Below, piece after piece: positions 1-38,873 of a stretch of 38,873 bases of DNA (within the stretch, counting starts at the first letter, position 1; every line of letters begins with the position of its first letter). Made by a program: the position numbers and the translations under genes. Source of the stretch: Pseudomonadota bacterium (GTDB lineage Bacteria; Pseudomonadota; Alphaproteobacteria; Acetobacterales; Acetobacteraceae); NCBI GenBank assembly GCA_019352115.1, contig JABBNW010000013.1, positions 1 through 38,873 of the forward strand, read 5' to 3'. The notes under the pieces are model-generated. The model saw nothing but the letters and a program-made list of their open reading frames with translations, was not told where the DNA came from and did no database searches.

Positions 1-330
1 GACCCGGTTCAGGATCGTCGCCTGCGCCGAGGGCTGGTGGAACTCGACCGACTGGTGCGCGCCGACGTTGAAGCTTTGCCAGTTCACCGCGGCGCGCCCG
101 GTCGCCTGGTCGATGGTGGTGGCGGTCGCGCTCCGGCTGATGCTGGCGCTCCCCGCAACCACCACCCCGCCGGTCGGATAGGCGCCCGGCGCAGGCTGGC
201 CATGGGCCGGATGGAGCGGCAGCGCCAGGACCAGCACGCCGGCCGCCTGGAGCGCAGTGCAACGCAGAAGCACCCCGCGCCCGCATCGGGCAGTCCCCAA
301 CACACGCACCGCCTGCCTTGCTGCTGGCAT
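1..330 (-). CDS. Two-partner-secretion exoprotein, filamentous haemagglutinin N-terminal domain (partial)
   Basis: This is the first 110 codons of a minus-strand gene that runs off the left edge of the window. I start it at the ATG whose complement is 328-330, preceded by a purine-rich CAGAGGA. A long signal-like segment comes first, with a hydrophobic core (AAGVLVLALPLHPAHG). The start of a TPS domain follows: a G-A-Y-P-T-G-G stretch, an S-A-T-A-T-T-I-D-Q turn, and the diagnostic AVNWQSFNVGAHQSVEFHQP. Known family members are secreted across the outer membrane by a TpsB/FhaC partner and act as adhesins, haemolysins or contact-dependent toxins. The effector part lies outside the window, so the role is unknown. 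The family call is fairly secure from the NWQSFNVG block. Confidence 0.8.
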   Translation of the reverse strand, partial: MPAARQAVRVLGTARCGRGVLLRCTALQAAGVLVLALPLHPAHGQPAPGAYPTGGVVVAGSASISRSATATTIDQATGRAAVNWQSFNVGAHQSVEFHQPSAQATILNRV

Positions 331-520
331 TCCTCTGCTCCGGATCCGGGACGGCCAGCTCCGCGCGGGACGTACAAGTGCGTGATTACCCGTATTTTAG
401 GGGTGCGCCAGATAAACAAACGGTGATCGGACGTTGTCACGACATGGCGGAGGCGCGCGCGCTCAACCAGAACTCCGGTGCCGCACCACCTGAGGTAGTG
501 CAGACCCCGCTCGGCCGGGC

Positions 521-730
521 ATGGCTCGGATGCTCGGTTTCATCGGCGTTCCGTTCGATCCCGGCTGCCTCGGGTTCCACGAGAACCGCCACTACGCAGG
601 CACCGCGAGCTACGCGCAGGTCGCCGAGAAACGCTACGACCGCTCGGTGTCTCGCCACCGTCACGACCTGCGCCACCTGGCGCCGGTGACCCCGATCCCG
701 CGGCCGGCGATAGCGCGGCTGGGCTCGCGA
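521..730 (+). pseudogene. Sulfotransferase C-terminal remnant
   Basis: Codons from about 521 read GFIGVPFDPGCLGFHENRHY, then T-A-S-Y-A-Q-V and Y-D-R-S-V. This matches the C-terminal tail of TPR/sulfotransferase-family proteins (the FHENR and TASYAQV-type blocks). Neither the upstream PAPS-binding domain nor any TPR region is present. The preceding sequence in this frame is unrelated, so I read it as a decayed gene end rather than a functional small protein. The frame runs on without a stop into the kdp upstream region and the 27-aa kdp-linked peptide, but that is a chance open frame. Confidence 0.55.
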
Positions 731-799
731 TCTATACGCAATCTATATGCCGTCCGGTCGGCGGCCACATCGCTTCTATACGCCTCGTTATATATTTGG
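731..799 (+). promoter_or_regulatory. AT-rich direct repeats upstream of kdp, candidate KdpE sites
   Basis: TCTATACGC occurs at 731-739, TCTATATGCC at 742-751 and TCTATACGCC at 775-784, followed by TTATATATTTGG at 788-799. The first two repeats are 11 bp apart and the second and third 33 bp apart, so all lie on about the same helix face. They end 45 bp before the first kdp-linked ORF, in an otherwise GC-rich background. OmpR/PhoB-type regulators such as KdpE bind tandem direct repeats with about one-turn spacing. Assignment to KdpE is an inference from position. Confidence 0.45.
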
Positions 800-844
800 T
801 CACCCGAGCGGCATGGCGCGGCCATTCCTGTACCGGGGACCCCG

Positions 845-928
845 ATGATCGACCTTCTCTACATCCTGATCGGCGCCGCCTTCCTCGGCGGCTGCGTGCT
901 GTACGCCATCGCCTGCGATCATCTGTGA
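845..928 (+). CDS. 27-aa hydrophobic peptide upstream of kdpF
   Basis: ATG to TGA encodes 27 residues: Met-Ile-Asp-Leu-Leu-Tyr, a glycine- and leucine-rich hydrophobic core, and a short polar end (CDHL). It looks like a single transmembrane helix. It ends 9 bp before the kdpF start and sits between the candidate KdpE boxes and kdpF, so it is probably the first cistron of the kdp transcript. Small ORFs of this kind preceding kdpF are familiar to me from other proteobacterial kdp operons, but I know of no assigned function. It could be a KdpF-like stabilising peptide or a leader peptide. Confidence 0.6.
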   Translation: MIDLLYILIGAAFLGGCVLYAIACDHL

Positions 929-937
929 GGCCACATC

Positions 938-1024
938 ATGTTCGATTACATCCTCGGCGCGATCGTCACGGTCGGCCTGATGGCCTATCTCGTCTACGCC
1001 CTGATCCGGCCCGAGAAATTCTGA
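938..1024 (+). CDS. kdpF: KdpF, small subunit of the K+-transporting ATPase
   Basis: This encodes 28 residues beginning MFDYILG and ending in the conserved LIRPEKF tail of KdpF (the family motif is A-L-x-x-P-E-x-F). One transmembrane helix fills almost the whole peptide. In the known complex KdpF lies against KdpA and stabilises KdpABC. The gene sits 25 bp upstream of kdpA in the standard kdpFABC order. Length and tail match the family closely, so confidence is high despite the small size. Confidence 0.88.
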
Positions 1025-1049
1025 GCCTGGCGCCAGGGAGCACCATGAC

Positions 1050-2789
1050 ATGATGGGCTATACGACGTTCAACGGCTGGGTGCAGATCGGGCTCTTTGCA
1101 GTCCTGGTCGTCCTGATCACCAAGCCGATCGGCGGCTACATGACGCGGGTCTTTGCCGGCGAGCGCACCGCGCTTTCGCCGGTGATCCGCCCGTTGGAGC
1201 GCGCTACCTACTGGCTCTGCGGCGTCGACGAGGCCGCCGAACAGCACTGGGTCGCCTACGCGATCGCCATGCTGGCGTTCAGCTTTGTGGGCTTCGTCGT
1301 GCTGTACGCGATCCAGCGCTTGCAGGGGCTGCTGCCGCTCAATCCGCAAGGTTTCGGTGCGGAGTCGACCGACCTCTCGTTCAATACGTCGGTCAGCTTC
1401 GTTACTAATACCAACTGGCAGTCCTACGTTCCCGAGCAGACGATGAGCTACCTCACCCAGATGATCGGGTTGACGGTGCATAATTTCGTCTCGGCCGCCA
1501 CCGGTATCGCGCTCGCCATCGCGCTGATCCGCGGCTTCGCGCGGCGCTCGGCGCAGACGATCGGCAATTTCTGGGTCGATCTGACCCGCTGCGTGTTGTA
1601 CATTTTGCTGCCGGCCTCGATCGTCGCCGCGCTGTTCTTCGTCTGGCAGGGTATGCCGCAGGATCTTTCGGCCTACACGAACGCGACCACCTTGGAAGGC
1701 GCGCGACAGATCATCGCGCAGGGGCCGGTGGCCTCGCAGGAAGCCATCAAGATGCTCGGAACCAATGGCGGCGGCTTCTTCAACGCCAACTCGGCGCATC
1801 CGTTCGAGAATCCGACCGCGCTCACCAATCTCGTGCAGATGCTGCTGATCTTCTCGCTCGGCGCGGGGCTCACCAACGTGTTCGGCCGCATGGTCGGCAA
1901 CCAGCGCCAAGGTTGGGCGATTTTCGCCGTCATGTTCCTGCTGTTCGCCGCCGGCGTGGCGACGGTCTACCCGGTCGAAAGTCAGGGTAATCCGGCCTTT
2001 GCCACGCTCCATGTCGACCAGGCGCCGAGCACGCTGCAAGCCGGCGGCAACATGGTGGGCAAGGAGGTGCGTTTCGGCATCGCCAACTCCGCGCTGTTCA
2101 CCACCGTTACCACCGATGCCTCCTGCGGCGCGGTGAACAACATGCACGACAGCCTGCTGCCGCTGGCGGGCGCGGTGCCGATGGTCAACATCATGCTGGG
2201 TGAGATCATCTTCGGCGGTGTCGGTTCCGGCCTTTACGGGATGCTGCTGTTCGTGATCGTGGCGATGTTCATCGCCGGGCTGATGGTCGGACGAACGCCC
2301 GAGTATCTCGGCAAGAAGCTTGAAGCGAAGGAGGTCAAGATGGCGATGCTTGCCATCCTGATCCTGCCGCTGTCGATCCTGGGGTTCACCGCGCTGGCGG
2401 TGGTCCTCCCGGTCGGCACCGCCGCCATGAACAACGCCGGCCCGCATGGGTTCAGCGAGGCGCTGTATGCCTACACCTCTGCCACCGGCAACAACGGCAG
2501 CGCCTTCGCCGGCCTGTCCGCCAACGTGCCGTTCTGGAACGACACACTCGGGCTCGCGATGTTCCTCGGCCGCTTCATGATGATCGTGCCGATGCTGGCG
2601 ATCGCCGGGTCGCTCGCGCGCAAAAAGATCGTGCCAGCCTCGCTCGGCACCTTCCCGACCACGAGCCCGCTGTTCGTCGGCCTGGTGATCGGCGTGATCC
2701 TGATCACCGGCGGGCTGATCTTCTTCCCCGCCGTCGCTCTAGGCCCGATCGTCGAACATTACGCCCTGTTGCACGGCACGCTGTACTGA
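1050..2789 (+). CDS. kdpA: KdpA, K+-translocating subunit of the Kdp ATPase
   Basis: This 579-aa polytopic inner-membrane protein is close to the usual 550-600 aa. Its four pore-loop motifs are visible: [44 protein letters not shown] and [13 protein letters not shown]. These form the selectivity filter through which K+ passes before P-type ATPase-driven transport. The start could be the ATG at 1050 or the next in-frame ATG at 1053; AGGGAG lies about 10 bp upstream. The gene is third in a tight run after the 27-aa peptide and kdpF and is followed within 20 bp by kdpB. Expression is probably KdpDE-controlled under K+ limitation. Confidence 0.97.
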
Positions 2790-2803
2790 ACACGGTGATC
2801 CAG

Positions 2804-4927
<2,124 letters not shown>

Positions 4928-4938
4928 GGAAAACACCG

Positions 4939-5541
4939 ATGAAACATATTCGCCCGGCGATCGTGATGATCCTGATGATGACGGTGCTGACCGGCCTCGC
5001 CTATCCGCTCGCCATCACCGGCATCGCGCAGCTCGTGTTCCCCTGGCAGGCCAACGGCAGCCTGATCCGGCGCGACGGGACGGTGATCGGCTCGGCGCTG
5101 ATCGGGCAGAATTTCTCGACCAACCGGTATTTCCATGGCCGCCCGTCGGCGACCACGGGACCCGACCCGAAGGATCCGTCCAAGACCGTCGCCGCCCCGT
5201 ACAACGCCGCCAACTCGGGCGGTTCCAACCTCGGCCCGACCTCCAAGGACCTGGTCCAGCACGTGCAGGTACGGGCAGCGGCGCTCGCCGCGCAGAACCC
5301 CGGCACGCCAATCCCGGTCGATCTCGTGACCAGTTCGGCGAGCGGCCTCGACCCCGACATCACCCCCGCCGGCGCGCTGTTCCAGGTGCCGCGCGTGGCC
5401 AAGGCCCGCGGCCTGCCGCAAGGCGAGGTCCGCCGGCTGGTGGAGGCGCGGATCACGCCGCGGCTGTTCGGCGTGATCGGGGAACCCCATGTGAACGTGC
5501 TGAAGCTCAACCTGGCGCTGGACGCGCTGCCGCGGCACTGA
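4939..5541 (+). CDS. kdpC: KdpC, accessory subunit of the Kdp ATPase
   Basis: This is a 200-aa protein with one N-terminal transmembrane helix ([20 protein letters not shown]) and a periplasmic domain. KdpC signature blocks are visible: [46 protein letters not shown], and [11 protein letters not shown] at the C-terminus. KdpC binds the KdpAB complex and is thought to raise ATP affinity and help assembly. The start ATG at 4939 follows a GAGGAAAACACCG ribosome-binding region, 11 bp after the kdpB stop. kdpD starts 40 bp downstream. Confidence 0.96.
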
Positions 5542-5581
5542 CCGCCGCGCCCGGCCCGGGCGCGGACGAAGGACTGGCTGG

Positions 5582-8326
5582 ATGGAAGACGCCGCGCAAC
5601 GGGAGGCCCGCCCCTCCCCCGATGCCTTGCTCGAAGCCGCCCGGCGCGCCGACGCCGGGCGGTTCAAGTTGTTTCTCGGCGCCGCCCCCGGCGTCGGGAA
5701 GACGTATGAGATGCTCGCGCAAGCGCACGCGCGCCTGCGCGAGGGCGTCGATGTCGCCGTCGGCGTGGTGGAAACGCACGGGCGCGCGGAGACGGAGGCC
5801 CTGCTCGCCGGGTTGGAGGTGATCCCCCGCCGCCCGGTCGAATACAAGGGCCATACCCTGCGGGAGATGGATCTCGACGCGATCCTGGCCCGCCGGCCCG
5901 CGCTCGTGCTGGTCGATGAACTGGCCCACTCCAACGCGCCCGGCTCGCGCCACGCCAAGCGCTATCTGGATGTGCAGGAGTTGCTGGCGGCCGGCATCGA
6001 TGTCTATGCCACCTTGAACATCCAGCACGTGGAAAGCCTCACCGACGTGGTGGCGCGGATCACCCGCATCCGGGTGCGCGAACTGGTGCCCGATTCCGTC
6101 ATCGACCGGGCCGACGAGGTCGAAGTGATCGATCTCACGCCCGAGGACCTGATCCAGCGCCTGCAGGATGGCAAGGTCTACGTGCCGCAGCAGGCGGCGC
6201 GCGCCATCCGGCACTATTTCTCGCCCGGCAACCTGACCGCCCTGCGCGAGCTGGCGTTGCGCCGCACCGCCCAGCGGGTCGATGCGCAGATGCTGAGCTA
6301 TATGCAGGCGCATGCGATCAGCGGCCCCTGGCCGGCCGGGGAACGGGTGCTGGCCTGCGTCGACGACGCCCCCGGCGCGACTGCGCTGGTGCGCCACGCC
6401 AAGCGCCTGGCGGATCAGTTGCGCGCGTCCTGGGCAGTGATCCATGTAGAGACGGCGCCGGTGGGCGGCCGCAGCGACGCGGCCCAGGACCGGGTCGCCG
6501 AGGCGCTGCGGCTGGCCGAGCGCCTGGGGGGCACCGCCGTCACCATCCCCGGGCAGGATGTGGTCGACACCGTGCTCGACTACGCGCGCCAGCATAATTT
6601 CGCCCACGTGATCATCGCCCGGGCACGCCGCACCGGCTGGCGCGGCTTCCTGCGCGGGGCGGTGGAGCGCCGGCTGATCCGCCGGGCGGGGGACCTTGCG
6701 GTCCACCTGCTGCCGACCCCGCCGGACGTTGCGACCCCGCCCGCCACCGCCGCCGCCCCGGCCACCACCCAGAGAGCCACCACCCAGGGAGCCACCACCC
6801 AGGGAGCCTGGGGCGGCGGGATCGCGCCGGCGCAGTACGCGGGCAGCGCGGGGATGGTGCTCGCCAGCCTGGCCGTCGCCATGGCGATGCGCCAGCTGCT
6901 CGCGACCTCCGACGTGGCCCTCGTGTTCCTGACCGCGGTGCTGGTCAGCGCCATCACCTATGGGCTGTGGCCCTCCCTGCTCGCCTGCCTGCTCAGCGCG
7001 CTCGCCTACAATTTCTTCTTCCTGCCGCCGCTCTACACCTTCACGATCGCCGACCCCGAAAACGTGGTCGCGCTGTTCTTCTTCGCCGTGGTCGCGCTGC
7101 TCGCCAGCAATCTCGCCGCCCGGGTGCGCGCGCAGGCGATCGCGGCGCGGGAGCGGGCGAAGACGACCGAGGACCTCTACCAGTTCAGCCGCAAGCTCGG
7201 CCTCGCGGTGGAGATGGACGACCTGCTCTGGGCCACCGCGCACCAGATCGCGCTGATGCTGAAGCTGCGGGTGGTGCTGCTGCTGCCGGAGGCGGGCACG
7301 CTCGCCGTCCGCGCCGGCTACCCGCCCGAGGACCTGCTGGCCGAGGCGGACATCGCCGCCGCGACCTGGTCCTGGCAACACACCAGCCCGGCGGGGCGCG
7401 GGGCGGAGACCCTGCCGGGCGCCAAGTGGCTGTTCCTGCCGATGCGCACGGGTCGCGGGGCGGTGGGCGTGGTCGGCATCGATCGTGACGCGCCCGGCCC
7501 GCTGTCGCCCGAGCAGCATCGCCTGCTCAACGCGCTCACCGACCAGGCGGCGCTGGCGATCGAGCGGGTCCGGCTGATCGAGGACCTGGACCGGGTCCGC
7601 CTGGCGGCCGAGGCCGACCGGCTGCGCGCGGCGCTGCTGACCTCCATCTCGCATGACCTGCGCACGCCGCTCGCCTCCATCCTCGGCTCGGCGAGCAGCC
7701 TCGCCGCGCATGATGCGGCGTTCGATCCGGCGGCGCGCGCGGCGCTGACCCGCACGATCCAGGAGGAGGCCGAGCGGCTCAATCGCTTCATCGGCAACCT
7801 GCTCGACATGACCCGCCTCGAGGCCGGGCGGGTGCGCCCGGATGGGGGGCCTGCCGATGTGTCGGATGCGGTCGGTGCGGTGCTGCGACGGGCGGAGAAG
7901 ATCCTCGCGGGGCATCGCGTGCAGCTCGATCTGCCGGCCGACCTGCCGATGCTCGCGATCGACATGGTGTTGTTCGAGCAGGTGCTGTTCAACCTGCTCG
8001 ACAATGCCGCCAAATACGCCCCGGGCGGGACAGCGATCACCGTGCGGGCGCGCCGGCACGACGGCCGGGTCCGCCTGGAGGTGCTGGACGAAGGGCCGGG
8101 CATCCCGGCCGACGACCTTGGACGGATCTTCGACAAGTTCTACCGTGCGCCGGCAACCGACCGCCGCCCGCCGGGCATCGGGCTCGGCCTTGCGATCTGC
8201 CGGGGGTTCGTGGAAGCGATGGGCGGGACGATCACCGCGGCCAACCGCGCCGACCGCCCGGGCGCGGTCTTCAGCATCGACCTGCCGGAACCGCCGCCCC
8301 TTTTGCTGCCGGACACGCCGCGGTGA
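5582..8326 (+). CDS. kdpD: KdpD, K+-responsive sensor histidine kinase
   Basis: This is a 914-aa inner-membrane kinase; E. coli KdpD is 894 aa. Domain order is as follows. The N-terminal KdpD domain carries a Walker-A-like GAAPGVGKT and a DELAHSN block. A USP-like domain follows, then an Ala/Pro/Thr-rich linker. Next comes a four-helix membrane block from about residue 420 (including LVFLTAVLVSAITYGL), then a GAF-like region. HisKA (SISHDLRTPLASILGS) and HATPase (NLLDNAAKYAPGG, then DEGPGIP and GLGLAICRG) complete it. The linker holds three copies of a 15-bp repeat. The gene ends in a GTGA overlap with kdpE, so the pair is translationally coupled. PtsN proteins are known to modulate KdpD in enterobacteria, which fits the ptsN-like gene downstream. 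Confidence 0.96.
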   Translation: MEDAAQREARPSPDALLEAARRADAGRFKLFLGAAPGVGKTYEMLAQAHARLREGVDVAVGVVETHGRAETEALLAGLEVIPRRPVEYKGHTLREMDLDAILARRPALVLVDELAHSNAPGSRHAKRYLDVQELLAAGIDVYATLNIQHVESLTDVVARITRIRVRELVPDSVIDRADEVEVIDLTPEDLIQRLQDGKVYVPQQAARAIRHYFSPGNLTALRELALRRTAQRVDAQMLSYMQAHAISGPWPAGERVLACVDDAPGATALVRHAKRLADQLRASWAVIHVETAPVGGRSDAAQDRVAEALRLAERLGGTAVTIPGQDVVDTVLDYARQHNFAHVIIARARRTGWRGFLRGAVERRLIRRAGDLAVHLLPTPPDVATPPATAAAPATTQRATTQGATTQGAWGGGIAPAQYAGSAGMVLASLAVAMAMRQLLATSDVALVFLTAVLVSAITYGLWPSLLACLLSALAYNFFFLPPLYTFTIADPENVVALFFFAVVALLASNLAARVRAQAIAARERAKTTEDLYQFSRKLGLAVEMDDLLWATAHQIALMLKLRVVLLLPEAGTLAVRAGYPPEDLLAEADIAAATWSWQHTSPAGRGAETLPGAKWLFLPMRTGRGAVGVVGIDRDAPGPLSPEQHRLLNALTDQAALAIERVRLIEDLDRVRLAAEADRLRAALLTSISHDLRTPLASILGSASSLAAHDAAFDPAARAALTRTIQEEAERLNRFIGNLLDMTRLEAGRVRPDGGPADVSDAVGAVLRRAEKILAGHRVQLDLPADLPMLAIDMVLFEQVLFNLLDNAAKYAPGGTAITVRARRHDGRVRLEVLDEGPGIPADDLGRIFDKFYRAPATDRRPPGIGLGLAICRGFVEAMGGTITAANRADRPGAVFSIDLPEPPPLLLPDTPR
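6761..6805 (+). repeat. Three tandem 15-bp units inside kdpD
   Basis: The unit GCCACCACCCAGGGA occurs three times head to tail at 6761-6775, 6776-6790 and 6791-6805; the first copy has AGAGA in place of AGGGA. Each unit encodes ATTQG or ATTQR. The array is in frame and lies in the low-complexity linker between the cytoplasmic KdpD/USP region and the membrane domain. Copy-number change would lengthen or shorten the linker by five residues without a frameshift. Confidence 0.9.
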
Positions 8327-9048
8327 CCACCGGGTTGCGGATCCTGATCGTCGACGACGAACCGGCGATCCGCCGCTTCCTGCGCGCCGGCCTGCGCGCC
8401 GAGGGCCATCTGCCGGCCGAGGCGGAGACCGCGCAGGAAGCGCTCGATGCGATCGGGCGGGGCGAGGCGGATCTCGTGGTGCTCGACCTCGGGCTGCCCG
8501 ACATGGACGGGATCGCGGTGATCCAGCGGTTGCGCCAGGCGGGCAACATGGTGCCGATCATCGTGCTGTCCTCGCGCGATGCGGAAGCGGCCAAGGTGGC
8601 GGCGCTGGACGCCGGGGCGGACGATTACGTCACGAAGCCGTTCGGCATCGACGAGCTGCACGCGCGCGTCCGCGCCGCCGAACGCCACCGCCTGCAACGC
8701 CAGGGCGAGCAGGCCGTGTTCCGCTCCGGCCCCCTGGCGATCGACCTCGTGCGCCGCCTCGTGACCCTGCGTGGGGAGGAGGTGAAGCTGACGCCGAAGG
8801 AGTATGACCTGTTGCGCCTGCTGGCGGCCCACGCGGGCAAGGTCCTGACGCATCGGATGCTGCTGCGCGAACTGTGGGGCGGGGAGACCGACGTGCAGTA
8901 CCTGCGCATCTACATCCGCACCCTGCGCCAGAAGATCGAAGCCGAGCCGGATCGGCCGGCGCTGATCGTCACCGAGACGGGTGTGGGCTATCGTCTTCGC
9001 CTGCTCGATCCGCCGGCGGCCCCGCCCGGCGCGGGCGCGGCCCCCTGA
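8323..9048 (+). CDS. kdpE: KdpE, OmpR-family response regulator of kdp
   Basis: This 241-aa response regulator starts at a GTG overlapping the kdpD stop. The receiver domain shows the acidic pair (LIVDDEP), the phospho-acceptor Asp55 (VVLDLGLPDMDG), a conserved S/T (VLSSRD) and Lys (TKPFG). A C-terminal winged-helix DNA-binding domain follows (LTPKEYDLLRLLAAHAGKVL, then Y-L-R-I-Y-I-R-T-L-R-Q-K). Phosphorylated KdpE activates kdp transcription; likely targets are the direct repeats at 731-784. Length and order are standard. Confidence 0.96.
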   Translation: MTTGLRILIVDDEPAIRRFLRAGLRAEGHLPAEAETAQEALDAIGRGEADLVVLDLGLPDMDGIAVIQRLRQAGNMVPIIVLSSRDAEAAKVAALDAGADDYVTKPFGIDELHARVRAAERHRLQRQGEQAVFRSGPLAIDLVRRLVTLRGEEVKLTPKEYDLLRLLAAHAGKVLTHRMLLRELWGGETDVQYLRIYIRTLRQKIEAEPDRPALIVTETGVGYRLRLLDPPAAPPGAGAAP

Positions 9049-9105
9049 CCGCGGCGGCCGGTCCCGCAAAGGAAGCCGGTGCCGTAAGGAGAAGACAGCG
9101 TCAGC

Positions 9106-9564
9106 ATGGATATCGATACGTTCCTGTCGCCCGAGCTCGTGGTCCTCGGCCTCGCTGCGGCCAGCAAGGCGGCGCTGCTGCGCGAGCTTGCCCGCCGGAT
9201 CGCGCCGGCTGCCGGCGTGGCCGCGCCGGTCATCGCAGCCGCCCTCGTAGCGCGCGAGCAGCTGGGCTCCACCGGCCTCGGACGCGGCTTCGCCCTGCCG
9301 CACGCGCGGATTGCCGGCGTGCCGCGTTGCACCGGCCTGTTCGCCCGGCTCGCCGCCCCGGTTGCGTTCGAAGCGATCGACAGCGCCCCGGTCGATCTCG
9401 TCTTCCTGCTGCTCACCCCCGGCGAGGCGAGCGGTGGCCACCTGGCCGCGCTGGCGACGATTTCACGCCGGATGCGTGACGAGGCCGTGGCGGCGGGGCT
9501 GCGCGCCGCCACGGTGCCGGAGGAGGCCTATCGCCTGCTCGCGAAGGCGCGCCCCTCGGGGTGA
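9106..9564 (+). CDS. PtsN-like EIIA(Ntr) phosphocarrier protein
   Basis: This 152-aa protein matches the PTS EIIA-2/nitrogen-type fold. The active-site His is at about residue 66 in GRGFALPHARI, preceded by AAALVAREQLGSTGLG and followed by a VDLVFLLLTP strand. EIIA(Ntr) is phosphorylated by the EINtr-NPr relay and acts by binding partners rather than by moving sugar. One documented partner in E. coli is KdpD. It follows kdpE by 57 bp on the same strand, with an AAGGAGAAG ribosome-binding region 14 bp before the ATG. Most proteobacterial ptsN copies sit beside rpoN/hpf, so this looks like a dedicated kdp-linked paralogue. The partner is inferred from context. Confidence 0.85.
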   Translation: MDIDTFLSPELVVLGLAAASKAALLRELARRIAPAAGVAAPVIAAALVAREQLGSTGLGRGFALPHARIAGVPRCTGLFARLAAPVAFEAIDSAPVDLVFLLLTPGEASGGHLAALATISRRMRDEAVAAGLRAATVPEEAYRLLAKARPSG

Positions 9565-9590
9565 CCGAGGGGCGGGGTGACCGAGGGGCG
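9550..9590 (+). terminator. GC-rich hairpin and direct repeat at the end of the kdp/ptsN run
   Basis: CGCCCCTCGG (9550-9559) pairs perfectly with CCGAGGGGCG (9565-9574) around a 5-nt loop containing the ptsN stop codon. GGTGACCGAGGGGCG is repeated at 9560-9574 and 9576-9590. There is no U-tract, so classical intrinsic termination is uncertain. The site lies between convergent genes (ptsN and the copper ATPase), where a bidirectional block would be useful. Confidence 0.4.
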
Positions 9591-9634
9591 CAGCCGCCGA
9601 CAGGCGTGTGGACGCAAGCCCGACCCGACCCGCC

Positions 9635-12025
<2,391 letters not shown>

Positions 12026-12103
12026 GGCGCGTTCTCCATTCCGTGACCGCCGCCTGGCTGCGGCGCGGTCGGGTCCTTGCCCGTCGCCAGGCTGCGGGCT
12101 ATA

Positions 12104-12118
12104 TACCCCCGGTAGGTA
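12104..12118. promoter_or_regulatory. Candidate CsoR operator between the copper ATPase and csoR
   Basis: TACCCCCGGTAGGTA lies between the divergent genes, 25 bp before the csoR ATG. TACC pairs with GGTA at two spacings (12104-12114 and 12104-12118), next to an AT-rich TATATA at 12100-12105 that could be a -10 element. CsoR-family operators are typically G/C tracts flanked by TA in pseudo-palindromes of this kind. Binding is inferred from layout and composition. Confidence 0.5.
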
Positions 12119-12142
12119 AGGTATCAAGGGGACGAGGCGAAG

Positions 12143-12418
12143 ATGCACGTGACAACCAGCACGGCGGTGGCGGCGCGGCTGAAGCGGATCGAGGGCCAGG
12201 TGGGCGGCCTGCTGCGCATGGTGGAGCAGGATCGCTACTGCGTGGACGTCCTGACCCAGATCGCCGCGGTGCGCGCCGCGCTGCACAAGGTCGAGGAACA
12301 GGTCCTGCGCGATCATGTCGCGCACTGCGTCGTCGATGCGTTCGCCGCCGGCGACGTGACCGACCAGCGCCAGAAGGTGGAGGAACTGGTGGGTGCGATC
12401 GGGCGCATGACCCGCTGA
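12143..12418 (+). CDS. csoR: CsoR/RcnR-family metal-sensing repressor
   Basis: This is a 91-aa all-helical repressor. It has the family opening [22 protein letters not shown] and the metal ligand set Cys33, His58, Cys62 (D-H-V-A-H-C), spaced like the Cu(I) site of CsoR (C-x24-H-x3-C). CsoR releases DNA when Cu(I) binds. It is divergent from the copper ATPase, with a candidate operator between them, so it most likely represses both. A formaldehyde-sensing FrmR-like role is a weaker alternative; the metal ATPase neighbour argues against it. Confidence 0.88.
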
Positions 12419-12568
12419 GCCGGGCCCCGCTGAGCTGCATAGAGAAACGAGGCGACGCCACCGCCTCCGGCCCTGCATCGCCGGGGGGCAGGCGTCCGGC
12501 CCGGCCCGCGCACCCGATGGCGTCGCCGTACGTGCCGCGGTCGCCGTCGCGCGACGTTCCCCTCGCGC

Positions 12569-13705
12569 TTACGCCCGCAGGAGCGACACGACGATTTCGA
12601 CCGCGATCAGCACCAGGATGACAATCTCCAGCAGCTCGGCGCGCGCACCGGCGGCCTCGTCGTGCAGCGCGGTGTAAGTCGCGCGGATGATGGCAAGCTT
12701 GCGGTCCACGGCGGCACTGACGTTGGGTACCCTGAACAGGTCCATGGCGGCGGCGTACACCCGCGCGAGATAGACATCCTCGGTCACCTGCAGGGCATTA
12801 TCAACCCGCTCGGCAAGCTCGCTGACCTCGGCAACCAGACTGTGCAGGCCGCGGGCGAGGCGTGCATAGCGGCGGGCAGCCAGGAAGTTGGTGTGCCGCC
12901 GTGCCGCTTCGGCCATGTCGCGCATGCGCGGCAACTCGGCATCGAGCATCTCGTCATAGGTGCGCATTTCTAACAACTGGGCGTTGGCCATTTCCAGCAC
13001 ATCGGCGACGTCGGTCTCGTGACGCGGCTCGTAGATGAAGGCACGGTCCCAGGTAATCGCCACCAGGTCGTCGGGGTAATAGGAGAAGCGGTGCCGCAGC
13101 AGATCGCGCCGTGCGCCTTCCGACAGCGGCCGCTCCTCGCCGGCGAGCAACGGGATGAGATCGGCGCGCTGCTGCAGGGCCTCGGCGGTAATCGGCTCCT
13201 CGAACGCGTCCACCACGGCCAGCAGGTAATCCTCCTGCAGCGGCACCGCGGTCGGGTGGTCGAGTGCATCCCCGAGCAGACCACGGAGCTTCGCCAGCAC
13301 TCCCTCCCACACGTCGGCCGGTGCGGCGGGGCCGACGGCCTGGTCGGTCCGGTTCACGAGCCGGGTGAAGCGGCTCCAGGACAGGTCCTGCACCGGCAGC
13401 CGCAGGGACAGCGCGGCGATGCCGAAATCATAGAGCCGCACGCCGACTGCCGCATCGATGCGCGCGGCACCGATGTCGAGCGCCACGGTTCCGAACTCCA
13501 GGGTCAGCGGCGCGACACCGAAGGCGACCGCCTTTGCGGGCGTTCGGACCAACCGGCTGCGCGTGCTTGCGCCCTGCGTGCTTGCGCTCTCGGGGCGGCG
13601 CGCCCACAGCGTCTCGGCACGTTTCAGGTCGATCTCGTTGGCAAGGTCGAACAGGCGCAGCGCGACCACCTGCCCCGACCGCACCATGAGTTCGCTCCCG
13701 GTCAT
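12569..13705 (-). CDS. RMD1/YagE (DUF155)-like protein with a C-terminal membrane anchor
   Basis: This 378-aa protein starts at the ATG complementary to 13703-13705, after GAGGAGCCGGAC. The middle has HRFSYYPDDLVAITWDRAFIYEP-like sequence and then a long helical region (LEMRTYDEMLDAELPRMRDM, and further on A-R-L-A-R-G-L-H-S-L). One C-terminal transmembrane helix ends it (LLEIVILVLIAVEIVVSLL). An acidic LE before a hydrophobic I/L/V-I-E helix is the hallmark of RMD1/DUF155 proteins, whose bacterial role is unknown. It lies 101 bp downstream of the decarboxylase on the same strand and may be co-transcribed. Sequence similarity is recognised from the C-terminal half only; the N-terminal half is unassigned. 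Confidence 0.55.
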   Translation of the reverse strand: MTGSELMVRSGQVVALRLFDLANEIDLKRAETLWARRPESASTQGASTRSRLVRTPAKAVAFGVAPLTLEFGTVALDIGAARIDAAVGVRLYDFGIAALSLRLPVQDLSWSRFTRLVNRTDQAVGPAAPADVWEGVLAKLRGLLGDALDHPTAVPLQEDYLLAVVDAFEEPITAEALQQRADLIPLLAGEERPLSEGARRDLLRHRFSYYPDDLVAITWDRAFIYEPRHETDVADVLEMANAQLLEMRTYDEMLDAELPRMRDMAEAARRHTNFLAARRYARLARGLHSLVAEVSELAERVDNALQVTEDVYLARVYAAAMDLFRVPNVSAAVDRKLAIIRATYTALHDEAAGARAELLEIVILVLIAVEIVVSLLRA

Positions 13706-13806
13706 GTCCGGCTCCTCCGTCCTGCCGCCCAAGCCGGGTATGGGCGTTTGCGCCCCCGCAGGCCAGACGCGCCCCCGATCGGCGGTCGGGGGACCGCGCG
13801 GGGGGA

Positions 13807-16158
13807 TCAGGGCTCGCGCGCGACGTAGGTCCAGAACCGCACCGACCCATCCGGTCCGGTCTCGCGGTAGATGCCCTGGATCTCCGTCTCGAAGCCGAGG
13901 AACAGGTTGGCGGCGCGCTCGAACGCGGCCAGGTAGGCCAGCATCGGCGCGGCGCGCGCGTCCAGCCGCTCGCCCGGGATGATCGCGGCGATACCGGGCG
14001 GATAGACCACCCACAAGGTCGTGGCGATGCGCCCGGCTGCCTCGCTGACCGGCACGTAGTCGACCGCGTTGCGCACCAGGCACTGCATCGCCTCGGCGGG
14101 CAGTAGCGCCGGGGTGGGGAAATGTTCCGCGCGGAACTGCGCCCGTTGCAGGGCGCTGATGCCGGCATCGCGGAAGAAGCCGTGCATCTCGGCGCACAGG
14201 TCGGCCAGCCGCACGCCGCGATAGCGCTGCGGGCGGGCGCGCACGAATTCCGGCATTGCCTCCTCCAGCGACACGTTGTCGTCGTGCAGCCGCTTGAAGA
14301 ACACCAGCGCGCTGATCAGGTTGCCCGCCTTGCTGCTCTCCACGCCCGGGGTGAGCAGGAACAGGATCGAGTTGAGGTCGTGCTTTTCCGGCACGATGCG
14401 GTTCTCGCGCAGCCAGGCCGCGAGGATCGGCGCCGGCACGCCGTGTTCTGCATAGCTGCCACCCGGGCGGTCGAAGCCCGGCGTCAGCAAAGTGAGCTTG
14501 TTCGGGTCGGTCATCGCCCAGCCATCGGCCACGTGGCGAAACCCGTGCCAGGCGGCCCCCGGCGCCAGCGCCCAGAACGCGGGGTCGGCGGCCAGGGCGT
14601 CGGTGGGCACATCCTCCCACGCCACCTCCCGCGGGCCGTCCGCGCCGGCCAGCACGACCGTATCGGGCACGAACGGGTCGAAGAACCAGCGCCGCGCCGG
14701 GTCGGCCTCGCGCTGCTCGAACTCGCGGCGGATCGCGCGCAGCTTCTTGCGCAGTTCGATGCCCAGGCGGATGGTATCGTCCCACAGCACCTCGCCGCTG
14801 CGGCCCTTCATCATCTGCGCGCCGACATCGAGGCTGGCGAACAGCGGGTAGAAGGGCGAGGTGCTGGCGTGCATCATGAACACCTCGTTCAGCCGCCGGT
14901 GTTCGAGCCGCCGCCCCTGGCCGCGCAGGTGTGAGTCGCGGACGTGGATCTGGCTCGCCTGGCTGAGGCCGGCGAGTTGCTTGTGGGTCGACTGGGTGGC
15001 GAAGATGCCGGGCGCGCGCGCATCGAGGTCGCAGAGGCCCATGGCGAAACGGCCACGATAGAGCGGGTGGAACTTCATGAATCCGGCCCAGGCCTCGTCG
15101 AACAGCACGTAGTCGCAGAGATGGCCGATGCGATCGATGATGCGGTCCGCCGCGTAGATCGTGCCGTCATAGGTGCATTGCTGGATCACCGCCGCGCGGA
15201 ACGGCCGCTCGCGTCGCCATGCGTCGGGGTCCTGCACGAACGGATGGGTGCGGATATGTTCGCGGATCGCGGCTTCGTCGAGCGCCTCGGGGTCGATCGG
15301 GCCGATCAGTCCGTGGGCGTTGCGGTCGGCCGGCAGGTAGATCGGGATGCCGCCGCCCAGGAACAACGCACCGTGATGCGCCGCCTTGTGGTTGTTGCGG
15401 TCGAACAGAACAAGGTCGCCCGGCGCCACCAGCGCCTGCAGGACGACCTTGTTCGACATCGAGGTGCCGTTGAGGACGAAATAGGTGCGCTCCGCGCCGA
15501 ACACCTCCGCCGCGGCGCGTTGCGCGGCCAGCGCCGGGCCCTCGTGCACCAACAGGTCGCCCAGCTCGACCACCGAATTGTCGAGATCGTCGCGGAACAG
15601 CGCCTCGCCGAGATGATCGACGAAAATGCGCCCGATCGGGCTTCGCGCATAGAACATCCCGCCGTTGTGGCCGGGGCAGGTCCAGAGCTGGTTGCCTTCC
15701 TCCGCATAGTCGACAAGCGCGCCGAAGAAGGGGGTTTTCAGGCTCTCCGCGTACTGGCGCAGCCGGCCCGCCAGGGTCTTGGCGATATATTCGGGGGTTT
15801 CCTCGGCCAGGAACACATAACCGTCGGCCTCGTGGATCACGTCGGTCGGGATGTCCTCCAGCCGATGATGGCGAACCAGGATGTAGATCGGCGTCTCCAG
15901 CCCGCGCCGGCGGATGAACTGCACGAGCGCCGCCAGCTTGCCCTGTGGACCGCGCTTGCCCCAGTCGATCAGCACGCAGCCGATCGCGGAGTCGGTCCGG
16001 ATCACGAGTTCGGCATCGTCGGACTTGCGCGCCTTCACTACGGTGAAGCCGATGCGTCCGATCTCCTCGATGATCTGTGCGAGCCGCTGACCCTCGAGAT
16101 CGTCGGCATCGAAGGCGGGGGCACAGACCAGGAACTTGAATCGGCGCTCGTATTCCAT
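13807..16158 (-). CDS. Orn/Lys/Arg decarboxylase, PLP-dependent (probably ornithine decarboxylase)
   Basis: This 783-aa fold-III decarboxylase has three parts. The N-terminal flavodoxin-like wing domain covers about residues 1-130. The PLP core shows the PGHNGG motif, V-L-N-G-T-S-M-S-N-K, the VLFDEAWAGF Asp strand and the Schiff-base Lys at about residue 393 in STHKQLAGLSQ. The C-terminal domain carries the LTPGVE and YPPGIAAIIPGER blocks. It decarboxylates a basic amino acid to a diamine. The family cannot be split into ornithine, lysine or arginine forms by eye. The divergent homospermidine synthase, which needs putrescine, favours ornithine. The length is slightly above E. coli SpeF/AdiA (about 730-755 aa). 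Confidence 0.88.
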   Translation of the reverse strand: MEYERRFKFLVCAPAFDADDLEGQRLAQIIEEIGRIGFTVVKARKSDDAELVIRTDSAIGCVLIDWGKRGPQGKLAALVQFIRRRGLETPIYILVRHHRLEDIPTDVIHEADGYVFLAEETPEYIAKTLAGRLRQYAESLKTPFFGALVDYAEEGNQLWTCPGHNGGMFYARSPIGRIFVDHLGEALFRDDLDNSVVELGDLLVHEGPALAAQRAAAEVFGAERTYFVLNGTSMSNKVVLQALVAPGDLVLFDRNNHKAAHHGALFLGGGIPIYLPADRNAHGLIGPIDPEALDEAAIREHIRTHPFVQDPDAWRRERPFRAAVIQQCTYDGTIYAADRIIDRIGHLCDYVLFDEAWAGFMKFHPLYRGRFAMGLCDLDARAPGIFATQSTHKQLAGLSQASQIHVRDSHLRGQGRRLEHRRLNEVFMMHASTSPFYPLFASLDVGAQMMKGRSGEVLWDDTIRLGIELRKKLRAIRREFEQREADPARRWFFDPFVPDTVVLAGADGPREVAWEDVPTDALAADPAFWALAPGAAWHGFRHVADGWAMTDPNKLTLLTPGFDRPGGSYAEHGVPAPILAAWLRENRIVPEKHDLNSILFLLTPGVESSKAGNLISALVFFKRLHDDNVSLEEAMPEFVRARPQRYRGVRLADLCAEMHGFFRDAGISALQRAQFRAEHFPTPALLPAEAMQCLVRNAVDYVPVSEAAGRIATTLWVVYPPGIAAIIPGERLDARAAPMLAYLAAFERAANLFLGFETEIQGIYRETGPDGSVRFWTYVAREP

Positions 16159-16315
16159 TGCTGTCCCTGCCTTTGATCCGCCGCCGCCATACCGTAAAAT
16201 CCGCCCGGCGTTTGTGTCAGTTCGATGTCAACGCGATACCGCGTGCCAAGCCGACGGCCGTCTTCTATAGAGGCGCTGCCATCATCCGACACGACAGCAG
16301 AAGAATGAGGATGCG

Positions 16316-17716
16316 ATGAAGCACGTCGCCTTCGGCGGCCGACTGGTCATGGTCGGCTGCGGCAGCATCGGCCAGGGGGTGCTGCCGCTCCTCCTCCGCC
16401 ACATCGACATCGCGCCGGAGCAGGTCACCATCCTGACCGCGGACGAGCGAGGAGCCACAGTCGCGGCGGAGGCGGGCATCCGGCGCATCGTCGCGCCGCT
16501 GGAGCGCGGGAATTACCAGGCGGTGCTGCGGCCGCTGCTCGGACCAGGCGATTTCCTGCTGAACCTGTCGGTGGACGTGTCCTCGGTCGCGCTCATCGCG
16601 CTCGCGCGCGCGCTTGGCGCACTCTACCTCGACACCTGCACCGAGCCCTGGGCGGGCGGCTACACCGACCCCGCGCTTAACCCGTCGCAGCGCTCCAACT
16701 ACGCGTTGCGGGAAAGCGCGCTGGCCCTGCGCGCGGGGCCCGGCCCCACCGCGGTCCTGACGCACGGCGCCAATCCGGGCCTCGTTTCGCATTTCGTGAA
16801 GGCGGCGCTGCTGCGGATCGCGCACGACACCGGCACGCCGGCGACGCCGCCGGCGACGCGCGGGGACTGGGCGCTGCTCGCCGAGCGGCTCGGCATCAAG
16901 GCGATCCATATCGCCGAGCGCGATACGCAGGTCGCTAACCGGGCGAAGGCGCCGGACGAGTTCGTCAATACCTGGTCGATCGACGGCTTCGTGGGCGAGG
17001 GCTGCCAGCCGGCCGAGCTGGGCTGGGGCACGCACGAGCGCGCGCTGCCGCCGGACGGGCGGCGGCACGAGTTCGGCTGCGATGCGGCGATCTACCTGCT
17101 GCGCCCGGGCGCCTCCACGCGGGTGCGGACCTGGACGCCGCTTGCCGGACCGATCCACGGCTTCCTGATCACCCATAACGAATCCATCTCGATCGCGGAC
17201 TACTACACGGTGCGGCAGGACGGCGCCGTTCGCTACCGCCCGACCGTGCACTATGCTTATCACCCGTGCGACGACGCTGTACTGTCGCTGCACGAACTGG
17301 CGGGGCGCAACTGGAACGTCCAGGCCCGCCAACGGCTGATGATGGACGAGATCACTTGCGGCAGCGACGAGCTGGGCGTGCTGCTGCTGGGCCACGCGAA
17401 GGGCGCGTTCTGGTACGGCTCGCGGCTGTCGATCGGGGAGGCGCGAGGCCTCGTGCCGTACAACAACGCCACCAGCCTGCAAGTCACCGCCGCCGTGCTC
17501 GCCGGCGTGGTCTGGGCGATCGAGCACCCCGGTCTCGGCGTGGTGGAGGCCGACGAGCTGGATCACGCCAGGATCCTGGAGATCTGCCGGCCCTATCTGG
17601 GCGAACTGGCCGGCGCCTACTCCGGCTGGACGCCGCTGGCCGACCGCGGCCGTCTGTTCCCTGAAGACATCGATATCACCGACCCGTGGCAATTCCGCAA
17701 CGTGCGGGTGGGATGA
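16316..17716 (+). CDS. hss: Homospermidine synthase
   Basis: This 466-aa cytosolic NAD-dependent enzyme makes sym-homospermidine from two putrescines, or from putrescine plus spermidine. Visible are the N-terminal dinucleotide fold (LVMVGCGSIGQGVLPLLLRH), L-D-T-C-T-E-P-W-A-G-G-Y, V-L-T-H-G-A-N-P-G-L-V-S-H, and the ITHNESISIADYYT, Y-A-Y-H-P-C-D-D-A and LVPYNNATSLQVTAAVLAGV blocks typical of bacterial Hss. The ATG at 16316 has an AATGAGG-type ribosome site. The gene is divergent from the decarboxylase across 157 bp that should hold both promoters. Homospermidine is the main long polyamine in many alphaproteobacteria, so the pair forms a complete ornithine-to-homospermidine route. Confidence 0.95.
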   Translation: MKHVAFGGRLVMVGCGSIGQGVLPLLLRHIDIAPEQVTILTADERGATVAAEAGIRRIVAPLERGNYQAVLRPLLGPGDFLLNLSVDVSSVALIALARALGALYLDTCTEPWAGGYTDPALNPSQRSNYALRESALALRAGPGPTAVLTHGANPGLVSHFVKAALLRIAHDTGTPATPPATRGDWALLAERLGIKAIHIAERDTQVANRAKAPDEFVNTWSIDGFVGEGCQPAELGWGTHERALPPDGRRHEFGCDAAIYLLRPGASTRVRTWTPLAGPIHGFLITHNESISIADYYTVRQDGAVRYRPTVHYAYHPCDDAVLSLHELAGRNWNVQARQRLMMDEITCGSDELGVLLLGHAKGAFWYGSRLSIGEARGLVPYNNATSLQVTAAVLAGVVWAIEHPGLGVVEADELDHARILEICRPYLGELAGAYSGWTPLADRGRLFPEDIDITDPWQFRNVRVG

Positions 17717-17996
17717 TGCCTCGGGGTTCGTCCGCCGGTCGCGGCGCCGGAGCGCCGATGGCTGCCCTGACGGATCGCGGCGATAGCGGAATTGCGGTTT
17801 GTCCGGTATCCTGCCGATCGCGCACGGGAAGCCGAGTTGGATCATGCTTCGCCAGTACATGATCGCCAGCGGCTCGAACATGATGGATTTTGTGATCCCC
17901 CCTCCGCTCAGCCGCCCAGCCAGGCCGGCCTCTTCCAGGTGGGCCAACGACGGCACGACCGCGCGCGACAGCCCGATCCAAGCCGCGACGTCCCCG

Positions 17997-18713
17997 ATGC
18001 CGGCGTCGGGGATCGTCTACGCGATCGGCGACATTCATGGCATGGACGATCTGCTGGCGCGCCTGCTGGCCGCGATCGCCGCCGACAGGCCGGACAAGAC
18101 GACCCCGTACACCGTTGTGTTTCTCGGTGATGTCGTCAACCAGGGGGCACAGACGCGGCAAGTGCTGCAATGGCTCATCGCCGGTCCTGCGCACGCTGCG
18201 AGACGGTGGATAGTGCTCCGCGGCAATCACGAGCAGGCGATGCTCGACGCGTTGACCAGAGCCGACGAGGACAGCTTCCGCCGCCGACTGAGATCAGGCG
18301 GTATGCGCACGCTCGCGTCCTACGGCGGAACCCGGAGGGATGCGTCGCCGTCGCGCGCCCGCGCTTTGGTTGGCGAGGATCATCTGGACTTCCTGGCGTC
18401 GCTGCCGTTGACCCACGTGGCCGGCGGTCACTCGTTCGTCCATGCCGGCGTGGCCCCTGGGGTGTCATTGGCCGAGCAGTCGCCGCCCCCGCTGATGAAC
18501 ATCCGCGGCGCGTTCCTGAGGAAGCGGCACGGGCTGCCGTACACCGCCGTTCACGGGAATACGCCGACCACCGGGGAGCCATGGATCGGACCTGGCTGGA
18601 TCGGCGCCGGCTCGGGCGCCTGCGTGACGGGGATCCTCACGTCCATTGCCATCGATACCGCAACGCGCCAGCGTCGGTTTCTGCGCGTGTCGGTCCCGGT
18701 CATGTCGCCATGA
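17997..18713 (+). CDS. PPP-family metallophosphatase
   Basis: This is a calcineurin-like phosphatase of about 238 aa from the ATG at 17997. The frame is open back to 17799, but the added segment has no recognisable domain, so I prefer the later start. Metal-binding motifs in order are GDIHG, FLGDVVNQG, RGNHE and HAGVAPG. The second motif normally reads GDxVDRG; here Gln replaces the Arg that contacts phosphate. Bacterial PPP enzymes hydrolyse phosphoproteins or dinucleoside polyphosphates (ApaH type). The stop overlaps the next ATG by ATGA, so it is translationally coupled to the CYTH-CHAD gene, which hints at a shared polyphosphate substrate. Confidence 0.8.
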   Translation: MPASGIVYAIGDIHGMDDLLARLLAAIAADRPDKTTPYTVVFLGDVVNQGAQTRQVLQWLIAGPAHAARRWIVLRGNHEQAMLDALTRADEDSFRRRLRSGGMRTLASYGGTRRDASPSRARALVGEDHLDFLASLPLTHVAGGHSFVHAGVAPGVSLAEQSPPPLMNIRGAFLRKRHGLPYTAVHGNTPTTGEPWIGPGWIGAGSGACVTGILTSIAIDTATRQRRFLRVSVPVMSP

Positions 18714-20449
18714 AGCCACCGGTCCCGGGCGTATCGGCGCCGGCGCACATGCCACCAAAGCTCGATTCTGCACGGAAACACGCTGATGATGCTCATCGCC
18801 TGCGGAAACCCACCCCTGAGATGAAAAACCAGACTTCCGCGGCGGCACTGGCGGCAGGGCCGCCGTCGGCGCCGGCACCGAGGCGCCGATCCGATGCCCG
18901 CGAGGTCGAGTTGAAGTTCCTCGTTACCGAAGCTGCGCTCAAGGCCGTGCAGCAATCCGCACTGTTCGGCAGTCCCACCCGCCGTCCCGCACAGCGACTG
19001 CGGTCCGTCTATTTCGATACCGAGCACGCGGATCTGTGGCGCCACCGTACGTTCCTGCGCGTGCGCGGCCAGCGAGGTGCGCGGCTGCTGGCATTGAAGG
19101 TTGACGGCGCCGATCCCACGAACCCCTTCCTGCGCCACGAGATCGAGGTGCCATCACCGTCCGCCGACCCAGATCCGGCGGCGCTGGGCGAGGCGGTCGC
19201 GGCCGAGATCGAACGTGTCATCGAGGGCCGGCCGCTGCTGCCGCGTTTCACGACCGATATCCGGCGCACGATGCACCGGGTCACGTTGGGGGGGAGTGAG
19301 ATCGAAGTGGCCTTCGATGCCGGATCGATCAGCGCCGGGGACGCCCGCGCTCCGGTGCGGGAGATCGAGCTGGAATTGAAGTCCGGCATTGCCGCGGATC
19401 TCTTCGGCCTTGGCCTTGCACTCACCGACGTAGCTCCCGTGCGCCTCGGCGTCTTGAGCAAGGCCGAGCGCGGCATGCTGCTGAGCACCGGCGGCAGCGT
19501 AGCCGAAGTGCGGGCGGACTCTCCGGTATCGGCGGATCATTCGGTGGATGACATCATCGGCGCTACGATCGGTGCCTGCATCCGGCAGTTCATCGGCAAC
19601 TGGCCAGCCTTCGAAATGTCTGTCGGACCCGAACCGGTGCACCAGATGCGGGTTTCGATGCGCCGCCTGCGGGCTGCGCTGGCGCTGTTCCAGAGGGAGT
19701 TTCCCTGCGTCGAGTTCTGCGTGCTGCGCGGCGATGCGAAGCGGATCGCATCGGCGATGGGCGAAGCGCGGAACTGGGACGTGTTCGCCGGGCTGGTCCA
19801 GTCGGGCCCCGGAGCGGTTTTCCAGGACGAGCGCGGCCTCGAGACATTGGCGGCGGCGTGTGAGACGCATCGCACTGCCGGATACGAAACGGTGGACGCG
19901 TTGCTCAAGCACGTCGCTACGACGCGCTTTGTCCTGTCGGCGCTCTCGTTTGTGGCGCGCCGCGGCTGGCGCAATACCGTTTCGGGAGCTGACCTGCCAC
20001 GCCTTTCCTCGCCCGCAGCCGGGTTCGCGGCGCTCAGCGTCGATCGACTGCACCACAAGGTGCGCAAGCGCGGCAGGCATATCCTCGAAATGCCTCCGGG
20101 CGAGCGCCACGAGCTCCGCGTGGCGCTGAAGCGGCTGCGCTATGCGACCGATTTCTTCGGGAGCCTGTTTTCGAATACATCCGCCGTCCGCACCTATGCA
20201 CGAGCAGCGGCAAGGCTCCAGGACGTGCTTGGCGTGTTCAACGACATGGTGATGGTGAGCGAACTGGTGCAGCGCCTGCAACTGGGCGGAGACCTGTCCG
20301 CGGTCCGTGCCGCCGGTATCGTGATCGGATGGTACGGCCGCGCCGGCCAGGCCGACAACCGCGAGCTGCGCGACGCCTGGGACAGCTTCCGCAAGGCCAA
20401 GCCGTTCTGGAAGGAGGCTCTGCGAGCAGCCGCGGCTCCCGTTCGCTGA
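18710..20449 (+). CDS. CYTH-CHAD domain protein, likely inorganic triphosphatase/polyphosphate-binding
   Basis: The protein is 579 aa from the ATG overlapping the upstream stop. A later in-frame ATG at 18821 would give 542 aa and put the catalytic motif nearer the N-terminus, as is usual. The CYTH domain has the ExExK metal motif (REVELKF), SVYFDTEHADLW, FLRVRGQRG, and the paired acidic strand VREIELELKSG. The CHAD domain follows, with repeated His/Arg-rich helices (VHQMRVSMRRLRAAL, and RHELRVALKRLRYATDFF). Known CYTH enzymes cleave triphosphate or make cAMP, and CHAD domains bind polyphosphate. Products with both are usually called inorganic triphosphatases (YgiF-like). The substrate is not proven here. 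Confidence 0.9.
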   Translation: MKPPVPGVSAPAHMPPKLDSARKHADDAHRLRKPTPEMKNQTSAAALAAGPPSAPAPRRRSDAREVELKFLVTEAALKAVQQSALFGSPTRRPAQRLRSVYFDTEHADLWRHRTFLRVRGQRGARLLALKVDGADPTNPFLRHEIEVPSPSADPDPAALGEAVAAEIERVIEGRPLLPRFTTDIRRTMHRVTLGGSEIEVAFDAGSISAGDARAPVREIELELKSGIAADLFGLGLALTDVAPVRLGVLSKAERGMLLSTGGSVAEVRADSPVSADHSVDDIIGATIGACIRQFIGNWPAFEMSVGPEPVHQMRVSMRRLRAALALFQREFPCVEFCVLRGDAKRIASAMGEARNWDVFAGLVQSGPGAVFQDERGLETLAAACETHRTAGYETVDALLKHVATTRFVLSALSFVARRGWRNTVSGADLPRLSSPAAGFAALSVDRLHHKVRKRGRHILEMPPGERHELRVALKRLRYATDFFGSLFSNTSAVRTYARAAARLQDVLGVFNDMVMVSELVQRLQLGGDLSAVRAAGIVIGWYGRAGQADNRELRDAWDSFRKAKPFWKEALRAAAAPVR

Positions 20450-20479
20450 CGCGGTCAGCCGTCGCAGACCCATCCCATG

Positions 20480-20572
20480 CGCACCAATCCCGACGGCCGC
20501 GGTATTGTCTTTGAGTTGGTCGATGCTCCTGGCGCCGAGGATGGTGCTGGTGACTTCAGGTTTTGCTAGCAG
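20480..20572 (-). pseudogene. Aldo/keto reductase C-terminal remnant
   Basis: On the minus strand the stretch reads LLAKPEVTSTILGARSIDQL followed by K-D-N-T-A-A-V-G. This is the strongly conserved cofactor-binding end of aldo/keto reductases (family form: LL-x-x-P-x-V-T-S-x-I-x-G-A-R). A TGA lies immediately upstream in frame, and the rest of the gene is missing where IS66-type sequence begins at about 20589. I read this as the end of a gene lost to IS-mediated deletion. Confidence 0.65.
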
Positions 20573-20671
20573 TCAGTCGAGATTCTACGTAACCCTCTGC
20601 CGGAGGCCGCCTGGATGCGACGCCGATCGCCACCTTAAGTAGATGTTTAAGTTGGCGCTTGAGGTGTGTTG

Positions 20672-21082
20672 ATGGACGGAGTGGTCGAGATCATCACGGG
20701 GCGGGAGCGCCGCCGTCGGTGGAGCACGGCGGAGAAGCTGCGTCTGGTGGCGGAGACCCACGAGGCTGGCACGACGATCGGCGCCGTGGCGGCACGCCAC
20801 AGCGTCTGCGAGAGCCTGTTGTTCACCTGGCGGCGACAGGTGCGCGAGGGAGTGCTGACCGCGGCGCGGACGCCGGTGTTCATGCCGGTGGACATGAGCG
20901 ATGCGGCGCCGATGGCGTCAACGGTGCCCGCGCCACAAGCGGCGCGCCCATCTCCTCCGGCGCGACCCGCCACGCCGTCCGGCCTGATCGAGATCGAGCT
21001 GGGCAACGGACGACAGTTGCGCGTCGGCAGCGATGTGAACCTGGCCGCCTTGCGGCGCGTGCTGGCGGCGCTGCGCGAATGA
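20672..21082 (+). CDS. IS66 accessory protein (TnpA-type, HTH)
   Basis: This 136-aa protein has an N-terminal HTH domain of the transposase_8/IS66 Orf1 type (RRWSTAEKLRLVAETHEAGT, then H-S-V-C-E-S-L-L-F-T-W-R-R-Q). The tail is Pro/Ala-rich and ends in an I-E-L-G-N-G-R strand and a short helix (LAALRRVLAALRE). It overlaps tnpB by ATGA, the usual IS66 coupling. It is intact but stranded, since the large transposase gene is absent. Confidence 0.85.
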   Translation: MDGVVEIITGRERRRRWSTAEKLRLVAETHEAGTTIGAVAARHSVCESLLFTWRRQVREGVLTAARTPVFMPVDMSDAAPMASTVPAPQAARPSPPARPATPSGLIEIELGNGRQLRVGSDVNLAALRRVLAALRE

Positions 21083-21396
21083 TCCCGATCGCGTCGGGCG
21101 TTCGGGTATGGCTCGCGAGCGGCCATACGGACATGCGTCGTGGGATGCGGGGTTTGGCCTTGCAGGTGCAGGAGGGTCTCGGGCGCGACCCGTTCGCGGG
21201 CGACGTCTACGTCTTCCGTGGCCGCCACAGTTCGCTGATCAAGGCGATCTGGCACGACGGCATCGGCTTGTCGCTGTATGCCAAGCGCCTGGACCGCGGC
21301 CGCTTCATCTGGCCGCAGACTGTGGATGGCGCCGTGGCGCTGACCGCCGCCCAGATGGGCTATCTGCTCGAGGGAATCGATTGGCGGAACCCGCAA
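21079..21396 (+). pseudogene. IS66 TnpB fragment
   Basis: The sequence opens MIPIASGVRVWLASGHTDMR and continues with G-R-D-P-F-A-G-D-V-Y-V-F-R-G-R, IKAIWHDGIGLSLYAKRLDR, W-P-Q-T and LEGIDWRNPQ. That is the full IS66 Orf2/TnpB core. The normal last few residues are replaced: after the Gln codon at 21394-21396 the frame continues to 21720 through unrelated IS sequence. The protein would carry a foreign C-terminus of about 108 residues. Function is unlikely without TnpC. Confidence 0.75.
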
Positions 21397-21427
21397 TCTC
21401 GCGCGACAAACAACCTGAGAATCCGTA

Positions 21428-21486
21428 TTGCCTCATCCAGGAATGCTCCCGAGCGGGCCGAGCATTGCCTCGCCAGGATGCTCCCG
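21428..21486 (+). repeat. Left terminal repeats of the rve-type IS
   Basis: TTGCCTC-N-TGCTCCCG units occur twice: 21428-21451 (TTGCCTCATCCAGGAATGCT, then CCCG) and 21465-21486 (TTGCCTCGCCAGGATGCTCC, then CG). Matching units occur inverted at 23699-23721 and 23664-23686 on the other side of the transposase gene. Both pairs point inward, so they mark the two ends of the element. The 330 bp between this end and the transposase stop holds no gene I can recognise. Confidence 0.65.
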
Positions 21487-21814
21487 TCGCCGCGTCACTT
21501 TGTCAATCAGCGCCCAATCCGCTCGCTCAGGTGGCGGCCGTGCCAAACGCGCTTTCCTGTTCGATCGGCGATCCTGCTTTCCCGTCCCGACCTGGCGCTG
21601 CCGGAGCCGCGGCGCGCAACGGAGGGGATGGGAGGAGCGGAGCCACCCGGAGCCACGCGCAGCGCGCTCTTTCGCGCGAGCATGGCGAGGATGGCGAGCA
21701 CCGGACCTTCCCCGAAGTGAGCACCGTGGCACACTCCGCACCAGTCGGAGGACCAGGCCGTCGCCGCTCCACTTATAAGCGTTACGTCACGAAACCTGGA
21801 CCATAAGAACAGGG

Positions 21815-23638
21815 TCAGGTGCTCGAGGACACCGATGCCCGCTCTGGCGTTTCTCCCGCAGCTTCGGCCCCAAACACCATTTTATGTGCCATCTCACGCC
21901 GCCACTCCTTCAACCGGCGTTGCAGCGTCCGCAGTTGCCCATCAGGGTAGACGCCGGGCTGCTCTGTTTGCAGCCGCTCAAACAATTCGCGCGATGTCCG
22001 CCATGGCTCGGCCTCGAACCATTCATGCAGCAGCGCCGTCACCGTCACGAACGGGTTGGGACGCCGGCGGCCGCGCCGGGCCTTCTCCTTCGGCTTGTTG
22101 GTCGGACGCACTTCATCTTCCCGCCACGCGGTGCGCAGTCCGGAGAGGAATTGCTCCATCGTCGGCGCGATGGGTGCAACCGCTTCGCCCGACGTCGGAC
22201 GGTCGGCGATTTCAACCAGCTCTTGCTGACTCGCGCGGATCGTTCGCAATAACTGGACAGGGTCCAGAGTGCCGTGGATCGCCGTCACTTGGCGCCGCAC
22301 CTCCTCGCTGGTCCGCGTATCCGCCAGCAGCCGCTGATAAGGCGTGGCCGGCGGGTGGTACTTTTTGGCTCCTCGCTGTTTGGTGTGGGTGGGGCGCTCC
22401 CATCCCACCCAATTCTGTGGCGTTTCTTGGTTCGGCTGAGCGCCGTTTCTCCGTCCCGGCCTGACATCCCCAGGGCGCCGAGCGGAGCCGCGGTCAAGGA
22501 TGGCCCGCCCCTTCGCGGGCCACCGCGCCCTTGCGCGGCGCGTAGCGTCCTTGACGGCGGCGAGCACGGCGCCAAGCTCGGGCAGGTCGGGCACCCTGCC
22601 CCGCGCACCTGCCGAGCGGACCGCTACCCACTCCAAACAGCGAAGAACCTACTTTTTCTTGACCTTCGCACCATCGCGAGCCTCCCCGGCCAGCTTGAAT
22701 GACGGCTGGAAGAAGTTCACGAACAACCGCAAGGCTGTATACAGCCGCGCCAGGGCCGCCGCCGCTTCCAGTCCCTCATAGCGCCGGTAGCCGACAGTGC
22801 GTCTGACCACCGCGCCGTTCTTCTGCTCGACCCAGGCCTGATCGTTCTTGCGATAGGGACGGCAGCGCGTGAACACCAAGCCCGCTTCCTCGCAATACGA
22901 TTTGACGGTCTCGTTCATGAATACGCTGTCGTTGTCCGTGTCGAACCCGAGCAGCGCGAATGGCATCCGCTTCCGAACCTCGCTCAGGACTTCGGTCAGC
23001 AGACGCTGCTCTCGCACCAGCAGTGGCGCACATTCCGTCCAGCCCGTCGCGATGTCCGTCAGCGTCAACGTCTGCACGAAGCTGCGCTTCGCCGTCGGTC
23101 CGCTATGCGCCACCAGATCCGCCTCGACGAACCCAGGCGCCGGATTGTCCCAGCCGTCAAAGGTTCGTACCGGAACGCTGCGCCGGATCGCGGCCGATGG
23201 TGGCGCGTGACGGCGCTTTCGCCCGCCTCCCGGCTCCCGGGCCTCACGCAGCGCCCGATCCATCGTGGCGGCGCTCATCGCCAACAAACCCACGCGAACC
23301 TTCGGCGTGAGTTGAAGGTGGCCGTGCCGTTCCATCGCCTCGATCAGGATCGGCACCAGCGCCCGCAGCCGCTTGCCGCAGACCCGATCGGAGGCTTCCC
23401 AGATCACGACCAGCGCCTCGGGCACCGCATCATTATATAAGCGCCGCCCAGGCCGGGGGCCCGACCTCTCGCCAAGCTGACCGGCGTGCAGCAGACGCAT
23501 CGCGTGCTTGCGATGTAAGCCACTCACCGCCGCAAATTCGTCCAGGATGCGGCCGCGCTCCTTCCGGTTGCTCGAAGCGTAACGCCCGGCCAACGCAACC
23601 ACCAACTCGTCTCGTGTCGCCATGCTGATCTGCCCCAT
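21815..23638 (-). pseudogene. Transposase with rve/DDE integrase core, split by a 283-bp insertion
   Basis: Reading 23638 down to 22650 and then 22358 down to 21815 restores one frame of 510 codons. The break is at V-K-K-K|Y-H-P-P-A-T-P. The N-terminal HTH region reads RKERGRILDEFAAVSGLHRK. The DDE core shows E-A-D-L-V-A-H-S-G, LGFDTDNDSVFMNE and KNDQAWVEQKNGAVVRR. The C-terminal part ends QLRTLQRRLKEWRREMAHKM. This is an integrase-core transposase of the IS481/ISNCY-like type; the exact family is uncertain. As it stands translation ends at the TAG at 22649-22651, just before the insertion, so only the N-terminal two thirds with the DDE core would be made. Confidence 0.85.
22359..22657. mobile_element. 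283-bp non-autonomous element (MITE-like) with 8-bp target duplication
   Basis: The element is 22367-22649, flanked by TACTTTTT at 22359-22366 and 22650-22657. Its left end reads GGCTCCTCGCTGTTTGG and its right end, inverted, GGTTCTTCGCTGTTTGG. The ends match at 21 of the first 24 positions. Removing the element plus one copy of the duplication exactly restores the host transposase frame. It encodes no protein I recognise, but is rich in short inverted repeats (GTCAAGGA and TCCTTGAC, CCCGC and GCGGG). The 8-bp duplication and the GG-TCTTCG-type ends suggest mobilisation by an ISL3-like transposase; that assignment is an inference. Confidence 0.9.
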
Positions 23639-23663
23639 GTTCGCCCCCCCGACGCATACCGGT

Positions 23664-23721
23664 GGGGAGCAGGTTAAATGAGGCAACAGGTCGGCATCCG
23701 GGAGCATTTCAGGCGAGGCAA
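23664..23721 (-). repeat. Right terminal repeats of the rve-type IS
   Basis: On the minus strand TTGCCTCATTTAACCTGCTC (then CCC) lies at 23664-23686 and TTGCCTCGCCTGAAATGCTC (then CCG) at 23699-23721. They mirror the two units at 21428-21486. The transposase start is about 26 bp inside the inner unit. Together the four units define an element of roughly 2.3 kb including the inserted 283 bp. Confidence 0.65.
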
Positions 23722-23777
23722 TGCGAGGGTTTCCCGGTCATCGGGGAGCCCTTCATGCCCGGCCGCCACATCAACGA

Positions 23778-24479
23778 TCACCGGAAGGAGCTGTCCATGA
23801 AACATCGGCAGAACGACGGCGTGGCCGTCGCGCCCCGAAGACGCAGCCGACCGACGTTGAACTGCCCCTTGCAGATCCGTCGCAGCAGTTCGATCCCGGC
23901 TATGGTGATCGCCGCGGTCTTGAACCGCTTGAACCCGAGCATCGGACCGATCCGCGACTTCACGCCCCGATGGTCCTGCTCGATGAGGTTGTTCAGGTAC
24001 TTCGACGATCGCAGCTTCGTGTCAGCAGGCAGTTCACCGTCAGCCTTCATCTCGCGCACGGCGCGGTGCGATGCGGCATAGCCATCTAACGTGACGGTCC
24101 GTGGACCCGATCCCTGACTCTTGATCGCCTTGCGAAAGAACGCCTTGGCCGCGGCAACGTCGCGCTTTGGGCTGAGTCGAAAGTCGACGGTGTTCCCGGC
24201 GCGATCAACCGCCCGGTAGAGATAGACCCATTCGCCGCGAACCTTCACGTAAGTCTCGTCCACACGCCACGACGCTCCGGCCGGCTGCGCACAGCAGTCC
24301 CAGCGGCGCTCGAACTCCGGCGCATAATGATAAACCCAACGCATGATCGCGGTGTGGGCCATCGACAGGTTACGCTCCTCCATCATCTCCACCAGATCCC
24401 TGAAGCTGAGCTTGAAGCGCAGATACCACCGCACGCACAGGATGATGATCACGCGGTCGAAGTTCCGCCCATCGAACAT
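23778..24479 (-). CDS. IS6-family transposase
   Basis: This is a 233-aa transposase from the ATG complementary to 24477-24479, the normal IS6/IS26 length. The opening is MFDGRNFDRVIIILCVRWYL, then L-S-F-R-D-L-V-E-M-M-E-E-R. DDE residues are visible in WRVDETYVKVRGEW, VTLDGYAASHRAV and LNNLIEQDHRGVKSR. The gene looks intact. The frame extends 66 codons upstream without an IS6-like sequence, so I exclude that part. I could not identify matching inverted ends around it with confidence. Confidence 0.88.
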   Translation of the reverse strand: MFDGRNFDRVIIILCVRWYLRFKLSFRDLVEMMEERNLSMAHTAIMRWVYHYAPEFERRWDCCAQPAGASWRVDETYVKVRGEWVYLYRAVDRAGNTVDFRLSPKRDVAAAKAFFRKAIKSQGSGPRTVTLDGYAASHRAVREMKADGELPADTKLRSSKYLNNLIEQDHRGVKSRIGPMLGFKRFKTAAITIAGIELLRRICKGQFNVGRLRLRGATATPSFCRCFMDSSFR

Positions 24480-24847
24480 CTCATCCAAACCCAGGAACTT
24501 GGCCCTCGCGCCGCCCTCAAAGCTATCGGTTGGCCCGACACGATACCCGAGCCGCCATTTTGCTCCAGAGCCAGCTTCACACCGATGGACTTTTACACCG
24601 GCCCAGCCGGACCACCCGGCCGCTTCACTGAGGGATTTTATCTCCGGCGCGTACACTTCGCGCCTGCGCCAGCCCAACCCAATCGGGGCCGCAGCGGCCC
24701 CCCCCAGCGCGCCGAAAGTTACCGGCAGCTATCACTCGGCCGCCGATAGTCGATTCATTTTCCGCCTCTCAGTCTGTCAACAGTGCCGGCGGGCCGGCAA
24801 CGCTCCAGGAGCGCCCCGATCGTGGTCGAGGCCGCGTCGGCCCGCGG
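24480..24847. other. Gene-free stretch between the IS6-type transposase and the ABC operon
   Basis: I see no supported gene here. The first part is open in the transposase frame but has no recognisable domain. A GC-rich block at about 24695-24710 (GGGGCCGCAGCGGCCCC) can form a hairpin. It lies downstream of the ABC operon's last gene and could act as its terminator, but it has no T-run. The IS end must lie somewhere in this stretch. Confidence 0.35.
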
Positions 24848-25615
24848 TCAGCCCTCCCAGCCGAGATGGCTCAGGAAGTCACGCGTCCGCGGCACCAGGG
24901 GCGCATCGAAAATCTGCGCCGGCGGCCCCTGCTCGATGATCGTGCCGCGCTCGAACACCACCACGTGATCGGCCACGCGGCGGGCGAAGCTCATCTCGTG
25001 GGTGACGACCAGCATGGTCATGCCTTCCTCGGCCAGCGCCTTCATCACGTTCAGCACCTCACCGATCGTTTCGGGGTCCAGCGCCGACGTCGGCTCGTCG
25101 AACAGCATCACCTCCGGCTGCATCGCCAGCGCGCGGGCGATGGCGACCCGCTGCTGCTGGCCGCCCGACAGATTGGACGGGTAGCTGGCCGCCTTGTCGG
25201 CCAAGCCCACTTTCGCGAGCAGGGCGGAGGCGCGCGCCTCGGCCTCGCCGCGCGGCAGGCGCAGCACGGTCAGCGGGCCGCTCGCCACATTGGCGAGCGC
25301 GGTCATGTGCGGGAACAGCTCGAAATTCTGGAACACCATGCCCATGCGCTGGCGCACCGCCCGCATGCCGCGCCCATGGCGCGGCAGCACCTGCCCGTCG
25401 AGCGTGATTTCGCCGCCGTCGATCGATTCCAGGCCGTTGGTGCATCGCAACAGCGTCGATTTGCCGGAGCCGGATGGGCCGATCAGGCACACCACCTCGG
25501 TCTTGCGTACCTCCATCGACACACCAGCGAGAGCGACGAAATCGCCGAACTGCTTGTGCACGTCGCGATAGGCCAGGACCACGTGGGCATCGGGTTCGTC
25601 GTTCTGCCTAGTCAT
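24848..25615 (-). CDS. Polar amino-acid-type ABC transporter ATPase
   Basis: This 255-aa ATPase of the GlnQ/HisP class shows Walker A GPSGSGKST, the Q-loop FQNFELFPHMTALANV, signature LSGGQQQRVAIARALA, Walker B VMLFDEPTSALDPE and the switch His in VVTHEMSFARR. It energises import with the two permeases upstream in the operon. Its start overlaps the stop of the second permease by 4 bp. It is the last gene of the gntR-uxuA-uxuB-ABC run. Family members normally import polar amino acids or opines; here the context is uronate catabolism. Confidence 0.9.
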   Translation of the reverse strand: MTRQNDEPDAHVVLAYRDVHKQFGDFVALAGVSMEVRKTEVVCLIGPSGSGKSTLLRCTNGLESIDGGEITLDGQVLPRHGRGMRAVRQRMGMVFQNFELFPHMTALANVASGPLTVLRLPRGEAEARASALLAKVGLADKAASYPSNLSGGQQQRVAIARALAMQPEVMLFDEPTSALDPETIGEVLNVMKALAEEGMTMLVVTHEMSFARRVADHVVVFERGTIIEQGPPAQIFDAPLVPRTRDFLSHLGWEG

Positions 25616-26271
25616 TCACTCACTCCGAAGCGACGATTCAGCCAGTCAACGAGCTTGGCCTGGGGATAGCCGAGCGACCAGTAGATCACGGCCATGGCGG
25701 TCAGCATCTCCAGCACGCGGAAGGTCCGCGAGCGGATCAGCATCGCGGTATAGGCGAGCTCGCCGACCGAGATCACGGACACGAGCGAGGTGTCTTTGAA
25801 CAGCGACACCCAGGTGCTCGCCAGCACCGGCAGCACGCGCCGCGCCGCCTGCGGCAGCACCACGACGCGCATCGCCTGCCAGGGGCTCATGCCGAGCGCC
25901 AGCGCCGCCTCCGACTGGCCCTTACGGATCGACGCGATCCCGGCGCGGAACGTCTCGCCGTTGTAGGCCGAGACGTTGCATCCGAGCGCGATCAGCGCGG
26001 TCGCGAAGGGCGAGAATGCCACCCCGAGCGCCAACGGCAGCACGTAATAGGCGGCATAGATCACCAGCAGCAGCGGCAGGTTGCGGAACAGCTCGGTGAA
26101 GCTCGCCGAGGCCCCCGACAGCAGGCGCGAGCGCGACAGGCGCATCAGCGCGAGCAGGATGCCGCCCGGCACGGCGAACGCCATCGTCAGCACCGTGAGC
26201 AGGACCGTCAGTTCGGTGCCGCGCGCCAGCGCACCGGCGTTGTCCCAGACGACCGACCAGTGGAGGTTCAT
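25612..26271 (-). CDS. ABC transporter permease, His/Glu/Gln/Arg/opine type (second)
   Basis: This 219-aa membrane protein starts at the ATG complementary to 26269-26271, which overlaps the upstream permease stop by 4 bp. The HEAAMPTL-type topology is visible: LTVLLTVLTMAFAVPGGILL, then TELFRNLPLLLVIYAAYYVL. The EAA coupling loop reads EAALALGMSPWQAMRVVVLP. It should pair with the permease encoded upstream as a heterodimer. All conserved blocks of the family are present at normal length. Confidence 0.9.
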   Translation of the reverse strand: MNLHWSVVWDNAGALARGTELTVLLTVLTMAFAVPGGILLALMRLSRSRLLSGASASFTELFRNLPLLLVIYAAYYVLPLALGVAFSPFATALIALGCNVSAYNGETFRAGIASIRKGQSEAALALGMSPWQAMRVVVLPQAARRVLPVLASTWVSLFKDTSLVSVISVGELAYTAMLIRSRTFRVLEMLTAMAVIYWSLGYPQAKLVDWLNRRFGVSE

Positions 26272-26933
26272 GACCGCCCCAGATGCGCGAGCCGCGCGTA
26301 GGCGATATCGACCGTGCGCGTGACCGGGAACAGGGTGATGAAATAGACCGCCATCGCCGTCAGATAGACCTCGATCGGGCGGAAGCTTTCGCCGGCCAAG
26401 GTCTGCGAGCGGTTCAGATATTCCGGCACCGCGATGACGCTGGCGATCGCGGTGTCCTTGATCGCGATCGACAGGATCGAGCCGAAGGCCGGCAGCATGC
26501 GCACCACCGCCTGCGGCAGCACCACCTGGCGCACCGCCTGCGCGCGCGACATGCCGAGCGCCAGCGCGGCACGCGTCTGGCCCGGCCGCACCGATTCGAC
26601 ACCGGCACGGACGATCTCGGCCATGTAGGCGGCAATCTGCGCGGTGAGCGCAATCAGCCCGGCCCAGAACGGCGGCAGCACGGCACCGGTGACGATGGGT
26701 AGGGCGAAATAGGTCCAGACCAGCACCACCAGCACCGGGACCGAGCGCATGGAGTCGATGTAGAACACCAGCGGCAGGCGCAACCAGGCCGGCCCGTAGC
26801 AACGGGCCAGCCCGATCGCGCCGCCCAGCACCAGGCTGCACAGCACGGTCAGCGCGGCCAGACCCAGGGTCAGGCCGAGACCGCCCAGCAGGAACTGCCA
26901 GCTTTGCAGGATCGGCGAGAAATCGAGCGACAC
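26268..26933 (-). CDS. ABC transporter permease, His/Glu/Gln/Arg/opine type (first)
   Basis: This 221-aa permease opens with FLLGGLGLTLGLAALTVLCS and has the conserved DSMRSVPVLVVLVWTYFAL segment. The coupling loop is RAALALGMSRAQAVRQVVLP, followed by KDTAIASVIAVPEYLNRSQT. It is the paralogous partner of the next permease, with a 4-bp overlap between the genes. It follows the substrate-binding protein gene by 34 bp. The substrate is not readable from the permease itself. Confidence 0.9.
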   Translation of the reverse strand: MSLDFSPILQSWQFLLGGLGLTLGLAALTVLCSLVLGGAIGLARCYGPAWLRLPLVFYIDSMRSVPVLVVLVWTYFALPIVTGAVLPPFWAGLIALTAQIAAYMAEIVRAGVESVRPGQTRAALALGMSRAQAVRQVVLPQAVVRMLPAFGSILSIAIKDTAIASVIAVPEYLNRSQTLAGESFRPIEVYLTAMAVYFITLFPVTRTVDIAYARLAHLGRS

Positions 26934-26967
26934 GGTGTGCTCCCGCTGGATACAGCCGCGCCGGACG

Positions 26968-27804
26968 CTACTTCATCGCCTCGACGACCTGGTGCTCGGA
27001 GGCGACGAGCTTGGGGTGCATCGTCTTCTCCACCGCGCGCAGCCAGGAGAGGAACACCGGCTGGTGCTTGGCGATCGCCATGCCGACCGGCTGCGCCTTT
27101 TCCGTGCTGTCTTGGCAGTCGTGCGCGCGCGGCAGCACGGCGAGGCCCTTCACCTTGTGGCTCATCGGCACCCAGGGGATCCGGTTGATCGGCGCCGCGT
27201 CAGCACGGCCGGACATGATCTCCTCCAGCGGCGCGGTGGCGCCCGAATCGGCGACGCCGAGCAGCTTCGCCTTGGGGAAGCGCCGCTTCACCCAGCCTTC
27301 CTCGGCGCCGCCGATGAAATAGGCGATGGTGACGTCGGGCCGGTTGAGGTCGCCCACCGTCTTGGCACGGGCGAAGCGCGGATCGTTGGCGCGGCCGAAC
27401 ATGCAGACGCTGGTGTTGGAATAGAGCACGAAATCGACCACCGGCTCGCGCGACGGGGTTTCCGCCAGCGGCGTGATGGAGATATCGACCTGGTTCGCCG
27501 CCAGCACAGGGATTTTGGTCTCATGCGAGACCAGAACCGGCTGCAGCTTCACGCCGAGCCGCTTGGCATAGGCCGAGGCGAGCACCCAGGCGGGACCGGA
27601 CCAGTGTTGGCCGGCGCCAGTCGTGTTCTCGACCAGCCAGGGGGCGTTGGCCAGCACGGCCACGCGCAGCACGCCCGCCTTGCGGATGGCGTCGATACGC
27701 TTGCTGGCGCCGGGCGCCGGTACCGCCTGGGCCATGGCAGGCACGGCGGGGCTGAGCAGGGCGAGCAGCGCGGCGGCTGCAAGCATGCGCCTGAAGATGG
27801 TCAC
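26968..27804 (-). CDS. Periplasmic solute-binding protein, family 3
   Basis: This 278-aa protein has a Sec signal peptide (RRMLAAAALLALLSPAVPAM, cleavage probably after AMA). The mature domain begins RIDAIRKAGVLRVAV. It shows family-3 features: LASAYAKRLGVKLQPVLV, then N-Q-V-D-I-S-I-T-P-L-A-E-T-P-S-R-E, and a D-L-N-R-P-D-V-T hinge. Known members bind polar amino acids or related small zwitterions. It lies 45 bp after uxuB in the same direction, so the bound ligand may be a uronate or an aminated or conjugated uronate. That is an inference from context only. Confidence 0.87.
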   Translation of the reverse strand: MTIFRRMLAAAALLALLSPAVPAMAQAVPAPGASKRIDAIRKAGVLRVAVLANAPWLVENTTGAGQHWSGPAWVLASAYAKRLGVKLQPVLVSHETKIPVLAANQVDISITPLAETPSREPVVDFVLYSNTSVCMFGRANDPRFARAKTVGDLNRPDVTIAYFIGGAEEGWVKRRFPKAKLLGVADSGATAPLEEIMSGRADAAPINRIPWVPMSHKVKGLAVLPRAHDCQDSTEKAQPVGMAIAKHQPVFLSWLRAVEKTMHPKLVASEHQVVEAMK

Positions 27805-27848
27805 GGTTTGATTCCTCCCTTTGTCGGTCAGGTCTGAGTTTCAGTAGA

Positions 27849-29336
27849 TCAAGGCACGGCAGTGCCATCGCGCCGGCGCGCGAGCACGCGCCGGACGCCA
27901 TGGGTCGCAAGCTCCACCAGCGCCGCCAGCACGTCGTCGGCGAACGGGGCAGCGGCAAGCGCCGGCGGAACGATGTCGGGCAGGGCGAACACCGCGTCGC
28001 GCAACGCGCGGTCGTCACCGGCCGCGCGTGCGGCATCGCGCAACCGCCTCGCCTGCGGATCATCGAGCGCGAGCGCCACGCCGTCCTCCGCGACGCCGCG
28101 CAGGAATCGCAGCCAGGCGGCGACCGCGAGCGCGATGGCCGGCGCCCGCTGCCCCGCGCGCAACCGGTCGAGCGCGGGCGCGAACAGCCGCTGCGGCAGT
28201 TTCTGTGACCCGTCCATCGCGATCTGCGCGGTGCGGTGATGCAATGCCGGGTTGGCGAAACGTTCGAGCAGGGCATGCCGATACGAGGCCAGATCGACAC
28301 CGGCAGGCAGGCGCAAGGTCGTGGCGCTCTCCGCCATCAGCGTGGCGATGTAGGCACGCAGCGCGGGCTCGGCGACCGCCGCGGCGACGGTCGGCCAGCC
28401 GGCGAGCTGGCCGAGATAGGCGATGGCCGAATGGCTGGCGTTGAGCAGGCGGAGCTTCATGTCCTCGTAGGGGCGGACGTCGGCCACCAGTTCGGCGCCG
28501 GTCTCCTCCCAGGCCGGACGGCCGAGCGGGAACCGGTCCTCGATCACCCATTGGCGGAACGGTTCGCACAGCACCGGCCAGGCGTCCGCGACGCCGAGCG
28601 CGGCATCGATGCGGGCGCGGTCCGCCGGTGTGGTCGCGGGCACGATGCGATCGACCATGCAGGACGGGAAGGCGACCTCGCCGGCGACGAAACGGCCGAG
28701 GTCAGGATCGCGCAGGGCGGCGAGACGGCTCACCACGCGGCGCGTGACCGCGCCGTTGGCGGCCAGATTGTCGCAGGACAGCACGGCGAACGGCGCCACC
28801 CCGGCGGTCCGGCGGGCCGCGAGCGCAGCCGCCAGCAGGCCGGGCACGGTCGTCGGCGCCATGGGATGGGCGAGGTCGTGGCGGACGGCCGGATCGTCCT
28901 CGTCGAGCGCGTCGGATGCCGTGTTGCGGCAATAGCCCTTCTCGGTGACGGTCAGAGTGACGATGCGGGTCGCCGGATCGGCGAGGCGATGGAGCACTGC
29001 CGCGGGGGCCTCGGGCACGACCAGGATGCCGGTCAGCGTCCCCATGATCTCGATCGCTTCGCCGGCGCCGTCGCGCGTGGCACAGGCGTAGAGCCAGTCC
29101 TGCGGGGCGAGCGCATCGCGCGTATCGGCCCGGCGCAGGCTGACACCGAGAATGCCCCAGGCCGGTTCGGCCGCCAGCAGCGGCGCCGTATAGGCGGCAA
29201 GATGGGCACGGGCGAAAGCACCGATGCCGAGATGGACCACCCCGGTCGCCAGGCGCGCCGGGTCGAAACCGGGGCGTCCGATCTCCGGCTTCAGCCCGGA
29301 CAGGGTCCGGCGCGACAGGCGATGCGGCTCGGTCAC
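27849..29336 (-). CDS. uxuB: Fructuronate reductase (mannitol dehydrogenase family)
   Basis: This 495-aa polyol-type long-chain dehydrogenase starts at a GTG that overlaps the uxuA stop (GTGA). The Rossmann region reads GVVHLGIGAFARAHLAAYT, followed by T-V-T-E-K-G-Y. The middle has L-S-C-D-N-L-A-A-N-G, MVDRIVPATT and EPFRQWVIEDRFP. The catalytic helix is EDMKLRLLNASHSAIAYLGQ. It interconverts D-fructuronate and D-mannonate with NAD(H). Tagaturonate or mannitol activity is possible within the family; adjacency to uxuA makes fructuronate the best reading. Confidence 0.92.
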   Translation of the reverse strand: MTEPHRLSRRTLSGLKPEIGRPGFDPARLATGVVHLGIGAFARAHLAAYTAPLLAAEPAWGILGVSLRRADTRDALAPQDWLYACATRDGAGEAIEIMGTLTGILVVPEAPAAVLHRLADPATRIVTLTVTEKGYCRNTASDALDEDDPAVRHDLAHPMAPTTVPGLLAAALAARRTAGVAPFAVLSCDNLAANGAVTRRVVSRLAALRDPDLGRFVAGEVAFPSCMVDRIVPATTPADRARIDAALGVADAWPVLCEPFRQWVIEDRFPLGRPAWEETGAELVADVRPYEDMKLRLLNASHSAIAYLGQLAGWPTVAAAVAEPALRAYIATLMAESATTLRLPAGVDLASYRHALLERFANPALHHRTAQIAMDGSQKLPQRLFAPALDRLRAGQRAPAIALAVAAWLRFLRGVAEDGVALALDDPQARRLRDAARAAGDDRALRDAVFALPDIVPPALAAAPFADDVLAALVELATHGVRRVLARRRDGTAVP

Positions 29337-30529
29337 AGCGGCAGGCGATTGACCGCGGCGAGCGCCGTCATGACGCCGCGCAGTTCGGCCAGGCCGCGCA
29401 GTCGTCCGATCAGCGGGTAGCCGGGGTGGGTCTTGCGGGCCGCGTCGTCCAGCAGTTCGTGGCCGTGGTCGGGGCGGAACGGCAGGCGCCATTCGGCCAG
29501 GCCGGCGTCGCGCCGGCGTGCCTGTTCGTGCAGCAGCGGGGTGATGACCGCAACCATGTCGATGTCGCCTCCCAGATGGTCGGCTTCCATGAAGGAACCG
29601 TCGGGTTCCTTGACGACGTTGCGCAGGTGGACGAAGTGGATCCTTGGCGCGAACCGCGCTGCGATGTCCGGCAGGTCATTGCCGGCGCCGGCGCCGAGCG
29701 AGCCGGTGCAGAGAGTGATGCCGTTCGCCGGGCTGTCTACGGCGTCGGCGATGAAGGCGAGATCCTCCGCGTTCGAGGCGATCCGCGGCAGGCCGAACAG
29801 CGGGCGCGGCGGGTCGTCGGGATGGATGGCGAGGCGGACGCCGACTTCGTCCGCAGTCGGCACGACCTCGCGCAGGAAGCGGGCCAGGTTCTCGCGCAGC
29901 CCCGCGTGCGTGATGTCCTTGTAGAGGTCGAGCATGCGGCGCAGCCCAGGTACGTCGTAGCGGTCGTAGGCGCCCGGCAGCCCGGCCATGATGGTGGCGA
30001 GCAGCCGATCCTTGTCGCTTTCCGAGGCGTGGCCGAACCAGGCGCGCGCGCGTGCCACCAGCGCCGGCGGATGCTCCGCCTCGGCGCCGGGGCGGCCCAG
30101 GATGAAGCAGTCGAAGGCCACGTATTCGGCGGCCTCGAAGCGCAGCGCCGTGCCGCCGCCCGGCAGCGCCACGGCGAGCCTCGTGCGGGTCCAATCCAGC
30201 ACCGGCATGAAATTGTAGCAGACCGTGGTGACGCCCTGCGCGGAAAGGTTGCGCAGCGACTGCCGGTAGGCGTCGAACAGCGGGCCGAGGTCGCCCTCGG
30301 CCAGCTTGATCGGCTCGGCGACCGGGAGGCTCTCGACCACGCTCCAGCGCAGGCCGAGCACGGAATCCGCTTCGATCGCGGCCTTGCGCCGGGCGATCTC
30401 TTCCTCGCTCCAGACCACGCCGTAGGGGATATGGTGCAGGGCGGTGACGATCCCGCTGGCGCCGGCCTGGCAGATCTCGGAGAGGCGCACCGGATCATCA
30501 GGGCCGAACCAGCGCCAGGTCTGTTCCAT
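29333..30529 (-). CDS. uxuA: D-mannonate dehydratase
   Basis: This 398-aa enzyme (E. coli UxuA is 394 aa) opens MEQTWRWFGPDDPVRLSEIC and GIVTALHHIPYGVVW. It contains YNFMPVLDWTRTRLA, then L-A-I-H-P-D-D-P-P-R-P-L-F-G-L-P-R, and IHFVHLRNV, with the His/Cys/Asp metal-site pattern of the TIM-barrel UxuA family. It dehydrates D-mannonate to 2-keto-3-deoxygluconate, which enters the KDG pathway. Its ATG shares one base with the gntR stop (TGATG), so the operon begins gntR-uxuA-uxuB with coupled translation. Confidence 0.95.
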   Translation of the reverse strand: MEQTWRWFGPDDPVRLSEICQAGASGIVTALHHIPYGVVWSEEEIARRKAAIEADSVLGLRWSVVESLPVAEPIKLAEGDLGPLFDAYRQSLRNLSAQGVTTVCYNFMPVLDWTRTRLAVALPGGGTALRFEAAEYVAFDCFILGRPGAEAEHPPALVARARAWFGHASESDKDRLLATIMAGLPGAYDRYDVPGLRRMLDLYKDITHAGLRENLARFLREVVPTADEVGVRLAIHPDDPPRPLFGLPRIASNAEDLAFIADAVDSPANGITLCTGSLGAGAGNDLPDIAARFAPRIHFVHLRNVVKEPDGSFMEADHLGGDIDMVAVITPLLHEQARRRDAGLAEWRLPFRPDHGHELLDDAARKTHPGYPLIGRLRGLAELRGVMTALAAVNRLPL

Positions 30530-31263
30530 CAGGGGCTCTCCTGCCGCGGTGGGGGCGGCGCGGTGGGGGATTCGAAGAATGCGGCGTGCGCGGCGGCGAT
30601 GCGCTCGACCGCGGCGAACACGGTGCGCAGGTGATGCTGCATCGCTGCGGCGGCGCCGGGGCCGTCATGTGCCGCGATACGATCGACGATGTCCTGGTGC
30701 TGGCGGAAGATCATCGCCAGCCAGTCGGCGTCTTCAAGCGACAGATGCCGTACCCGGTCGAGCTGCGCCTTCACCGAGGCGATGACCTGCCAGACCGTGG
30801 CATGGCCGGCGATCTCCAGGATGGCCTGATGCATCGCCTCGTCGAGTGCGAAGAACCCGCGCTGGTCGCCGGCCTCGAAGCGTTGCCGCTGCGCCGCGAC
30901 CTGGGCGTGCAGGGCGCCGAGCTGCGGTTCGGTCACCGCGTCGGCGGCATGGCGCACGGCCTGGCATTCCAGCGCCTCGCGGATGAACTGGCTGTCGGCG
31001 ACGGCGGCGAGGTTGATGGGCGCGACGAAACTGCCGATCTGCGGCACGACGCGGAGCAGCCCGTCGTTGATCAGGCGCTGGAAGACCTCGCGCACCGGGG
31101 TGCGGCTGATGCCGTACTGCTCGGCGAGCAGGTTTTCCGACAGCGCTTCGCCGGGGCGGATACGGCCCGTGAGGATGGCCTCGTGCAGGAGAGCGTACAG
31201 CCGGCCGGACTTGGCCCGGGCGGGCTCGAAGCGGTCGCTGGACGCCGCGGCGGTCGCCGGCAT
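30529..31263 (-). CDS. GntR-family (FadR subfamily) regulator of the uronate operon
   Basis: This 244-aa regulator starts at the ATG complementary to 31261-31263, because GGGAGGAACC precedes it. An upstream in-frame start at 31314 would lie inside the operator. The N-terminal winged helix reads LLHEAILTGRIRPGEALSEN, then GISRTPVREVFQRLINDGL. The C-terminal all-helical FCD domain has the metal-site acid/His pattern (FFALDEAMHQAILEIAGH, then H-Q-D-I-V-D, and H-H-L-R-T-V). It is the first gene of the operon and most likely represses it until a uronate intermediate binds. Confidence 0.92.
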   Translation of the reverse strand: MPATAAASSDRFEPARAKSGRLYALLHEAILTGRIRPGEALSENLLAEQYGISRTPVREVFQRLINDGLLRVVPQIGSFVAPINLAAVADSQFIREALECQAVRHAADAVTEPQLGALHAQVAAQRQRFEAGDQRGFFALDEAMHQAILEIAGHATVWQVIASVKAQLDRVRHLSLEDADWLAMIFRQHQDIVDRIAAHDGPGAAAAMQHHLRTVFAAVERIAAAHAAFFESPTAPPPPRQESP

Positions 31264-31288
31264 GGCTGGTTCCTCCCGTTGCCGCATA

Positions 31289-31308
31289 CTTGTACACATG
31301 TGTGCAAG
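31289..31308. promoter_or_regulatory. GntR/FadR-type operator of the uronate operon
   Basis: CTTGTACACATGTGTGCAAG is a 20-bp inverted repeat with a single mismatched pair. It lies 25 bp before the gntR ATG and has the TTGTxxACA-type half-site usual for FadR-subfamily regulators. Its position suggests autorepression of the whole gntR-uxuAB-ABC operon. Confidence 0.75.
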
Positions 31309-31435
31309 AGGCACAAGTCGTCGCGAGCGGACCCAGCAGTTCTAAACGCGAGCGGCTCGCACCTGCCGACTGAGTCAGATCCGCCGCACTTGGCATACGA
31401 CTGCGCCGCTGCCGCCGATCCCTTGCACAATTCCC

Positions 31436-31654
31436 TTGCGGCGGCGCCGGCTGGAGGAAGGCCAGGGCCGCTCCAACTGCCAGACCCTGTTCGCCATCAC
31501 CCGCATTCCCACCGACGCCACCATCCGCCGGATGCTGGACGGTGCCCCGCCGGAGGGGTTCGAAGGCCTGTTCCGCCAGGCCCTGGAGGTGGCCGGCCCG
31601 CTCGCCGCGTTCCGTCGCCTCGATGATCGGGTGCTGATCGCGCTCGACGGCAAC
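31436..31654 (+). pseudogene. Transposase fragment (DDE type, N-terminal part)
   Basis: The frame reads RRRLEEGQGRSNCQTLFAIT, then R-I-P-T-D-A-T-I-R-R-M-L-D-G and FRRLDDRVLIALDGN. This matches the N-terminal third of a DDE transposase family in which LxALDGTE follows this block. It stops at 31654, exactly where an IS21-type end (TGTCAACGCC) begins, so the later insertion or a deletion removed the rest. The sequence on its left to 31308 shows no gene. Confidence 0.65.
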
Positions 31655-31817
31655 TGTCAACGCCGGAGAGAAAACGCATCGGCGTGGCGGAGTAAAAATG
31701 CGTCAGAGACGGCGCCGGAAGGCCCCCGCGGGGACCTTCCGGTATTTCGGCGCGAGGGCGCGCCCGGCAAGGGTCGCTGAGGGGCTGTCGGTGCGAGGCG
31801 TGGAGTCTTTGGGACGG

Positions 31818-32129
31818 TCAGTCCCTGCCAAACCCTCGCGGTGGGTCGATGGCCTGAAGTTCGGCGAGGTCGAGATCGCAGATTGCCTGCAACGCATCAG
31901 CGATGACGCTGTCCTGCAGGTTCGTCGGCAGCGCCGCCAGCCAGGCGGCATACTTCGCCTGTAGATCCGTTAGTTCGGCGACGGCGTCGTACCAGCGCCG
32001 AGCGCGGCTGCGGCGATCGGTCGGGCGGCGCGTGCGAATGAGCGGGGTGCCAGTGACGCGCGCGGCGCGGTGACGGGCCCGGCGTTCGGCATAGGTCATC
32101 GGCCTCTCGCCGATCGATGTGCGGGGCAT
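31818..32129 (-). CDS. IS21-associated passenger protein, function unknown
   Basis: This 103-aa basic protein opens MPRTSIGERPMTYAERRARH and ends D-L-D-L-A-E-L-Q-A-I-D-P-P-R-G-F-G-R-D. The first half is rich in Arg, the second is helical (ELTDLQAKYAAWLAALPTNL). I recall near-identical small ORFs following istB in other alphaproteobacterial IS21 copies, so it is probably part of the element. No catalytic motif is visible. A nucleic-acid-binding helper role is possible but unsupported. Confidence 0.6.
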   Translation of the reverse strand: MPRTSIGERPMTYAERRARHRAARVTGTPLIRTRRPTDRRSRARRWYDAVAELTDLQAKYAAWLAALPTNLQDSVIADALQAICDLDLAELQAIDPPRGFGRD

Positions 32130-32185
32130 GGTTCCACTCCGAAGCGTGACGTCACGAAACCCAGAGCGCGCAGGGCGCTTTCGCA

Positions 32186-32450
32186 TCATCCCTCGGGTCG
32201 GTTGGCCGGTGTATCGGCTGCGCGCGCGTCGCGTTGACGCCGCTTGCTCTGCCTGAGCCGATAGCTGTCGCCGTTCATCTCCAGGATGTGGACGTGGTGG
32301 GTCAGCCGGTCGAGCAGCGCGCCGGTGAGCCGTTCGGAGGCGAACACGCCGGTCCATTCGTCGAACGGCAGGTTGCTGGTGACGATGGTGGAACCGCGCT
32401 CGTAACGCTGGCTGAACACCTCGAACAGCAGTTCAGCGCCGGTCGGGTTT
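32186..32450 (-). pseudogene. IstB C-terminal fragment (IS21 helper ATPase)
   Basis: The minus-strand frame reads PTGAELLFEVFSQRYERGST, then I-V-T-S-N-L-P-F-D-E-W, ALLDRLTHHVHILEMNGDSY and RLRQSKRR. That is the end of an IstB AAA+ ATPase, from the region after Walker B to the C-terminus. Walker A and B are missing upstream of about 32450, where the sequence changes to unrelated codons. The fragment cannot bind ATP. Confidence 0.8.
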
Positions 32451-32476
32451 GCGGATCGTGCGGCGTCCCTAAACGC

Positions 32477-33253
32477 TCAGCACGCCGTCAGCATCTCCTG
32501 GTTGCAGTCGAACAGCGTCGGATTGACCCCGCGACCGAGCAGGTCGAACATGCTGTCGCTGAAGGCGATCAACTGGTCGGAGGCGGCCACGGCATCGTGG
32601 ACCCGACCGGAAACCACGGCGTCCAGGATAGCGAGGTGGCACTCCAGGGTCCGCACCAGGCCTTCCTGCGGCGCCACCCAGGTATGATAGACATAGCCGA
32701 TGCGGCGGAACATCGTATGCAACGGTCGCAGCGTCTGTTCCAGGAAGGGTTCCCCCGACGCGGCGATCAGCAGTTGGTCGATACGCCGGTCCAGCCGGTT
32801 GAATTCGTCGATCGTCATGCGATCGGCCCGGTCGCGGAGCACGCCGGCGATGTGCAGGAACTGGTTGCGATGGGACGCGTCCGACCGCTCCGTCGCCAGC
32901 CGCGCCACGAAGCGCTCCATATCCCGGCGCAGCCTTAGCAGGGTGCGTTCGCGCGCCAGATCGATCGGCGCGACCTGGAGGCCGTGGCGCGGGCGGATCA
33001 CGAACAGCGTATCGGCGGACAGGCGGCTGACGGCCTGGTGGATCGGGGTGCGCCCGAGCCCGGTCAGGTCCTGCAGGTCCTGGATGGAGAGAAACCGCCC
33101 CGGTTGCAGGGCGCAGGTGACGATCATCTCCTCCAACCGTTCGTAAGCGAGTTCCGACAGGTTGGCGTGGCTGGCGTGCGGCGCCCGCTCGCGCGGTGCG
33201 GAACGTCCGGGCGGGGCGAGGCGGGGCGGGCCGGCTTTCGGCCGCAGTGTCAT
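32477..33253 (-). CDS. GntR-family regulator of the dehydratase-TRAP module
   Basis: This 258-aa protein has an N-terminal winged helix (ELAYERLEEMIVTCALQPGR, then L-T-G-L-G-R-T-P-I-H-Q-A-V-S-R-L) and a C-terminal FCD domain (RRDMERFVARLATERS, then DEFNRLDRRIDQLLIAASGE, and H-L-A-I-L-D-A-V). A proline/arginine-rich N-terminal tail of about 30 residues precedes the DNA-binding domain. It is divergent from the enolase-superfamily dehydratase across 177 bp holding a palindrome. It likely controls that operon in response to its sugar acid. Its 3' end is 26 bp from the IS21 remnant but looks complete. Confidence 0.88.
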   Translation of the reverse strand: MTLRPKAGPPRLAPPGRSAPRERAPHASHANLSELAYERLEEMIVTCALQPGRFLSIQDLQDLTGLGRTPIHQAVSRLSADTLFVIRPRHGLQVAPIDLARERTLLRLRRDMERFVARLATERSDASHRNQFLHIAGVLRDRADRMTIDEFNRLDRRIDQLLIAASGEPFLEQTLRPLHTMFRRIGYVYHTWVAPQEGLVRTLECHLAILDAVVSGRVHDAVAASDQLIAFSDSMFDLLGRGVNPTLFDCNQEMLTAC

Positions 33254-33331
33254 CGTGTTCCTGACAGGTGATCCGGGGCGGCTTTCTCAGGGCGACATCC
33301 TACCCGAAGGGGGTCTGGCGGGCAAGGCAAG

Positions 33332-33357
33332 GCATATTGTGATATTTCACGGTATGC
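33332..33357. promoter_or_regulatory. 26-bp palindrome, candidate GntR operator
   Basis: The half-sites are GCATATTGTGATA and TTTCACGGTATGC. They pair at 20 of 26 positions (GCATA with TATGC and GTGA with TCAC exactly). The site is in an AT-rich island of the divergent region, 78 bp from the regulator start and 73 bp from the dehydratase start. It differs clearly from the TTGTACAC-type site of the uronate operon, as expected for a different GntR protein. Confidence 0.65.
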
Positions 33358-33430
33358 GCTAATGAGCCCTCAATCGCCCGCCCGGGGACCGAACCGGGGG
33401 CCGGGCGCGCGATAATGAGGGGAACGTCCG

Positions 33431-34630
33431 ATGAGGATTCTCGCGATCGAGACGCTGCGGACCGTCGAGTTCGCCAACGTGATCTGGGTCCGCGTCTACA
33501 CCGATGCCGGCATCGTCGGCCTGGGCGAGACGTTCTACGGCGCCGGCGCGGTCGAATCGCATCTCCACGACACGCTCGCCGGGCGCCTGCTCGGACGCAA
33601 CCCGCTGCATATCGAGGCGATCCACCGCGACATGCTGAACCTGCCGATGGCGCAGTCGAGCACCGGGGTCGAGTACCGCGCCGCCTCGGCGGTCGACATC
33701 GCGCTATGGGACATCTTCGGCAAGGTCTGCGGACAACCCGTGCACCAGATGCTGGGCGGGCTCTGCAGGCCCCGCCAGCGCATCTACAACACCTGTGCCG
33801 GTTACGGCTATGTGCGCTCGACCAACATCAAGCCGGTCTCCACCTGGAACTTCTCCGAGGCGGCGGGTCCGTACGAGGACCTGAACGGTTTCATGACACG
33901 CGCGGACGCGGTGGCGGAGAGCCTGCTGGAATCGGGTATCTCGGCGATGAAGATCTGGCCGTTCGATCCGGCGGCGATGGAAAACGACGGCATGTCCATC
34001 ACGGCGGCGCAATTGAAGACGGCGCTGGAACCGTTCGAGAAGATCCGCCGGGCGGTGGGCGACAAGATGGAGATCATGGTCGAGTTCCACTCGCTATGGA
34101 ACCTTCCAATGGCGAAGAAACTGGCCCAGGCGCTGGAGCCCTACGATCCGACCTGGTTCGAGGACCCGATCCGGATGAACTCGCCCCAGGCGCTGGCGGA
34201 ATACGCCCGCTCCACCAAGGTCTGGGTCACCGCCAGCGAGACGCTCGGCAGCCGTTTCCCCTATAAGGACATGCTGGACCGCGACGCGATGCATGTCGTG
34301 ATGGCCGATCTCTGCTGGACCGGCGGCCTGACCGAGGGCCGCAAGATCGCCGCGATGGCCGACACCTACCATCGCCCCTTCGCCCCGCACGACTGCATCG
34401 GTCCGGTCGGCTTCGCCGCCGCCGTTCATGCCTCCTTCAGCCAGCCGAACACGCTGATCCAAGAGAGCGTGCGGGCATTCTACACCGGGTGGTACAAGGA
34501 ACTTGTCACCACTGTGCCGACCATCAAGGACGGCTACGTCTATCCGATGGAAGGCCCCGGCCTGGGTGTCGAACTGCTGCCCGCCGTGTTCGAGCGATCG
34601 GACCTGACCGTGCGGCGGTCCGAGGCCTGA
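33431..34630 (+). CDS. Mandelate racemase/muconate lactonizing enzyme family acid-sugar dehydratase
   Basis: This 399-aa enolase-superfamily enzyme has putative metal ligands at Glu218 (VEFHSLWN), Glu244 (WFEDPI) and Glu270 (TASETLGSR), spaced 26 and 26 residues. His220 lies two after the first ligand and His320 (APHDCIGPVG) fifty after the third. Galactonate and mannonate dehydratases of the superfamily share that His spacing. The usual KxK position reads Lys174-Ile-Trp176 (MKIWPFD), and the first ligand is Glu rather than Asp. It should dehydrate a sugar acid to a 2-keto-3-deoxy acid. The exact substrate is unknown. It is the first gene of a four-gene operon with an SDR and TRAP genes. Confidence 0.85.
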   Translation: MRILAIETLRTVEFANVIWVRVYTDAGIVGLGETFYGAGAVESHLHDTLAGRLLGRNPLHIEAIHRDMLNLPMAQSSTGVEYRAASAVDIALWDIFGKVCGQPVHQMLGGLCRPRQRIYNTCAGYGYVRSTNIKPVSTWNFSEAAGPYEDLNGFMTRADAVAESLLESGISAMKIWPFDPAAMENDGMSITAAQLKTALEPFEKIRRAVGDKMEIMVEFHSLWNLPMAKKLAQALEPYDPTWFEDPIRMNSPQALAEYARSTKVWVTASETLGSRFPYKDMLDRDAMHVVMADLCWTGGLTEGRKIAAMADTYHRPFAPHDCIGPVGFAAAVHASFSQPNTLIQESVRAFYTGWYKELVTTVPTIKDGYVYPMEGPGLGVELLPAVFERSDLTVRRSEA

Positions 34631-34635
34631 CGCGG

Positions 34636-35403
34636 ATGTCGAGGCATTTGTTCGATCTGACGGGCCGCACCGCCCTGGTCACCGGCTCCTCGCGTGGCCT
34701 GGGACAGGCGATGGCCGAGGGCTTGGCGGCAGCCGGCGCGGCGGTGGTGCTGAACGGCGTCGATGCGGCGCGCCTGGCCGATGCCGCGGCGGAGATGCGC
34801 GCTGGCGGCCATACGGTGCATGAGGCGCGATTCGACGTCACCGACGAGGCGGCGATCCTGGCCGCCTTCGCGACGTTGGACACGCGCGGCGTCGCGGTGG
34901 ACGTGCTGGTGAACAACGCCGGCATGCAACTGCGCCGGCCGATGGTGGAACTGGAGACGGCGGACTGGCGCCGCGTGATCGAGACCAACCTGACGAGCGC
35001 CTTCGTCATCGGTCGCGAGGCGGCGAAGCGGATGATCCCGCGCGGGTACGGCAAGATCATCAACATCGGCTCCCTGACCAGCGATGCCGCGCGGGCTACG
35101 GTCGCGCCGTACACGGTGGCGAAGGGCGGCATCAAGATGCTGACCAGGGCGATGACCGCGGAATGGGCCGCACACGGCATCCAGGCCAATGCGATCGGTC
35201 CCGGCTACATGCTGACCGACATGAACCAGGCGCTGGTGGACAATCCGACGTTCAATGCCTGGGTGCTCGCGCGCACGCCCTCCCGCCGCTGGGGCCGGCC
35301 GGAGGAACTGATCGGCACCGCCGTGTTCCTGGCCTCGGCGGCCTCCGACTACGTGAACGGCCAGATCATCTACGTCGATGGCGGGATGCTGGCGGTGTTG
35401 TGA
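34636..35403 (+). CDS. SDR-family dehydrogenase, gluconate 5-dehydrogenase-like
   Basis: This 255-aa classical short-chain dehydrogenase has the cofactor motif TGSSRGLGQA, N-N-A-G, catalytic Ser (INIGSLTSDA) and Tyr-x3-Lys (YTVAKGG), and the substrate loop A-I-G-P-G-Y-M-L-T-D-M. The opening LFDLTGRTALVTGSSRGLG and the middle M-Q-L-R-R-P-M-V-E-L resemble gluconate 5-dehydrogenases (Gno/IdnO). It starts 5 bp after the dehydratase stop, so it is co-translated. It probably oxidises or reduces the same sugar acid or its keto product. An Asn-Gly after the second strand (VVLNGVD) leaves the NAD/NADP preference open. Confidence 0.88.
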   Translation: MSRHLFDLTGRTALVTGSSRGLGQAMAEGLAAAGAAVVLNGVDAARLADAAAEMRAGGHTVHEARFDVTDEAAILAAFATLDTRGVAVDVLVNNAGMQLRRPMVELETADWRRVIETNLTSAFVIGREAAKRMIPRGYGKIINIGSLTSDAARATVAPYTVAKGGIKMLTRAMTAEWAAHGIQANAIGPGYMLTDMNQALVDNPTFNAWVLARTPSRRWGRPEELIGTAVFLASAASDYVNGQIIYVDGGMLAVL

Positions 35404-35461
35404 CACCGCCCGTCCCGTCGCGCCTTGCCACCGAACCACTTAACAAACGAGGAGACATCCG

Positions 35462-36472
35462 ATGACCGCCATCCGTCGCCGTACCCTACTCGCCGGCGCT
35501 CCCGCATTGCTCGCCGCTCCCGCGCTGATCGGGCGGGCGCGGGCCGCGACCGCGTTGAAGGTATCCACCTCCTTCTCCAACGATCCGAAATTCTCCACCG
35601 GCCGCATCTGGTACGACCTGTTCCTGCCGCGCCTGAAGGAAGCCACCAAGGGCGAGGTGGTGACGGAATTCTTCCCCGACAGCCAGCTGGGGCAGGAAGC
35701 GGATATCGTTACTCAGCTCAAGGCCGGAGTGGTCGATATGATGCTGGCCGGCACGTCGATCTGGAGCAATGTGGTTCCGGAATTCGGCGCGATGGACCTC
35801 GGCTATGTGTTCGACGACTACAACCACATGCTGCGCGCCAGCCGAACGCCGGCCGCGGCGGCGTTGCAGACGCTGCTCGTGCAGCGCGCGGGCGCGCATC
35901 TGCCGTCCTGGGGACGCAATCTTGGCGCACGCAATTTCCTAACCAAGTTCAAGTTCTCCGAACCCGCCCAGCTCGCCGGCCGCAAGATCCGCTCGCTGCC
36001 GAGCCCGTGGGTAACCGAGACAGTGAAGATGATGGGCGCGGCGGCCACGCCGCTGGCATTCGGCGAGGTCTATACCGCATTGCAGGCTGGCGTGATCGAC
36101 GGGCTGGAGCACGATGCGCCGACCATCCTATCGTCCAAGTTCTATGAAGCGGCAAAAATCTTCACCTTGACGCGGCACATCTATTCGCCGTTCGGGGCGT
36201 TCGTCAGTGACCGCACGTTGAAACGCCTCACGCCCGCCCAGGGGGCCGGCCTGCTGCAGGCGGTGCGCGAGGCGACGGCCGACCACTTCAAGCGCGCCGC
36301 GCAGGTCGAAGCGGCGGCGGTCAAGGAACTGCAAACCAAGGGCGTCACGGTGGAGACCTGCGATCGGGCCGCATTCCGCAAGCGCATGCCCCCGATGTGG
36401 GCCAGCTTCCTAAAGACCACCCCCAGCGCGAAGCCGATGCTGGACGCCATCCACCGGACCTTCAAGGCCTGA
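35462..36472 (+). CDS. TRAP transporter solute-binding protein (DctP family)
   Basis: This 336-aa periplasmic protein has a twin-arginine-like signal (RRRTLLAGAPALLAAPALIG, then R-A-R-A-A). Family features include a T-F-F-N-like sheet start, EFFPDSQLGQEADIVTQLKA, then G-V-V-D-M-M-L-A-G-T, and ALQAGVIDGLEHDAPTILSS. DctP proteins bind carboxylates and deliver them to DctQM. GAGGAGACATCC provides the ribosome site. It follows the SDR gene by 58 bp and precedes the fused membrane subunit by 4 bp. The ligand is probably the sugar acid processed by the upstream enzymes. Confidence 0.93.
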   Translation: MTAIRRRTLLAGAPALLAAPALIGRARAATALKVSTSFSNDPKFSTGRIWYDLFLPRLKEATKGEVVTEFFPDSQLGQEADIVTQLKAGVVDMMLAGTSIWSNVVPEFGAMDLGYVFDDYNHMLRASRTPAAAALQTLLVQRAGAHLPSWGRNLGARNFLTKFKFSEPAQLAGRKIRSLPSPWVTETVKMMGAAATPLAFGEVYTALQAGVIDGLEHDAPTILSSKFYEAAKIFTLTRHIYSPFGAFVSDRTLKRLTPAQGAGLLQAVREATADHFKRAAQVEAAAVKELQTKGVTVETCDRAAFRKRMPPMWASFLKTTPSAKPMLDAIHRTFKA

Positions 36473-36476
36473 GCCG

Positions 36477-38366
36477 ATGAACGAAGCCCTGTCCCCAGGG
36501 CCGCGCCCCCTACTTCGACCCGTGGCGGGGCCGGCGCTCTGGACACGCTCGGTCCACGCCCTTCTGGTCGTGGTCGAGAGCCTGGCGGCGATCCTTGTGA
36601 TCGCCGACCTTCTGGTGGTGATCGCCTCCGTCACGGTACGCTTCGTGTTCTCCGCGCCGTTCGTCTGGAGCGACGACGTCGCGCGGGCCCTGCTGCTCGC
36701 GGTGGTTTTCCTCGGCGCGGCGGCGGCGCTGGCGCGCGGCGAGAACGCGGGCGTGATGTTCTTCGTCGATCGCCTCCACCCGCATTGGCGTGCACGGGTG
36801 GACGCGGCGGCCGCCGTCCTCATCCTGCTGGTCGCCGTCTCATTGTGCTGGTACGGCTTGATATTGCTCATCAGCACCGCAGGACAGACGGTTGGGGCTG
36901 GCGTTCCGCAGGAGGCGTTCTTCGCGCCGATGTGCTTCGCCGCCGCCGCGATGACGGTCTTCGCGCTGGACTTGCTGCGCCGGCACCGCCTGGCCGATCT
37001 GCTGGCGGCAGGCGCCGGAATTGCCGTCGTCGCCCTGGCGTGGCTCGCCTGGTCCACCCTGGCGCCGAACACGCTCCCGGGGATGCCGGCAGTCATGGGC
37101 GTGGTGTTCGTCGTCTGTCTGGTGGCCGGCGTGCCGATCGCCTTCGTGCTGGCGTTGACGACGCTGGTCTTCGTCTGGGCCGGCGACGTCCTTCCGGGCG
37201 AGTTCTTCGCGCAGCAGACCGCCCGCGGCATCGACAATTTCGTCCTGCTGGCCGTGCCGTTCTTCATCCTGGTGGGCTACTTGATGGAAGCGAACGGCAT
37301 GTCCATTCGCATCATGGCCCTGCTTCAGCGCGGTGTCGGACGGCTGCGCGGCGGTCTGGATGTCGCCATGGTGCTCAGCATGGTGGTGTTCTCGGGCATC
37401 TCCGGTTCGAAGATGGCCGATGTCGCGGCCGTCGGCTCGGTGCTGGTTCCGGCGGCACGCAAGTCGGGGCAGAAACCGGGCGACGCGGTGGCGCTGCTGG
37501 CCGCCTCGGCGGTGATGGCGGAGACGATCCCGCCCTGCGTCAACTTGATTATCCTCGGCTTCGTGACCAACCTGTCGATCGGCGGGCTGTTCATGGCCGG
37601 ATTGCTGCCCTCCGCGATCATGGCCTTGGCGCTGATCGTGATGGTGGTGGTGCTGGGCAAGCACACCAAGGCGCGGGTGGTCGTCGGCGAGGAGAGCGCC
37701 AGCGTTACCGGCATGACCAGCGGCGGCATCGCGGCGTTCGGCCTGATCGCGATGATCTTCGGCGGGTTCCGGTCTGGTTTCGCCACCGCCACGGAGATTT
37801 CGGCGTTCGCCGTCGTCTATGCGCTGGTGGTCGGCGGCGTGCTGTTCCGGGAAATGACCTGGCGCGGGACTGCTGCCGTGATCCGCAACGCCACTGCGAA
37901 ATCCGGCATGGTGCTGTTCATCGTCGCCACCGCCCAGGCGCTGTCCTACGTGCTGACCCTGCAACAGATCCCGCATTTCATCGCCGAGGCGCTGGTCGCG
38001 GTCTCATCGGCCCATGGGCGCTGGGCGTTCCTGCTGCTCTCGATCGCGATCCTGATTGTGATGGGCTCGGTACTGGAGGGAGCGGCAGCGCTGATCATCT
38101 TCGGCCCGCTGCTGATGCCGGTCGCGCGGCAGATGGGCGTCGATCCGCTCAGCTACGGCATCATCCTGGTGATCGGCATGGGGATCGGCTTGTTCGCGCC
38201 GCCGTTGGGCGTGGGGCTGTATGGGTCCTGCCTGATCGGCGGCGTAACGCTGGAGGAGACCGTTTGGCCGATCCTGAAATATCTCGGACTCCTCCTTCTG
38301 TGCCTGCTGCTGATCGCCTTCGTGCCGCAGATCACGACGCTGTTGCCGCGCCTGTCCGGGTACTAA
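36477..38366 (+). CDS. TRAP transporter fused small and large permease subunits (DctQM)
   Basis: This 629-aa membrane protein joins DctQ (about residues 20-180, four helices, with FVFSAPFVWSDDVARALLL) to DctM (from about residue 195). DctM blocks include GVPIAFVLALTTLVFVWAGD, F-V-L-L-A-V-P-F-F-I-L-V-G, VFSGISGSKMADVAAVGSVL, ETIPPCVNLIILGFV and GIGLFAPPLGVGLYGSC. Fusion of the two subunits is known in some TRAP systems. With the adjacent DctP it makes a Na+- or proton-driven importer. The stop is almost abutted by the IS630-type element. Confidence 0.93.
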   Translation: MNEALSPGPRPLLRPVAGPALWTRSVHALLVVVESLAAILVIADLLVVIASVTVRFVFSAPFVWSDDVARALLLAVVFLGAAAALARGENAGVMFFVDRLHPHWRARVDAAAAVLILLVAVSLCWYGLILLISTAGQTVGAGVPQEAFFAPMCFAAAAMTVFALDLLRRHRLADLLAAGAGIAVVALAWLAWSTLAPNTLPGMPAVMGVVFVVCLVAGVPIAFVLALTTLVFVWAGDVLPGEFFAQQTARGIDNFVLLAVPFFILVGYLMEANGMSIRIMALLQRGVGRLRGGLDVAMVLSMVVFSGISGSKMADVAAVGSVLVPAARKSGQKPGDAVALLAASAVMAETIPPCVNLIILGFVTNLSIGGLFMAGLLPSAIMALALIVMVVVLGKHTKARVVVGEESASVTGMTSGGIAAFGLIAMIFGGFRSGFATATEISAFAVVYALVVGGVLFREMTWRGTAAVIRNATAKSGMVLFIVATAQALSYVLTLQQIPHFIAEALVAVSSAHGRWAFLLLSIAILIVMGSVLEGAAALIIFGPLLMPVARQMGVDPLSYGIILVIGMGIGLFAPPLGVGLYGSCLIGGVTLEETVWPILKYLGLLLLCLLLIAFVPQITTLLPRLSGY

Positions 38367-38377
38367 TACCAACCGCC

Positions 38378-38873
38378 CTACGCGGTGACCGCTTCGGCCC
38401 ATTCCCGGGTAGCGATTGAGCGTATCCGGTCTGGGTTTGCGGTGAGGGCATTCCATGCTTCGCAGCAGGCATCGACGATTGCGGTGTAGGTGTCGAAGAC
38501 GCGGTTGGCGAGATGGTTCTGACGCAGGAACTGCCAGACGTTCTCGACGGGGTTCAGCTCCGGCGAATAGGGTGGCAGCGGCAGCAGGCTGATGTTCTCC
38601 GGCACGACCAGCCGGCCTCCGGCCTGGTGCCAGCCGGCGCCGTCCAGCGTGATGACGGCGTGCGCGCCGGGCGCGACCTGGGTGCTGATCTCGGCGAGGT
38701 GCAGGTTCATCGCCTCGGCGTTGACGAATGGCAGCACGAGGGCAGCGCCGATCCCGCGGGCCGGGCAGACCGCGCCGAACAGATAGGCCCAGTCGTAGCG
38801 CTGATCGCGCGGCGCGCGAGGGCGGCTGCCCTTGTCGGCCCAGATGTAGGTCAGGCTGCCTTGCTGACCGACA
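38378..38873 (-). CDS. IS630-family transposase (partial, runs off the right edge)
   Basis: This is the last 165 codons of a minus-strand transposase. The tail carries the DDE residues of IS630/Tc1-like enzymes: the second Asp in AHAVITLDGAGWHQAG, then LPPYSPELNPVENVWQFLRQ with the catalytic Glu. The frame upstream (S-L-T-Y-I-W-A-D-K-G, then YDWAYLFGAV) continues to the window edge, so the N-terminus is outside. The stop lies 11 bp from the dctQM stop. IS630 elements insert at TA, and CTAATA occurs there. Confidence 0.87.
   Translation of the reverse strand, partial: VGQQGSLTYIWADKGSRPRAPRDQRYDWAYLFGAVCPARGIGAALVLPFVNAEAMNLHLAEISTQVAPGAHAVITLDGAGWHQAGGRLVVPENISLLPLPPYSPELNPVENVWQFLRQNHLANRVFDTYTAIVDACCEAWNALTANPDRIRSIATREWAEAVTA

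Follow-up and report, generated by a model that had tools for sequence, protein, structure and literature searches.

The window, a 38,873-nucleotide stretch of DNA from an Acetobacteraceae draft genome, carries a minus-strand transposase gene that is split by a non-autonomous insert. The features of the locus, in window coordinates, are:

21815..22366, minus strand: 3' part of the interrupted transposase gene, one duplication copy included
22359..22366, no strand: target duplication TACTTTTT, left copy, 8 bp
22367..22649, no strand: non-autonomous MITE with ISL3-type ends, 283 bp
22367..22390, plus strand: left terminal inverted repeat, GGCTCCTCGCTGTTTGGTGTGGGT
22420..22592, plus strand: structured dispersed repeat (the core), element positions 54-226
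22626..22649, minus strand: right terminal inverted repeat, reading inward GGTTCTTCGCTGTTTGGAGTGGGT
22650..22657, no strand: target duplication TACTTTTT, right copy, 8 bp
22658..23638, minus strand: 5' part of the interrupted ISNCY-type transposase gene, with an integrase core and a weak rve match

The two arms of the insert are identical at 21/24 positions and are abutted by perfect 8-bp direct duplications, as the sequence-only reading had reported for a 283-bp insertion at this place. When the whole window was scanned for elements of 100-1000 bp, arms matching at 21/24 positions or better were obtained for 6 placements in ~35 million, and the sole placement accompanied by an 8-bp direct repeat was the 22367-22649 insert. 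The coding frames overlapping the 283 bp are chance frames only and a transposase gene is absent, again as described earlier. The interior, which had been noted as full of inverted repeats, indeed folds as RNA at -162.1 kcal/mol (z = -5.9 versus shuffles). The earlier reading missed that the insert consists, over ~60% of its length, of a distinct structured repeat, the core, and not of random filler.

Removal of the insert together with one duplicate leaves a single minus-strand open frame of 543 codons, of which 510, the frame length stated earlier, are read from the ATG at 23638 until a stop that ends at 21815; without rejoining, the upstream part of the frame terminates at the junction. The two halves of the gene return weak library matches only (rve, IS481 and IS21). 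Intact homologues, annotated as ISNCY family or DDE-type transposases, span the junction in one alignment, and a Roseomonas mucosa homologue annotated as an ISNCY family transposase matches at 74.5% over residues 1-499, across the junction. The interrupted gene lies in an insertion sequence cluster, flanked by frames that by eye resemble IS66 TnpA/TnpB genes (20666-21400) and by an intact-looking IS6 transposase gene (23778-24677; NCBIfam, 237.8 bits) located ~1.1 kb from the insert.

Further copies of the insert are present elsewhere in the host genome (4.76 Mb in 385 contigs, 94.5% complete). Two full copies of 291 bp, at C369:2148-2438 and C123:1939-2229, are each ~89% identical to the window element and are enclosed by perfect 8-bp duplications (GAATTATT and GAGATTTC, respectively). 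Together with the window element, three full copies in the host have perfect and mutually different 8-bp duplications, which answers the check proposed earlier, a host search for copies of about 283 bp with such duplications. Two other copies, one of 282 bp (C379) and one of 200 bp with an internal deletion (C331), have no duplication, and the host total is five element copies plus end remnants on C159 and C232. Pieces resembling the window element also occur in another genome of the same genus (G001). We considered the end matches on C232, C75 and C159 as candidates for the missing autonomous element and saw no ISL3 transposase at any of them. On C232 (L022 61-200), the end remnant, of ISL3 type, lies directly against a truncated frame which, judged by eye, looks like a HigB/HigA toxin-antitoxin pair.

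The proposed resemblance of the ends to those of ISL3-like elements holds in the family, where the same end type bounds ISL3 transposase genes. A full insertion sequence with the same ends and a transposase gene, which the same check had sought in the host, is found in Acetobacteraceae relatives and not in the host draft. A 1397-bp element (G136:C440) has the ends GGCTCCTCGCTGTTTCAGGTGGGTAGG and GGCTCCTCGCTGTCTGGTGTGGGTAG and an ISL3 transposase open reading frame of 415 aa. Another genome (G313) contains 27 + 38 = 65 end matches, and the contig-end copies examined (GGCTCCTCGCTGTTTGGAGTGGGT) begin in the C-terminus of an ISL3 transposase that shares 89% identity with its G136 counterpart. An ISL3 transposase is attached in the same manner in G667, where the end is slightly different, and truncated ISL3 copies with the same end type occur in an uncultured Rhodopila and in a Baikal Acetobacteraceae MAG. 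Outside the family, ends of this kind bound a 1342-bp element on a Thermoplasmata MAG contig; its 418-aa protein is clearly an ISL3 transposase, with an NCBIfam transpos_ISL3 score of 342.8 bits (cut-off 180). Searches of the host draft (385 contigs, 94.5% complete) and of five drafts from the same genus, the second run without a positive control, detected no ISL3 transposase. When the insert arms are compared with a full ISL3 element, the match ends after ~30 bp.

The exact 24-base end pattern is present at 49 loci in the GTDB collection, many of which are elements of 113-512 bp, too short for a transposase, with interiors that fall into several unrelated groups. Eight such short elements have a perfect 8-bp duplication (four in an Acidobacteria MAG, three in Chthoniobacter flavus and one in Candidatus Sulfopaludibacter). 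The occurrence of the 24-bp ends on short elements with varied interiors in Acidobacteria, Verrucomicrobia, Deltaproteobacteria and Acetobacteraceae, a list of phyla that is provisional as MAG contigs may be misassigned, suggests that this ISL3 end type is widely shared.

The window element belongs to an already published kind, the ISL3-type MITE. A 187-nt ISL3-type MITE of Microcystis aeruginosa PCC 7806 (PMC11448079) resembles our insert in the absence of a transposase, in imperfect ends that start with GGCTCTTCG and match ISL3 elements, in its 8-nt duplications and stem-loop interior, and in its location inside a gene. The two differ in organism and length, and the ends of the Microcystis element are reported over only 9 nt, the likeness being one of description (PMC11448079). 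The window element is therefore a further example and not a new kind. The nearest named full elements that we saw are ISTfe1 and ISAtc1 (ISL3 family, Acidithiobacillus), with ends GGCTCTTCG...GTGGGTAG (GGCTCTTCGTCGGATTGAGTGGGTAG and GGCTCTTCGTCATTTCAAGTGGGTAG in ISTfe1) and a transposase ~55% identical to the G136 ISL3 transposase. Unlike the insert, they are full-length insertion sequences, the middle of their ends differs from the CGCTGTTTGG motif, and no core was noted in them.

The best-conserved part of the core (22452-22578) scores 122.7 bits with our covariance model R1, built from an alignment that leaves out one copy (G033 L046) with an unalignable 3' half. The consensus fold derived from 14 copies comprises 33 pairs arranged in five helices. 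In nine pairs both partners have changed, pairing holds in 95.9% of cells, none of 500 shuffles reaches the observed covariation score and sliding the partners abolishes it, counts that are weakened by the relatedness of the copies and by the derivation of the structure from the same alignment. The pairing of the core is supported by these compensatory changes. The covariance model detects the core in 60/299 family genomes (E <= 1e-8) and, within a class-wide draw of 289 genomes, in 3/288 others besides the host. Copies devoid of the ISL3-type ends exist in the host genome (C172, 92%) and elsewhere in the genus and family. A GC-rich segment at 21555-21720 looks by eye like a diverged core copy (CCCGTCCCGACCTG), and R1 gave no report there.

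We rejected the core as a known Rfam family since nothing reached the gathering score over 20400-24800. Our searches found no published name or function for the repeat, no match in phage records and, in an all-against-all comparison of flanking frames, no protein regularly linked to it. The core is dispersed, palindromic and associated with insertion sequences, as are the REP/BIME palindromic repeats, which include the CGTC-REPs of Alphaproteobacteria (PMC3733652) and among which REPs are known as insertion sequence targets (PMC1525189). It spans ~127-170 nt with multi-helix pairing, whereas REPs measure 20-40 bp (PMC3733652). Identity with the CGTC-REPs was likewise rejected, as the core has 33 pairs in five helices, whereas a CGTC-REP is a CGTC-tagged unit of 20-40 bp whose stem measures 8-9 bp; CGTC-REPs are also reported to be missing from Acetobacteraceae (PMC3733652).

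Cores recognized by R1 lie in or beside ISL3, IS110, IS3-like and 1.04-kb elements (L180, L184, L209, L012, L204, L226 and L230), in Acetobacteraceae as well as in certain other Alphaproteobacteria. Complete ISL3 elements with other ends hold the core between their left end and the transposase gene in Acidiphilium pACRY01, where the target site duplication is ACATTTAT, and in G082. A ~1039-bp repeated element containing the core in G180 (L207-L213) has 37-bp perfect inverted ends (TGTTGGCGGCGGTGAGAATCCGCGC); no transposase was recognized in it, and its seven compared chromosomal copies are 100% identical over ~816 bp. In G007 and G005, the core sits beside apparent IS3 pieces, as judged by sequence reading and matches to annotated IS3 genes.

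At 8/8 loci with a detected IS110-family transposase gene, the 3' end of that gene faces the core, and seven of these genes are co-oriented with it; on annotated plasmids, IS110 lies on the same side of the core, its orientation being reversed in Sinorhizobium and Azospirillum. We treat this association as a lead and not as a test because the IS110 query proteins were picked for their nearness to cores. Comparison of two Sinorhizobium loci (L230 2454-4037 versus L236) delineates a precise ~1.58-kb insertion, GCTTGTATGGGG...CCCCATAGCA, which comprises the core and an IS110-type gene, the empty site being on another plasmid of the same strain in a stretch that is otherwise continuous. Within this insertion, TCTGGAAA and GTCATGTA (8 nt each, at L230 2797 and 2821) correspond to the target flanks, possibly as guide sequences. 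It is unlikely that the core itself serves as guide RNA for the IS110-type element of Sinorhizobium, as these sole target-like matches fall outside it. The core could be an IS110 landing site because IS110-type transposase genes face it with their 3' end. We tentatively propose, with slightly less than even confidence, that the core is an undescribed structured-repeat family of Acetobacteraceae, rarer in other Alphaproteobacteria, that is carried or flanked by unrelated elements, possibly as an RNA-guided IS110 landing site and an ISL3 passenger.

We interpret the insert as very probably an ISL3-type MITE moved in trans. An ISL3-family transposase would recognize the GGYTCYTCGCTGTTTGG...GTGGGTRG ends and carry the insert to an AT-rich 8-bp target, which would be duplicated upon insertion; landing in the transposase gene of another insertion sequence would have inactivated that gene. 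The ends, the duplications, the multiple copies in one genome, the autonomous elements of the family and the shared interior repeat are all directly observed. We infer movement in trans because neither the host draft nor its five congeners yielded an ISL3 transposase. The core occurs apart from these ends, both in the host and in other genomes, and adjoins several unrelated transposase types, as would fit a mobile unit consisting of the inner palindromic repeat with incidental ISL3-like ends. For the 22367-22649 insertion, however, this account is already contradicted by the position of the duplications, which in three copies abut the ISL3-type ends and not the core, and the same ends enclose unrelated interiors with 8-bp duplications in other phyla; we consider it highly improbable. 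The mover could also belong to another 8-bp-duplicating family, such as the neighboring IS6 transposase (23778-24677). IS6 elements likewise produce 8-bp duplications, and the gene is close by and looks intact, but these specific 24-bp ends sit on elements that encode an ISL3 transposase, making another family a barely credible mover.

Regarding the origin of the ISL3-type MITE, we infer that, most likely, an ISL3 element with the core already beside its left end gave rise to it by losing its transposase gene through deletion. This route is the likelier one because ISL3 elements hold the core at the corresponding place and because an ISL3 remnant in G019 combines the core's 5' half and the C-terminus of a transposase with a right end and a similar left end. 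It falls short of proof because none of the ISL3 elements found combines exactly these ends with a complete core. Alternatively, a host repeat may have been captured by two ISL3 ends on either side; this possible but distinctly less probable origin would accord with the presence of end-less copies among the closest relatives of the core (C172 in the host, 92%, and one in the congener G004, 88%) and with the lack of a nearby ISL3 transposase at most examined cores. Against capture, other genera have ISL3 elements that bear the core in this same position, next to the left end. A tree of cores leaves deletion and capture unseparated.

As a MITE, the insert is ordinary, the ISL3-type kind having at least one published description. 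The 24-bp ends that it shares across phyla point to an ISL3 end type of wide distribution, and the core family provides a concrete case for asking what folded repeats do for mobile elements.
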